The notes under the pieces were generated by a model. It did no database searches and was not told where the DNA came from. It saw only the letters and a program-made list of their open reading frames with translations. DNA of 64,000 nucleotides from Acidobacterium sp. (GTDB taxonomy: Bacteria > Acidobacteriota > Vicinamibacteria > Vicinamibacterales > UBA2999), in assembly GCA_002737365.1 (NCBI GenBank), contig NSIL01000002.1, forward strand, positions 1 through 64,000, in the 5' to 3' direction. Made by a program: the position numbers and the translations under genes. Of the stretch, positions 1 to 64,000 are shown one piece after another. Numbering within the stretch: position 1 is the stretch's first letter; each line of letters begins with the position of its first letter.

Positions 1-808
1 TGTTCACGTTGGTCGGGGCAATGCTGTTGCGGAACTCCATCGTGTAGTTCACTTCGTTAACCAGCAGGCCGCGATCCGGATCCTCGAACAGGTCGAGCGC
101 CACCACGCCGCCGCCGCACGCGCGTGCCGCCTTGGTGCAGAGGTCGGCGAGCTCCGGCGTGATCGGGCAGTTGCTGGAGGCGCCACCGCGGGCGGTGTTG
201 GTGATCCAGTTCGGCGACGTGCGGTAGATCGCACAAATCGTTTCCGGGCCCACCTGGAACGCGCGAATGTCGCGGCCGGGTTTGTGGATGTATTCCTGGA
301 TGTAGAAAATGCTGTGGTGATAACTGCCGAGCGTTTCCTTATGCTCGAGCACGGTCTCGGCCGCATCGCGGTCGTTGATCTTGCTCAGCAGCCGGCCCCA
401 CGAGCCGACCGTGGGCTTCAACACCACGGGATACCCGAGTCGCTCAATCGCTTCGATGGCGCTCTCGGCGGTGTACGCCACCAGCGCCTTCGGCTGCGGC
501 ACACCGGCCGCGGCCAGTGCGCTCGTGGTCATCAGCTTGTTGCCGCAGATGTCGGCGCAGAGTGCCGTATTCACGGTCTTCACGCCCTGGTCGTTCAGGA
601 TCTTCAGGCTGTAGAGCGCGCGGCTATGGTTGATGCAGCGCTCGACGATGACGTCGTAGTCCTTGTAGGGGTGATTGCCGACATCGGTGATGTCGAAGAT
701 CAGCTTCTGGTCGTCGATCAGGTCGAGCGACACGCCGCGCTGTTCGAACGCCTCGAACAGCAGCTTCTCTTCAACCCGAACGCGGCTGTAAAGGACCCCG
801 ACTTTCAC
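1..808 (-). CDS. lysX: LysX-type ATP-grasp ligase (LysW--2-aminoadipate/glutamate ligase), truncated by window edge
   Basis: Manual reverse-strand translation [34 protein letters not shown]...[30 protein letters not shown]...[28 protein letters not shown]...[17 protein letters not shown]; directly downstream of lysW. Missing from the ORF track because it runs off the edge; a GTG at 817 is an alternative start. Confidence 0.88.
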
Positions 809-809
809 G

Positions 810-995
810 TTACTCACCCCAGTCCTCTTCCTCCTGGGGCGCCAGCGCCAGCGTCAGCGGCTCGAGTGCAGTGATCTCGAGCTCGGCGCCGCAGCCGGGG
901 CACTGGGTGATTTCGTTCTGCATCACCTTGGTGAGGGTGACGTCAGCAAAACATTCGGGGCACGGCGCCGTGCCGGTCGCGGTCGGAAGAGCCAT
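810..995 (-). CDS. lysW: LysW amino-group carrier protein
   Basis: Small protein with two CPxC zinc-binding pairs and the diagnostic C-terminal EDWGE; next to lysX. Confidence 0.92.
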
Positions 996-1024
996 CGCGT
1001 GAAAATCCTCTGCAGCGTCTGGGG

Positions 1025-1273
1025 TTAGTCGTTGTGGTGCAGTTCGTATTCACGCTGCACGCGCGCGTTGTGGTTGGCTTGTTTCGCGTCGCGCTTCTTT
1101 GCGGCGCCGAGCGCCAGCGCGTGGGTGGACTCGGACTTGACCGCTGGAATCGAAATCAGCTTGTCGAGTTCATGGCTCTGGCACGCCGGACACGACGGCG
1201 CCGCGGTGTTGGGACGCACCAGCGCCTCAAATTCCTTTGCGCACGACTTGCAGGCGTATTCAAAGATCGGCAT
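1025..1273 (-). CDS. FmdB-family zinc ribbon protein
   Basis: [33 protein letters not shown]: typical FmdB/CxxC regulatory domain. Confidence 0.85.
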
Positions 1274-2253
1274 TATTTCGCCCTCCCCATGAAACCGGCG
1301 GTCAGCAACCGGACCTTGAAGGCGGCGCCGCGGCCGACGATGTACAGCGTCTTCTTGTCGGCGCCCGCAAAGGCAATGTTCTGGCCCGGCAGCGATAGCG
1401 GAATGGTGCCGAGCAAATCGCCCTTGGGGCTGAACACGTGGACGCCGCCCAGCGACACCACGTAGACACGGCCGTCGTTGTCGATGGCCAGGCCGTCGGC
1501 ACCGCTGTTGAACCCACCGGCAGGCGTCGTGGTGACGGTCGGGTACTTCGCGAAGTTGCGGCGGTTGCCGACCGAGCCGTCCGGCTTGATCTCAAACGCC
1601 AGCACGTACTCGCCCGAGGTGTCGTTGACATAGAGCGTCTTCTCGTCGGGGCTGAGCTGAATGCCGTTGGGGCGGACAATGCCGTCGGCGATGCGCATCG
1701 ACTTGCCGCCGGCCGGCAGGTAATACACGGCGGGCGTCAGCGCGGGCGTCGGCGGCGGTTGTCCGGGCGTGGCGTTCGGTCCCGGCTCCGAGAAGTACAC
1801 GCCGCCCTTCTTGTCGACGACCAGGTCGTTGGGCCGGCCGTACGGCTTGCCGTCGAAGTTATCCGACAGCGTGGCCTCCTGGCCCTTGGGGTAGATCACG
1901 CCGATCAGCGCCTTGCCGGGCGTGGTTTGCACCGAGATCAGGCGGCCCTTGGCGTCGAAGGCGAGGCCGTTCGAGCCGTTGGTATTCTCGAGAAAGGTCG
2001 TGAGGTTGTTGTCCTTGTCGATCCGCGTAATTCGGTTGGCCTGGGTCTCGGTGAAGATCAGGCTGCCGTCGGGCAGACCGATGGGTCCCTCGGTGCCGGT
2101 GAATCCGTTCTTGATGACCTCGACCTTGGTGGCCGCGGCAATGACGCCGGGAATGGCGGTGGCCGTCGTTTCGGCGACGACCGGCGCCGGGGCCTGAGCG
2201 TGCGCCGGTGTGGCCATCAGTGCTGTCAACAGGGCGGCAGTCAGTACGCGCAT
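1273..2253 (-). CDS. Secreted SMP-30/gluconolactonase/LRE-like beta-propeller protein
   Basis: Signal peptide, then GFTGTEGPIGLPDGSLIFTETQANRITRID...PNDLVVDKKGGVYFSEPG motif set. Confidence 0.85.
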   Translation of the reverse strand: MRVLTAALLTALMATPAHAQAPAPVVAETTATAIPGVIAAATKVEVIKNGFTGTEGPIGLPDGSLIFTETQANRITRIDKDNNLTTFLENTNGSNGLAFDAKGRLISVQTTPGKALIGVIYPKGQEATLSDNFDGKPYGRPNDLVVDKKGGVYFSEPGPNATPGQPPPTPALTPAVYYLPAGGKSMRIADGIVRPNGIQLSPDEKTLYVNDTSGEYVLAFEIKPDGSVGNRRNFAKYPTVTTTPAGGFNSGADGLAIDNDGRVYVVSLGGVHVFSPKGDLLGTIPLSLPGQNIAFAGADKKTLYIVGRGAAFKVRLLTAGFMGRAK

Positions 2254-2312
2254 GTGGATACCTCGTGTTTGGACCGGAGGCCCAATCTTATCCCGGGAAC
2301 GTGTAATATCTC

Positions 2313-3500
2313 GTGCTCATGGGAGGCCTTCGAATGGGACGTGTACTACGAGTGGGTTTGCTGGTCGCGGCTGGGGTCGTGACGGTGGGAGCATTGGGCG
2401 GCGGTTTCTATGCGCAGGCGCCCGCGCCGGCGGCGCCGTCGGGGCCATGGATGGCGGTGACGCCGGTCAATGACGCGCCGAATCCCTACAACACGATCGA
2501 GGGCTCCGCGAAGCTGCCCGAGGGCCGCACCTGGGGCTCGACCAGCGCCGTCGATATCGACAAGGACGGCAAGAGTTTCTGGGTCGCCGAGCGCTGCCAG
2601 GTCAACACCTGCTGGGATGCCGCCAAGGGCGAGATGTCCCCGCTCAACACCGTCTTCAAGTTCGACGCGACCGGCAAGATGGTGGCGAGCTTCGGCCAGG
2701 GCATGTTTGTCTTCCCGCACGGCATTCACGTTGACCGCGATGGCAACATCTGGGTCGCCGACGGCAACGGTAACCGGCCGACCCGTCGTCCCGGCCAGGC
2801 CGCTGACGCGCCCATGCCGCCGATGCCCGCCAAGGTGGTGGGCAACCAGGTGGTCAAGTTCAGCCCCGAGGGCAAGGTCCTGCTGACGCTCGGCCAGGCC
2901 GGCGGCAACCCGCCGGGCGCCGATGCGGCCGACCCGGCCTCGTTCTACCAGCCAAACGACGTGATCACGTATCCCAACGGCGACATCCTAGTGGCCGAAG
3001 GACACGGCGGCGCCAACTCGCGCCTGATCAAGTTCGACAAGTCCGGCAAGTTCCTGATGCAGGCCGGCAAGAAGGGCACCGGCCTCGAGGGTGAGTTCGA
3101 CCAGCCCCACAGCCTGGCCTTCGACGCGAAGGGCCGCCTGTTCGTGGCCGATCGCGCCAACAACCGTATCCAGATTCTCGATGCGGCGACTCTCAAGACG
3201 TTGGACACCTGGTACCAGTTCAGCCGCTTGAGCGGAATCTTCATCGACAAGAACGACATGATCTACGGGGCCGACTCGGAATCGGGTTCGGTCAACCCGG
3301 CCCACGGCAAGTGGCTGCGCGGCATCCGCATCGGCAGCGCCAAGGACGGCAAGGTGATCGCCTTCATTCCGGATCCGAGCAACACGGATGCGACGGCGAA
3401 GGGCACGTTGGCGGCTGAAGGCGTGGCGGCGGACAAGGACGGCGTGATCTACGGCGCCGAGGTCGGTCCGCGCAAGCTGCAGCGTTACGTCAAGAAGTAG
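2313..3500 (+). CDS. NHL-repeat / 6-bladed beta-propeller exported protein (peptidyl-alpha-hydroxyglycine lyase-like)
   Basis: Repeated NHL-type blades (HGIHVDRDGNIWVADGNGNR, QPHSLAFDAKGRLFVADRANNRIQIL); N-terminal hydrophobic segment. Confidence 0.8.
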   Translation: MLMGGLRMGRVLRVGLLVAAGVVTVGALGGGFYAQAPAPAAPSGPWMAVTPVNDAPNPYNTIEGSAKLPEGRTWGSTSAVDIDKDGKSFWVAERCQVNTCWDAAKGEMSPLNTVFKFDATGKMVASFGQGMFVFPHGIHVDRDGNIWVADGNGNRPTRRPGQAADAPMPPMPAKVVGNQVVKFSPEGKVLLTLGQAGGNPPGADAADPASFYQPNDVITYPNGDILVAEGHGGANSRLIKFDKSGKFLMQAGKKGTGLEGEFDQPHSLAFDAKGRLFVADRANNRIQILDAATLKTLDTWYQFSRLSGIFIDKNDMIYGADSESGSVNPAHGKWLRGIRIGSAKDGKVIAFIPDPSNTDATAKGTLAAEGVAADKDGVIYGAEVGPRKLQRYVKK

Positions 3501-3981
3501 CTCTTTTGATGAGGCAGGTGCTGGTGGCGAAGGCGTACAACTTTCCACCAGCATCTTCAATACGACCTTCTGCGAGGGCGGTGGTCCGGCCGGCGTAGAT
3601 GACGGTCGCGACGCCGCGGACCTCGCCGGTGGCGTGGGTCAGCGGCCGCAGGAAATTCACCTTCAGTTCGAGCGTGGTGTAGGCGTCACCAGCGCTGAGT
3701 GTGCTGTGAACGGCGCAGCCAGTCGCCGAGTCGAGCAGCGTGGCGCCGAAGCCGCCGTGCACCGTGCCAAGCGGGTTGTAGTGAAACTCGCCCGGCGTTC
3801 CAGCGAACACAGCTTTGCCGTCCGCAACCTCCGCCAGGTGGATGCCCATCAGGTGGGCCATCGGCGGTTGCGGCAGCTCGCCACTGATCACCAGTCTCAG
3901 GACCTCGAGCCCAGACAGAGTCGCCATCCGAGCCGTCCGCGGAGTAGGGTCGTCCCACGAATGGGTGCGCTCACGCTTCAT
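3490..3981 (-). CDS. PaaI-family hotdog thioesterase
   Basis: FHYNPLGTVHGGFGATLLDSATGCAVHSTL and LKVNFLRPLTHATGEVRGVATVIYAGRTTALAEGRI hotdog motifs. Confidence 0.85.
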   Translation of the reverse strand: MKRERTHSWDDPTPRTARMATLSGLEVLRLVISGELPQPPMAHLMGIHLAEVADGKAVFAGTPGEFHYNPLGTVHGGFGATLLDSATGCAVHSTLSAGDAYTTLELKVNFLRPLTHATGEVRGVATVIYAGRTTALAEGRIEDAGGKLYAFATSTCLIKRATS

Positions 3982-3992
3982 GTCAAGAGCTT

Positions 3993-4025
3993 GCCACAGA
4001 GGCCCCCCTCCGTGTCCTCTGTGGC
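3993..4025. repeat. Interspersed palindromic repeat, short copy
   Basis: gccacagagg...cctctgtggc perfect 10-bp arms with an internal ccgtgtcctctgtggc match to the other copies. Confidence 0.7.
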
Positions 4026-4112
4026 TTATTTGATCGTGACCGCCCAGCCGACGCCCATCTTGAGCTGCGGCACGTAACTGCCGCCGGCGCCAGGCCCCGG
4101 TCCTTCGGTGCG
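4026..4112 (-). pseudogene. Orphan C-terminal remnant, outer-membrane beta-barrel-like
   Basis: Reverse translation RTEGPGPGAGGSYVPQLKMGVGWAVTIK*; in-frame stops immediately upstream; no remaining body. Confidence 0.35.
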
Positions 4113-4208
4113 CTATGCTCGTTATCGGGGTCGCCGAAATATCTCGGCCGGTCGCCAGCGGGCGACCAACCCGGATACCGATCAGTCTTTCAGCGAACGG
4201 ACACTGCC

Positions 4209-7121
4209 ATGACGTGGCTTCGAGATTCGATGACGGATTCTTTCTTCAAGGCGATGGCCGGTGAGCCAGACGCGATCGCTATCCTCGAGCGCGAGGTTGA
4301 CACGCTGCGGACCAACCAGAGCTTGATTCTGGCCGACCGCCCGGACACCCTGATTCTGGCGACGCGGAGTTTGCCGGGTTCCCTGTACGAGGGACTGACG
4401 AAGAGCGCGAGAGTGGGGCGCCCGATCTCCTACGCGATGTTCGCGCATTCATCGATGCACCTGCCCGGCCTGGAGCAGTCGCTTGAAATCCAGCGGTTCG
4501 CGTTCGAATGCAAGAGTGACGCGGAGATTCAAGCGGGGCTGGCGGCGGGCGTCACGATTCCCGACGCCGTGAAGGCTCCGGCCAGAGCGATGCTGGCGTC
4601 CGACCCGGCATTCGACCTCGCCGAGTTTGATCGGCTGCTGTCCATTCTCTGGCTCAACCACGCCGGCTACTTGAGCGTGTCGCCGACTGCCGGTGTGGTC
4701 GAGGCGCTCCGGATGCTGCACCTGTGCGAGACACAGAACGGCCTCTACTTCGATCTGACGCCGGCCGCCAACGGGTCGAACAAGGCGCGTCTGCTGTTTG
4801 CGATTGCGAATCCGCCCCACACCGGCTACGTCGCGCAGGTGGTGGAGGTGCTGCACCGGTTCGACGTGGGCATCCGCAGCGCCGACATCCTCGACGTATC
4901 GACCGGCGCGCAGCCCTATGCGCTGTTTGCGATGTCGGTGCGGCAACGCAAAGGCCAGATTCAAGAGACCGCGGCTGCCCTCCGCGACCGCTTGCAGAGC
5001 GAACTCTACAACACCCAGATCCTGACGGCCAGTTCCACGGAATATCGCAAGTTTGTGACGACCGGGCAGATGAGCGGCGACGATGCCTCTTTGACCCGTG
5101 CCTTCGTGGCGTTTTGCCACACGCAGTTGGCGCACGCGCAGCCCGATCGTTACGATTGGAAGGAAGTGCAGGGCGCGATCTACGCCAACACGCTACTGCT
5201 GGGGCAGCTGGTCGCCCTGTTCCGGGTGCGCTTCGATCCGGCGGTCGAAGGGCGCGACGCGGCCTACGCGGCGCTGCGGGAGACGGTCATCAAGGCCGCG
5301 GCCGACTACGACACCGGCCACGCGCATCTCGATGCGCTTCGACGGACCGTGTTTCACTGCTGCGTGACTTTCATCGAGCACACGCTGAAGACCAATTTCT
5401 TCGTCAAGGAAAAACAGGCCCTCGCGTTCCGGCTCGACCCGGTCTACCTGGCCGACCTCGGTCAGGTGTCGACGGCCGACCTGCCGTCCGGCACACCCTT
5501 CCGCGTGACGTTCTTTTTTGGCGGCCACGCGTTCGGCTATCACATCGGATTCTCCGACATCGCGCGCGGCGGCTGGCGCACGGTGATCTGCCGCACCCAG
5601 GACGATTTCCTCACCACCGCGTCGACCTTGTTCAAGGAGAACTTCGTGCTGGCGCACACGCAGCACTTGAAGAACAAGGACATCTACGAAGGCGGCTCGA
5701 AGCTCGTGGTGCTGCTCGACGCGTCGGCGCTGTCGAAAGAGCCGCGTTTGGTGCTCGATCGCCTGCTGCGCAAGAAGCAGCGCGATGTCTTCAGCGCGTT
5801 CCTCGACATCTATGTCACCGAGGGGGGGGTCGCGAAGCACCCCGCGGTGGTGGACTACTACCGGCAGGACGAAGCGATCGAAATCGGACCCGACGAGAAC
5901 ATGCACGACGACATGATCGAGGAGATTGCCCTTACCTCGAAGCGCCGCGGCTACATTCTCGGCACCGGCGTGATGTCGTCGAAGACCATCGGCATCAATC
6001 ACAAGGAGTACGGCGTGACGTCGACCGGCGTGGTCAAGTTCGCCGAGATCGCGATGCGTGAGATCGGCATCGACATCACGCGCGATGCCTTCACGGTGAA
6101 GTTTACCGGCGGGCCGAACGGCGATGTCGCCGGTAACGCCATGCACATCATGCTGGACCTCTGCCCGAAGATCCAGATCCGGCTGATCCTGGACGGCGCC
6201 GCGGCGCTGTTCGATCCGGCAGGCGCCGAGCCGGCGGAACTGCGGCGCATCCTGCTCAAGCAGGACGTTGACGGATTTAATCCCGAGGCGCTGCACCCCG
6301 GCGGATTCATGCTGTTCCGGGGCTCGCCGAAGGAAGACGGGATGCGCCTGCGGTATCGCAAGGTCGCCCGCACTGCGAAGGGGCTGGTCGAAGAGTGGAT
6401 CTCCATCGACGACTTGTCGCGGCAGTTCGGGGAGCTGCCGTTCTCGGTGCCGGCCGACCTGTTCATCCCGGGCGGCGGCCGCCCCGAGACGATCAACGAC
6501 GAGAATTGGCAGCGCTTCCTGCGGTCCGACGGTACCCCGTCAGCGAAGGTCATCGTCGAAGGCGCCAACTCGTTCATCACGCCGGCGGCTCGCTTGGGAC
6601 TGCAGAAGAAAGGCGTCCTGCTCATGCGCGACGCCTCGGCCAACAAGTGCGGCGTCATCTCCTCGTCCTACGAGATCATCGCCAACCTGCTGCTCACCGA
6701 AGAGGAGTTCCTCCAGAACAAGCCGAAGTACGTCGCCGACGTGCTGGCGATCCTGAAGCGGCGCGCCGAGGATGAGGCCCGCCTGCTGGTGCGGCGGCAT
6801 GCCTCGAGCAAGAAGCCCTGGACCGAGATCTCGGATGACATCTCGGTCGAAATCAATCTGGGTTACCAGCGCCTGTTCGAGTTCTTCCAGAAGAACCCGG
6901 CCGTCGCCAAGCAGCCGCTGTTCGACCAGGTCATCCTGAGCCACCTGCCGGCGCTGTTACGTGACGACCCGCGCTTCAATAGCCGCTACAAGAATCTGTC
7001 GCCGAAGTATCGCTCTGCGATTCTGGCGGCGGAGATCGGTTCATCAATGGTCTATCAGGCCGATTTCGACGCTGAGTTCGAAGACGAGATCCGCCGGCAC
7101 GTGGAGCGACGGTTCAAGTAG
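4209..7121 (+). CDS. Large NAD-specific glutamate dehydrogenase
   Basis: 970 aa; GDH core motifs (SDIARGGWRTVICRTQDDFLTTASTLFKENFVLAHTQHLKNKDIYEGGSKLVVLLD; FTGGPNGDVAGNAM). Confidence 0.88.
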   Translation: MTWLRDSMTDSFFKAMAGEPDAIAILEREVDTLRTNQSLILADRPDTLILATRSLPGSLYEGLTKSARVGRPISYAMFAHSSMHLPGLEQSLEIQRFAFECKSDAEIQAGLAAGVTIPDAVKAPARAMLASDPAFDLAEFDRLLSILWLNHAGYLSVSPTAGVVEALRMLHLCETQNGLYFDLTPAANGSNKARLLFAIANPPHTGYVAQVVEVLHRFDVGIRSADILDVSTGAQPYALFAMSVRQRKGQIQETAAALRDRLQSELYNTQILTASSTEYRKFVTTGQMSGDDASLTRAFVAFCHTQLAHAQPDRYDWKEVQGAIYANTLLLGQLVALFRVRFDPAVEGRDAAYAALRETVIKAAADYDTGHAHLDALRRTVFHCCVTFIEHTLKTNFFVKEKQALAFRLDPVYLADLGQVSTADLPSGTPFRVTFFFGGHAFGYHIGFSDIARGGWRTVICRTQDDFLTTASTLFKENFVLAHTQHLKNKDIYEGGSKLVVLLDASALSKEPRLVLDRLLRKKQRDVFSAFLDIYVTEGGVAKHPAVVDYYRQDEAIEIGPDENMHDDMIEEIALTSKRRGYILGTGVMSSKTIGINHKEYGVTSTGVVKFAEIAMREIGIDITRDAFTVKFTGGPNGDVAGNAMHIMLDLCPKIQIRLILDGAAALFDPAGAEPAELRRILLKQDVDGFNPEALHPGGFMLFRGSPKEDGMRLRYRKVARTAKGLVEEWISIDDLSRQFGELPFSVPADLFIPGGGRPETINDENWQRFLRSDGTPSAKVIVEGANSFITPAARLGLQKKGVLLMRDASANKCGVISSSYEIIANLLLTEEEFLQNKPKYVADVLAILKRRAEDEARLLVRRHASSKKPWTEISDDISVEINLGYQRLFEFFQKNPAVAKQPLFDQVILSHLPALLRDDPRFNSRYKNLSPKYRSAILAAEIGSSMVYQADFDAEFEDEIRRHVERRFK

Positions 7122-7181
7122 TCGCGGGCCTGGGCGCCCAAACGGCCGCAGGGGGTGACATCCGGGGCGAAGTAGGGCAGA

Positions 7182-8375
7182 ATGTGCGCCATGACACGTC
7201 TAATCCTGCTCGCCGTCTCCCTCATCACCTGGGCCATGGCGCCCGTGGCCACGCAAACGCCCGCCGTTGCGACACCAGCGCCGGCCGTTCCGGAACTGCA
7301 ATTCGAATCGGTCCCCGATCCGCTCACGCTGCCGCCTGATATTCACTTCGGTGAGATCGCCGGCATCGCGACCAACTCCAAGGGGAATGTCTTCGTGTTC
7401 TCGCGCGGTAACGTCACTGGCCCCGCCTACATGGCCACTGCCTCGCAGTTGCTCGAGTTCGATCCCAAGGGCAAGTTCCTGCGCGAGGTCGGCAAGAACA
7501 ACTTTGCGTGGGCCTACGCACATGCGGTGCGCATCGACAAGCAGGACAACATCTGGATTGTCGACAAGGGCTCGAACATGATTCTGAAGTTCAACCCGCA
7601 GGGCCGCGTCGTGTGGGTGTTCGGCCGCAAGGGCGAATCGTCGCACCTGGACGTGCCGCCTGACTACGCGTCGCAGATGACCAGCCTGCTCGAGCGCGCC
7701 GGGGTCGCCATTACGCGTCCGCCGAACAACAACCCGCGCAACCCGCTGCCGGTGCATCGCGACAACGTGTTCAACCAGCCGACCGACGTCGCCTGGGACT
7801 CGCAGGGCAATTCGTACTTCAGCGACGGCTACGTCAACTCCCGCGTCGCCAAGGTCAACGCGAAGGGCGAATGGGTCGCCAGTTGGGGATCACTCGGCAC
7901 CGGCCCGGGCCAGTTCGACACCCCGCACGGCATCGCGGTGTCGCCGAAAGATGAGATCTACGTCGCCGACCGCGGCAATCGCCGCGTCCAGGTCCTGGAT
8001 ACGAACGGCAAGTACCTCCGCGAATTCATCATCGACGTGCCGGTCGATACCAAGCGCGGCAAGATCGTCTACGGCGCCGAGGCCCCAAACGCCAAGACGG
8101 GCTCGCAGGCGCCCGGCGCACCCGATGCGTTGTGCATGACACCGGGTCCGAACCCGGTGCTGTTCGTCGGCGACTTGTACCCGAGCCGCATCTACAAGGT
8201 CTCGCTCGAGGGCAAGGTGCTCGGCGTCTACGGACAGCCCGGCCGCAACCTGGGCGAGTTTGGCTGGATCCACGCGATCGCCTGCCCCTCGGAGAACGAA
8301 ATCTGGGTGGGTGAGCTGATCAACTGGCGCGTGCAAAAGCTGGTGACCAAGAAGGGCGCCACCGCCACCAAGTAG
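7182..8375 (+). CDS. NHL-repeat exported protein (peptidyl-alpha-hydroxyglycine alpha-amidating lyase-like)
   Basis: Signal peptide plus NHL blades (FDTPHGIAVSPKDEIYVADRGNRRVQVLDTNGKYLREF). Confidence 0.82.
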   Translation: MCAMTRLILLAVSLITWAMAPVATQTPAVATPAPAVPELQFESVPDPLTLPPDIHFGEIAGIATNSKGNVFVFSRGNVTGPAYMATASQLLEFDPKGKFLREVGKNNFAWAYAHAVRIDKQDNIWIVDKGSNMILKFNPQGRVVWVFGRKGESSHLDVPPDYASQMTSLLERAGVAITRPPNNNPRNPLPVHRDNVFNQPTDVAWDSQGNSYFSDGYVNSRVAKVNAKGEWVASWGSLGTGPGQFDTPHGIAVSPKDEIYVADRGNRRVQVLDTNGKYLREFIIDVPVDTKRGKIVYGAEAPNAKTGSQAPGAPDALCMTPGPNPVLFVGDLYPSRIYKVSLEGKVLGVYGQPGRNLGEFGWIHAIACPSENEIWVGELINWRVQKLVTKKGATATK

Positions 8376-8386
8376 AGGGCCAGAAG

Positions 8387-8406
8387 GGCGGGACTTCAGT
8401 CCCGCC
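8387..8406. repeat. Short palindrome GGCGGGACTTCAGTCCCGCC
   Basis: Perfect 9-bp arms ggcgggact / agtcccgcc in the convergent intergenic region. Confidence 0.75.
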
Positions 8407-8414
8407 GATCAGCG

Positions 8415-8457
8415 ACGAGTTTCAGGAGGCCGCGTCCGGCGGCCTCCTGAAACTCGT
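8415..8457. terminator. Perfect 19-bp hairpin between convergent genes, candidate bidirectional terminator
   Basis: acgagtttcaggaggccgc - gtccg - gcggcctcctgaaactcgt, no mismatches; reaches the stop codon of the minus-strand cupin gene; no T-tract. Confidence 0.6.
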
Positions 8458-9095
8458 TACTGTTTCTTGAGCGCGGGGTTCGTGTAGAGCTCGGAAATCG
8501 TGCGTTGCGGATCCGGGCGCACGCTCAGGTAATCGACGTGATCGGGTATGTCAGCCCACCCGTGCGGCGTACCCGCCGGAATAATGATGATGTCGCCGAC
8601 ATTCACCACCTTCCTGACCACATCATCGCCAACGATCGAGCCGCTGCAGGACGGGCCATTGAGGACCTTCGTCACCTGGCTGTCCGGTGCCGACTTGCGC
8701 CCGTTCACCACCTTGCCGCCGGTGACGAGCGTGCCGGATCCGGAAATGATGATGTAGGTCTCGGTCTGTCCCTGGTGCCAGAGGCCGGTCGATGATCCCG
8801 CCGGCACCGCGCCCTTGTCGCCGCACGGTTCCGGGGGCGCTGCCGGCGCAGGGACGGCCGCGCCACCGCCTGCCGCGCCGGCGGGCGGCACACCGCTCTT
8901 GCCGCGATGGATGACGCCGACCGCCAGGTTGGTGTTGCCGACATCGACGTTGACGATCTGTCGATCCACTCCCGGCAGTGCGTTGATCGTCTTGACCTGC
9001 TCGGCGGTGATATACGTCGCGCCCTTGGGGTTCTGCGCCAGCGCGATCACCGGAAACAACAGCGCCGCGGCCGCGCCGAGAACTCGTGACTTCAT
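8457..9095 (-). CDS. Secreted cupin-domain protein
   Basis: Signal peptide MKSRVLGAAAALLFPVIALAQ; cupin motif GQTETYIIISGSGTLVTGG ... VGDIIIIPAGTPHGW. Confidence 0.8.
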   Translation of the reverse strand: MKSRVLGAAAALLFPVIALAQNPKGATYITAEQVKTINALPGVDRQIVNVDVGNTNLAVGVIHRGKSGVPPAGAAGGGAAVPAPAAPPEPCGDKGAVPAGSSTGLWHQGQTETYIIISGSGTLVTGGKVVNGRKSAPDSQVTKVLNGPSCSGSIVGDDVVRKVVNVGDIIIIPAGTPHGWADIPDHVDYLSVRPDPQRTISELYTNPALKKQ

Positions 9096-9216
9096 GAGGT
9101 GCCCTCCTGCGGCCGATTATGGCAGCAATTGCGCCCGCCGTTAAATGGCGAGTTGCTCCGCCGGCATTGACGTGCGCATCGGCGTGGCCCGGTGACGGTC
9201 ATGGCGCCATGCTATC

Positions 9217-10485
9217 GTGAAAAGTCCAACCCATTTGCCGCCTGCCCCCGATGCGCTCGCCGCTCTTCGTCATTCTTTTGTCCGGTCGTTCGCCGTCGGC
9301 CGCTTCGCGGCGATTGCCGGCTGGCAGATGATCAACGTCGCCGTCGGCTGGATGCTGTACGAGCGCACCGGTGATGCGTGGGCCCTGGGCCTGGTCGGCG
9401 CGGTCGAACTGGCGCCCGTGCTGTTGCTGATGATCGTCGCGGGCAACGCCGCCGATCGGTATCCGCGCCGCAACGTCGGCATCTTCGCGCACTCCCTGCT
9501 GACACTGGTGGCGACCGGGCTGGCACTGGTCTCGGCCGCCAACGGTCCATTGTGGGTCATCTATTCGCTGCTGGCGCTGGTCGGCACGGCGCGGGCGTTT
9601 GCGTCGCCGTCGGTCAACACCATCCTGCCGCAGTTGCTGGCGCCGGCCGAGTTTGCCAACGCCAATGCGTGGCTGTCATCGACCTTCCAGTTGGCGGCGA
9701 TCACCGGACCGGCCATCGGCGGCCTGGTGATCGCGCTCACCGGCGGCGCGACCGGGGCGTTTGCGCTAGCCGCGGTTGGACAGCTCGTCTTCGTGGCGGC
9801 GCTATCGACCATGCCGGTGCGGCGGCCACCGCCCGCGACCGCCCGGCGCAGCGCGAGCGACGTGTTTGCCGGCTTCCACTTCGTCCGCGACCACCCGTTG
9901 TTCCTGGCGGCCATCACGCTGGACCTGTTCGGCGTGCTCTTCGGCGGCGCGGTCGCGTTGCTGCCGATCTATGCGAAAGACATTCTTGCGGTCGGTCCGA
10001 CAGGACTCGGATGGCTGCGCGCCGCGCCCGGGGTCGGCGCGCTGACGATGGCCTTGATCACCACGCGCCTGCAGCCCTGGCAACGCCCCGGCCGCATCCT
10101 GCTGTGGGTGGTCGCCGGCTTCGGGCTGGCGACCATCGGGTTTGGTCTCTCCCGTTCGTTCGCGCTGTCGATGGTGTGCCTGTTCCTCACCGGTGTCTTC
10201 GACAACGTCAGCGTCGTCATTCGCCTGACGCTCGAGCAGACGATCACCCCCGATCACCTGCGCGGGCGCGTCTCGGCGATCAACTACGTGTTCGTTGGCT
10301 TCTCGAATGAGTTCGGGGCGTTTGAGAGTGGCGCGACCGCGGCGTTGTTCGGTCCCACGCTGTCGGTGGTCGGCGGCGGACTGGCGACGTTGCTGGTGGT
10401 GGTGATGGCACAGACGGTGTGGCCGCAACTGGCGCGGATTGGACCGTTACACACCTTGGCACCGGACAAAACCCTGTCGCCCTAG
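9217..10485 (+). CDS. MFS transporter (EntS-like)
   Basis: 12-TM-like hydrophobic protein, motif GNAADRYPRRNVGIFAH; GTG start. Confidence 0.85.
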   Translation: MKSPTHLPPAPDALAALRHSFVRSFAVGRFAAIAGWQMINVAVGWMLYERTGDAWALGLVGAVELAPVLLLMIVAGNAADRYPRRNVGIFAHSLLTLVATGLALVSAANGPLWVIYSLLALVGTARAFASPSVNTILPQLLAPAEFANANAWLSSTFQLAAITGPAIGGLVIALTGGATGAFALAAVGQLVFVAALSTMPVRRPPPATARRSASDVFAGFHFVRDHPLFLAAITLDLFGVLFGGAVALLPIYAKDILAVGPTGLGWLRAAPGVGALTMALITTRLQPWQRPGRILLWVVAGFGLATIGFGLSRSFALSMVCLFLTGVFDNVSVVIRLTLEQTITPDHLRGRVSAINYVFVGFSNEFGAFESGATAALFGPTLSVVGGGLATLLVVVMAQTVWPQLARIGPLHTLAPDKTLSP

Positions 10486-10543
10486 TGTCAGCGAAGGACT
10501 TGTCCTCCGTAGCTTTAGCGAAGGAGGGTAGGATGGTCTCGAC

Positions 10544-11473
10544 ATGAGCATCGCGCGTACCCTGCTCCTAAAAGCATCCGACAGCGCCTGGCTTCGCGAA
10601 AACGCCACCAAGGCGCCGTTTGTCCGCCGTGCCGTTTCCCGGTTCATGCCGGGCGAATCGTTCGACGACATGATCGTCGCCGCCCGGACGATGGCCGCCG
10701 AGGGCGTCACGGCGTTGTGCACCCGGCTGGGCGAGAACGTCAAGGATCTGGCCGAGGCCGACGGTGTGGCCCGTCACTACCTCGAGGGCATTGCCCGCAT
10801 TCACACGCTGAACCTGGCGTGCGAGCCGTCGCTCAAGCTGACGCAACTCGGACTCGACATCGATCGCGAGCTGGCCTACGGTCACCTGCGCGACCTGGGC
10901 GCTCGCGCGCACGCCGCCGGCAACTACCTGTGGATCGACATGGAGCAATCGCACTATGTCGACATCACGCTCGACTTGACGCGCCGCCTGCGAAGCGAGT
11001 TCCCACGCGTCGGCGTGTGCCTGCAGGCCTACCTCTATCGTACCCGCGAAGACCTGGTCGAGCTGATGGCGCGCGGCGTCGGTATTCGCCTGGTCAAGGG
11101 CGCCTACAACGAGCCGGCCGAGGTGGCGTTCCCGAAGAAGAGCGACGTGGATGCGAACTACTACGCGCTGGCGCAACTGATGCTGGCTGCCGGCTCGCGC
11201 GCGAGCGGGGCGCGCGCGGTGTTTGGCACGCACGATGCCCAGCTGATCGACAGCATCCGCCGGCACGCCGCGGCGACCGGCGTGACGCCCGCCGAGTTCG
11301 AGATTCACATGCTCTACGGCATCCAGAAGGCCACCCAGCTTCGTCTCGCGCGGGATGGCGCGTCGGTGCGTGTGTTGATCGCCTACGGCGCCTACTGGTT
11401 CCCCTGGTACATGCGCCGCCTGGCCGAACGGCCCGCCAACGTGTGGTTCGTTGCCAAGAGCCTGTTCGGTTAA
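10544..11473 (+). CDS. Proline dehydrogenase (monofunctional)
   Basis: LWIDMEQSHYVDITLDL, LQAYLYRTREDL, RLVKGAYNEPAEVAFPKKSDVDANYY, GTHDAQLI, EIHMLYGIQ: PRODH signature motifs. Confidence 0.9.
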   Translation: MSIARTLLLKASDSAWLRENATKAPFVRRAVSRFMPGESFDDMIVAARTMAAEGVTALCTRLGENVKDLAEADGVARHYLEGIARIHTLNLACEPSLKLTQLGLDIDRELAYGHLRDLGARAHAAGNYLWIDMEQSHYVDITLDLTRRLRSEFPRVGVCLQAYLYRTREDLVELMARGVGIRLVKGAYNEPAEVAFPKKSDVDANYYALAQLMLAAGSRASGARAVFGTHDAQLIDSIRRHAAATGVTPAEFEIHMLYGIQKATQLRLARDGASVRVLIAYGAYWFPWYMRRLAERPANVWFVAKSLFG

Positions 11474-11488
11474 GGCAGCTAGGCCGTG

Positions 11489-11512
11489 GGGACAAACCTT
11501 CAGATTTGTCCC
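11489..11512. repeat. Short palindrome GGGACAAACCTTCAGATTTGTCCC
   Basis: 8-bp arms gggacaaa / tttgtccc just after the proline dehydrogenase gene. Confidence 0.65.
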
Positions 11513-11534
11513 GGGACCCCGGTATGATCACTCC

Positions 11535-11828
11535 ATGAACGACGAACCAAAGAGCGCGCTCGAGTTGGCAATGGCGCGGCTGAAGAAACAGGATGCCGAC
11601 GCCGGCGTGATCGAGCATCCGTTGACCAACGACCAGAAGAACGAGATCGGCGAGATTCGCAAGACCTACGCCGCCAAGCTGGCGCAGGAAGAAATTCTCT
11701 ACCAGTCGAAGCTGGCCGGCTCGGTCGACTTCGAGCAACGCCAGACCATGGACGAGCACTATCGGCGTGACGTCGAGCGCCTGAATCACGAGCGCGATCG
11801 CAAGGTCGAGAAAATTCGAAACGCCTGA
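11535..11828 (+). CDS. Hypothetical charged coiled-coil protein
   Basis: Internal ATG of the longer ORF (MNDEPKSALELAMARLKKQDAD); stop overlaps the next start. Confidence 0.65.
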   Translation: MNDEPKSALELAMARLKKQDADAGVIEHPLTNDQKNEIGEIRKTYAAKLAQEEILYQSKLAGSVDFEQRQTMDEHYRRDVERLNHERDRKVEKIRNA

Positions 11829-12208
11829 TGGTCGCGGACGGTGACATCTACGCCCTGATCGGCGAAGACGGTTTCGCGCGGCTGGTGGCCGCCTTCTACG
11901 CGCAGGTGCCAGGCGACGACCTCCTGGGTCCCATGTATCCGGCCGACGACATGGCCGGTGCCGAGGAGCGGCTGCGCGATTTCCTGGTCGGCCGTTTCGG
12001 CGGTCCGCCGCGCTACGAAGAAAGCCGCGGGCATCCGCGCCTGCGCATGCGGCACCATCCCTACAAGCTGGATCAGGCGGCCCGCGATCGCTGGGTGCAG
12101 TTGATGGACCACGCGCTTGATCAGGCGACGCTCCCCGCGGAGGTCACGCCGTTCCTGCGCGAGTTCTTCCACGGCACCGCGACGTTCCTGATGAATAGTC
12201 GCCAGTAG
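11828..12208 (+). CDS. Group II truncated hemoglobin (TrHbO-like)
   Basis: IGEDGFARLVAAFYAQVPGDDLLGPMYPADDMAGAEERLRDFLVGRFGGPPRYEESRGHPRLRMRHHPYKLD. Confidence 0.87.
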   Translation: MVADGDIYALIGEDGFARLVAAFYAQVPGDDLLGPMYPADDMAGAEERLRDFLVGRFGGPPRYEESRGHPRLRMRHHPYKLDQAARDRWVQLMDHALDQATLPAEVTPFLREFFHGTATFLMNSRQ

Positions 12209-12239
12209 CGGTCAAAAGGAGACCGGCAGGATCTCGAAG

Positions 12240-12278
12240 GCGCCCGCAGCGGGCGCTGACACCCCGCCTGGTGTCAGC
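12240..12278. terminator. Two adjacent hairpins downstream of the truncated hemoglobin gene
   Basis: gcgcccgc-a-gcgggcgc followed by gctgacacc-ccgcct-ggtgtcagc; no clear T-tract. Confidence 0.35.
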
Positions 12279-12379
12279 GAGCCCCTCACCATCTGCGGCT
12301 GTGATTAGTTGATATCTGCGGCGTCTGCGGCTAGGCTTAGGCCGTTCTTTCATACCAGTCGGTACTCGGAGGCGGCCTC

Positions 12380-13183
12380 ATGCAGGTAATTCCGGTCACG
12401 GCTGTCCATCGCGGCTTCGGGCAAACGTCCCGCAAAGACGCGTGGTGGGCAGCACCTCTCGGCGTGTTCCTCGGTCTCTCGGCTTTCGTTGTTTACGCGA
12501 CATGGGCGGCGTTCCAAGGTGAGCACTACCACTTTGGCCCATACCTTTCGCCGTTCTACGCGCCGGAGTTGTGGGGCGCCTCGCCGCACGCCTGGTTCGG
12601 CCCCAAGCCGGCCTGGTGGCCTGCGGTGGTGCCGTTTTCGCCAGCCCTGTTGATCCTGCCGTTCCCCGGCGGCTTTCGCTTCACCTGTTATTACTACCGT
12701 GGCGCCTACTACAAGGCGTTCTGGGCCGACCCGCCGTCGTGCGCCGTCGGCGAGCCGCGCAAGAGTTATCTCGGCGAGAATTCGTTCCCGCTGATCCTGC
12801 AAAACGCTCACCGCTTCTTCATGTGGGTGGCCATCATTTTCATCGGCTTCCTGGCCTACGACGTGTGGGTGGCGATGTGGTTTACCAACGACACGACCGG
12901 CGTCAAGGAGTTCGGCCTCGGCGTCGGCACCATCGTGCTGGCCGTCAACGTCGGCCTGCTCGGCAGCTACACCTGGGGCTGCCACGTGCTGCGCCACGTC
13001 GTCGGCGGCCGCAAGGATGAGATCTCGAAGTCGCCGGTGTGCGACCTGGCTTACTCGTGCGTCACCAGCCTGAACGTGCGGCACCAGTTGTTTGCGTGGT
13101 GCAGCCTGTTCTCGGTGATGGGCGCCGACGTCTACGTCCGCCTGTGCTCGATGGGCATCATCACTGATCTGAGGCTGTTCTAA
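12380..13183 (+). CDS. sdhC: Succinate dehydrogenase membrane anchor / cytochrome b-like subunit
   Basis: Hydrophobic single-anchor protein immediately upstream of sdhA and sdhB with overlapping stop/start. Confidence 0.8.
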   Translation: MQVIPVTAVHRGFGQTSRKDAWWAAPLGVFLGLSAFVVYATWAAFQGEHYHFGPYLSPFYAPELWGASPHAWFGPKPAWWPAVVPFSPALLILPFPGGFRFTCYYYRGAYYKAFWADPPSCAVGEPRKSYLGENSFPLILQNAHRFFMWVAIIFIGFLAYDVWVAMWFTNDTTGVKEFGLGVGTIVLAVNVGLLGSYTWGCHVLRHVVGGRKDEISKSPVCDLAYSCVTSLNVRHQLFAWCSLFSVMGADVYVRLCSMGIITDLRLF

Positions 13184-15000
13184 TGGCGGCGCACGCAACC
13201 TACTCCTACGACGTCCTGGTGATCGGGGCGGGCGGGGCCGGCCTGCGCGCGGCGATCGAGGCCGCCGGCGCCGGCGTGTCGGTGGGTCTGATCTGCAAGT
13301 CGCTGTTGGGCAAGGCGCACACGGTGATGGCCGAAGGCGGCATGGCCGCGGCCATGGCGCACAACGACGATCGCGACAGTTGGCAGGTGCACTTCGCCGA
13401 CACCATGCGCGGCGGTCAGTACGTCAACAACTGGCGCATGGCCGAGATTCACGCCCAGGAGGCGCCGGATCGGGTTCGCGAACTCGAAGCCTGGGGCGCC
13501 GTGTTCGACCGGACACCTGACGGCCGCATCAACCAGCGCAACTTCGGCGGCCATCGCTACCCGCGCCTGGCGCACGTCGGCGATCGCACCGGCCTGGAGC
13601 TGATCCGGACGCTACAGGATCACACCACCTATCTCGGCGTCACCGTGCACATGGAACACACGGTGATCGAGCTCATTCTCGACGGCGGTCGGGCCGCCGG
13701 TGTGCTGGCCTACGACCGCGAGCGTGGCCGCTTCCACGTCTTTACCGCCAAGGCCATCGTGATGGCCACCGGCGGAGCGGGCCGCGCCTTCAAGATCACC
13801 AGCAACAGTTGGGAAGGCACCGGTGATGGCCATGCGCTGGCCTATCGCGCCGGCGCCGAGCTCATCGACATGGAGTTCATCCAGTTCCACCCCACTGGCA
13901 TGGTGTGGCCGCCGAGCGTGCGCGGCATTCTGGTGACCGAGGGCGTACGTGGTGAAGGCGGCGTGTTGCGCAACAGCGAAGGCCGCCGCTTCATGTTCGA
14001 CGACATCCCGGACAACTACAAGCCACAGACCGCCGCCGATGCGGAAGAGGGCTGGCGTTATGTCATGCAGGACAAGACCGCGCGGCGTCCGCCCGAACTG
14101 CTGACCCGCGATCACGTCGCCCGCTGCATCAATCGCGAGGTCAAGGCCGGACGCGGTTCTCCCCACGGCGGCGTGTTCCTCGACATTGCCTGGATCAAAG
14201 ACAAGATCGCCGATGCCCCGGCCCACATCAAGCGCAAGCTCCCGAGCATGTATCACCAGTTCAAGGAACTGGCGGACCTCGACATCACGACGACGGCCAT
14301 GGAAGTGGGCCCGACGACGCACTACATCATGGGGGGCATTCGGGTCGACGCCGACTCGCAGGAGTCGACCATCCCGGGCCTGTTTGCCGCCGGCGAGTGC
14401 GCGGCCGGCATCAACGGCGCCAATCGGTTGGGCGGCAACTCGCTGTCGGATCTGATCGTGTTCGGCAAGCGGGCCGGTGAATATGCCGCGCAACTCGCGC
14501 GGAAGAGTGCTGCACCGAAAGTGGATGAGGGCGCGGCGGAGCGCTCGATCACGGCGTCGCTCGCGCCGTTCGACCGCGGGAACGCCGGCGAGAATCCGTA
14601 TAAGGTGCAGCAGGATCTGCAGGACGCCATGCAGGCGCTCGTCGGCATCGTCCGCAACGAAGGCGAAATGCAGGAGGCGGTGCAGAAGCTGGCCGGCTTC
14701 AACGCGCGGGCCGCGCGCGCCGGCGTTGATGGCCACCGCGAGTACAACTCCGGGTGGCATACCTGCATCGACCTGCGAAACCTGCTCGATTGCGCGGAGG
14801 CGATCGCCCGCTCGGCGATTGAACGCAAGGAAAGCCGCGGCGGACACTTCCGCGAGGACTACCCGGACAAGGTCGCCGAGTTCGGCACCTTCAACATCGC
14901 GACCACCCGACAGCCGGATGGCTCGATGAGAGTGTCGCGCCTTCCGCTGAAGGAACTCCCGGCACATCTGAAGCAGGTCATCGAGGAGCAAAAGCAGTGA
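13183..15000 (+). CDS. sdhA: Succinate dehydrogenase/fumarate reductase flavoprotein
   Basis: FAD motif GAGGAGLRAAIEAAGAG; active-site region HPTGM; TEGVRGEGG; LGGNSLSDLIVFGKRAG. Confidence 0.95.
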   Translation: MAAHATYSYDVLVIGAGGAGLRAAIEAAGAGVSVGLICKSLLGKAHTVMAEGGMAAAMAHNDDRDSWQVHFADTMRGGQYVNNWRMAEIHAQEAPDRVRELEAWGAVFDRTPDGRINQRNFGGHRYPRLAHVGDRTGLELIRTLQDHTTYLGVTVHMEHTVIELILDGGRAAGVLAYDRERGRFHVFTAKAIVMATGGAGRAFKITSNSWEGTGDGHALAYRAGAELIDMEFIQFHPTGMVWPPSVRGILVTEGVRGEGGVLRNSEGRRFMFDDIPDNYKPQTAADAEEGWRYVMQDKTARRPPELLTRDHVARCINREVKAGRGSPHGGVFLDIAWIKDKIADAPAHIKRKLPSMYHQFKELADLDITTTAMEVGPTTHYIMGGIRVDADSQESTIPGLFAAGECAAGINGANRLGGNSLSDLIVFGKRAGEYAAQLARKSAAPKVDEGAAERSITASLAPFDRGNAGENPYKVQQDLQDAMQALVGIVRNEGEMQEAVQKLAGFNARAARAGVDGHREYNSGWHTCIDLRNLLDCAEAIARSAIERKESRGGHFREDYPDKVAEFGTFNIATTRQPDGSMRVSRLPLKELPAHLKQVIEEQKQ

Positions 15001-15743
15001 GCCAGGCGACCTTTCGGATTTGGCGCAGCGAACCCGGTGGCGGCGCCGGGAAGTTCGTCGACTACACGACCGAGATTTCCGAAGGCATGGTCGTGCTCGA
15101 CGCGGTCCACAAGGTGCAGGCGGAACAAGCGCCCGACCTGGCGTGCCGCTGGAACTGCAAGGCGGGCAAGTGCGGGTCCTGCTCGGCCGAGATCAACGGC
15201 AAGCCACGGCTGATGTGCATGAGCCGACTCAACTCGCTCGACCTGACCGAGCCGGTCACCGTCGAGCCGATGCGGACGTTTCCGTTGATCAAAGACCTGG
15301 TCACCGACGTGTCGTGGAACTTCCGGGTCAAGAAGGGGCTGAAGAAGTTCAAGCCCCGCCAGCCCGACGCCGCGGACGGCACCTGGCGGATGGCGCAGCG
15401 CGACGTCGACCGCGTTCAGGAATTCCGCAAGTGCATCGAGTGCTTCCTGTGCCAGGACGTCTGCCACGTGTTGCGCGATCACGACAAGCACGAAGAGTTC
15501 ATCGGCCCGCGCTTCCTGCTCTACTCTGCGGCGCTCGAGATGCATCCGCTCGACAGCGACGACCGGCTGCAGGATCTCAAGGACCAGAACGGGATTGGCT
15601 ACTGCAACATCACCAAGTGCTGCACCAAGGTCTGTCCCGAGCACATTCACATCACCGATAACGCGATCATCCCGCTCAAGGAGCGGGTGGTGGATCGGTT
15701 CTATGACCCGGTGACCCGGTTGTTGCGAATGATTACCGGTTAA
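14997..15743 (+). CDS. sdhB: Succinate dehydrogenase iron-sulfur subunit
   Basis: CRWNCKAGKCGSCSAEINGKPRLMC; CIECFLCQDVC; CCTKVCPEHI cluster ligands. Confidence 0.95.
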   Translation: MSQATFRIWRSEPGGGAGKFVDYTTEISEGMVVLDAVHKVQAEQAPDLACRWNCKAGKCGSCSAEINGKPRLMCMSRLNSLDLTEPVTVEPMRTFPLIKDLVTDVSWNFRVKKGLKKFKPRQPDAADGTWRMAQRDVDRVQEFRKCIECFLCQDVCHVLRDHDKHEEFIGPRFLLYSAALEMHPLDSDDRLQDLKDQNGIGYCNITKCCTKVCPEHIHITDNAIIPLKERVVDRFYDPVTRLLRMITG

Positions 15744-15760
15744 CGATCAGGGAAGCTGCC

Positions 15761-16264
15761 ATGTTTGATCTGAAGCGGCTCTCGACGGCGGCAATTCCTG
15801 CGGCGCTGGCCAAGGCGGAACGCTATCGGCTGCTGAACGAACCGGAGGAGGCGCAGAGCATCTGCGAAGATGTCCTGCAGGCCGACCCGGCGAACGCCGA
15901 CGCGGTCCGCACCTTGATTCTCGCCCTCACCGACTCGTTCCCGCATCAGGACGGCAAGACCGTGCGGCGTGCACAGGACCTGGTGGCGAAGCTGCCCTCT
16001 GAATACGAGCGCGCTTACGTTGGCGGCCTGGTGGCCGAGCGCCGGGCGCGCGCGCTGCTCGGCAAGGGCGGTCCCGGCCGCACGCTGCCGGCCGGTGACT
16101 GGCTGAGGGAAGCGATGAAGGCTTTCGAACGCGCCGAGTCCGTCAAGCCGGCGGACAACGACGATGCGTTGCTGCGGTGGAACGCGTGTGCACGGCTGTT
16201 CCAGAAGCATCCCGAGCTGATGATGGTGGACGATGAGCGCACCGCGCCGGTGATGCTGGAATAA
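15761..16264 (+). CDS. Hypothetical TPR-like protein
   Basis: NEPEEAQSICEDVLQADPANADAVRTLILAL TPR-like helices. Confidence 0.6.
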   Translation: MFDLKRLSTAAIPAALAKAERYRLLNEPEEAQSICEDVLQADPANADAVRTLILALTDSFPHQDGKTVRRAQDLVAKLPSEYERAYVGGLVAERRARALLGKGGPGRTLPAGDWLREAMKAFERAESVKPADNDDALLRWNACARLFQKHPELMMVDDERTAPVMLE

Positions 16265-16398
16265 CGGAGCGCTTGGCACGTCCGCCCCGCAAGACAAACG
16301 ATTACAAGCGCCCAGCCCTGATTTGTGGCGCGCCACTATAGAATATGAGGGTATCTGAATTTAGATCGGGACTCATTTTCTTCAGGAGACCAGCGTCC

Positions 16399-16707
16399 AT
16401 GTTCGATAATTTGAACGGTAGCGGCCTCGATCGTCGCGGTTTTCTCCGCGGTTCGGCGATGTTTGCCACGGCCATCGGCGTGGCCGTGCTGCCAGCGTTC
16501 GCGCAGGAGCCGCAGCAGAAGCCCGAACCAGAGAAGAAGAAGGAAGAGCCGAAGGATCCCTTCGCCGACGGCGACAAGAAGGACGACAAGAAGCTGGTCG
16601 ACGCCGAGGGCCGCGAATACCGGGTCTGCCCGCAGTGTGCCTACAACATGTATAAGCAGGGTCGCATGTGGGTGTGCGAGAACTGTGGTTACAGCTACGT
16701 CGAATAG
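16399..16707 (+). CDS. Tat-exported rubredoxin-like zinc-ribbon protein
   Basis: Tat motif DRRGFLRGSA, Lys/Glu-rich linker, C-terminal CPQCAYNMYKQGRMWVCENCGYSYVE. Confidence 0.65.
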   Translation: MFDNLNGSGLDRRGFLRGSAMFATAIGVAVLPAFAQEPQQKPEPEKKKEEPKDPFADGDKKDDKKLVDAEGREYRVCPQCAYNMYKQGRMWVCENCGYSYVE

Positions 16708-17376
16708 CCCTCAACCACTCTCTCAACCAGCCGCAGGAACGGCAGCAGCGGCGCGTCGCCGGTCACTTCACGAACCGCCTCGGCGCACAACGCCGCAGCC
16801 TTGGCCAATCCAGCATCTTCGCCAGCACCGTCGCGTCCAGCGTGCGCTGAGCGAGTGAGATCTCGCACACGCCCGGCACGGCAGTGACAATGCCGGGCTC
16901 GGTCCTGACCGTGCCGACGGTGCACACCACCCGGGCGGACGGCGTGGTGTGACGGTTGGCGATGTCGCGGAAGGCGAGCGCGCTTTCGGCCGCGGCGAGG
17001 AACGCATCACGCCGGTCGGCTGGTTCATCGCTTCCAGCACGGGGCCCTGCTCGATGTGCAATTCCAGATACGCCACGGCATCAATGGCCTTCAGAAACGC
17101 CTGCGACTCGTGCATCCGCGCGAGCTCCACGCCGTGTTCGCGCAGGGCATCGACCAGGCACGTGCCGGTCCTGTCGATCAGGTGTTCGACTTAGGTGATC
17201 ATCAGCGCGCCCGCCGCAGCAATCTCCGGCGTGATGCCCAGCGTGGCCAGCTTGCCGTTGAACCACTGCCGCGCCTCGCGCCACACCGGCCCCCAGGCCA
17301 GGCGCTGCGCGCCATCGGCGGTCGCGGTCAGGGCGGCCAGTTCACGCAGATTGCTGATGACGTCGCGAGCGCTCAT
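16695..17376 (-). pseudogene. Degraded M20-family amidase (N-carbamoyl-amino-acid hydrolase / allantoate amidohydrolase-like)
   Basis: N-term MSARDVISNLRELAALTATADGAQRLAW..., in-frame TAA at 17191-17193, then VEHLIDRTGTCLVDALREHGVELARMHESQAFLKAIDAVAYLELHIEQGPVLEAMNQPTGV, then a frameshift to TVRTEPGIVTAVPGVCEISLAQRTLDATVLAKML. The metal-binding middle is missing. Confidence 0.75.
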
Positions 17377-17467
17377 GCCGCGCGAGTATAGCGAATGCTT
17401 CCGCGCTGAGGTCAGCGCCACGGATTTGATGCCGGATTTGATCGGGTAGAAGAAATACTGTTAGCGC

Positions 17468-18454
17468 ATGCCTGCCGCCCAGCTTTCCGCCGCCCAGTTG
17501 CACGAGCTAATTCTGCCCCTGGCTCGGCCGCCGCAAGTTGTGCTGACTCCGGGCCAGACTATCGATGAGGCGCTTCGGGCCATTCGCACGGCAGCCTCGG
17601 CCAGCTCCATCCATTACTTCTACGTCGTCGATGACGACGCCCGGCTGGTGGGGGTGGTGCCGACGCGCCGGCTGCTGGCCGCGGCGCCGGAAGACACGGT
17701 CGGGGAGGTGATGGTCGAGAACGTCGTGGCCATTCCGGATTGGGCGACCGTGCTGATCGCGAGCGAGTACTTCGCGACCCGCCGGTTGCTGGCGTTTCCG
17801 GTGGTGGATGGGAGTGGTGTGCTCCTTGGTGTGGTCGATGTCAACTTGTTCACCGACGAGGTGATCGACCTGGCGCGACGCACTTACGACGACATCTTTC
17901 AGCTGATTGGTGTGCACGGCACGGCGCAGCGGTCGACGCTCGACGCCTTCAAGGACCGTTTCCCGTGGTTGTCGTGCAACATCGCCGGCGGCCTGATGGC
18001 GGCGTTCATCGCCAGCCGCTTCGAACACTTGTTGGAGGAAGTCGTCGTGCTCGCACTGTTCATTCCCGTGGTGCTGGCCCTCGCCGAAAGCGTCGGCATG
18101 CAGGCGTTGAGCTTGACGCTGCAGAGTTTCACCGATGGCCCGTTCGTGCCGAAGCGGCTGGCCGCCGCGCTCTGGAAAGAGTTCCGGACGGCAGTCTTAC
18201 TGGGCATCGGCTGCGGTGGGGTCGTCGCCACCGTCGTCATGGTGTGGCGCGGCGAAGCCATGGTGGCCGGCGTCATTTTCGCGTCGATCACCCTGTCGAT
18301 GGTCGTGGCCTGCCTGCTGGGCGTGGCGTTCCCGGCGCTGTTGCGGGTCGCAAAGGCCGATCCGCGGATCGCGGCTGGTCCGGTGGTGCTCGCGGCGGCT
18401 GACGTCGCGACGTTGTTCTTCTATTTCTGGCTCGGCGCTCGTTTTCTCGGCTGA
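17468..18454 (+). CDS. MgtE-like divalent cation transporter (CBS pair + MgtE membrane domain, no N domain)
   Basis: CBS repeats (IHYFYVVDDDARLVGVVPTRRLL; RRLLAFPVVDGSGVLLGVVDV), then MgtE-type TM region. Confidence 0.8.
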   Translation: MPAAQLSAAQLHELILPLARPPQVVLTPGQTIDEALRAIRTAASASSIHYFYVVDDDARLVGVVPTRRLLAAAPEDTVGEVMVENVVAIPDWATVLIASEYFATRRLLAFPVVDGSGVLLGVVDVNLFTDEVIDLARRTYDDIFQLIGVHGTAQRSTLDAFKDRFPWLSCNIAGGLMAAFIASRFEHLLEEVVVLALFIPVVLALAESVGMQALSLTLQSFTDGPFVPKRLAAALWKEFRTAVLLGIGCGGVVATVVMVWRGEAMVAGVIFASITLSMVVACLLGVAFPALLRVAKADPRIAAGPVVLAAADVATLFFYFWLGARFLG

Positions 18455-19194
18455 GGCCGGCCCGGGAACGCACGCTTCAACTCGTCGGCGGCGATCTCGC
18501 GCCACGCCCCAGGCGCGAGCGTGCCCAGCTCCAGGCCGCCGAAGGCGACGCGCCGCAGTCGGGTGACCGGATGCCCCGCCGCGGTGAGCATCCGCCGCAC
18601 CTCACGATTCTTGCCTTCGCTCAACGTCAGCACCAGGTGACTCTCGCGTGCCGAGGCCTTTCGGATCTCGGCGGCCGCGGCGATCAGCCGCTCGCCGTCC
18701 ACGCGAACCCCGCGCCGCAGCGTGGCGATGGTGCCCGGTTCGACGCGTCCCTCGACCGTCACCAGGTAAACCCGCGGCACCTCCGATGCGGGGTCGGTCA
18801 GCCAGTCAGACAACCGCGTGTCGTTGGTCAGAATCAGCAATCCACTGGTCGCCATATCGAGCCGGCCGACGGGCATCACGGGAAAAGGGACGCTGCCCAG
18901 CAGGTCGAAGACAGTCTTTCGGCCGTTGGGATCGGAGCGGGTGGTCACGACGCCCCTGGGCTTGTGGAGGACGATGGTGAGTGGGCGAGGTGCGGCCGCG
19001 GGCGTGCCATCGATGGCAATGACGACCCGCTCGGGGACGACTGGCGTGCCGGGATTGGTGACGCGGACGCCATTGACGAGGATGCGCCCGTCGGCAACCA
19101 GGGCGCGGGCCTGGGTGCGGCTGGCCAGTCCCAGTTTTGAGATCGCCCGCTCCAGCGGCACGTGGCCGCGCTTCAGCCTAGCGGTAGTTGCCAA
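18421..19194 (-). CDS. RsuA/RluB-family pseudouridine synthase
   Basis: S4 domain PLERAISKLGLASRTQARALVADGRILVNG; VMPVGRLDMATSGLLILTND catalytic motif. Confidence 0.9.
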   Translation of the reverse strand: MATTARLKRGHVPLERAISKLGLASRTQARALVADGRILVNGVRVTNPGTPVVPERVVIAIDGTPAAAPRPLTIVLHKPRGVVTTRSDPNGRKTVFDLLGSVPFPVMPVGRLDMATSGLLILTNDTRLSDWLTDPASEVPRVYLVTVEGRVEPGTIATLRRGVRVDGERLIAAAAEIRKASARESHLVLTLSEGKNREVRRMLTAAGHPVTRLRRVAFGGLELGTLAPGAWREIAADELKRAFPGRPQPRKRAPSQK

Positions 19195-19675
19195 ACTGGA
19201 GGGCCACCCCGAAATCCTTGGCCCTCAGGGCCTGCATGGCGTCCTGCAGTTCGTCTTTCGACGATGAGGTCACGCGCACCTGGTCGGCCTGGATCTGCGC
19301 CTGCACCTTCTTCTTCGACTCTTTCAGGTGCTTGACGATGTCCTTGGCGGCATCGCTCGGAATGCCCTGCTGAAGGGTAATCACCTGCTTGACCGTGCTG
19401 CCCGAGGCTGGTTGGGTCTCTTCGCGCTTCAGGTTCTTGACCGGCACGCCGCGTTTGATCAGGCGCGTCTGCAGGACCTCCCAGACCGATTCGAGCTTGA
19501 AATTGTCCTCGGCCGTGAGCGTGAGCGTGTTGGCCTTCGCGTCGAGGTCAATGGCGGCGTGCGACCCCTTGAAGTCGAAGCGCTGGGCAATTTCCTTGCG
19601 GGCCTGGTTGACGGCGTTATCCACCTCGGGCATGTCGATATCCGACGTCACGTCGAACGAGTATGCGCTGGCCAT
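19178..19675 (-). CDS. yajQ: YajQ-family nucleotide-binding protein
   Basis: SFDVTSDIDMPEVDNAVNQARKEIAQRFDFKGSHAAIDLD. Confidence 0.92.
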   Translation of the reverse strand: MASAYSFDVTSDIDMPEVDNAVNQARKEIAQRFDFKGSHAAIDLDAKANTLTLTAEDNFKLESVWEVLQTRLIKRGVPVKNLKREETQPASGSTVKQVITLQQGIPSDAAKDIVKHLKESKKKVQAQIQADQVRVTSSSKDELQDAMQALRAKDFGVALQFGNYR

Positions 19676-19772
19676 GACGATGATCCTATCGCAACCCCTC
19701 GCTCCAGTCGTCGTTCGGCGACGAAAATACCTAGTTATGCCCGGTCGCCTGCCGCCCGTACGTTGAGAGGTG

Positions 19773-20795
19773 ATGTTGTTCCCGCTCGCCGAATACTGGT
19801 GGTTCTACGCCGTCTTTACCGCCTTCGTGCTCGTCCTGCTGGCGATCGACCTGGGTGTCTTCCACCGCAAGGGTCACGAGATTACGATCCGCGAGGCGGC
19901 CAAGTTCAGCGCCATCTGGATCTCGATGGCGATGCTGTTCAATGTGCTGCTCTATTACTACGCGCTGTCAACGTTTTCGCAGGATCAGCGGCTGCTGGCG
20001 ACGCCCGGCTTTAACCCCGCGCAGGCCGCGTCGCAGGTGGCGCTCGAGTTTCTCGCCGGCTACGTCGTCGAATACACGTTGTCGGTGGACAACATGTTCG
20101 TGTTCGTCGTGATCTTCACCTTCTTCCGGGTGCCGTCGGCTTACCAGCATCGGGTGTTGTTCTACGGCATCCTGGGCGCGTTGATCTTCCGCGCCATCTT
20201 CATTGCGCTTGGCGCCGTGCTGCTCAGTTATCACTGGGCCATTATCCTGTTCGGCGTGCTGCTCATCTACACCGGCATCAAGATGTTGAGCCACTCGTCG
20301 GAGTCGATGGATCCGTCAACCAACCCGCTAGTGCGCCTGACGCACAAGGTGATGCCGGTCAGCGATCGCTGCGACGGCCACAACTTCTTCTCGCGGATCG
20401 ATGGACGCTGGCATGCCACGCCGCTGTTTCTGGCGCTGATGGCGATCGAGATGAGCGACATCGTGTTCGCGATTGACTCGGTGCCGGCGATCTTCGCGCT
20501 GACGCGGGAACCGCTGATTGTCTTCACCTCCAACGTCTTCGCCATCCTGGGTCTGCGGTCGCTCTACTTCGTGCTGGCGGGTGCGGTGGCGCGATTCACG
20601 CTGCTGCGTTTCGGCCTGGCCGGCGTGTTGATGTTCATTGGCCTCAAGATGATCTGGCTCAACCAGGCCTGGGGCGGCCACTTTCCGATCGGCTGGTCGC
20701 TGGCCATCATCGGGACGCTGGTGGGCGGCTCGATTGTCGCGTCCGTGCTGGTCGAGCGTTGGAAGCACGCTACACTGAGCGAGCGTGCCGGCTAA
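19773..20795 (+). CDS. TerC/Alx-family integral membrane protein
   Basis: VVEYTLSVDNMFVFVVIFTFFRVP and AIEMSDIVFAIDSVPAIFALT motifs. Confidence 0.9.
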   Translation: MLFPLAEYWWFYAVFTAFVLVLLAIDLGVFHRKGHEITIREAAKFSAIWISMAMLFNVLLYYYALSTFSQDQRLLATPGFNPAQAASQVALEFLAGYVVEYTLSVDNMFVFVVIFTFFRVPSAYQHRVLFYGILGALIFRAIFIALGAVLLSYHWAIILFGVLLIYTGIKMLSHSSESMDPSTNPLVRLTHKVMPVSDRCDGHNFFSRIDGRWHATPLFLALMAIEMSDIVFAIDSVPAIFALTREPLIVFTSNVFAILGLRSLYFVLAGAVARFTLLRFGLAGVLMFIGLKMIWLNQAWGGHFPIGWSLAIIGTLVGGSIVASVLVERWKHATLSERAG

Positions 20796-21370
20796 GCAGC
20801 CCGGGATACGGGACGTCACCATTCATCGCCCTGGCGGCACCGCGCCGGTGCCCGACCGTGTCGCCGTCGAGGAACCGCTGGAGGTGCGCGTCAACGGCGC
20901 GCTGTTCGCCGTGATCATGCGCACACCGGGCGCCGATCGCGAGCTCGCCGCCGGCTTCCTGCTGGCCGAAGATGTCATTCGCAGCAGCGACGAGATTGGC
21001 GCCATCGAGCACTGCGTGGACACCGCAGGCGAGGGGTGCGACAACCTCATCAACGTGATCGTGCGGGGCGACGCTGTCGCGCGGCTTGAGGTGCGGCTGG
21101 GCGATCGCCGGCCGGACGCTGCTCGCCGGTCAGCATCCGCTCGACGACCGGCTGCTGCTGGTGTCGGGGCGCACGTCGTTCGAGCTGGTGCAGAAAGCGC
21201 TGTTGGCCGGCGTGCCGCTGATTGCCGCGGTCTCCGCTCCGTCGAGCCTGGCCATCGACTTGGCCACCAAGGTCGGGATTACCCTCTGCGGCTTCGTGCG
21301 CGGAGATACCTTCAACATCTACAGCCATCCGCAGCGCATCGGCCACCGATTAATACCAGCCGCAGATTAG
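20785..21370 (+). pseudogene. fdhD: fdhD (formate dehydrogenase accessory sulfurtransferase), internally deleted and frameshifted
   Basis: N-term ...EEPLEVRVNGALFAVIMRTPGADRELAAGFLLAEDVI...CDNLINVIV in one frame; C-term [69 protein letters not shown] in another. The CGxC-containing middle is absent. Confidence 0.85.
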
Positions 21371-21494
21371 AAGCGATCTCGTCAATGCGCGCAGCAGAAT
21401 AATCATGCAGGCGAGATGCACGAAGCCGGCACAGTTGGCGGCGTGGCGCTCATCGTGGGTGACCACGCGGCACCGCTGTTTGGCGTCCGGGACC
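21350..21494 (-). mobile_element. C-terminal remnant of an IS5/IS4-type transposase
   Basis: KQRCRVVTHDERHAANCAGFVHLACMIILLR resembles the transposase C-terminus (F)RRVATRYDKxAxNFLAxVxLACxxIWLR. Confidence 0.45.
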
Positions 21495-21595
21495 GGCCAC
21501 CCGCGCTTCTGCGATGTGGTCGCATCGGTAAAGATGCTGCGAAACCATTCGGCCACAGCCGGCTGGAAGTTCGAGTCGAGGGTTGGCGCCGCCAT
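21494..21595 (-). pseudogene. N-terminal scrap of an Lhr-like DEAD/DEAH helicase
   Basis: LDSNFQPAVAEWFRSIFTDATTSQKRGWPV resembles the Lhr N-terminus FHPAVxxWFxxxFGxPTxxQxxGWPxI; runs directly into transposase-like sequence. Confidence 0.45.
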
Positions 21596-21612
21596 CTGTA
21601 TTTGAGGATATA

Positions 21613-21897
21613 ATGCGCGGCTACATGGGTGACGCTGGCGAAGGCCTGATTGATGCTGAAGCGCGCTTGCAAGAGCGCATGGACGAACTCGAGGAAAGCC
21701 GCAAGGTCGCCAAGGACAAGGGTCCGAAGGCTGACCCCGAATTTGTGCGGCAGACTGATTCACTGCGACTGGCCCGCACAGAATTGCAGCGCCAGTTGGA
21801 GTTGACGACGCACCCGGTGCGCCGTGAGCAAATCGGCCACGCCGTGGCTGAGATCGAGCGCCGGTTGGCGGAAGTCGGGACCAAGAAAAAGAAATAG
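21613..21897 (+). CDS. Hypothetical coiled-coil protein
   Basis: MRGYMGDAGEGLIDAEARLQERMDELEESRKVAKDKGPKAD, highly charged helix. Confidence 0.55.
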   Translation: MRGYMGDAGEGLIDAEARLQERMDELEESRKVAKDKGPKADPEFVRQTDSLRLARTELQRQLELTTHPVRREQIGHAVAEIERRLAEVGTKKKK

Positions 21898-21941
21898 GCA
21901 AGACGCCGGGTTGAATGTTCGCCCGGCCACTCGCGAACAAT

Positions 21942-24803
21942 TCAACCCGGCGTCTCCGTCATCTTCTTCAGTTCCGCCGCGAACGCGGCGGGCGAGCTGG
22001 GGCGGGTGTCTTGATCGAACGCGACTGCCCGGCGAATCACCGCAGCCACGCCTTCGGCCATGCCGCTGGTGTCGAGGGCGGCCGCTCCGGCCGCCTGCTT
22101 CATCCCAATGTCAATGAATGACCCGCTGCCGTACGGCAGCCTGCCCGTCAGCATCTCGAAAGTCATCACGCCAAGGCTGAACACGTCGGAGCGGGCATCC
22201 ACACCTTCGCCCCGCAACTGCTCCGGCGCCATGTACGACGGCGTGCCGACGATGGTGCCGGCGTTGGTGATGGTGCCGCCGCCGGTCCGCGTGCCGGTAA
22301 GCTTGGCCACCCCGAAGTCCACGACCTTCGGACCGGTGCCGCTTTCCGGCAGCAGGATGTTCTCTGGTTTCAGGTCGCGATGCAGAATGCCCGCCTTGTG
22401 CGCCGACTCCACGCCGCCGGCAATACCGGACAACAGGTCGGCGGTCCGCTCCGGTGCCAACTGCCGTTCCCGCTTCAACAACTGCCGCAGGTCTTCGCCC
22501 GGCACGAACTCCATCACCAGGAACGCCGCACCGTCAGTGAGCGTGCCGTAGTCGAACACAGTCACGATCGAGGGATGCTGCAGGCGAGCCACGATCAGCG
22601 ACTCGCGCCGGAAGCGCTCGCGCAAATCGGGATCCGACAGCAGTTCGCTGCGCACCACCTTGATGGCGACGTCGCGCTCAAGGCGCACGTCCCACGCGCG
22701 AAACACCGCGCCCATGCCGCCCTGGCCGATCATGGCATCGACGCGATACTTGTGGTCGACCACCGTGCCGACCCCGATGGCCGCGGTCGGTGCGCCACTG
22801 CCAACTAAAATAGTTGGCGCGAATCCCGGCGTGCCGGCCGGCGCCTGCGTGGCACCCACCTGTTGGCGCAAACGCGACAAGTCGAGCGCGACGCCCATCT
22901 GGCAGGCAATGCCGTGCAGCAACTCGCGGTCTTCAGGCGTGTACGGTTCTTCCGATCGCTTGGGGCCGAGCGCGATCAGGCCGACGAAGGGCCGCGGGTC
23001 GCTGCCGCCGGCGAAGATCGGTACCAGCAACGCGGCGTTGGCTTCGGCCAGCCACAGGCGATCGGCCGGGGGCACGCGCGCGACCGGCGATTGCTCGTCA
23101 TTCAGAAAGACCTCGAGCGGCTTGTCCGACCAGCGCAGCAGCGTGATGATGCCACTAGCCGCTCCGAGCGAGGCCGGCTTGACGCGGAGCGCCGTCACCG
23201 GCTCGAACGCCGCGCCGTTGTCGCCAGCCCCTGAGCTCACCGCGGTGTCGGTCGAACGGGCGAGAACCGATACTCCTTCCGGATGCAGCGCACTGTCGAT
23301 CTGGGTGACGACCAGCGCGATCAGGTCGCACGGGTCGGCTTCGTACGGCACGCGTCCCGCGAGTGAGACCAGAATTTCGCGCGCGTCGTACTCGGCTCGG
23401 AAAAAGCGCTGGTCGAGCCAGCGCTGCGCGTCGCTGCGATAGCTCAGGCCGACGCCAAGCAGCGCGAGGCAGACCAGGTAGAACAACGGACGGCCGCTGA
23501 CGATCATCGACAGCGACAGGTCGCGTTGCTGCACCAGTGACGCGGCCAGCGCGATCACCGGCAGCACGACCAGCACGGCCAGCGTGCGGCGCGCGAAGGC
23601 GTACTGCAAGCTGCGCCGCAACACCGTGCGCGGGCTGAAGACGTGCTGCACCGCCACCGCATACGGCAGCCCGAAGGCGGGGAGCAGGACAATGGCCTGC
23701 AGCAACGCTTCGAGCAATACGGGCAATTCCACCGTCCGCCCCGCCAGGCTGAATAGCAGGGGAATGCCGGTCTTCAGTGCGTAGGCGAAAACCGCCGGCA
23801 CGCCGGTGAACACCACGATTTGGATCCGGCGCCGCTCGTTGGCATCGGGATTGGTGCGGTACCGCCCCATGCCCTCGATCACGATCAGCACGTTGGCGCC
23901 CAGGCCCAGGGCGAAGCAGGCGTCGAAGGTCCACGGCCGTTCCGCGACCCAGGTGAGCGCAGGCAGCACGGCGTCGGCACCCAACAGGAACGTCGCGCTG
24001 AGAAGGCCGATGATGAACATCGGCACCGCGGCAGCAAGCACCGCGGGCACGATCCAGCGATGGCGGTCCAGGACCTCGCTGCGATGGGGGAAAAAGAGCA
24101 CCGCGAACCCGATGATGGGGAACGACAACGAGGTGATGATCCAGTTGAAGATCAGTAGCAGCGATCCCAGCACCGGCAGCGATTGCGCGCTGCCGAGCAA
24201 AGGGCCGCCGTTGGCGGCGCCGGTCACGCCGAGCGCCAGCGTCATCAGCGCCGCTGTGGAACCGTGGGTGCCGAGCGCCAGGAGGACGCCGGCGCCGGCG
24301 AGAAACGCCGTCATCTGCGACAGCGGACCGAGATGCTGGCGCAACCACGTGGCCCACGTCCTGCCATCCATCGACCAGATGGCCGGTTGGCCGAGGACGA
24401 CGGTTCTCGGCGCGCCGCCGGTGGCCGACGTGACGGTCAGCGTCAGCGGGGCGCCGGGGCGAAGCGCCTGCACCTCGCGCCAGACGCGCAGCCCCTCCGA
24501 CGGCTCGGGAGGCAGGGTATTGACAATGTCGCCGACCCGCAGGCCGGCGCGATCGGCAGCGCCTCCCGTCCAGATGTGAGTGATAGTCACCGGCTGGCCA
24601 GCGGCGGTCCGCACGTCAGGAGGGCGAATGACCGCAACTGGCCGCGGCTCCGACAACATCCCCATGACGTTTTCGCCGGAAACGGCGAGTCCGGCGCCGG
24701 CGGGCCACAGGTGTGGGCGCAGGACGGCAGCCTGGACGACCAGCGCGGCCGCCGACAGGGCGAGCGCTGCACCGACCATCAGCCGTTCCGAGGAGACCCG
24801 CAT
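21942..24803 (-). CDS. Membrane Ser/Thr protein kinase: N-terminal PDZ, multi-TM, GAF-like, C-terminal kinase
   Basis: PDZ-like TITHIWTGGAADRAGLRVGDIVNTLPP; several TM segments; kinase GQGGMGAVFRAWD...VAIKVV...HRDLKPENILL...DFGVAK...GTPSYMAPEQ. Confidence 0.88.
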   Translation of the reverse strand: MRVSSERLMVGAALALSAAALVVQAAVLRPHLWPAGAGLAVSGENVMGMLSEPRPVAVIRPPDVRTAAGQPVTITHIWTGGAADRAGLRVGDIVNTLPPEPSEGLRVWREVQALRPGAPLTLTVTSATGGAPRTVVLGQPAIWSMDGRTWATWLRQHLGPLSQMTAFLAGAGVLLALGTHGSTAALMTLALGVTGAANGGPLLGSAQSLPVLGSLLLIFNWIITSLSFPIIGFAVLFFPHRSEVLDRHRWIVPAVLAAAVPMFIIGLLSATFLLGADAVLPALTWVAERPWTFDACFALGLGANVLIVIEGMGRYRTNPDANERRRIQIVVFTGVPAVFAYALKTGIPLLFSLAGRTVELPVLLEALLQAIVLLPAFGLPYAVAVQHVFSPRTVLRRSLQYAFARRTLAVLVVLPVIALAASLVQQRDLSLSMIVSGRPLFYLVCLALLGVGLSYRSDAQRWLDQRFFRAEYDAREILVSLAGRVPYEADPCDLIALVVTQIDSALHPEGVSVLARSTDTAVSSGAGDNGAAFEPVTALRVKPASLGAASGIITLLRWSDKPLEVFLNDEQSPVARVPPADRLWLAEANAALLVPIFAGGSDPRPFVGLIALGPKRSEEPYTPEDRELLHGIACQMGVALDLSRLRQQVGATQAPAGTPGFAPTILVGSGAPTAAIGVGTVVDHKYRVDAMIGQGGMGAVFRAWDVRLERDVAIKVVRSELLSDPDLRERFRRESLIVARLQHPSIVTVFDYGTLTDGAAFLVMEFVPGEDLRQLLKRERQLAPERTADLLSGIAGGVESAHKAGILHRDLKPENILLPESGTGPKVVDFGVAKLTGTRTGGGTITNAGTIVGTPSYMAPEQLRGEGVDARSDVFSLGVMTFEMLTGRLPYGSGSFIDIGMKQAAGAAALDTSGMAEGVAAVIRRAVAFDQDTRPSSPAAFAAELKKMTETPG

Positions 24804-24897
24804 GCAGGTGCGATTGTAGTGCGTGTGATATCCTTCACAAGCACGTAGAAAAACATGTGCGTGACATCATTCGCGATCTAAACGGGTGTTTTAGACC

Positions 24898-25315
24898 ATG
24901 GACGGCTGGGGCGGAATCCTACTACTTGGAGCCATCGGAGTCGGCTTCGGCATCGTCTCCGTGGTGCTGTCGTACTTCCTCGGCCCTCGCAATCCCACGC
25001 CCGAAAAGCTGGCGGCCTACGAATGCGGCATGCCGCCGGTCGGCGACGCCCGCGAACGGCAGTCGGTGAAGTTCTACCTGATCGCGATGATCTTCCTGCT
25101 GTTCGACATTGAAGTCGCGTTCCTCTATCCGTGGGCGATGGCGATGCGGCAGTTAGGCTGGACCGGCCTGATCCAGATCGTCGTCTTTTTCCTGATCCTG
25201 ATCGTCGGCTACATCTATATCTGGCGCAAGGGCGTGCTCGATTGGGGTCCCGAGTTTGATCCCGATTACAAGCACGCGCCCAAACCCGGCCCGGCCGTGG
25301 TGAAGAGATACCGTT

Positions 25316-25332
<17 letters not shown>
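24898..25332 (+). CDS. nuoA: NADH-quinone oxidoreductase subunit A
   Basis: [44 protein letters not shown]. Confidence 0.95.
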
Positions 25333-25806
<474 letters not shown>

Positions 25807-25810
<4 letters not shown>

Positions 25811-26370
25811 CCGCTGAAGAGATCCTTGCCGCGATCGCACCGGCTGTTCCCGGCGCGACGTTCGAGGCGCTGGCGTCGTCGGACTCGGCCATGACGCCGT
25901 CGCTGCTGGTGTCGGCGCCGCACATCGTGGCCGCCTGCCAGGCGTTGCAGGGACCTGGCCTCGAGTTCGTCGCCTTTTCCGACGTCACCGCCGTCGATTT
26001 TTATCCGAATCGCGATCCCAGATTCGACCTGGTCTATCACCTGGTCTCGCCGCATCGCCGCGCGCGTGTCCGCTTGAAGGTGCGCGTCAACCAGGACGTC
26101 GAGGTACCGACGTTGACCGCGTTGTTTCCGGGCGCGGGCTGGCCGGAACGCGAGCTCTACGACTTGTTCGGCATCGTCTTCACCGGCCACGCCGACCTGC
26201 GGCGCCTGATGATGCCCGACGATTGGGATGGACATCCGCTGCGCAAGGACTACCCGGTACAGCTCCGCAAGGACGCGCAGACCTACATGCCGCTGCAGAT
26301 TACGCAGGAAGAGTTCCAGGCAAACATGGAGCGCGATCGGTACCAGCGCACGACTGCCAAACCGAAATGA
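25807..26370 (+). CDS. nuoC: NADH-quinone oxidoreductase subunit C
   Basis: [49 protein letters not shown]; internal ATG overlaps the nuoB stop. Confidence 0.94.
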
Positions 26371-26945
26371 CGAACGATGCTCGCACCGCACGGGCGGCGG
26401 CGACCCTGCGCGCGGCGGCGCAGGTGCACGAGCGGGCGGCACAGGACGTTGGCAGCCTGACCCGCGCGACCGGGGCCATCGTGACGGCGCTGCAGAATGG
26501 TCGGAAGGTCCTGGCGTTTGGCAACGGTGGCAGTGCGGCCGACGCCCAGCACTTCGTGGCGGAATTAGTCGGGCGGTACCTGGTTGAGCGCCGGGCGTGG
26601 CCGGCAATCGCGCTCTCGACCGATACCAGTATCCTGACCGCGCTTGGCAACGACTACGGGTTCGATCGGGTGTTTGCGCGGCAGGTCGCGGCGCACGGCC
26701 AGGCGGGGGACATTGCGCTGGCGATTACCACCAGCGGGAATTCGCCGAACGTGCTGCGCGCGCTCGAAGAAGCGAATCAGCGCGGGCTGGTGACCATGGC
26801 CCTGACGGGCCGGGGTGGCGAGGCCGGGCGAATCGCGGCGATTCACCTCGCGGTGGACGACGATCGAACGCCGAGAATTCAGGAAGTGCACATCACCATG
26901 TTGCACATCCTTTGCGAGCTGGTTGAGGAAGAGCTGAATGGCTGA
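26367..26945 (+). CDS. gmhA: SIS-domain phosphoheptose isomerase (GmhA-like)
   Basis: [64 protein letters not shown]...[16 protein letters not shown] overlaps the nuoC stop. Confidence 0.87.
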
Positions 26946-28125
26946 CGTACGCACCGAGACGATGACGGTCAACATGGGGCCGCAACACCCCAGCACGCAC
27001 GGCGTGCTGCGGCTGGTGCTGGAGCTCGATGGCGAGACCGTGGTGTCGGTGGCGCCGACCGTCGGCTACCTGCACACCGGCATCGAGAAGACCTGCGAGC
27101 AGAAGAAGTGGCAGCAGGTGATCCCGCTGGTCGAGCGGATGGATTATCTCGGCGCCCAGTCCAACAGCCTGGCGTTCTGCCTGTCGGTGGAAAAAATGCT
27201 CGGCATCGACGCCAAGATGCCCGCCCGCGTCAACGCGATTCGCGTGCTGGTCGCCGAGCTGCAGCGCATCAGCAGCCACCTGGTCTGGTTCGGCACGCAT
27301 GCCATGGAGATTGGCGCGATCACCGGCCTGCTCTATGCGCTGCGCGAGCGCGAAATCGTCATGAACCTGAACGAAATGCTCGGCGGCTTCAGGTTCTTTC
27401 CCAGCTACATCCGGGTGGGCGGCCTGAAAGAAGACATCCCGCGCGGCTACAAGGAAGCGGTCAAGGCGTTTCTTGATCGGCTGCCGGGCAAGCTCGATGA
27501 ATACGAAACGCTGATTACCAAGAACCCGATCTGGATGGACCGGACGCGCGGCGTCGGCGTGATCAGCTACGAGGATTGCTGCAAGTGGGGCCTCTACGGC
27601 CCGATTGCCCGCGCCGCCGGCGGCGACTACGACGTCCGTCGTGCCTTCCCGTACTGCGATTACGACACTTACGACTTCGACGTGATCGGCGCCTCGAACG
27701 GCGACGTCTACGATCGCTACCTGACCCGCGTCGCGGAAATGCGCGAGAGCGTCAAGATCTGCAACCAGGCGCTGGAGCGCATCTCGCCCGTTGGGGCGTG
27801 GGCGTGCGACGACAAGCAGGTCGTGCCGCCACCCAAGGACCAGGTCTACACGGAAATGGAAGCGCTGATTCAGCACTTCCTGATCTACTCGCAGGGCTTC
27901 AAGGTGCCGGCCGGCGACGCCTACGTGCCGGTTGAAGGCCCGCGCGGCGAACACGGCTGTTACGTGGTCTCGGACGGCACCAATCGTCCGTGGCGCGTGC
28001 ACATGCGCGCGCCGGGACTGTTTGCCTGCCAGGCCCTGCACAAGTTCGTCGTCGGAGGCATGATCGCGGACGTGATCGCCGTGATCGGATCGCTCGACGT
28101 CGTGATGGGAGACGTCGACCGATGA
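26938..28125 (+). CDS. nuoD: NADH-quinone oxidoreductase subunit D
   Basis: [23 protein letters not shown] ... [23 protein letters not shown]. Confidence 0.96.
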
Positions 28126-30086
28126 GCTTTCATCCCACGATGCCGTACGGCACTGAGGGCTGGCATCGCTCGATGCGGGCCACGCTGCCCGAGGGCCCCG
28201 AGTTCGTGTTCAGCGCGGCGGCTCGTGCGCTGTTCGAAGAGTTTGCGGCGCACTATGCGCCCGAGCATCGCAGGTCGGCGGTGCTGCACGCGCTGTATCT
28301 CGCACAAGAGCAGCAGGGCTACATCAGCAACAACGTCACCCGCCACGTCGCAGACGTGATTGGCTGCACCACCGCCGAAGTGGAAGACGTTGTCTCGTAC
28401 TACGTGATGTTCCACCGCAATCCGGTGGGCAAGTACGTGTTGCAGGTCTGCACCACGCTGTCGTGCGCCCTGGCCGGCGCCGAGCGGGTCGTCGAAGCGC
28501 TCGAACACAAGCTGGGCATCAAGGCCGGCGAGACCGATCCCACCGGCATGTTCACCATCCAGCAGATGGAATGCCTCGGTGCCTGCGATCGCGCGCCGGT
28601 GGTGATGGTCAACAACGACCATTGGCACGAGCACCTCGCTCCCGAGGCGTGCGGCGCCTTGGTCGACAAGATGAAGACCGACGGCCTCAAGGCGCTCGGT
28701 GGTTGCCACCTGGCGATTGAGGGCCGTCCCGAAAGCGAATGGCAGGGCAAGACCACGACGCCCGTGAAGCCGAAGGCCGTGCCCGACTACGAACCCGTGC
28801 TCACCAAGTACGCGTTCACGCCGGGCGGCGCGGAATTCGATCACTACGTCAAGCACCAGGCGGGCTACCAAGGGCTGAAGAAGGCCCTGGCCGTGACGCC
28901 AGATGCCGTCATTGAAGACGTCAAGAAGTCGGGCCTGCGCGGTCGCGGCGGCGCCGGCTTCCCGACCGGGCTCAAATGGCAGTTCGTCGACAAGAAATCG
29001 CCCAAGCCCAAGTTCATCGTCTGCAACGCCGACGAGAGCGAGCCGGGCACCTTCAAGGACCACCTGCTGATGGAGCGCAATCCCCATCTGCTGGTCGAAG
29101 GCTGCCTGATCGGCTGCTACGCGATTGGTTCGAAGGCGGCCTACATCTACATCCGCGGCGAGTTCTACCACCTGTTCCCGGCGATGCAGAAAGCGATCGA
29201 CGATGCCCGTCAGGCAGGATACGTCGGGAAGAACATCATGGGCACGGGCTTCGATTGCGAGGTCTACCTGCACCGGGGTGCCGGCGCCTATGAAGCCGGT
29301 GAAGAGACCGCGCTGCTCGAGTCGCTTGAAGGCAAGCGCGCGCAACCGCGCTTCAAGCCGCCGTTCCCGGCGGTCGAAGGTGCGTGGGGCTGCCCGACCG
29401 CGGTCAACAACGTCGAGACCCTGTGCAACGTGCCGCTGGTGATGACGCGTGGCGCGGAGTGGTTCGCGGCGCTTGGTCCCGAGAAGAACGGCGGCCCGAA
29501 GCTGTTCTGCGTGAGCGGCGCCGTCAAGCGCCCCGGCGTGTTCGAAGCGCCGATGAAGGTCACGCTGAAGGAACTGATCTACGACTACGCCGGTGGGCCG
29601 CTCGATGGCCACACGCTGAAGGCGGTGATCCCCGGCGGCTCATCGGTGCCGATCCTGCTGCCGGATCAAATCGACATTCCGGCGAGCTTTGACGATGTCC
29701 AGCGCGCGGGTTCGTTGCTCGGTTCGGCCGCCATCATGGTGCTCGATGACACCACCGACATGGTGTGGCTGGCCGATAACCTGCTGCACTTCTATCGCCA
29801 CGAGTCGTGCGGCAAGTGCACGCCCTGCCGCGAAGGCACCGACTGGCTCTATCGCATCCTGCATCGCATGATGAACGGCGAGGCCACCGAGAAGGACATC
29901 GCCCTGCTCGGCAGCGTCGCCAACCAGATCAACGGCAAGACGCTGTGCGCCTTCGGCGACGCCGCGGCGACCCCGGTGCTGACCACGCTCAAGTTGTTCC
30001 AGCCCGAGTTCGAGGCCTACGTGAAGGGCACCCAGCCCAAGCCGGCGGCGTATCGCGCGGCGAGCAAGCCCGTAGGGACGCACTAA
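28122..30086 (+). CDS. Fused NADH-quinone oxidoreductase subunits E and F
   Basis: One ORF (654 aa from internal ATG 28122): NuoE 2Fe-2S region CTTLSCALAG...MECLGACDRAPV, then NuoF GLRGRGGAGFPTGLKW, NADESEPGTFKD, ESCGKCTPCREGT. Confidence 0.93.
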   Translation: MSFHPTMPYGTEGWHRSMRATLPEGPEFVFSAAARALFEEFAAHYAPEHRRSAVLHALYLAQEQQGYISNNVTRHVADVIGCTTAEVEDVVSYYVMFHRNPVGKYVLQVCTTLSCALAGAERVVEALEHKLGIKAGETDPTGMFTIQQMECLGACDRAPVVMVNNDHWHEHLAPEACGALVDKMKTDGLKALGGCHLAIEGRPESEWQGKTTTPVKPKAVPDYEPVLTKYAFTPGGAEFDHYVKHQAGYQGLKKALAVTPDAVIEDVKKSGLRGRGGAGFPTGLKWQFVDKKSPKPKFIVCNADESEPGTFKDHLLMERNPHLLVEGCLIGCYAIGSKAAYIYIRGEFYHLFPAMQKAIDDARQAGYVGKNIMGTGFDCEVYLHRGAGAYEAGEETALLESLEGKRAQPRFKPPFPAVEGAWGCPTAVNNVETLCNVPLVMTRGAEWFAALGPEKNGGPKLFCVSGAVKRPGVFEAPMKVTLKELIYDYAGGPLDGHTLKAVIPGGSSVPILLPDQIDIPASFDDVQRAGSLLGSAAIMVLDDTTDMVWLADNLLHFYRHESCGKCTPCREGTDWLYRILHRMMNGEATEKDIALLGSVANQINGKTLCAFGDAAATPVLTTLKLFQPEFEAYVKGTQPKPAAYRAASKPVGTH

Positions 30087-30087
30087 C

Positions 30088-31137
30088 GTGGCTGAGATCA
30101 TCGCCTGGGTCACGTCGCCAGAGTTCATCGTCTACGCCAGCATTGTCGGCGTGGTCTTTGGGGGCCTGCAGATTTCAGCGGCGGTCATGGTCTACGCTGA
30201 GCGCAAGGTCGCGGCGTTCATGCAGCAGCGCCTCGGTCCGATGCGGGTCGGTCCCTATGGCCTGCTCCAGCCGGTCGCTGACATCCTGAAGCTGTTCTTC
30301 AAGGAGGAATTGCGGCCCAAGGCGGCGGATGCCTTCCTGTTCACGCTGGCGCCCATCATCTCGGTCGCCACCGCCTATGTGGCCTTTGCGCCCGTGCCGT
30401 TCGGCGCGCCGACGACGCTGTTTGGATTGCTGGACGAGCCGATGGCGTTGCAGGTGTCCGACGTCAACGTCGCGGTGCTGGTGATCTTCGCCGTCGCCTC
30501 GATGGGCGTCTACGGCATCGTGCTGGCCGGCTGGGCGAGCAACTCCAAATACTCGCTGCTGGGCGGCCTGCGCAGCTCGGCGCAGATGATCAGCTACGAG
30601 CTGGCCTACGGCATGTCGCTGGCGACTGTCGTGATGTTTTCCGGCTCGATGTCGCTGCGCGAGATCGTGGATCTGCAGCAGGGCTACTGGTTCGGCGTGA
30701 TCCCGAAGTGGTATATCTTCATTCAGCCGATCGCGTTCTTCGTGTTCGCGTGCGCGGGCATTGCCGAAACCAACCGCGCGCCGTTCGACTTCCCTGAAGC
30801 CGAGCAGGAACTGGTGGCCGGGTATCACACCGAATACAGCTCGATGCGCTTCGCGATGTTCTTCATGGCGGAATACATCAACATGGTCACGGTGTCGGCG
30901 GTCGCGGTGAACCTGTTCTTGGGCGGCTGGCACGGCCCGTTCATCCCACCCGAATATGGCTGGCTCTGGTTCTTGATCAAGCTGGCGTTCCTCTTGTTCT
31001 GCTACCTCTGGCTGCGGTGGACACTCCCGCGCTTCCGGTACGACCAACTGATGTCGTTTGGATGGAAGGTGCTGCTGCCAGTGGCGACGGTCAACCTGCT
31101 TCTCACAGCCGCGGGGGTGCTCTACTTTGGGCTCTGA
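30088..31137 (+). CDS. nuoH: NADH-quinone oxidoreductase subunit H
   Basis: YAERKVAAFMQQRLGPMRVGPYGLLQPVADILKLFFKE; ETNRAPFDFPEAEQELVAGYHTEYS; GTG start. Confidence 0.95.
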   Translation: MAEIIAWVTSPEFIVYASIVGVVFGGLQISAAVMVYAERKVAAFMQQRLGPMRVGPYGLLQPVADILKLFFKEELRPKAADAFLFTLAPIISVATAYVAFAPVPFGAPTTLFGLLDEPMALQVSDVNVAVLVIFAVASMGVYGIVLAGWASNSKYSLLGGLRSSAQMISYELAYGMSLATVVMFSGSMSLREIVDLQQGYWFGVIPKWYIFIQPIAFFVFACAGIAETNRAPFDFPEAEQELVAGYHTEYSSMRFAMFFMAEYINMVTVSAVAVNLFLGGWHGPFIPPEYGWLWFLIKLAFLLFCYLWLRWTLPRFRYDQLMSFGWKVLLPVATVNLLLTAAGVLYFGL

Positions 31138-31654
31138 CGCGTTGCTCTTTTACATTTTCGCCGGCGCTGCGGTGCTCGGGGCCTTGCTGGTCGTCACCCA
31201 GAAGAACCCGGTCTACAGCGTGCTGGCCCTGATTGCCTCGTTCTTCGGGCTGTCGGGTCTGTACGTGCTGCTCGAGGCGCCGTTTGTGGCCGTCGTGCAA
31301 ATCATCATCTACGCTGGCGCCATCATGGTGCTGTTCCTGTTCACGGTCATGCTGCTGAACGTGCCGCGTGAAGACGCGGCGGAATGGGACCGCGCACATC
31401 CGCTCTATCGCCCCATGGCGGTCCGCATCGGCGGCGCGCTGGCCATTCTGCTGGCGCTGGAACTGGGGTGGGCGCTGTCGCGCACGGCGGGCCTGGGCGG
31501 GGGAGTGGCGGACGAGCATCCGGCCGTATCGAGCGTCGCCGAGTTGGGCCGCGTGTTGTTCACCGATTATATGTTCGCGTTTGAAGTGACGTCGATCCTG
31601 ATCATCGTGGCGATGGTCGGGGCGGTCGTCCTCGCAAAGAAGCGAGAGGAGTGA
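31127..31654 (+). CDS. nuoJ: NADH-quinone oxidoreductase subunit J
   Basis: KNPVYSVLALIASFFGLSGLYVLLEAPFVAVVQIIIYAGAIMVLFLFTVMLLN; likely TTG start overlapping the nuoH end. Confidence 0.9.
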   Translation: MGSDALLFYIFAGAAVLGALLVVTQKNPVYSVLALIASFFGLSGLYVLLEAPFVAVVQIIIYAGAIMVLFLFTVMLLNVPREDAAEWDRAHPLYRPMAVRIGGALAILLALELGWALSRTAGLGGGVADEHPAVSSVAELGRVLFTDYMFAFEVTSILIIVAMVGAVVLAKKREE

Positions 31655-31656
31655 CC

Positions 31657-31956
31657 ATGAGTATTGGCCACTATCTCGTGCTGTCGGGTGTGTTGTTCTC
31701 GATTGGCGCGGCCGGCGTGTTCCTGCGCAAGAACCTGATCACGTTGCTGCTGTCCGTGGAAATCATGCTGAACGCCGTCAACCTGGCGTTTGTCGCATTC
31801 GGCCGGCAGTTCGGCACGGTCGACGGCCAGATCATCACGTTCTTCGTGATGACGGTGGCTGCCGCCGAAGCCGCCGTGGGCCTGGCGCTCGTGATTGGCT
31901 TGTTCCGCCACCGCGAATCGCTCAACCCCGAAGCCTTCACGTCGCTCAAATGGTGA
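31657..31956 (+). CDS. nuoK: NADH-quinone oxidoreductase subunit K
   Basis: LLSVEIMLNAVNLAFVAFGR ... FVMTVAAAEAAVGLALVI. Confidence 0.94.
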   Translation: MSIGHYLVLSGVLFSIGAAGVFLRKNLITLLLSVEIMLNAVNLAFVAFGRQFGTVDGQIITFFVMTVAAAEAAVGLALVIGLFRHRESLNPEAFTSLKW

Positions 31957-31960
31957 CCCG

Positions 31961-33982
31961 GTGCTAGCCCTTATTCCCCTGCTTCCGTTCGCCGGCTTCC
32001 TCGTCAACGCGACGATGGGGCGTCGGCTGCCCAAGGCGGTGACCGGCGGCCTCGCCTCGGCCGTCATGGTGCTGTCGTTCCTGCTTGCCGTGATGCAGGT
32101 GTGGTCGCTCGCGGCCATGCCGCCCGAATCGCGGCAGATTAACCAGACGCTGTTTACCTGGATCACCGCCGGCGACTTCTCGCTGGACCTGGCCCTGCGC
32201 CTCGACGCGCTGTCGGCCGTGATGATCCTGGTCATCACCGGCATCGGCTCGCTGATTCACATCTACTCGACTGCGTACATGCACGAGGAGACGGACGAAG
32301 CGTTCGGCCGGTTCTTCTCGTACCTGAACCTGTTCTGCTTCTTCATGCTGATGCTGGTGCTCGGCTCGAACGTCTTGGTGATGTTCGTCGGCTGGGAGGG
32401 CGTCGGCCTGTGTTCGTATCTGCTGATTGGCTTCTATTACGAAAAGAAGTCGGCCTCGGACGCGGCCAAGAAGGCGTTTGTCGTCAACCGCATCGGTGAC
32501 TTCGCGTTCCTCCTGGCTACGCTGCTGCTGGTCGTCACCTTCAACTCGCTCGACTTCACCACCATCGCGCTGGCGGCGAAGGAGATGCCGGTCGAAGTGA
32601 CCTTCGGCACCATCTCCCTGATTACGCTGCTGATGTTCATCGGCGCGACCGGTAAGTCGGCGCAGATTCCGCTCTATGTCTGGCTGCCTGACGCGATGGA
32701 AGGCCCGACCCCGGTCTCGGCCCTGATCCACGCCGCCACCATGGTGACCGCCGGCGTCTATATGATCGGCCGCAATGCGGTGCTGTTCGAGCACGCGCCG
32801 ATCACGCTGCAGATTGTCGCGGTCGTCGGCGCCGCCACCGCGCTCTTGGCCGGCACCATCGGCCTGGTGCAGAACGACATCAAGCGCGTGCTCGCGTATT
32901 CGACCGTGTCACAGCTGGGCTACATGTTCCTAGCCATGGGCATGGGCGCGTTCGGCGCCGGCATCTTCCACTTGATGACCCACGCCTTCTTCAAGGCCTG
33001 CCTGTTCCTCGGCTCGGGCGCGGTGATTCACGCGCTGCACGGCGAGCAGGACATCCGCAAGATGGGTGGCCTGAAGAAGCACATCCCGATTACCTACTGG
33101 ACGTTCGTGATCGCGGCGGTGGCCATCGCCGGTGTCCCCGGGCTGGCCGGCTTCTTCTCGAAGGACGAAATTCTGTTCGAGACGTTCCTCCACGGGCATC
33201 AGATCCTGTGGGGTGTCGGCGTACTGACGTCACTGCTGACGGCGACCTACATGTTCCGCCTGGTGCACCTGACATTCCACGGCGAAGAGCGCTTCGGCGC
33301 CGCCGCCGCGCACGGCCACGATGCGCACGGCCACGCGCACCAGCCCCACCCGTCCCACTTGCACGACGCGCCCGCGCCCATGGCGTTCGCGCTGATCGTG
33401 CTGGCCATTGGCTCGGTCCTGGCCGGCTACGTCGGCGTGCCGCACGCGCTTGGCGGCCACAATAACCTGGGGGCGTGGCTCGAGCCGGCGTTCCAGGCGA
33501 CCAACTGCGGCCAGCCGGTCACGACCGGCGAGCTGGCCGGCATTGCCCTCGAGGATTGCCTCCCCGGCGAGGAAGCCGGCGCCGAGGACCACGCCGCGCT
33601 TGAGTTGTCGCTGATGGCGGTGTCGTCGCTCGTCGCTTTCGCGGGCATCGGGCTGGCGACCTTGCTGTGGCTGAAGCGCAAGGACATTCCGGCGCAGATG
33701 GCGACGCAGTTCTCCGGCGTGCACCAACTGCTTCTGAACAAGTACTACGTGGACGAGGTCTACGACGCGATCATCGTGCAACCGATCAAGGTGGTGTCGC
33801 AGGAAGGCCTGTGGCGCGGCTTTGACGTAAAGATCGTCGACGGCGCGGTCAACGGCGCAGGCTACTTTGTGAGCGGCGTCAGCATTATCCTTCGGTTGCT
33901 GCAGAACGGGTCGGTCAAGACCTATGCGGCAGCCATTTTCGCAGGCGCGGTTACGATCCTCGCCTACTACTTCTGGAGATAG
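31961..33982 (+). CDS. nuoL: NADH-quinone oxidoreductase subunit L
   Basis: GWEGVGLCSYLLIGFYYEK; AQIPLYVWLPDAMEGPTPVSALIHAATMVTAGVYM; likely GTG start at 31961. Confidence 0.94.
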   Translation: MLALIPLLPFAGFLVNATMGRRLPKAVTGGLASAVMVLSFLLAVMQVWSLAAMPPESRQINQTLFTWITAGDFSLDLALRLDALSAVMILVITGIGSLIHIYSTAYMHEETDEAFGRFFSYLNLFCFFMLMLVLGSNVLVMFVGWEGVGLCSYLLIGFYYEKKSASDAAKKAFVVNRIGDFAFLLATLLLVVTFNSLDFTTIALAAKEMPVEVTFGTISLITLLMFIGATGKSAQIPLYVWLPDAMEGPTPVSALIHAATMVTAGVYMIGRNAVLFEHAPITLQIVAVVGAATALLAGTIGLVQNDIKRVLAYSTVSQLGYMFLAMGMGAFGAGIFHLMTHAFFKACLFLGSGAVIHALHGEQDIRKMGGLKKHIPITYWTFVIAAVAIAGVPGLAGFFSKDEILFETFLHGHQILWGVGVLTSLLTATYMFRLVHLTFHGEERFGAAAAHGHDAHGHAHQPHPSHLHDAPAPMAFALIVLAIGSVLAGYVGVPHALGGHNNLGAWLEPAFQATNCGQPVTTGELAGIALEDCLPGEEAGAEDHAALELSLMAVSSLVAFAGIGLATLLWLKRKDIPAQMATQFSGVHQLLLNKYYVDEVYDAIIVQPIKVVSQEGLWRGFDVKIVDGAVNGAGYFVSGVSIILRLLQNGSVKTYAAAIFAGAVTILAYYFWR

Positions 33983-33988
33983 CGCGAC

Positions 33989-35551
33989 GTGAACGGGTTG
34001 CCCCTACTCTCCATCGCCATCCTGCTGCCCATCATCGGGTCGGTCCTGCTGCTGTTGGTCCCGAACCGTGATGGTTCGAAAGACGGCCTGGTCCGCAACC
34101 TCACCCTGGCCATTTCGCTGGTGACCTTCGGCGTCACGCTGATGCTGTGGGCCGGCTTCGACCCCTCGGCCGGCGCGCCGGCGTTCCAGTTTGTCGAACG
34201 TCACGCCTGGATCCCGGCCTTCGGCATCGACTACTACGTCGGCATCGACGGCCTCAGCCTGATGCTGCTGGTGCTAACCGGCTTCCTGACTCCGCTGGCG
34301 CTACTCACCTCGTGGGAAAGTGTCGAGAAGCACGTCAAGGAATTCTCGATCTTCATGCTGGTGCTGGAAGCGTCGATGCTGGGCGTGTTCAGCGCGCTCG
34401 ATATTTTTCTCTTCTACATTTTCTGGGACTTCGTCTTGATCCCGATGTATTTCCTGATCGGCATCTGGGGCTACGACCAGCGCATTTACGCGGCGGTCAA
34501 GTTCATCCTCTACACCATGGCCGGCAGCGTGCTGATGCTGGTGGCGATCATCGGGCTGTCGTGGGTGCACCAGTCGGTCACCGGCGAATACAGCTTCGAT
34601 CTGCTCAAGCTGTATGAGCTGCAGATTCCGGCCGGCACGCAGTACTGGATGTTCCTGGCGTTCACGCTGGCGTTCATCATCAAGGTGCCGCTGTTTCCGT
34701 TCCACACCTGGCTGCCCGACGCGCACGTGCAGGCGCCGACGCCCGGTTCGGTGATCCTGGCCGGCGTGATGCTGAAGATGGGCGGCTACGGCTTGATTCG
34801 CTTCGCCTTCCCGTTGTTCCCGGAAGCCGCGCTCTACTTCGCGCCGCTGCTGGCCACGCTGTCGGTGATCGCCATCGTCTATGGCGCGCTGGTGGCGATG
34901 GTGCAGCCCGACATGAAGAAGCTGGTGGCTTACTCATCGGTCAGCCACATGGGCTTCGTGGTGCTTGGCATCGCGGCGTTCAACATGCAGGGCCTGCAGG
35001 GCGCGTCGTACCAGATGCTGGCGCACGGCGTCAGCACCGGCGGCCTGTTCTGTATCGTCGGCATGCTGTCGGATCGCCGGCACACCCGGCAGATCAGCGA
35101 GTTTGGCGGCCTCAAGACGGTGATGCCGCGGCTGACGGCGGTGATGCTGATTCTCACGCTGTCCTCGATTGGCCTTCCCGGCATGAACGGCTTCATCGGC
35201 GAGTTCCTGATCATGCTCGGCGCCTTCAAGTGGGACCCGCGCTTCGTCGTGGTGGCCGCCTTGGGCGTGATTCTTTCGGCGGTCTACATGCTGTGGCTGT
35301 TCCAGCGGGTGTTCTACGGGAAGATCACCAACAGTCATAACGCCGATCTCAAGGACCTGTCGTTCCGTGAGTGGGCGATTATCGGCCCGCTGGCCGCGGT
35401 GTCGATCGGTATGGGCGTGGTGCCGAACCTGTTCCTGAAACCCATGGAACCGGCGATTCAACGTCTTGTGGACCGCGTGCAGGCTCACCAGCCGCTCGTG
35501 GTGGAGAAGCCGGCGGCGACGTCGGCCATCGTTGCAGAGGTGGCCCGATGA
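33989..35551 (+). CDS. nuoM: NADH-quinone oxidoreductase subunit M
   Basis: VPLFPFHTWLPDAHVQAPTPGSVILAGVMLKMGGYGLIRF; GTG start. Confidence 0.95.
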   Translation: MNGLPLLSIAILLPIIGSVLLLLVPNRDGSKDGLVRNLTLAISLVTFGVTLMLWAGFDPSAGAPAFQFVERHAWIPAFGIDYYVGIDGLSLMLLVLTGFLTPLALLTSWESVEKHVKEFSIFMLVLEASMLGVFSALDIFLFYIFWDFVLIPMYFLIGIWGYDQRIYAAVKFILYTMAGSVLMLVAIIGLSWVHQSVTGEYSFDLLKLYELQIPAGTQYWMFLAFTLAFIIKVPLFPFHTWLPDAHVQAPTPGSVILAGVMLKMGGYGLIRFAFPLFPEAALYFAPLLATLSVIAIVYGALVAMVQPDMKKLVAYSSVSHMGFVVLGIAAFNMQGLQGASYQMLAHGVSTGGLFCIVGMLSDRRHTRQISEFGGLKTVMPRLTAVMLILTLSSIGLPGMNGFIGEFLIMLGAFKWDPRFVVVAALGVILSAVYMLWLFQRVFYGKITNSHNADLKDLSFREWAIIGPLAAVSIGMGVVPNLFLKPMEPAIQRLVDRVQAHQPLVVEKPAATSAIVAEVAR

Positions 35552-36987
35552 TCAGCTCATCCTTCGACGCCATCATCCCCATGCTGTGCGTGGCCCTCGC
35601 GGGCCTCGTGGTGCTGCTCGCGGAAGCCTTCCGCGAGCGTGGCGAGAAGATGCCGATTGGCGGGCTGGCCATCATCGGCCTCGTCGGCGCCGGCGCGGCC
35701 TCGATTCTGCTGTGGAACCGCAACGCCACCAGCTTCGGTGTGGTGACGGCCGACAACTTCTCACTGTTCGTGAACCTGGTGCTGGTCGCGGTCGGTATCC
35801 TCACGGTGATCTTCTCGTCGCAAACCGTCGATCGCGACAAGATCCCCGCCGGCGAGTACTACGCCATCATGCTGTTCGCGATCGTCGGCATGATGCTGAT
35901 GGGGCAGGCCACCGACCTGCTGGTGATCTTCCTGGCGCTGGAGACGATGTCGATTGCGGTCTACGTGCTGACCGGCATCCGGCGCGAACAGCAGCAAAGT
36001 ACCGAGGCGGCGTTCAAGTACTTCCTGCTCGGCGCCTTTGCCAGCGCGTTCTTCCTCTACGGCGTGGCGTTTATCTACGGCGTGACCGGCAGCACCAACC
36101 TGGATCGCATCGGCTCGGTGATCGCCGCCCAGTCGATGAGCGGCAACCCGATGATCCTGCTGGGGGTGGGCCTGCTGATTGTCGGCTTCGCCTTCAAGGT
36201 GGCGGCGGTGCCGTTCCACATGTGGTCGCCTGACGTCTATGAAGGCGCGCCCGCGGTGGTCACCGGTTTCATGTCGACGGGCGTCAAGGCCGCCGCGGTG
36301 GCCGCGTTCGTACGGGTGTTCCTGTCGTCGCTCGAGCCGATGATTGCCGACTGGGCACCGGTGCTGTGGGCGATTGCCGCGGCGACGATGATCCTCGGCA
36401 CCGTGGTCGGGGTTGCGCAGACCAGCCTCAAGCGCATGCTGGCCTATTCGAGCATTGCGCACGGCGGTTACCTGTTGGCCGGCCTGGTGGCCGGCAACGA
36501 CGTTGGCAAGGCCGCGATCCTGTTCTACCTGGCCGCCTACGCGCTGACCAACCTCGGTGCCTTCGGCGTGATCGCCCTGCTCGGCACGCGCGAGCGCGCC
36601 AACGACGACCTGCGCGACTACGCCGGCCTGTTCAAGAGCCACCCGGCCCTGGCCGTGCTGATGACGTTCTTCCTGTTGTCGCTCGGTGGCTTCCCGCCAA
36701 CCGCCGGCTTCATTGCCAAATGGTATGTTTTCAGCGCCGCGATCGGCTCCGGCTACTACGGCCTCGCCATCATCGGCGTGTTGTCGAGCGTGGTCTCGGT
36801 GTTCTTCTACCTGCGCATTGTCGTGATGATGTTCATGACCGAGCGCGACGCCCGGCCGGTGCCGGCGCCGATTACGACGATGGCCTACGTGGGGCTGGCG
36901 CTGTCGCTCGTCGGCGTGCTCTACCTGGGCGTGCTGCCGTCGGCGGTCATCGACTTCGCCCAAGCCTCCATCAGCACCATTTTTTAG
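35548..36987 (+). CDS. nuoN: NADH-quinone oxidoreductase subunit N
   Basis: [33 protein letters not shown] at 35548 overlaps the nuoM stop. Confidence 0.95.
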
Positions 36988-37079
36988 CCACCGAGGACAC
37001 CGAGAACACAGAGTCTTTCTTTCAAAGGCCTGTCGGGTATTTCCAAGGAAGGCTCTGTGTTCTCTGTGTCCTCTGTGGC
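36987..37079. repeat. Interspersed palindromic repeat, long copy
   Basis: Arms gccaccgaggacaccgagaacacagag / ctctgtgttctctgtgtcctctgtggc pair at 25 of 27 positions; begins in the nuoN stop codon. Confidence 0.8.
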
Positions 37080-37153
37080 CCGTTCGATCTTCTGACGGCG
37101 GCTCAGCTAGTTCCCCTGTAGAATCGGGCGTACCCACGAGGGGGCCCATTCGC

Positions 37154-40100
37154 ATGCGACTTCCAGCCGCTCTTGCCGCCGTTTGCCTGCTGACGTCCAC
37201 CGCCCTCGCGCAGACGCCTGCCAGCCCTCAACCTGTTTCAGCCAGCCGTCACCCCGAGGCGGGGGGGCTGCTGATTCGTCACTATCCCCCCGAAGTGTAC
37301 GACGGCGGGGCACAGAACTGGTCGATGCTGCAGGACGCCCGCGGCGTGATCTACGTGGGGTCCACCTCCGCACTACTGGAATATGACGGCGTGTCATGGC
37401 GCCAGATACGGACCTCCGGGCGCGAGACTATCCGGTCAATGGCGATGGACGCGTCGGGCCGAATCTATGTGGGTTCCAATGGCGACTTTGGCTACCTGGA
37501 ACCTGATGCCAGGGGCGAGAGGCAGTTTGTGTCGATGCTCGACAAGCTGCCGAAGGACTCACCACAGTTCCAGGACGTCTGGCGTACCTTCGTGGCGCCA
37601 GAGGGCGTGTACTTTCAGACGCAGGTAGCGCTCTTCAGGTGGGCCGACGGGCAGATGAAGATATGGAGGCCCACGGGCCGCATTTTCAACCGCGCCCAGT
37701 TCGTGAACGGCACCCTCTACATCGGCCAGACCGACGGCGTACTGATGCGCCTCGTCGGAGACGCTTTCGAGCCCGTCCCCGGCGCGGAACGGATGGGCGC
37801 GGAAACTTATCCCGTCATCATTCCGTTCGATGACACACGCCTGCTGATGGGCACGCGCAGCGGCGGCGTCTTCCTGTACGACGGCGCCACGATGGTGCCG
37901 TTTGTGACGGAGGTCGACGAACTGCTCAAGACGAAACAACTGTATCGCGGGTTCGTACTACCCACGGGCGCCATCGCCCTCACCACGATTTCCTCGGGCA
38001 TGGTCATCATTGATCGGCAAGGCCGGTTGCTGGAGCAGATCGACGAAAGCGATGGGTTGGTCAGTCCGTCGGTGTACTACGTGATGCCCGATCGCGAAGG
38101 CGGGCTCTGGCTGGCGCTGGCCGTGGGCCTTGCCCGGGCGGAGCCTCAGTCGCCGTTCTCCATGTTCGGTCCCGAGGACGGTCTGCGTGCGGCGCCCACT
38201 GACCTGTTCCGCCACAACGGCCGCCTCTACATCGCGCACCAACAGGGCGTGCAGTACCTCAGGCCACGGTCGAGTGGACCGCCTGAAGTGCTCAACGTAT
38301 CTGGCGTTGCGAACCAGTGCTGGTCGTTTCAGGAATTCGTGGACCCAGATGGCAAGGTGCCTCCGCAGTTGCTGGTGGCCTGCGGAGACGGGCTGTACAG
38401 AGTCAGCGGCGATCGAGCCACGGAAACCGTGTCAGTGTCGACTGGGGATATGCGGTCGTTGACGGCCTGGGTGGTGGAGACCTCGCGCGTGGACCCTCAC
38501 CGCATTTGGGTCGGGCTGACGGATGGCCTAAGGTCGCAACTGTGGACCAATGGCCGCTGGTTGGACGAGGGACGCGTCCCCGGATTGACGGATCAGATCC
38601 GGAGTCTCCATCAGGACCGCGAGGGAACGCTGTGGGTCGGAACCTCGTCGACTGGGGTGGTGCGACTGCGCGGGGCCGATATTGCCGCAGGTGGAGGTCC
38701 CCGGCCGCAAAGCCCCATCATCGAACGATTCGGCGCCGCTGAGGGGTTGGCCCGTGGTGGCGCGACGGTGGTCGATATCGCCGACAGAATGTACGTGAGC
38801 GTCATCGGCAAGACGGCCGTGTTCGACGAGGCATCAGGCCGTTTTGTGGCCGACACTACATTCGATGTGGTCGAGCGCGACCCCGACTCCGGAGCCATGA
38901 GCCTCAGGGAGGGACCTAACGGTCAGATCTATGTGCGGTCCGGTCGCGACGCGGCCGTGTTGACCCGCCAGGCCGACGGCACCTACGCGACCGACAAGCA
39001 GATGTTCAGCCGCTTCGCGGCCGATCGCAGCGGGACGTTCTACGTTGAGAAGGACGGGGTGGCGTGGTTCGGAATAGGTGGACTGCTGGCGAGATTCGAC
39101 ACCGCTCGTTTCGAGCGTACGACCCCGTCGTTCTCCTCACTGGTGCGCCGGGTGACACTGAATCAGACGGACCTGACCCCGCCGACCACGGCCGAGCCGC
39201 CCTCGCTGGTAGCCTCCACGCGGAACATGCGCTTTGAGTTTGCCGCGCCGTCGTTCCATAACGAGCGCGCCAATCAGTATCAGACGCGCCTGATCGGAGT
39301 AGATCCTGACTGGTCGGCGTGGTCGAACGAATCGCGTCGCGACTACACCAACCTTTCCTCCGGCGAGTACCGCTTCCATGTCCGGGCACGTAACGAGTTG
39401 AGCCAGATCAGCGATGAGGGACTCTACGCCTTCGCAATCCTGCCGCCGTGGTACCGCACGTGGTGGGCCTACGGCGTCTACCTCGTGCTGGTCGGGCTGG
39501 GCGGGTTCGGGATCGACCGGATCCAGCGCCGCCGGGTGATCGGCAAGGAGCGGCAGCGTTCCGAGTTCGCCGAGGCGCGCCTGCGGGCCGACGCGGCCGA
39601 ATCGCTGGCCGGCGCCGAGCGCGAGCGCAACCGCAGCATCGAGTTGCTGAGCGAGATTGGCCGCGAGATCACCGCCTCGCTCGACTTCGACACCATCTTC
39701 GACAAGCTCTATGGACGGGTCAACGAACTGGCGGATGCCGACGTATTCGGCGTGGGTCTCTATCACCCTGACAAGAATGAGATCGAATACCGGCTGGCGA
39801 TCGAGAAGGGCAAGCGCTACGCCCCCTACTCGCATAGCACTGCCGATCGCAGTCAGCTCTCCGTATGGTGTGTCGAGCACCGCGCCCCGGTGTTCATCAA
39901 CGATGTCGAGCAGGAGTTCGGCACGTACATCCCGCACTACGCCGAGGCCGCCCGCGCGCTCGAGGACGGGACCATGTCGAAGGCGGCGCAGTCGATCATT
40001 TACCTGCCGCTGATCTCCAAGGACAAGGTCCTCGGTATCGTCACCATCCAGAGCCTCGAAAAAGGCGCCTACACTGAGCATCACCTCAACATGATGCAGA

Positions 40101-41647
40101 ACCTGGCGGCGTTTACCGCCATTGCGCTCGACAATGCCGCTGCCTACCGGCAGCTCAACGAGCAGGAGCACGAGAACCGCCGGCTGTTCGAGGAGGCGCA
40201 GCGGGCCCGGGCCGCGGCCGAAGAAGCTGATGCGGCCAAGAGCGCGTTTTTGTCGACCGTCAGCCACGAACTGCGCACGCCGCTCACGTCGGTACTCGGG
40301 TTTGCCAAGATCATCAGGAAGCGACTCGACGACCGAATTTTCCCGCTCATCACGACTGACGATCGAAAAATCCTGCAGACGGTGCAGCAGATTCAAGACA
40401 ACCTGCAGGTGGTCGTTGGCGAAGGCGAGCGACTGACCAAGCTGATTGACGATGTGCTGGACCTGGCCAAGATCGAGGCCGGCAAGCTCGAATGGAACAT
40501 GGGGCCGGTCACGGTCCAGGAAATCATCGACCACGCCACGGCCGCCACGTCGTCGCTGCTCGAGCCGAAAGGGCTGCTGCTGGCGAAGGACGTCGATGCC
40601 ACGCTGCCGGTCATCACGGGGGACCGCGACCGGCTCATCCAGGTGGTGATCAACCTCGTCTCGAATGCCGTCAAGTTCACCGACGCCGGCACCATCACCT
40701 GCCGCGCCGTGCGTCAGGCCGACATGCTGGTGGTGAGCGTCATCGACACCGGGTTGGGCATCTCTCCCGCCGATCAACCGAAGGTCTTCGAGCGCTTCAA
40801 GCAGGTGGGCGATACGCTCACCGACAAGCCCAAAGGCACGGGCCTGGGTCTGCCGATCTGCCGCGAGATTGTTGAACATCACGGCGGCAGCGTGTGGGTG
40901 GAAAGCGAGTTGGGTAAGGGCAGCACCTTCTCGTTCTCGCTGCCGATCGCCGACGACGCCCAGCCCTCGCTGCCGCTCGATCTGGCGACGGTGGTTCGCC
41001 AGTTGCGCGACCAGGTGGTGGTGACGACCCCGCGCACGGCGGAACGTCAGCCGCGCATTCTGGTGGTGGACGACGAGGCCAATATCCGTGAGTTGCTGAC
41101 GCAGGAATTCACCGAAGCCGGCTATACCGTCGTCACCGTCGCCAACGGCCGCGAGGCCGTCGCCGAAGTCCGCCGCCAGCGTCCCGACCTGATCGTCCTC
41201 GACGTGATGATGCCTGAGATGAACGGCTTCGACGTGGCCGCCGTGCTGCGCAATGACCCGCAGACGCTCGACATCCCGATCATCATCTTGTCGATCGTGC
41301 AGGATCGCGAGCGCGGCTTCCGGTTGGGCGTCGACCGTTACCTGACCAAGCCGATCAACACCGACATCCTGTTCCGCGAGGTCGGCGCGTTGCTCGATCA
41401 ACGCATGAGCCACAAGCGCGTGCTGGTGGTGGACGAGGACGCGACTGCCGTCAAGACCCTGACCGAAGTGCTGAAGGCGCGCGGTTACAGCGTGACCGAA
41501 GCGCGCGGCCACGACCTGTTCGAGAAGGCCAAGATGCTGCAGCCCGACATCATCATGCTGAGCTCGGCCGACCCCAAACCCGAGATTGTCCAGACCCTGC
41601 GCTTTGAAAAGGGTCTCGAGAACGTCCTCTTCTTCGTGTACCGGTAG
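37154..41647 (+). CDS. Hybrid histidine kinase: propeller sensor, Y_Y_Y, TM, GAF, HisKA, HATPase_c, REC, degenerate REC
   Basis: Two-component propeller blades ([34 protein letters not shown]); GAF; H-box [20 protein letters not shown]-box [37 protein letters not shown]...[15 protein letters not shown]. Confidence 0.92.
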
Positions 41648-41655
41648 GAGCCCCC

Positions 41656-42033
41656 GTGAGTTTGAAGATCCTGATTGTGGATGACGAAGTACACCTGCGC
41701 ACGCTGCTGCACCAGACGCTCGAAGAACTTGAGGACGAGGGCGTTGAACTGCACGTGGCGACTAACGGCGAAGAGGCGCTGGCCGCCATCCAGATGCTGC
41801 AGCCCAACCTGGTGTTCCTGGACGTGATGATGCCCAAGCTGAGCGGCTTCGACGTCTGCGAGCGCGCCAAGAAGGTGCTGGGCTTGACCAACGTCTACAT
41901 CGTGCTGCTCACGGCCAAGGGCCAGGAGTTCGACCGGCAGCGTGGCGTTGAGGTGGGCGCCGACCTCTACATGACCAAGCCGTTCGATCCCGACGCGTTG
42001 TTGATGAAGGCCCGCGACGTACTCGGCATCTGA
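41656..42033 (+). CDS. Single-domain response regulator
   Basis: KILIVDDEVHLRTLL...LVFLDVMMPKLSGFDVCERAKK...LLTAKG...YMTKPFDPDALL. Confidence 0.93.
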   Translation: MSLKILIVDDEVHLRTLLHQTLEELEDEGVELHVATNGEEALAAIQMLQPNLVFLDVMMPKLSGFDVCERAKKVLGLTNVYIVLLTAKGQEFDRQRGVEVGADLYMTKPFDPDALLMKARDVLGI

Positions 42034-42041
42034 CCGCATTC

Positions 42042-43616
42042 ATGGCCCGCATCTCCCTTAAGCAGATCGTTGGCGCGCAGAATGGCTTGCGCCCGGTGGT
42101 GGCCGCGCTGGAGCGCGCACTCGGCAGTGGCGTGTCCGTTGAGGACGCAGCCGGTGCGTCTCTGCTGGGAACGGCCAATGGCGGCGAGCGTTTTACCGTG
42201 GTTCACGACGGCAAGGCTCTGGGGACGGTGTCGGGACCGCAAGGCGCGGAGGCGATTGCCGACCTGCTGCGGTTTCTCGCCGACAAGGAATCCGAGCGCA
42301 AGGCCCTCGGCTCAGAGGTGCTGCACCTCTATCGCGAAGTCAACCTGATCTACACCTTCTCGGAAAAGTTGGCGGCGCTGCTGGACCTCGAGCGAGTAGC
42401 ACAGCTCACGTTGCAGGAAGCCCGTCACCTGATTGTCGCCACCGATGGTGCGATTGTGCTTCTCGATGACGAGACCGGCGCGCTGACCTCGGCGGCGGCG
42501 TTCGGCGATGAGCTGCCAGGACTGTCGGGCCTCAAGCGCGGTACCGGCATTGCTGGCACGGTCGCGGCCACCGGCGTTGGCGAGATCGTCAACGATGTGA
42601 TGGGCGACCCGCGCCGAATCAACGCGGTGATCGATGTCCGCTCGCTGGTCTGCGCGCCATTGAAGGTGGGCGAGAAGGTGATTGGCGTGCTGATGCTCGC
42701 CAGCACACTGCCGATGGCCTACGAGGCCCGCGAGCTCAAGCTGCTGAACACGCTGGCGCTGCAGACGGCCACCGCAATCGAGAACGCGCGGTTGTTCGAG
42801 CGCACGGTGCAGGCCGGATACGAGCGCGAGCGGTTGCTGGCGCTCAACAAGCAGGCGGAGGTGGCCCGTGCCGGCTACGAGCGCGAGCTCGAACTGGCAG
42901 CGACCATCCAGGCGGACCTGTTTCCTGCGGCCTTGCCGGCGCTGCCCGGCTACGACCTGGCGGCACGCAGCCGTCCGGCGCGGCGGTGCGGCGGCGACTA
43001 CTACGACGCGATTCCAGGCGGCGCCTCCGGGGATGACGCCTCGGTGCTGCTGTGCGTGGCCGACGTCTCGGGCAAGGGCGTGCCGGCGTCGTTGCTGATG
43101 AGCCACATGCAGGCGACTCTGCGGGCGCTCCTGGGCCGCACAGCCTCGCTACAGGAGTTAGCGGGTCATGCGCACGACCTGCTGCATGGCTCGACCGCCG
43201 ACAACAAGTACGTCACGGCGGCACTGCTGCAGTTCACGCCGGCGACTGGCCGGGCGGGCTACGTTAGCGCCGGGCACATCAACAGCCTGGTGGTGAAGGG
43301 CAATGGCGACGTCGTGCTCCTGGGGTCAACCGGCGCCCCGCTGGGCCTGCTGCCGCCGGGGCTGCCGTACGAAACGACCGTGGTCGACATCCAGCCTGGG
43401 GACTGTGTGATCCTGTGCTCGGACGGCGTGCCTGATGCGCAGAACGAAACCGACGATGAATTTGGTGAAGGCCGTCTGACGGCGATCGTGCGCGAAGCCC
43501 GCAATCAGCCGTCAGCCGAGATCGTGTCGCGGGTGTTCGACGCCATCGACCAGTTCGCCGGTGCCGCACCTCAGTTCGACGACATCACGTTGATGGTCTT
43601 GCGACGGCTGGACTAA
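42042..43616 (+). CDS. GAF domain + SpoIIE/PP2C-type phosphatase (RsbU-like)
   Basis: LAATIQADLFPAALPALPGYDLAARSRPARRCGGDYYDAI ... LCVADVSGKGVPASLLMSHMQATLRALL ... CVILCSDGVPDAQN. Confidence 0.9.
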   Translation: MARISLKQIVGAQNGLRPVVAALERALGSGVSVEDAAGASLLGTANGGERFTVVHDGKALGTVSGPQGAEAIADLLRFLADKESERKALGSEVLHLYREVNLIYTFSEKLAALLDLERVAQLTLQEARHLIVATDGAIVLLDDETGALTSAAAFGDELPGLSGLKRGTGIAGTVAATGVGEIVNDVMGDPRRINAVIDVRSLVCAPLKVGEKVIGVLMLASTLPMAYEARELKLLNTLALQTATAIENARLFERTVQAGYERERLLALNKQAEVARAGYERELELAATIQADLFPAALPALPGYDLAARSRPARRCGGDYYDAIPGGASGDDASVLLCVADVSGKGVPASLLMSHMQATLRALLGRTASLQELAGHAHDLLHGSTADNKYVTAALLQFTPATGRAGYVSAGHINSLVVKGNGDVVLLGSTGAPLGLLPPGLPYETTVVDIQPGDCVILCSDGVPDAQNETDDEFGEGRLTAIVREARNQPSAEIVSRVFDAIDQFAGAAPQFDDITLMVLRRLD

Positions 43617-43620
43617 ATCA

Positions 43621-43655
43621 GCCACCGAGGACACGGAGAACGTCGCCTCTGTGGC
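43621..43655. repeat. Interspersed palindromic repeat, short copy
   Basis: gccaccgaggacacggaga...cctctgtggc just after the SpoIIE-phosphatase stop codon. Confidence 0.7.
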
Positions 43656-45016
43656 TAAGTTCGTGACAGAAGATCAGCGAGCGTCTTATCCTGCTCCGGC
43701 AACACCGTCCGCAGGTCCAGCACGACGCGATCGTCTTCAATCCTCGCCACGATCGGCGGATCCAACGTGCGCAACCAGGCTTCGGTTGCCGCCGCGGACT
43801 CGGCACCGCGGCTGATCGACAGCAACACCGTGGGCAGACCCAACCCAGGCGCACTGCCACCACCGACAGCCGAGGAACCGCTCATCAGTGCGATCTGCCA
43901 GCCGCGTGCGGCCAGTTGCCCGCCAAGCGCCATGGCCCGCGTCTCGATCTCGGCAGCGGTGGCGTGCAGCATCCGCTGGACCGGCACCGTGGAACTCGCG
44001 CGTCCGGCCACGTACTCGGCCAGCGTCGCTTCCAGGATGGCGAACGTGAGCTTGTCGACGCGGACCGCGCGCATCAGCGGATGCGCCCGCAATGGCTCGA
44101 CCAGGGCCTTGCGGCCGGCGATGATGCCGCACTGCGGACCGCCCAGCAGTTTATCGCCGCTGAAGCACACCAGGTCGACGCCGGCGGCGATCGAGGCGTG
44201 CACGGACGGCTCGCCGGCGAGCTCATCGAGCAGGCAGCCACTGCCGATGTTATCGACCACCGGCACGCCCATGGCGCGGCCGGCCGTGACCAGCTCGGCG
44301 AGTGACGGGCGCTCGGTGAAGCCTTCGATCCGGAAGTTGGAGGGATGCACGCGCAGGAACAGCGCGGTCGCCTTCGAGACGGTGGCGGTGTAGTCGTTGG
44401 TGCGGGTGCGGTTGGTGGTGCCCACCTCGCGCAGCGTCGCGCCCGACTGACGCATCACGTCGGGGACCCGGAAGCCGCCGCCAATCTCCACCAGCTCGCC
44501 ACGCGAAATCACCACTTCACGGCCGTTGGCGAGGGCGGTCAGGATCAGCAGCAACGCGGCGGCGTTGTTGTTGACCACGACCGCGGCCTCGGCGCCGGTC
44601 AGCGTGGTGAGCAGAGATTCGGCGTGCACGGTTCGCGAGCCGCGTGTGCCTTCAGCCAGGTCGTACTCGAGGTTGGAATAGCCGGCGGCAATCGCCGCCA
44701 GGCGTTCAAGGGCGACCGGAGCGATCGGGGCTCGTCCCAGGTTGGTGTGGATGACCACGCCGGTGGCGTTGAGTACCGGCCGCAGCGAGCCGCGTGCGCC
44801 GGCGGCGAGCGCGGCTTGTGCTCCGCTCTCGATGATCGTGGCGGCGGCGTCGCTGTCGGCCGGCCCCTGGCCGTTGGCGATAGCCGCGCGCAAGCGATCG
44901 GCAGCCGTCCGCAGCGCGTTCACCGTGGCCTCGGCGCCAAACAGAGTGTCGAGTGTGCGAACGCCATCTCGCTGCCGCAAGGCTTCAATCGCAGGAATAA
45001 TCCGAAAATCAGCCAC
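43655..45016 (-). CDS. selA: L-seryl-tRNA(Sec) selenium transferase
   Basis: LRPVLNATGVVIHTNLGRAPI; RGELVEIGGGFRVPDVMRQSGATLREVGTTNRTRTNDY; DLVCFSGDKLLGGPQCGIIAG. Confidence 0.93.
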   Translation of the reverse strand: MADFRIIPAIEALRQRDGVRTLDTLFGAEATVNALRTAADRLRAAIANGQGPADSDAAATIIESGAQAALAAGARGSLRPVLNATGVVIHTNLGRAPIAPVALERLAAIAAGYSNLEYDLAEGTRGSRTVHAESLLTTLTGAEAAVVVNNNAAALLLILTALANGREVVISRGELVEIGGGFRVPDVMRQSGATLREVGTTNRTRTNDYTATVSKATALFLRVHPSNFRIEGFTERPSLAELVTAGRAMGVPVVDNIGSGCLLDELAGEPSVHASIAAGVDLVCFSGDKLLGGPQCGIIAGRKALVEPLRAHPLMRAVRVDKLTFAILEATLAEYVAGRASSTVPVQRMLHATAAEIETRAMALGGQLAARGWQIALMSGSSAVGGGSAPGLGLPTVLLSISRGAESAAATEAWLRTLDPPIVARIEDDRVVLDLRTVLPEQDKTLADLLSRT

Positions 45017-45119
45017 GCGTCAGAATAGCACCCGGCACCCACCCATAGGCACCGCCAGGCACCGTACGCACCCAAGGCACTTTATCGGGTGCCTTCTTTG
45101 CGCTACGATCACGGTTCCC

Positions 45120-45527
45120 ATGACCCAGCGAACGCATCGTCCGGCCGAGAAGTTCTGGCCGTACGTCGAGAAGCCGGAAGAGCCCACCGCCGAGGAGCTG
45201 GCGGCGCTCGATCCCGACCTCCACAACACCCTGTTCGGGCCCCGCGACCTGCCGTTTTCGGTCACCCTGGTGTTTCCGCCGTTTGACGGACCGCACTACG
45301 ACCAGGCGGTGGCGAAGGCCAAAGCGTCGGCGGAGTACCTGGAGCTCGGCGAGGGCGTCAATCGCCGCCATCGCGCGCGGTTCTTCCCAGGCGAGGCGCT
45401 CGGCCTCAAGGATTTGTTCGAGATCATCGGGCCTGTGCCGGGTTGCGAAGTGCTGGTTGACGATCGGCCCATTCCGTATTCGCGCGAGCTGTGGCTGCCC
45501 CTGATCTGGCTCCTGCTTCTCGACTAA
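45120..45527 (+). CDS. Hypothetical protein
   Basis: MTQRTHRPAEKFWPYVEKPEEPTAEELAALDPDLHNTLFG; plausible ATG and coding composition. Confidence 0.6.
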   Translation: MTQRTHRPAEKFWPYVEKPEEPTAEELAALDPDLHNTLFGPRDLPFSVTLVFPPFDGPHYDQAVAKAKASAEYLELGEGVNRRHRARFFPGEALGLKDLFEIIGPVPGCEVLVDDRPIPYSRELWLPLIWLLLLD

Positions 45528-45536
45528 GCCCAGGCC

Positions 45537-45920
45537 GTGGCGCTTCCCAAGACCGAGTTCGACAAAGAGATGCAGCACCTCGAGGCCGAGATCCGGCGGC
45601 TCGAGGCCGAGTACAACATGTTCTTCGCCGGCCGCCTGCCACGCCTGCCGTGGGAGACGCGGACGCGCGTCGAAGCGCTGGTCAAGAAACACGACCGGTC
45701 GTTCATCCGCAATACCGCCGATCGTTTCCGCTTCGAGTCGATGCAGAACAAGTACGCGAAATTCTGCGAGTTGTGGGAGCGGCAACTGAACACGATGGAA
45801 GGTGGGCGTCCCAAGCGCGGTGGGATGAGTCCGCCACCCGCAGCGAGGTCTCGTTTCGAGTCGGTGTGAAAGACGGGAAAGTGTTGCTGACGGTAACGCC
45901 GGTCAAGGCGGGGGAGGACT
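45537..45920 (+). pseudogene. Coiled-coil protein with probable internal deletion/frameshift
   Basis: N-term EAEIRRLEAEYNMFFAGRLPRLPWETRTRVEALVKKHDRS...NKYAKFCELWERQLNTMEGGRP in one frame; EVSFRVGVKDGKVLLTVTPVKAGED in another frame about 30 codons later. Confidence 0.5.
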
Positions 45921-45981
45921 GACGATGTTGCGGGGAAACGATGCCGGGAGGGAGCCCAGCACCGTTTCGGTCAAGCAATAA

Positions 45982-46188
45982 CTACGCGGCGCGGGTCACG
46001 TTGCCGGCCTGGGGACCCTTGGGTCCGTCGACGATTTCGAACTCAACCGGCTGACCCTCTTCGAGGGAACGGAAGCCGGCGCCCTGAATCGCCGAGTAGT
46101 GCACGAACACATCGCTGCCGCCTTCGCGCTCGATGAAGCCGTAACCCTTGGCGTTATTGAACCACTTGACCTTGCCTGTAATACGCAT
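45982..46188 (-). CDS. Cold-shock-domain protein
   Basis: [64 protein letters not shown]. Confidence 0.95.
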
Positions 46189-46272
46189 CGTTCTATTCCT
46201 GTCTTGCAGGTGGCTCAGGCCACCGTAGTGATCGAACCCCAGTCCCATCCTGCGGATGAGCTTGAGGGCAAC

Positions 46273-46297
46273 AAAAAAGGCCGCAGCTTGCGGCCTT
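46273..46297 (-). terminator. Intrinsic terminator in the cold-shock gene leader
   Basis: On the minus strand: aaggccgca-agc-tgcggcctt followed by a T-tract; 9-bp perfect stem. Confidence 0.75.
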
Positions 46298-46324
46298 CTG
46301 GTCCGCGCAAAATGGACTGCGGCG

Positions 46325-46354
46325 ATGATACCGGTGCGTTACATTTGGTGTCAA
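46325..46354 (-). promoter_or_regulatory. Sigma70-type promoter for the cold-shock gene leader
   Basis: Minus-strand TTGACA (46354-46349), 18-bp spacer, TATCAT (46330-46325). Confidence 0.6.
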
Positions 46355-46418
46355 TTGGCAATGCGGCCGTGATTGATCAGTTTTCGATTTTTCTTCGTTT
46401 CCGGGGGAGCCTCTGTTC

Positions 46419-48032
46419 ATGCGCCGTGCAATTTTGAGTGTTTCAGACAAGACGGGCCTCGTGCCGTTCGCCCAGGCGCTGGCCGCCCGAGGCTTCGAAC
46501 TGGTGTCGACTGGAGGCACTGCCAAAGCGCTGGCCGGCGCCGGCCTGCCGGTCGTGAACGTCAGCGACGTCACTGGCTTTCCCGAGATGATGGACGGGCG
46601 CGTCAAGACGCTGCACCCGAAGATTCACGGCGGCATTCTCGCCCGCCGGCATCATCCTGAAGACCTCGCGCTGGCCGAGCAGCATGGCATTGGGATGGTC
46701 GATCTGGTCGTCGTCAATCTCTATCCGTTTGTCGAGACGGCGGCCAAGCCAGGCATTCGCTTCGATGAGGTGATTGAGCAGATCGACATCGGCGGGCCCA
46801 GCCTGGTGCGGGCCGCCGCCAAGAATTTTCGCGATGTCCTGATTGTCGTGTCGCCGAAGGACTACGACGAGGTGATCGCGGAGCTCGATCGATCCGGTGG
46901 CCCGTCGCTGGAGTTCCGCTTCGACTTGGCCCGCCGCGCCTTCGCGCACACCGGCAGCTACGACACCGCCATCGCCGGCACGCTCGACGAGGTGGTGGTT
47001 GATGGGGAGGCATTTTCAAGCCCCCAAGCCCCCAGGCCCGCAGGCCCTGTTGAACGCTTCGCCCCTGACGAACTCGCGGTCCACGCGCACAAGCTTCGCG
47101 ACCTTCGCTACGGCGAGAACCCGCACCAGCCTGCTGCGTGGTACGCGATCGATCCGCCATCAGGTCTCGGCGCGCCGGCGATTCTGCAGGGCAAGGAACT
47201 CTCGTTCACCAACCTGCTCGACCTCGACGCCGCCGCCCGCATCGTGCTCGAGTTCAGCGAGCCGACCGCCGCGGTGATCAAGCACACCAATCCGTGTGGT
47301 GTCGCGACCGGCGCGACTGTCGCCGAAGCCTACGTCCGCGCGCGCGAAGCGGATGCCCTGGCCGCCTTCGGCGGCATCATCGGCCTCAACCGCGCCATCG
47401 ACGTCGACACGGCCACGGCCATCGTCTCGACGTTCATTGAAGCCGTGGTGGCGCCGTCGGTGGATGAAGCGGCCAGGCCGATCCTCGCGAAGAAGGCCAA
47501 CCTGCGCGTGCTGGCGGCCGACTTCGGAGCACTCGGCGGCAACGAGTACCGCTCGATCCTCGGCGCCTTGCTGGTTCAGCAGCGAGATCAAGTCGTCGAA
47601 GCGCACACGCCGTGGCCGGCAGACGGCCTCAAGGTGGTGACCAAACGCCAGCCCACTGCTGAAGAATGGCAAGCGCTGCGATTTGCCTGGCGGGTGATGG
47701 CGCATGTGAAGTCGAACACCGTGATCTTCACCGACGCGTTCCGCACGTTGGCAATCGGCGCCGGCCAGATGAGCCGCGTGGATGCCGTGAAGGTCGCCAC
47801 CATGAAGGCAGCCGGATGGAAGTCCGCAGACGTGACGGCAATTCTCAAGGGTTCGGTCGCGGCGTCGGATGCGTTCTTCCCGTTCCGTGATGGTCTTGAT
47901 GCCGTGGCTGCTGCTGGTGCGACAGCGGTCGTTCAGCCGGGTGGCTCGGTGAAGGACGCGGAAGTGATCGCGGCTGCTGATGAGCACGGCCTCGCAATGG
48001 TGTTCACCGGCCGGCGACATTTTCGGCATTAG
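46419..48032 (+). CDS. purH: Bifunctional AICAR transformylase / IMP cyclohydrolase
   Basis: [37 protein letters not shown]...[39 protein letters not shown]. Confidence 0.96.
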
Positions 48033-48774
48033 ACCAGGAGTCCGGCGGTCGAAGCGCGTCGAGCCGATTGGTGGCGACCAGGATGTCTCGCTTCAGCCGC
48101 CGGACCATGTCCTTGACGAGGTCCTTCCCCTTGGCGGCTTCCTCGTCCACCATCTTCCTCAACTGCCACATCGGGGATTCCTGCAGCATCGCGTGAGCGT
48201 TCGCAACCAGCTCCAGTTGTTCCTCGATCTGGGCGATGCGGCGGACGAGGCGCAATCGGGTGGCCTCGGCATCGGTGCCCTCGATCGCTTCGGGACTGCG
48301 CTGCCATGCTTCCAGGATGCCGCGCAACTGCTCCTCGTCGCCCAGCGCGTAGGCGCGGTTGGCCTCAATCATCAGGGAGTGCCGCCGGTCGCGGGTGTCG
48401 GCGTCCCTGGCCAGGTCGGGATGAATCACTTTCGCGACATCGCGAAACAGCTTGCGCACCGCGTCGGAGGTGAATCGTGGCAGCGGCGCCGGCCGCGTGG
48501 GAGCTGGAGCCGCGTCTGGCGCAGGCGAGGCCGGCGGCCGCTTTAACAACTCGCCCAGTTCGGCTTCGGCGAGCTCGGCCTCCAGCCGGTCGAGTTCCTC
48601 GTGCAACTGGCCGACCTCGTGACGATAACGGGCCTTAAACGCAGCCAGGTCGGCCTGCGCCCGCGCTGCGGCAAGGCTCTGTTGGACGTAGGCCGTGTCG
48701 AGCTCGGACAGCCGCGTGCGCAAACCCTCGAGGTCGTGGCCATGGGGTCGCGCCGATGGAACCAGCAGGGTCAC
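48004..48774 (-). CDS. Coiled-coil protein with J-domain-like HPD motif
   Basis: [41 protein letters not shown] preceded by heptad-rich helices. Confidence 0.65.
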
Positions 48775-48791
48775 ACTAAGATGATAGCGAA

Positions 48792-49697
48792 TTGATCAGG
48801 CCGTCAGCCAAGGAGCAGTTGCACGAGCGGAACCGGTTTCGGGCCGGCTACAACTTCGCCCGGCTGATCGCGGCGAGCCTGCGGCTGGAGCCGTTCGTTC
48901 TGCCGAACGCCCATGGCGACGCGTCCATTGACTACGCCGACCCAGAGGCCGTGAAGGCACTGAATCAGGCTCTGCTCAAGGACGCCTACGACCTTGAGTG
49001 GGACCTGCCGGCCGACTACCTGTGCCCGCCAATCCCCGGGCGCAGCGAATATCTGCATCACCTCGCGGACCTGCTCGGGGTCGGCTCCGCGTCAACACCG
49101 CGGCGCACGCCCGTGGCCGTCCTGGACGTCGGCATGGGTGCCAACTGCATCTATCCGCTGATCGGCGCGCGCGAATACGGTTGGCACTTCGTCGGCACCG
49201 AGGTCGATCCAGTCGCACTGAAGTGGGCGCAGGAGCTGGTGGCGGCCAATCCGTCGGTAGCCACGTTGCTCGAGTGCCGGCTGCAGAAGTCGCCGCTTTC
49301 ATGCTTCCGCGGCGTGACCCGCGCGGATGAGACCTTCGACCTGTCGATGTGCAATCCGCCGTTTCATGAGTCGGCCGAGGCGGCCGCCGAAGGTAGCCTC
49401 CGGAAGCAGCGCAACCTGGGGACGAAGCAGTCGAAAGCGACGGCGTTGAACTTTGGCGGCCAGGCGGGTGAGCTCTGGTGTGAAGGCGGCGAGCTGGGAT
49501 TTGTCGGCCGCATGATTGTCGAGAGTGCCGAGCGACCCCAACTGTGCCGATGGTTCACGACCCTCGTCGCGAAGCGCACGCATCTGCCAGGTCTGTTCAA
49601 GCAGTTGGACGCAGTCAGCGCCGTTGACGTCCAAACGCTGGAGATGGCGCACGGCCAGAAAAAAAGCCGCATTCTGGCCTGGACGTTCCGACGTTAG
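48792..49697 (+). CDS. rlmF: 23S rRNA (adenine(1618)-N(6))-methyltransferase-like
   Basis: LHERNRFRAGYNFARLIAASLRLEPFV...VLDVGMGANCIYPLIGAREYGWHFVGTEVD...DLSMCNPPFHES; TTG start. Confidence 0.9.
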   Translation: MIRPSAKEQLHERNRFRAGYNFARLIAASLRLEPFVLPNAHGDASIDYADPEAVKALNQALLKDAYDLEWDLPADYLCPPIPGRSEYLHHLADLLGVGSASTPRRTPVAVLDVGMGANCIYPLIGAREYGWHFVGTEVDPVALKWAQELVAANPSVATLLECRLQKSPLSCFRGVTRADETFDLSMCNPPFHESAEAAAEGSLRKQRNLGTKQSKATALNFGGQAGELWCEGGELGFVGRMIVESAERPQLCRWFTTLVAKRTHLPGLFKQLDAVSAVDVQTLEMAHGQKKSRILAWTFRR

Positions 49698-49706
49698 AAT
49701 CAGCCA

Positions 49707-51539
49707 ATGACGATGCTGCCCTTGATGAACCGGCGCGAAGCCCTGGCGGCCATCGCCACGACTGCGGCCCTGCCGCTGCTGAACGGCTGCAACGCCCAAC
49801 CGGCGAAGAATCCTGACGCCGATGCGCTCGCGCTGCTGGATCAGATTGGCGAGAACTACCTGCGCTTCGCCCCCGAAGGCGCGACCACGCTCGGCATCGA
49901 TACCGGCGCGCGGGCAGCCCTTCGTTCGCAGCTCGCCGATCGATCGGCCGACGGCCAGAAGAAGATTGCCGACATCGTGCGGCAGGATCTCGAACGTGCG
50001 AAAGCTTTTGATACCGCTGGCCTTGGCCATGCCACTCGCACCAGCGTGGAGGTCGTGCGCAGCGCGTATGCCACCGCCAGCGAAGGCTTTGCCTTGCCCT
50101 ATGGCGACCTCACCGTCGGCAGCTGGCGCAACACGCCGTACGTGGTGATCCAGAATGTTGGCGCCTATCTCGACCTGCCGCGATTCCTCGACAGCGACCA
50201 TCCCGTCAACGACGCCGCCGACGCCGAGGCGTACCTCTCGCGTCTCCAGTCTTATGGCCAGCAGCTCGACGGCGAGCGCGGCCGCATGCAAGCCGCCCGC
50301 GGCCAAGGGCTGGTGCCGCCGGCCTTCTTGATCGACAAGGCGCTCTCGCAGATGCAGATGTCGTCGAAGAGCGCTCGCGACGGTGGCTCGCTGGTCGAAT
50401 CGATGGCGCGGCGGACGAAGACCATTCCCGGCAACTGGACTGAGCGCGCGAAGACGATCGCGGCGCAGGAGATTGCCCCGGCACTGGACCGGCAGATTGC
50501 CGAACTCGAGGCGCAGCGCGCCGTTGCCAAAGACGAAGCGGGGATGTGGGCGCGGCCGCATGGTGATGAGTTCTACCGGTGGGCGCTCAAGGCGTCGACC
50601 ACCACCAACATGACGCCGGACGAAGTCCACGTCATGGGCCAGGCCGAGCTCGAGCAGTTGCACGGCCGCATGGATACGATCCTGAAGGGCGCCGGCTACA
50701 CCAAAGGCACCGTCGGCGAGCGCATGCAGGCGCTGGCCCGGGATCCCCGCTACCAGTTTGCCGACGGCGACAAGGGCCGCGCCGAGATCCTGGCGTTCAT
50801 CGAGGATCGTCTCACGTGGATCCGAGCTCAGCTCCCGCGCGCGTTCAACACGCTGGTCAATCCCAACATGGAAGTGAAGCGATTGCCGCCCGAAGAAGAG
50901 CCTGGCGCGCCGACGGCGTATGGCGGCGCTGGCTCGATCGACGGCAAGATGCCCGGCAAGTACTGGATCAATCTCCGGACCACGCAGCTGCACAGCAAGT
51001 ACAGTCTTGCCGATCTGACGTTTCACGAGTCGATACCCGGTCACATCCTGCAGGGCGAGTACACCCACCAGATGCCGCTCATCCGGCAACTGCTGGCGTT
51101 CAACGCCTACTCGGAAGGGTGGGCGCTCTATGCCCAACAGTTGGCCGATGAACTCGGCGCGTATTCCAGCGATCCGATCGGGCAGGTCGGCTACCTGCAG
51201 GCGCTGGCGTTCCGCGCCTGCCGGCTGGTGGTCGACACCGGCATCCACGCCAAGCGCTGGACGCGCGAACAGGGCGTGCGGTTCTTCGTCGAGGTCAACG
51301 GCTCGAATCCCATGGAAGTCGCCAGCGAAGTCGATCGCTACTGCTCGTGGCCAGGACAAGCCTGCGGTTACAAGGTTGGCCACAGCGAGATCAATCGCCA
51401 GCGCGAGCGGGCCACGGCCTCCGTTGGGTCGAAGTTTGACGTCAAGGCATTCAACGACACGGTGGTGCTTGGCGGCAACGTGCCGCTCGATGTGCTCGCG
51501 AAGAACGTGGATCAATATGTTGCGACCGTCGGCTCCTGA
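49707..51539 (+). CDS. DUF885-family exported lipoprotein
   Basis: Signal sequence MNRREALAAIATTAALPLLNGCNAQ; DLTFHESIPGHILQGEY; ARFFVEVNGSNPMEVASEVDRY-like C-terminal region. Confidence 0.85.
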   Translation: MTMLPLMNRREALAAIATTAALPLLNGCNAQPAKNPDADALALLDQIGENYLRFAPEGATTLGIDTGARAALRSQLADRSADGQKKIADIVRQDLERAKAFDTAGLGHATRTSVEVVRSAYATASEGFALPYGDLTVGSWRNTPYVVIQNVGAYLDLPRFLDSDHPVNDAADAEAYLSRLQSYGQQLDGERGRMQAARGQGLVPPAFLIDKALSQMQMSSKSARDGGSLVESMARRTKTIPGNWTERAKTIAAQEIAPALDRQIAELEAQRAVAKDEAGMWARPHGDEFYRWALKASTTTNMTPDEVHVMGQAELEQLHGRMDTILKGAGYTKGTVGERMQALARDPRYQFADGDKGRAEILAFIEDRLTWIRAQLPRAFNTLVNPNMEVKRLPPEEEPGAPTAYGGAGSIDGKMPGKYWINLRTTQLHSKYSLADLTFHESIPGHILQGEYTHQMPLIRQLLAFNAYSEGWALYAQQLADELGAYSSDPIGQVGYLQALAFRACRLVVDTGIHAKRWTREQGVRFFVEVNGSNPMEVASEVDRYCSWPGQACGYKVGHSEINRQRERATASVGSKFDVKAFNDTVVLGGNVPLDVLAKNVDQYVATVGS

Positions 51540-51592
51540 TGCCGCCTCCGGCGAGCCCATCGTCTGGTTCGCTTCACGCGGTTGCTGACGCC

Positions 51593-52063
51593 ATGCACGT
51601 CGTCCTGGTCCATCCCGACATTCACTGGAACACCGGCAACGCCGGCCGCACGTGCCTGGCGGCAGGCGCCACGCTGCACCTGATCGAGCCACTCGGCTTC
51701 TCACTCGACGATCGCCAGGTCAAGCGCGCGGGCCTCGACTATTGGGAGCATGTCGACTTGAGGGTATGGCCCAACTGGGAGGCGTTCGAGGCGCAGCTCC
51801 CGGCGCTCGGTGAGCCATTCTTTTTCTCGACGAAGGCGACGCGGCTGCTGTGGGATGCGCCGCTCGGCACCGCGCAAGAGGCCGTGCTGATCTTCGGTCG
51901 AGAGACCGGCGGATTGCCCCCTGAACTGCACGAGCAGTACCGCGACCGGTTCGTGGCCATGCCGATTCTGTCGTCGCGGGTGCGATCGCTCAACCTGTCC
52001 AACAGTGTGGCGGTGGCGGTTTACGAGGTGCTGCGTCAGCAGCGCGCCAAAGGAGAAGGGTGA
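51593..52063 (+). CDS. trmL: tRNA (cytidine(34)-2'-O)-methyltransferase
   Basis: MHVVLVHPDIHWNTGNAGRTCLAAGATLHLIEPLGFSLDDRQVKRAGLDYWEHVDL; FGRETGGLPPEL; LNLSNSVAVAVYE. Confidence 0.94.
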   Translation: MHVVLVHPDIHWNTGNAGRTCLAAGATLHLIEPLGFSLDDRQVKRAGLDYWEHVDLRVWPNWEAFEAQLPALGEPFFFSTKATRLLWDAPLGTAQEAVLIFGRETGGLPPELHEQYRDRFVAMPILSSRVRSLNLSNSVAVAVYEVLRQQRAKGEG

Positions 52064-52250
52064 GCGACACGTTCAGTCCGTTCGACAACGTCGGCCACCT
52101 GATTCACGGCGCGCGTGATGGCCAAGCGGTATCAAGAGTCGATTGGCCCGTGGCGGGCGTAGCTGCCGTTCGTTCCGCTCACCGGGCACCACGCTTTCGA
52201 CGCCGACACCATGACACGTCGCGCCGAATCGTTCTATGACGACTGTTTTA
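52060..52250 (+). pseudogene. DinB-family remnant with lost core, followed by a possible nitroreductase N-terminal scrap
   Basis: Frame 1 SPFDNVGHLIHGA; shifted frame RVMAKRYQESIGPWRA* (DinB C-terminal-like), TAG, then LPFVPLTGHHAFDADTMTRRAESFYDDCF. Confidence 0.45.
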
Positions 52251-52289
52251 AGGTCTACTCTGTGGCTGTTTATCGTCTAATCTGTGGCC

Positions 52290-53432
52290 ATGAAGCTGCC
52301 TGCTCTCGTCGCCCTGATTGCCACGATGACCGTCACGACCGGCACAGCCCGTCAGCGTCCGCCCGACGTCATCCCCTCGGTTGACCACTACGTCCGGGTC
52401 ACGTCAACGGTGCCGTCGATGGCCGGGCAGGTCGCCAACATCTACGTGCGCGAGCGCATGAAGACCGGTGCCATCGCGCCGGCTGCGGACCGTGTGGTGC
52501 TGTTCGTTCATGGCGCCGGCACCCCGGCCGAAGTGGCCTTCGATCCGTCAGCACGCGGCTATAGCTGGATGGCGTATCTCGCGGCCGAAGGCTTTGATGT
52601 CTTCGCGATGGACACCACCGGCTATGGCCGCTCCACGCGGCCCGCGGCCATGAACGATCCCTGCAACCTGTCTCCCGAGCAACAAAAGTTGTTCGTGCCG
52701 GCGTTGATGGCGGCGCCGTGCGCGCCGACCTACCCGAGCCAGGTGACCAACATCGGCTCTGACTGGAACGACATCGACGGTGTGGTGAACTACATCCGCG
52801 CCCTGCGCCAGGTGGACCAGGTCAGCCTCGTGGCGTGGTCGCTCGGCGGACCGCGCGCCGGCGGCTATGCCGCCCAGCATCCCGAGAAGGTGCGCTCGCT
52901 GGTGCTGCTGGCGCCGGCCTACAACCGCAACGCTGAGGCTACGGCGCCGGTGTTGCCGCGAGCCGGGGTCGCATTCAACACCCAGTCGAAGGCCGAGTTC
53001 GTCGCCAATTGGGATCGCCAGGTCGGTTGCCGCGATCAAGTCGAGCCGGCGGTGCGCGAAACCGTCTGGGCCGACATGATCGTGTCGGACCCGGTTGGCG
53101 CCACCTGGGGTAGCGGCGTGCGCCGCGCGCCGTCGACCACGACATGGGGATGGAATACGGCGATGGCGGCAGCAACGAAGATTCCCGCGCTGATCATTGC
53201 CGGTGTGCACGACAAGCAGGTGACGCCCGATCGCGTGCGGCCGCTCTACGACGACCTGGGCTCGAGCCAGAAGGTCCTGATCGACCTTGGTTGCTCGGGG
53301 CACAACGCGATGTGGGAGAGCAATCGCCTGCTGATGTTCAAGGCGTCGCTCGACTGGCTGACCAGGGGCGCGGTCGGTGACACCAAGGCCGGCATCGTCC
53401 GCATGGGCTACCCGGCGTCGAGCGCGCCGTAG
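52290..53432 (+). CDS. Secreted alpha/beta hydrolase
   Basis: Signal peptide; VVLFVHGAGTPAEVAFD...FDVFAMDTTGYGRS...VSLVAWSLGGPRAGGYAAQHPEKVRSLVLLAPA. Confidence 0.87.
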   Translation: MKLPALVALIATMTVTTGTARQRPPDVIPSVDHYVRVTSTVPSMAGQVANIYVRERMKTGAIAPAADRVVLFVHGAGTPAEVAFDPSARGYSWMAYLAAEGFDVFAMDTTGYGRSTRPAAMNDPCNLSPEQQKLFVPALMAAPCAPTYPSQVTNIGSDWNDIDGVVNYIRALRQVDQVSLVAWSLGGPRAGGYAAQHPEKVRSLVLLAPAYNRNAEATAPVLPRAGVAFNTQSKAEFVANWDRQVGCRDQVEPAVRETVWADMIVSDPVGATWGSGVRRAPSTTTWGWNTAMAAATKIPALIIAGVHDKQVTPDRVRPLYDDLGSSQKVLIDLGCSGHNAMWESNRLLMFKASLDWLTRGAVGDTKAGIVRMGYPASSAP

Positions 53433-53436
53433 CGGA

Positions 53437-54438
53437 CTAGCTCGGAAAGCGCGCCTTGAGCTCGTCGCTTGAAACGGTCGAGGCGCCGAACTTGCCGACG
53501 ACGATGCTGGCGGCCTCGTTGGCAATCCGGGCGGCTTCGGTCATGGTGCCGCCCGCGGCAATGGCCAGCGCCAGCGTCGCGATCACGGTGTCACCGGCGC
53601 CGGTCACATCCGCAACTTCTTGAGCAGACGCCAGCAGGTAACCGTCGACGCCGGCATGCGACAGCCACATGCCGTGCTCGCCACGCGTAATCAACACGTT
53701 CTCAACACCCAGTCGCTGGCGCAAGGCTTCCGCCGCCCGGCGGGCATCGTCGTGCGACTCGATGCGCATGTTGGTGGCGCTCTCCGCTTCGACCTGATTC
53801 GGCGTCACCAGCGAGGCGCCGGCGTAGTAGTCGATGTGCGGTACTTTCGGGTCGACGATCACGGGGATGCCAGCCGACTGGCCGTAGGCCGATAACTGCG
53901 CCATCGAGCGGCGGGTGATGACACCCTTCTGGTAATCAGAGACCAGAATTACCTGCGCGGCTGTGGCGCGCGTCTCGACCTGGGCGGCGAGCGCCTCGGC
54001 AATCGAGGTGCTGATCTCGTGGTCCGACTCGTAGTCGACGCGCGCCACTTGCTGATTGCGCGTCGTCACCACGCGCATCTTTGTCGTGGTTTTGCGCTCG
54101 GGGTCGATGATTAGTCCAGTGGCGTGCAGGCCCTTGGCCGCGAGCTCGTTCTTCAGTTGGGTGCCGGATTCGTCGGCGCCGATCACGCCGATCAGGTCGA
54201 CCGCCGCGCCGAGGGCGCGCAGGTTGTGCGCCACGTTCGCCGCTCCGCCGAGGCGCCATTCCTCGCGAGCGAAGACCACGACGGGGACCGGCGCTTCCGG
54301 CGAGATCCGGCTGACGCGGCCGATCACGAAGCGATCGAGCATGACATCACCGACCACGGTGATGCGGCGCGACGCGAACCGGTCGATCAAGTGGTGTGCG
54401 CGCGCGGACGCGATCTCAGGCAGCACCGCGGCGCTCAT
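53437..54438 (-). CDS. D-glycero-beta-D-manno-heptose-7-phosphate kinase (PfkB fold)
   Basis: MSAAVLPEIASARAHHLIDRFASRRITVVGDVMLDRFVIGRVSRISPEAPVPVV; VTGAGDTVIATLALA. Start ATG overlaps the upstream stop. Confidence 0.88.
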   Translation of the reverse strand: MSAAVLPEIASARAHHLIDRFASRRITVVGDVMLDRFVIGRVSRISPEAPVPVVVFAREEWRLGGAANVAHNLRALGAAVDLIGVIGADESGTQLKNELAAKGLHATGLIIDPERKTTTKMRVVTTRNQQVARVDYESDHEISTSIAEALAAQVETRATAAQVILVSDYQKGVITRRSMAQLSAYGQSAGIPVIVDPKVPHIDYYAGASLVTPNQVEAESATNMRIESHDDARRAAEALRQRLGVENVLITRGEHGMWLSHAGVDGYLLASAQEVADVTGAGDTVIATLALAIAAGGTMTEAARIANEAASIVVGKFGASTVSSDELKARFPS

Positions 54439-55613
54439 GAGGGTAGGCCGCCATCGCGGTTGGCGGCAAACGGCAGGGTAATCATGACCAGCAGCAGCAT
54501 CAGGAACTCGGAGTCGCCGAAGTTGTACTCCGTGAGGCCGGCGGCGAGCATGGCGGCCATGGCGCCCAGTCCAGCGGCAGCCAGACCCTTGTTCCTCGAG
54601 TGACGCAACAGCTTGAACAGGCCCAGTGAGGCGGAGCCGAGGAACCAGAACCACGCGCCCAGCGCCGGCAGGCCACGTTCCGCGGCGATCTGCATCGGCA
54701 CGTTGTGCAAATGAGGATTGGTCGGCTTCACGGCATCGGCTACGCGGTAGTACGGATAGATGCGTTCGATCTGATCCGGGCCCACGCCCATCAGCGGATA
54801 GTCCTTGACGATGGCGACGCCGGCCTCGAGCATGGCGACCCGGTCGCGGCTCGTCAGGTCGTTGCGATCGAAGATCGAATAGACGCGATCGGTCAGGGCC
54901 TGCGGCGCCAGCAAAATGCCGCCGCCGACGACCACCGGGATCAGCGCCAGCAGCCGGAAGTCCTTGCTGAGGAACAAGACCGCCACGCCCACGGCAACCC
55001 CGACCCAGGCGCCACGCGTCAGCGTGAGGCTCAAAGCAACGAGCAAGGCCGGCATGATGAAGGCCGACCACAGACGGCCCGACGGGCCATAAAGAAGTCT
55101 CGCCGTCGCTGCACACACCACCATCATCAGCGTGCCGGAGTACGTCATCCAGTGCGACAGGGTGCCTTGCGGCCGGCGGCCCAGGCCGTCGAAGTTCAAC
55201 ACGCCGTATTGGACAATGCCGACCAGGGCGCTGGCCGCACCGATCGTCAGAATGATGCTGAGCACCGAGTTGGCGCGCGCGCCGCGGGCCAGGTCATAGG
55301 TCACCGGCACCAGCATCAAGAGCACCAGTTGCTTGCAGTCGGTGAAGCTGACCTTGGGATCGAGCGAGAAGCCGGCCGAGGCGAGCGTCAGCGCCGCGTA
55401 GGTCACCAGCGGCCAGAAAAAGGGCGGCGCCTGCAGCCGCTCGCTGCGCAAGATGTGCGACACGAGCCACGTCAGCACGGCCACGGTCAGCAGGATCTGC
55501 GCCGCGGCGATTGACAGCTGCATGGTCGCGACAATGCCGACCAGCGCGAACCAGCCGATCTGTTCGAGTCGATCGCGCGGAGGCATGCCGGCGGTGAAAG
55601 ACAGTGTGGTCAC
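54435..55613 (-). CDS. O-antigen ligase-like membrane protein
   Basis: Multi-TM; LTRGAWVGVAVGVAVLF and MGVGPDQIERIYP...NPHLHNVPMQIAAERGLPALGAW, typical of WaaL family; GTG start. Confidence 0.87.
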   Translation of the reverse strand: MTTLSFTAGMPPRDRLEQIGWFALVGIVATMQLSIAAAQILLTVAVLTWLVSHILRSERLQAPPFFWPLVTYAALTLASAGFSLDPKVSFTDCKQLVLLMLVPVTYDLARGARANSVLSIILTIGAASALVGIVQYGVLNFDGLGRRPQGTLSHWMTYSGTLMMVVCAATARLLYGPSGRLWSAFIMPALLVALSLTLTRGAWVGVAVGVAVLFLSKDFRLLALIPVVVGGGILLAPQALTDRVYSIFDRNDLTSRDRVAMLEAGVAIVKDYPLMGVGPDQIERIYPYYRVADAVKPTNPHLHNVPMQIAAERGLPALGAWFWFLGSASLGLFKLLRHSRNKGLAAAGLGAMAAMLAAGLTEYNFGDSEFLMLLLVMITLPFAANRDGGLPS

Positions 55614-56677
55614 GGTTGTGTTGCGAGCAGCGTTCGCGCTGCGTCCAGCACCATGGTAGGCGAAATTGCGGTCAGGCAGCGAAAGTCGCCGGGCACGCAG
55701 TGCCGTTGGTGGCAGGGCCGGCAGGGCAGTGGCCCCGCGTCCACCCCGATGCTGGCGATCGCGGCGGCGCGCCACGGCAGCGACCGTTCCGGCAGGGTCG
55801 GGCCAAACAGCGCCACGACCGGCGTGGCGGTTGTCGCGGCGATGTGCAACGGTCCGCTGTCGCCGCCAATGTACAGGGCGGCGCGGCCAACCAGCGCGCG
55901 CAACTCCGACAGGTCGAATTCACCGGTCCGAAGGATGCGGTCGGCGGCCGGACCTGCGATGGCGCGCGCCTGGGCCGCGACCGACCGAGCCGCTTCGGCC
56001 TCCGAGGGTCCCGAGGTGATGATGATGCGGCGGGCGTGCTCGGTGAGGGCCAGTTGCGCCGCGACCGTCGCGAACGACGCGGTGGGCCAGCGACGGAACG
56101 GATTGCCGGCGCTGACATGCAGCACGATGATCGCCGCCGAGTCGGGGACCCCGGCGGCGGCTAATCGGGCGGTGACCCCGGCTGCCGCCACCGGGTCGAT
56201 CGGCATCACGACTGGATCCGTGGCGCCGGTCGGCGGCTCGATGCCGAGCGGTGCGATCAAGTCCCACTGATTCAGCACCGAATGGCGGGGCGGCACCAGC
56301 GATCGCGACCACGGCACACGTGTGGTGTAGCTCAATTGCCGTCCCGGCAGCGCGTAGCCGATGCGCTGACGCGCCCCGCTGGCCCAGGTCAGAAAGCCGC
56401 TGCGCGGACCGCCATGAAAGTCGATCACCAGGTCGTAGCGCTCGGCCCTGAGGCGCCCGGCCAGCCGCAGGTCATAGCGCAGGCGCGCCAGGCCGCGCGG
56501 CCGCGCCACCACCATGACCTCATTGAGGCCGGGATGGTGACGAACCACCGGCGCGGCCGGTGCTTCGACGAGATAGGTGATGTGGGCAGTCGGAAAGCGG
56601 CGGCGCACGGCGCCGATCGCTGGTGTGGTGAACACCACATCGCCGATCAGCCGCAGCCGAATCAGGAGGATCTTCAG
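55610..56677 (-). CDS. Glycosyltransferase family 9 (heptosyltransferase-like)
   Basis: LKILLIRLRLIGDVVFTTPAIGAVRRRFPTAHITYLVE...YIGGDSGPLHIAATTATPVVALFGPT; start appears to be CTG. Confidence 0.88.
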   Translation of the reverse strand: MKILLIRLRLIGDVVFTTPAIGAVRRRFPTAHITYLVEAPAAPVVRHHPGLNEVMVVARPRGLARLRYDLRLAGRLRAERYDLVIDFHGGPRSGFLTWASGARQRIGYALPGRQLSYTTRVPWSRSLVPPRHSVLNQWDLIAPLGIEPPTGATDPVVMPIDPVAAAGVTARLAAAGVPDSAAIIVLHVSAGNPFRRWPTASFATVAAQLALTEHARRIIITSGPSEAEAARSVAAQARAIAGPAADRILRTGEFDLSELRALVGRAALYIGGDSGPLHIAATTATPVVALFGPTLPERSLPWRAAAIASIGVDAGPLPCRPCHQRHCVPGDFRCLTAISPTMVLDAARTLLATQP

Positions 56678-56844
56678 GGCTCGACCGTCGCCTCGTCGAT
56701 CAGCATGACCGGGATGTCGTCCTTGATCGGATAGACGCGGTGACAGGCGCCGCACTTGAGCGCGGTGCCATCCTTCACCAGCGTGACGGGAGTCTTGCAC
56801 GCGGGGCACGCGAGGATTTCGAGCAACTCGGTATCGACGGGCAT
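56674..56844 (-). CDS. Trm112-family small zinc protein
   Basis: Manual translation MPVDTELLEILACPACKTPVTLVKDGTALKCGACHRVYPIKDDIPVMLIDEATVEP*; below the ORF-track length cutoff. Confidence 0.9.
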   Translation of the reverse strand: MPVDTELLEILACPACKTPVTLVKDGTALKCGACHRVYPIKDDIPVMLIDEATVEP

Positions 56845-56901
56845 GGGCCGATCTTAACACCGAGGGTCGCGCGAGGGGGTTCTGCGGGGTAAGATCGCGC
56901 C

Positions 56902-58854
56902 ATGCGTGTGCTTCGCTTGGTCTTTGTCGCACTGGTGGTGGCCGGCCCGGCGTTCGGACAGACCGCCGCCCCGGTCGACCCGAAGGCGCAGGCGTTCTTC
57001 GAATTCCTGATGGCGCGCCGCCTTGAAGCGACCGGTGACGCGACCGGGGCGATAGCCGCGCTGCAGCGCGCCCAGCAGCTTGACCCCGGCTCGGCCGGCA
57101 TCGCCGCGGAAATGGCCGGCGCCTACGCGCGGCAGGAACAGAACCTGTCGGCCATTCTCCAGGCCGACAAGGCCCTGGCGATTGATGCCAACAACGAAGA
57201 GGCGCACAACGTGCTCGCCCAGATCTACGCGGCGTGGTCCGAGGGTGGCGCCGGACTGCCGGCCGGAGAGACCGCGGCGGGCGCGCGGCTGAAGGCGATT
57301 GGGCACCTCACGGCCATCCAGAAGTCGCCGCTGATGGCGGTCGATCCCAATCTGCAGATGACGTTGGGACGGCTGCAGTTGCGCGCGGGTCGCACCGCCG
57401 AGGCCGTGCCGATTCTCGAACGGGTCGCCACGCAGGCTCCCTGGGCAGCCGAGCCGCTGGTGCTGCTGTCTGAGGCATACATGGCCGGCGGCAAGCTCGA
57501 TCAGGCTGAGGAAGCCCTGATTGGCGCCGCGCAGATCAACCCGCGATACTGGGCGCAACTCGGCCAGTTCTACGAGCGCGGCAACCAGTGGGATGACGCG
57601 GCCGCCGCCTATGAACAGGCGCTCAAGGGCATGCGCCAGCCGAGTCGTGACGTGCAGGTGCGTCTCGCGACCGCGCTGCTGAACACCGATGACGGCGCGC
57701 CCCGTGCCCGGGTCGTGCTCGGCGAGCTGTTGCAGGCGAGTCCCGGCGACGCCCGCGTCCTCTACCTGCTGTCGAATGCCGAACGCGCCGACGGTGACCT
57801 GAAGGCCGCGGAAAGCACCGCGCGCAAGATCACGGCCGCGGACCCTGCCAGCGTCACCGGCCTCTACGCGCTGGTGCAGATCCTGTTCGAGCGCTACGAG
57901 TTCAAGCAAATCGTGGACGTCGTGGCGCCATTCGCCAAGGACCCCGTAGCCCGGTCGAAGGGTCGCGAGAACGAAGGCGCCGCCGTCCTGGTGCAGTTGG
58001 GCATCGCGCAGCAGCAACTGGCGCAGTGGGACGCCTCGATTGCCGCGTTCACCTCGGCCAAGTCCCTCACGCCGCGCGACCCCGAGATCGACGCCTACCT
58101 CGTGCAGGCTCACCTCGCAGCGCGTCGTTTCGACCGCGCCGAAGCCCTGGCCGGCGAGAACCTCGCGAAGAATCCGAATCAACCGCGCATGACCCGCTTG
58201 CGAGCGCAGGCCCTGTCCAAAAGCGGCAAGCCCGCCGAGGCGTTGCAGTTGATGGAGGCGGGCGCCGCCAGGAATCCGACCAGCCGCGAATATGTGGTCG
58301 GCCTCGCCGATCTGTATGTGGACCAGAAGCGGGCCGACGATGCGGTGCGCACGCTGGAGCAGGCGCGCAAGACCTTTGGCGACGATGCAGTGCTGACCAT
58401 GCGCATGGCGACCGCCTATGAAGTGGGCGGCAAGCTGGTCGAGGCCGAGCGGGAATTGCGGCGTTTGATGGCCGATGACCCGCTGAACGCCAACGCGCTC
58501 AACTCGTTGAGCTACCTGCTGGCCGACCGTGGCACCCGGCTCCCTGAAGCCGTGGAGTTGGCGCAGCGTGCCGTGAAGATCGAGCCCGACAACCCGTCGT
58601 ATCTCGACACGCTCGGATGGGCACTGCTCAAGCAGGGGAAGGCCGATGAAGCGGACGTGCCGCTCAGCCGGGCCGCCGCTGTGCTGACCGCTAACTCGGT
58701 TATTCAGGATCACCACGGCGACGTGCTCGCGCGGCGCGGCCGCCACGCCGAGGCGGTGGCCGCCTGGCAGCGCGCGCTGGCCGGTGACGGCGAACAGCTC
58801 GATCGCGCCGCGATCGAGAAGAAGATCAAGGCCGCTCGCGCCAAGACAAGATGA
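56902..58854 (+). CDS. TPR-repeat protein
   Basis: Signal peptide and many TPR helices (LNALSYLLADRGTRLPEAVELAQRAVKIEPDNPSYLDTLGWALLKQGKADEAD-type repeats). Confidence 0.88.
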   Translation: MRVLRLVFVALVVAGPAFGQTAAPVDPKAQAFFEFLMARRLEATGDATGAIAALQRAQQLDPGSAGIAAEMAGAYARQEQNLSAILQADKALAIDANNEEAHNVLAQIYAAWSEGGAGLPAGETAAGARLKAIGHLTAIQKSPLMAVDPNLQMTLGRLQLRAGRTAEAVPILERVATQAPWAAEPLVLLSEAYMAGGKLDQAEEALIGAAQINPRYWAQLGQFYERGNQWDDAAAAYEQALKGMRQPSRDVQVRLATALLNTDDGAPRARVVLGELLQASPGDARVLYLLSNAERADGDLKAAESTARKITAADPASVTGLYALVQILFERYEFKQIVDVVAPFAKDPVARSKGRENEGAAVLVQLGIAQQQLAQWDASIAAFTSAKSLTPRDPEIDAYLVQAHLAARRFDRAEALAGENLAKNPNQPRMTRLRAQALSKSGKPAEALQLMEAGAARNPTSREYVVGLADLYVDQKRADDAVRTLEQARKTFGDDAVLTMRMATAYEVGGKLVEAERELRRLMADDPLNANALNSLSYLLADRGTRLPEAVELAQRAVKIEPDNPSYLDTLGWALLKQGKADEADVPLSRAAAVLTANSVIQDHHGDVLARRGRHAEAVAAWQRALAGDGEQLDRAAIEKKIKAARAKTR

Positions 58855-59639
58855 TCCGTGTCCTCGCCACCCTAGCGATTGCGCTCGCACTGTCGGCGTG
58901 TGCCGCGCGGACGCCGCCGCGCCCGACCGGGACCGCCGGCCCGGATCCATCGGCGACCGAGGCGTTCATTAGCGCGACCACCGCCTGCCGCGGCTTTCGC
59001 TCGCTGACCGGTGAGCTGTCGCTATCGGGCCGCGCCGCCGGCGAACGTATTCGCGGCCGGGTGATTGCCGGCCTCGAGGCGGGTGGGTCGGTGCGTCTCG
59101 AAGGTGTCGCGCCGTTCGGTCCGCCTGTCTTCATCCTTGCAGGCAAGGCCGAGAAAGCGACCTTGCTGTTGCCGCGCGAGCATCGCGTGCTGAAGGACAC
59201 CGCGGTCGCGGCCGTGCTTGAGCGACTGACCGGCCTGGCGTTGGGCGCCGATGACCTGCGATTGATGGTGTCCGGGTGTCTCGCCGATCACGCCGCGCCA
59301 GCCGAAGGACGGCAGTGGCCGGGTGGCTGGCAGGCGGTGACGCTCGGGCCTGACCGCGTGGCGTACCTACGGCTTCAACAGCGCCGTCCCGTTGTCGTCG
59401 CGGCCGATTACGGTCCGTGGCGGGTCGATTACTCGGAGCACCGGAGCGGCTATCCGCGGGTTGTTCGCGTCCGCCGGACTGGCGATGCCACCACTGATGT
59501 CACGGCCCGGGTCGGCGAGCTTGAGGTGAACACCACCATCAATCCGCTGGCGTTTACGCTTGACGTACCATTGGCCGCCGACCCGATGACCCTCGACGAG
59601 TTGCGATCGGTCGCGCCGCTCGTCCCCAAGGAACCCTGA
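58851..59639 (+). CDS. Outer-membrane lipoprotein, LolB/DUF4292-like
   Basis: Lipobox region IALALSACAA; VRLEGVAPFGPPVFILAGKAEKATLLLPREHRVL. Confidence 0.65.
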   Translation: MIRVLATLAIALALSACAARTPPRPTGTAGPDPSATEAFISATTACRGFRSLTGELSLSGRAAGERIRGRVIAGLEAGGSVRLEGVAPFGPPVFILAGKAEKATLLLPREHRVLKDTAVAAVLERLTGLALGADDLRLMVSGCLADHAAPAEGRQWPGGWQAVTLGPDRVAYLRLQQRRPVVVAADYGPWRVDYSEHRSGYPRVVRVRRTGDATTDVTARVGELEVNTTINPLAFTLDVPLAADPMTLDELRSVAPLVPKEP

Positions 59640-60544
59640 TGCCGTCTGTCAGCCTGCCGGCCTTCGCGAAGATCAATCTCGACTTGCGGATCCTGGGCAC
59701 CCGCCCCGACGGCTATCACGACCTGCGCACCATTTTTCAGAGCCTCGCGCTGTTCGACCAGGTGACGGTGACGCGGCGTCGCGGGCCGTTCGAGATCATC
59801 TGCGATCAGGAAGACATTCCGACCAACCGCCGCAACCTGGTGTGGCAGGCCGCGTCGCTGCTGCACCGGGTCTCGACCGGCAAGACCAGCGCGTTGCAGG
59901 GCATCTCGATCGATCTGCGCAAGCGCATCCCGAGCGAAGCGGGATTGGGCGGCGGCAGCGCCGATGCCGCCATGACCTTGCTGGCGTTGAACCAGTTGTG
60001 GAAGCTGGATCTGGACCTGGCCACGCTCACCCGGATTGGCGCGCGGCTGGGCGCCGACGTGCCGTATTTCCTGGTGGGCGGCACCTCGCTCGGGCTGGGG
60101 CGCGGCGACGACATCTATCCGCTCGCCGACCTGCCGACCGTCCACGTCGTCATTTTGCGCCCAGGCTTCGGGGTATCGACGGCGGATGCGTACCAGTGGT
60201 TCGACGAAGAAACCCGCCGAACGCGTGAGCCAGCGCCCCGCCAGTGTCCGGCCGGGTGGCCCAGGTGGGTCGCGACCTTGCGCAACGACCTCGAGGCGCC
60301 GGTCGTCCGCCATCATCCTGCAATTGCACGGATTCGCCAGTCTTTGCTCGACGCCGGGGCCAATTTTGCCGCCATGTCGGGGTCTGGTTCGGCGGTGTTT
60401 GGCCTGTTCGAACGGGCCGAAGCGGCGCGCCGCGCGGCCAACGACCTGGCCCGGCCGGGTTGGCTGTCGCTCCACACCCGGACGATGGCGCGCCGGGAAT
60501 ACGCTCGCCGGGTTGCCGCCGGCCTCAAAACTCGGATACGATAA
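59639..60544 (+). CDS. ispE: 4-diphosphocytidyl-2-C-methyl-D-erythritol kinase
   Basis: AFAKINLDLRILGTRPDGYHDLRTIFQSLALFDQV; KRIPSEAGLGGGSADAAMTLLALN; MSGSGSAVFGLF. Confidence 0.95.
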   Translation: MPSVSLPAFAKINLDLRILGTRPDGYHDLRTIFQSLALFDQVTVTRRRGPFEIICDQEDIPTNRRNLVWQAASLLHRVSTGKTSALQGISIDLRKRIPSEAGLGGGSADAAMTLLALNQLWKLDLDLATLTRIGARLGADVPYFLVGGTSLGLGRGDDIYPLADLPTVHVVILRPGFGVSTADAYQWFDEETRRTREPAPRQCPAGWPRWVATLRNDLEAPVVRHHPAIARIRQSLLDAGANFAAMSGSGSAVFGLFERAEAARRAANDLARPGWLSLHTRTMARREYARRVAAGLKTRIR

Positions 60545-60562
60545 CGGTTTGCCCCTGGGTGT

Positions 60563-60637
60563 TGGGGCGTGGCCAAGCGGTAAGGCGCCGGCCTTTGGAG
60601 CCGGTATTCGAAGGTTCGAATCCTTCCGCCCCAACCA
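60563..60637 (+). tRNA. tRNA-Gln (anticodon TTG)
   Basis: TGGGGCG...CGCCCCA acceptor stem, anticodon loop ctTTGga in stem ccggc/gccgg, TPsiC arm ggttcgaatcc, encoded CCA. Confidence 0.95.
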
Positions 60638-60647
60638 ACTTTGTTCG

Positions 60648-60666
60648 GTCCCGCCTCAGGCGGGAC
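60648..60666. repeat. Short palindrome GTCCCGCC-TCA-GGCGGGAC
   Basis: 8-bp perfect arms between the tRNA-Gln and prs. Confidence 0.7.
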
Positions 60667-60675
60667 GATCTTGAT

Positions 60676-61629
60676 ATGCGACCAACCGGTTTCGGAGATC
60701 TGAAAATCTTCTCAGGCAGCGCTCATCCGCAGCTTGCGGCTGAGATTGCCGAGTTCCTCGGGGTGGAACTCGGACAGGCACGCCTCCGCCGGTTTCCCGA
60801 CACCGAAGTCTCGTTCCAGATCGACGAAAACATTCGCGGCACCGACGTCTTCATCGTCCAGCCGACCTGCGCTCCGGTGGATCCCCACTTGATGGAGCTG
60901 ATGATCATGACCGACGCGTTCCGTCGCTCGTCGGCGGCGCGCATTACCGCGGTCATTCCGTATTACGGCTACGCCCGGCAAGACCGCAAGGACAAGCCGC
61001 GGGTGCCGATTTCTGCCAAGCTGGTCGCCAACGTGCTCACCGCCGCGGGCGTGAACCGCGTGCTGTGCATGGACCTGCACAAGGCGCAGATTCAGGCCTT
61101 CTTCGACCTGCCGGTGGATCACTTGTTCGCCGCGCCGGTGATCATTGATTACCTGTCGCGCCAGTCGTACGAGAAGCTGACTATCGTCGCGCCCGACGCC
61201 GGCGGCGCCGAGCGGGCTCGCGCCTACGCCAAGCGTCTCGACGCCGAACTGGCCGTGATCGACAAGCGCCGCAGCGAAGACGGCACCGCCGAGGTCATGA
61301 ACGTGATCGGCGCAGTGGCCGGCCGCACCTGCGTGATCGCCGACGACATCATCGACACCGCCGGCACCATCCAGAAGGCGGCCCAGGCGCTCAAGGACAA
61401 CGGCGCTGAGCGGGTGCTGGCCTGCGCGATTCACGGCGTCTTGTCCGGTCCGGCGATCGAGCGCATCGAAAAGTCGCCACTCGACAAGTTGCTGATCACC
61501 AACACGATTCCGCTGACCGCGGATCGTGCCAAGTGCCAGAAGATTATCGTGCTGTCGGTGGCCCGCCTGCTCGGCCAGGCTATTCGCAGCATTCATGAAG
61601 AAACTTCCGTTTCGTCATTGTTTGTGTAG
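60676..61629 (+). CDS. prs: Ribose-phosphate pyrophosphokinase
   Basis: LKIFSGSAHPQLAAEIAEFLGVELGQARLRRFPDTEVSFQIDENIRGTDVFIVQ; YYGYARQDRKDKPRVPISAKLVAN; DDIIDTAGT. Confidence 0.95.
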   Translation: MRPTGFGDLKIFSGSAHPQLAAEIAEFLGVELGQARLRRFPDTEVSFQIDENIRGTDVFIVQPTCAPVDPHLMELMIMTDAFRRSSAARITAVIPYYGYARQDRKDKPRVPISAKLVANVLTAAGVNRVLCMDLHKAQIQAFFDLPVDHLFAAPVIIDYLSRQSYEKLTIVAPDAGGAERARAYAKRLDAELAVIDKRRSEDGTAEVMNVIGAVAGRTCVIADDIIDTAGTIQKAAQALKDNGAERVLACAIHGVLSGPAIERIEKSPLDKLLITNTIPLTADRAKCQKIIVLSVARLLGQAIRSIHEETSVSSLFV

Positions 61630-61632
61630 TAA

Positions 61633-61644
61633 CGAACCTTCAGG
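61633..61644. repeat. Short hairpin with TTCA loop (cgaacc-ttca-ggtttg)
   Basis: 6-bp stem including one G.U wobble, between prs and L25. Confidence 0.5.
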
Positions 61645-61710
61645 TTTGTCGACGTTTAATCCGGTAAAGGGTGTAGGCTGCGGCCGAAGCCCGAGGAAGG
61701 TAGTCAGGTC

Positions 61711-62466
61711 ATGGAAGCAGTACTCGACGCAGTCAAGCGCAGCACCAAGGGCAAGAACGAAGCCCGTCGTCTTCGCGTCGCCGGGCAGATCCCGGCAGTG
61801 GTCTACGGCGCGCAGAAGGCCGGCGATGCCGCCGCACCCGAATCGGTCGCGGTTGATCCCAAGCCTTTCATGCGCATTCTGCACTCCAGCTCGGGTCTCA
61901 ATACCCTGATCACGCTCAAGATTGCCGGCGGTAACGCCGCCCGCGTCCTGGTGCGCAACGTGCAGCTGGATCCGGTGACCCAGCACCTGCTGCACGCCGA
62001 CTTCTTCCGCGTCAACATGGACAAGAAGATCACGGTAACCGTGCCGGTCACCCTGCGCGGCGAAGCCCGTGGCGTGAAGGTCGACGGCGGCGTGCTCGAC
62101 TTCGTCCACCGCGAGATCGAAGTCGAGGTGCTCCCGGCCGAGATTCCGAACTCGATCGAGATCGACGTGACCGATCTCGGCATCGGCGATGCCATCCACG
62201 TGCGCGACGTCGCGGCCAACGCGGCCTGGACGCCGGTCACCGATTCCGACCTCATGCTCGTCCATATCATCACCATCAAGGTCGCTGAAGAGACGCCTGC
62301 TGAAGGTGCCGCCGCGGCCCCGGCCGGTGGTGCCGCCGAACCCGAAGTGGCCAAGAAGGGCAAGACCGATAAGGACGGCGACGCCAAGGACGCCAAGGGC
62401 GGCGACAAGAAGGACGACGGCAAGAAAAAGGACGACGGCAAGAAGAAGGACGATAAGAAGAAGTAA
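61711..62466 (+). CDS. rplY: 50S ribosomal protein L25/Ctc with Lys/Asp-rich tail
   Basis: RRLRVAGQIPAVVYGAQKAG...VRNVQLDPVTQHLLHADFFRV; tail [37 protein letters not shown]. Confidence 0.94.
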   Translation: MEAVLDAVKRSTKGKNEARRLRVAGQIPAVVYGAQKAGDAAAPESVAVDPKPFMRILHSSSGLNTLITLKIAGGNAARVLVRNVQLDPVTQHLLHADFFRVNMDKKITVTVPVTLRGEARGVKVDGGVLDFVHREIEVEVLPAEIPNSIEIDVTDLGIGDAIHVRDVAANAAWTPVTDSDLMLVHIITIKVAEETPAEGAAAAPAGGAAEPEVAKKGKTDKDGDAKDAKGGDKKDDGKKKDDGKKKDDKKK

Positions 62467-63056
62467 TGAAGCTGGTCGTCGGTCTCGGCAATCCCGGTTC
62501 CGAGTACCGCGACACCCGTCACAACGTGGGCTTTCTCGTCGCCGACGAGATCGCCCGCCGCTGGCGGTTGTCGGATGCGTGGCGCGAGAAGTTCGAGGCG
62601 CTGCATGTTAGGACCACGGTGGGCGACCAGGCGGTGATCGTCGCCAAGCCGCTTACCTTCATGAACCTCAGCGGGCAGGCGGTGGCCGGGCTCGCGGCGT
62701 TTTACCAGATCGACCCGGCCGACGTGCTGGTGGTGACCGACGATGTGGCGCTGCCACTGGGGCGGTTGCGGGCGCGGCCTGACGGCGGCGCCGGCGGCCA
62801 TAACGGGCTGAAGTCGATCATCCAGCACCTCGGCACGCCGGCGTTTCCGCGGGTGCGGGTGGGGGTGGGACGCGGCGACGATCGCCGCGACCTCGCGGAT
62901 CACGTGCTCGGCCGGTTCGACGCCGGTGAGCGCGACACGGTTTCGGCGGCGGTGCTGCGCGCCGCCGATGCGTCGGAGAGATTTCTAACCGACGGAATTG
63001 AACGCGTGATGAGCGTGTTCAACGCAGCAGAGAAGCAAGACCCGGACCCTGCATAA
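62466..63056 (+). CDS. pth: Peptidyl-tRNA hydrolase
   Basis: MKLVVGLGNPGSEYRDTRHNVGFLVADEIA; KPLTFMNLSGQAV; GGAGGHNGLKSI. Confidence 0.96.
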   Translation: MKLVVGLGNPGSEYRDTRHNVGFLVADEIARRWRLSDAWREKFEALHVRTTVGDQAVIVAKPLTFMNLSGQAVAGLAAFYQIDPADVLVVTDDVALPLGRLRARPDGGAGGHNGLKSIIQHLGTPAFPRVRVGVGRGDDRRDLADHVLGRFDAGERDTVSAAVLRAADASERFLTDGIERVMSVFNAAEKQDPDPA

Positions 63057-63201
63057 GGCAGACCGGTTCTCCTTGCCACTACGGTGGCCAGGCGAAGGTT
63101 GGTCGGGCGGGTAGGACTGGTCGGGCGGGTAGGGAGCATTCCCCACCTGTCTCACCAGCCCCATCAGCCCCACCGGCCCGAACCCGTCCACAAGGAGCAG
63201 T

Positions 63202-63669
63202 ATGAGTAATCGCACCTACGAACTGATCTACGTCCTGAAGCCGGACGCGCCCGAGACGGAGGTCGCCGACATGCACAAGCAGGTTGCCGACATCGTCGAA
63301 CGCATGGGCGGCGCCATCGACAAGACCGAGAACGTCGCCCCCTGGGGCCGTCGTCGCCTCGCGTATGAGATCGGCCATCACAAGGAAGGCTTCTATGTCC
63401 TCGAAGTGATCACCGGCTCGGCCGAGTTGATGAAGGAAATCGATCGCCGACTCAAGGTGACCGAAGGCCTGCTGCGCCACCTGATCGTCCGCGTTGACGA
63501 GTCGACGATCAAGGCCGAGCGCATGCGGGCCAAGCGCACTGAAGAGTCGCGCCGCCGCCGTGTGGCGCGTGGCCTACCGCCCGATCGTCAGCCGGGTGAG
63601 GGTCCGCAGGGTGAAGATAACGACGATTCCGGCGACCTGATGTTCGACGGTGGGGAGATGGAGGCTTAA
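63202..63669 (+). CDS. rpsF: 30S ribosomal protein S6
   Basis: [65 protein letters not shown]. Confidence 0.95.
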
Positions 63670-63670
63670 C

Positions 63671-63979
63671 ATGGCATTCGGTGGACCCAAGCGAGGCGGC
63701 CCGGGCGGAGCCCGTGGCAAGGATGCCAAGGACGCCAAGGGTGGCGACAAGCGTCGTGGTGGTGGATTCTTCCGGCGCCGGAAAGTCTGTAAGTTCTGCG
63801 CCGATAAGATCGACGACATCAACTACAAGGACGTCAAGCTGCTGAGCGGCTTCGTTCCCGAGCGTGGCAAGGTGTTGCCGCGCCGGATTTCAGGGACCTG
63901 CGCCAAGCACCAGCGCGGCCTGCGCGTCGCAATCGTTCGTGCGCGCCAGCTCGCCCTGCTGCCATACGCCGCGGATTAA
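63671..63979 (+). CDS. rpsR: 30S ribosomal protein S18 with N-terminal extension
   Basis: [66 protein letters not shown]. Confidence 0.96.
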
Positions 63980-64000
63980 GGGAACACGAACAATGGAAAT

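Follow-up and report, generated by a model that had tools for sequence, protein, structure and literature searches.

The leaders of several cold-shock protein (csp) genes are known control regions. The cspA leaders of E. coli and Listeria are thermosensors (PMC8079631), E. coli cspB and cspG undergo premature Rho-dependent termination in the 5' UTR or at the start of the gene (PMC7815308), and the csp leader of Staphylococcus aureus is processed by RNase III (PMC3386247). Csp proteins themselves act at terminators. E. coli CspD, which binds to nascent RNA, increases read-through, and CspA, CspC and CspE had earlier been shown to be antiterminators (PMC9765468). The B. subtilis proteins CspB and CspD change read-through at several terminators, in most cases towards termination (PMC8307031). 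We found no description of an intrinsic terminator in a csp leader in the open-access literature searched.

The window, which is the whole stretch of 64,000 nucleotides analysed here, stems from a draft genome of 3.05 Mb that is 97% complete. It contains a csp gene on the minus strand with such a terminator in its leader. From sequence comparison we propose, with a probability of roughly two in three, that this leader is a transcription attenuator whose read-through is controlled by protein or by polymerase speed, with feedback by Csp as the proposed form.

Architecture of the csp leader

The first-pass annotation had described a promoter, a 9-bp hairpin with T-tract and a cold-shock ORF starting at 46188, and this layout is confirmed in the sequence (Table 1). 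It had placed the hairpin 30–50 nt behind the promoter. The order of the two elements holds, and the distance is refined to 27 nt from the end of the -10 box to the terminator hairpin. The promoter consists of a -35 box at 46354-46349 and a -10 box at 46330-46325 with a spacer of 18 nt, agrees with the consensus in 11 of 12 positions and is the only sigma-70-like site that the promoter scan reports within 2.5 kb, where 0.2 sites are expected. Hairpin P1 starts just past the inferred transcription start at about 46318. The terminator arms are AAGGCCGCA (46297-46289) and TGCGGCCTT (46285-46277), followed by the T run at 46278-46273; read through this run, the element is AAGGCCGCA-AGC-TGCGGCCTTTTTTG (46297-46272). 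A terminated RNA of about 47 nt is predicted under the assumption that transcription starts about 7 nt past the -10 box.

RNA folding places the terminator stem within the minimum-energy structure, and the complete leader of 131 nt folds more stably than its shuffles (z -3.6). In the predicted 47-nt RNA at 37 °C, P1 has a pair probability of 0.99 and the terminator one of 0.96. In the genus of the window, P1 is less certain than in other families because two folds compete there, CCGCAG/CUGCGG versus GTCC/GGAC. Past the terminator, the remaining approximately 85 nt hold two hairpins and the ribosome-binding site. An in-frame upstream start at 46248, which would give an ORF of 88 aa, was rejected: it lies inside hairpin P3, and the common start of the orthologs is 46188. 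The Csp protein is 100% identical across six members of the genus.

As the first pass had also stated, there is no minus-strand gene upstream that would be in need of this terminator, because the neighbour is the divergent purH. A purH signature is found upstream at 118 of the 125 csp loci examined.

Table 1. Features of the csp leader and adjacent genes, in positions of the window
Feature	Position	Strand	Basis or detail
purH	46419..48032	+	divergent neighbour upstream of csp
sigma-70-type promoter TTGACA-N18-TATCAT	46325..46354	-	promoter scan; kept in relatives
inferred terminated leader RNA, ~47 nt	46273..46319	-	promoter and terminator positions
upstream hairpin P1, GTCC-attttgcgc-GGAC	46301..46317	-	GTCC 46317-46314, GGAC 46304-46301
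intrinsic terminator: 9-bp stem, AGC loop, six-U tract	46273..46297	-	sequence, RNA folding, model R1
post-terminator hairpin P3 of the read-through leader	46236..46268	-	folding; hairpin kept at position, not in sequence, in relatives
hairpin P4, GGTGGC-ctga-GCCACC, preceding the ribosome-binding site	46209..46224	-	folding
ribosome-binding site AGGAA, within conserved AAGnCAGGAAnAGAACG motif	46196..46200	-	sequence; relatives
gene for cold-shock-domain protein (68 aa)	45982..46188	-	Pfam CSD E=1.1e-30; ATG at 46188

Conservation of the terminator and its hairpins

Orthologs of csp were gathered from the genus, the family and the class, and their upstream regions were compared. An intrinsic terminator in csp sense is present in the 250 nt upstream of the gene in 111 of 123 orthologs of the order, and 102 of the 111 have a promoter-like site 15–115 nt ahead of it; the orthologs are related, and these counts therefore do not stand for independent events. 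Such terminators are spread over 13 of the 15 families, with the T run usually 45–66 nt past the -10 box. On the opposite strand of the same DNA, terminators are found in 3 of 123 cases. Background windows of 250 nt elsewhere in the same loci give 16 of 846, which is only a rough guide because these windows are largely coding. The U-tract is confined to the csp side, with a mean of 7.2 T in eight positions downstream versus 1.9 A in eight upstream. A bidirectional terminator that also serves purH was rejected, since the U-tract is missing on the opposite strand. The terminator of the window is absent from the list of a simple scanner, apparently since the first T residues of the run are part of the stem. 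This omission is in favour of a terminator-like sequence that arose by chance, or of a terminator that belongs to another transcript, a reading that is hardly credible given the conservation, the strand bias and the divergent purH.

By the automatic criterion, 12 of the 123 orthologs have no terminator; family f3 accounts for six of these with all of its members, and f4 for three, out of its four. The terminator is thus dispensable in some lineages. The leaders of f3 (L021, L026, L180, L200, L218, L219) and of f4 (L025, L032, L206, L207) keep the promoter and a structured leader and miss a clear U-tract; the f4 member L207 passed the criterion weakly. This suggests that in f3 and f4 intrinsic termination is lost or another mode of control is used. 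L011 has a hairpin without U-tract, and in L017 the U-tract is interrupted. In L168 (G126:C318:3475-4092), the csp leader is devoid of P1, terminator and downstream hairpins, and the promoter region runs almost straight into AAGCAGGGAAGAAGAACG-ATG, which reflects either a genuine loss or a fault in the assembly. Two records, L033 and L038, are titled Acidimicrobiia, yet their csp genes and leaders are of Vicinamibacterales type, and the titles are presumably wrong; the leader of L033 is the same as that of the genus member L004.

Alignment A4 comprises 25 sequences from nine families and leaves out f1, the family of the window. Over the whole structure 95.9% of its cells are paired, a value that none of 500 shuffles reaches, and pairing falls to about 36% when the partners are slid by one base. 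Both partners vary in five of the eight pairs of the P1 helix. For the terminator helix, all cells are paired as well, and its support is conservation and not covariation because the changes are one-sided only. Invariant columns between families are almost only those of the terminator core and the U-tract. An alignment of the leaders of relatives had been named beforehand as a check on the first-pass annotation. It finds promoter and hairpins kept and P1 covarying in nine other families, and this conservation of promoter, hairpin and terminator strongly backs the earlier suggestion of an attenuator or short leader RNA before csp.

A stand-alone small RNA should have its own promoter and terminator, and an attenuator should have its terminator between its own promoter and the coding region; both arrangements are found here. 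The short RNA could itself be the product and act in trans, as it has a strong promoter and a terminator of its own, is about 47 nt long and has no gene in between. We consider this quite unlikely. Outside the terminator core, the RNA sequence varies from family to family with the hairpin shape retained, and no unpaired seed sequence as for a stand-alone small RNA is conserved between families. Moreover, the element is invariably found immediately ahead of csp, and in the window no separate promoter for csp is recognisable between terminator and gene.

Covariance model R1 was built from A4 and contains no f1 sequence. It finds the element of the window at 46268-46323 with E=1.6e-5, the sole match at E<=0.01 in its genome of about 3 Mb. 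Across the class, 104 of 193 genomes have R1 matches, of which the strong ones are at csp leaders, and the csp leader is found in most genomes of the order. Weaker matches were rejected as further copies of the element; those that were opened are ordinary terminators in unrelated contexts. The second-best match in the window (49711-49654, minus strand; 16 bits, E=0.015) is a hairpin with T-rich tail, close to where the plus-strand ORF 48792-49697 ends, and is probably an unrelated terminator. In L278 (minus strand, G005:C140:3140-3199), from a relative in the genus, only a few bases separate a terminator-like hairpin with U-tract from a following ORF that resembles S-adenosylmethionine synthetase (metK). 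This hairpin gave no match to an Rfam riboswitch; it may terminate a transcript coming from upstream or represent a further leader terminator.

Outside the order, other Acidobacteriota have a terminator at the same position in 29 of 59 csp genes, 11 of them with a promoter-like site ahead, and other phyla in 17 of 68, six of them with such a site. Both 29/59 and 17/68 are upper limits for leader terminators, because some upstream genes are co-directional and the terminator may end those. Some of these leaders appear to have a matching layout with unrelated sequence, for example L133, L137, L143 and L152 (Acidobacteriota), L083 (Methylomirabilota) and L104 (Gemmatimonadota).

Possible relief of termination

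The arrangement is very probably a real control element that is so far undescribed, as judged from the conserved leaders, and the comparison gives good support to attenuation, with a promoter, a terminated RNA of about 47 nt and read-through to csp. We infer both termination in vivo and regulated read-through. In the proposed sequence of events, RNA polymerase would start about 7 nt past the -10 box and produce a short RNA carrying P1. The intrinsic terminator would end many transcripts at this stage. Transcripts that read through would cross the two further hairpins, reach the ribosome-binding site and yield the cold-shock protein.

An antiterminator helix could relieve termination, and the first-pass annotation had suggested the small upstream hairpin as a switching partner. 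Duplex energies in 106 leaders do not bear this out. Pairing of the upstream RNA with the 5' arm of the terminator is no better than in shuffled sequences (mean z 0.05), that of the downstream RNA with the 3' arm has a mean z of 0.15, and no antiterminator helix is conserved. A pairing of the P1 loop GGGGCGU with GUGCCCC behind the U-tract, noticed by eye in part of f1, was rejected because upstream RNA against downstream RNA has a mean z of -0.11. No leader peptide is conserved either: an SD-like site with start codon is present in only 21 of 109 leaders, and the segment is short and variable. No aptamer-like sequence is conserved in the leaders.

A temperature-responsive leader had also been considered in the first pass. 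In this reading temperature alone would refold the leader, as it does in the cspA thermosensors already cited, and in the full leader P1 and the ribosome-binding site are indeed predicted to be paired to a somewhat different extent as temperature changes. The terminator helix is nevertheless predicted at 0.95–0.97 from 4 to 45 °C, in an equilibrium prediction that does not cover kinetics. Together with the lack of an antiterminator and of any match to the Rfam cspA covariance model, at the gathering threshold or at E<=5 in the leader, this makes a thermosensor very unlikely.

The same stable helix and the lack of a conserved antiterminator would also fit a fixed brake, where the terminator lowers csp expression by a constant factor without regulation, and for which a hairpin terminator alone suffices. 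A weaker promoter would achieve the same, however, and 13 families keep both a near-consensus promoter and the terminator; P1 is in addition maintained by compensatory changes. We therefore regard an unregulated brake as rather unlikely.

Without a conserved antiterminator or leader peptide, and with no predicted effect of temperature on the terminator helix, what is left are proteins, polymerase speed or no regulation. Given the lack of a conserved antiterminator, proteins or polymerase speed most likely determine read-through, with control by a protein as the likeliest form. The published experiments put Csp proteins first among the candidates, and that Csp itself is this regulator is a good but tentative hypothesis. 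On the model of the E. coli Csps, free Csp would loosen the hairpin of the nascent leader and the polymerase would pass. Csp feedback is plausible in either direction, and its sign is uncertain. Negative autoregulation, in which Csp on the leader favours termination and the terminator caps the Csp level, would have the same anatomy as positive feedback. Loss of CspB and CspD raised read-through at two B. subtilis terminators (PMC8307031), which is in line with such a cap. The E. coli Csps work in the opposite direction, and sequence alone gives no sign; we rate negative autoregulation as rather unlikely. With similar reserve as for the Csp proposal itself, feedback of either sign could be extended to a lineage-wide circuit, in which Csp loosens or stabilises the terminator of its own leader, P1 serves as docking or timing element, and its design recurs in other Acidobacteriota, Methylomirabilota and Gemmatimonadota.

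Comparison with known csp leaders and attenuators

The E. coli and Listeria cspA thermosensors likewise control expression through a structured csp 5' leader. They act on translation by refolding with temperature, whereas the segment of about 47 nt described here ends in an intrinsic terminator. Early termination is likewise known for cspB and cspG of E. coli, there in a Rho-dependent manner, in contrast to the signature of intrinsic termination in the present leader. Classical attenuators and terminator riboswitches share the promoter-proximal terminator ahead of the gene. Unlike these, the csp leader of this lineage has no conserved antiterminator, leader peptide or aptamer-like sequence. 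No Rfam family matches the leader, which adds a structured leader absent from that collection, and this in a phylum where few studies have addressed gene regulation.

The terminators known to be controlled by Csps, those at metY-rpsO for E. coli CspA/C/E, those of sRNAs for CspD and those for B. subtilis CspB/CspD, are also intrinsic. As far as the consulted parts of the two studies describe them, they lie outside the leader of csp itself; for the leader described here, the feedback loop is a proposal. A terminator so deeply conserved in the csp leader is an obvious candidate for a natural target of Csp proteins.
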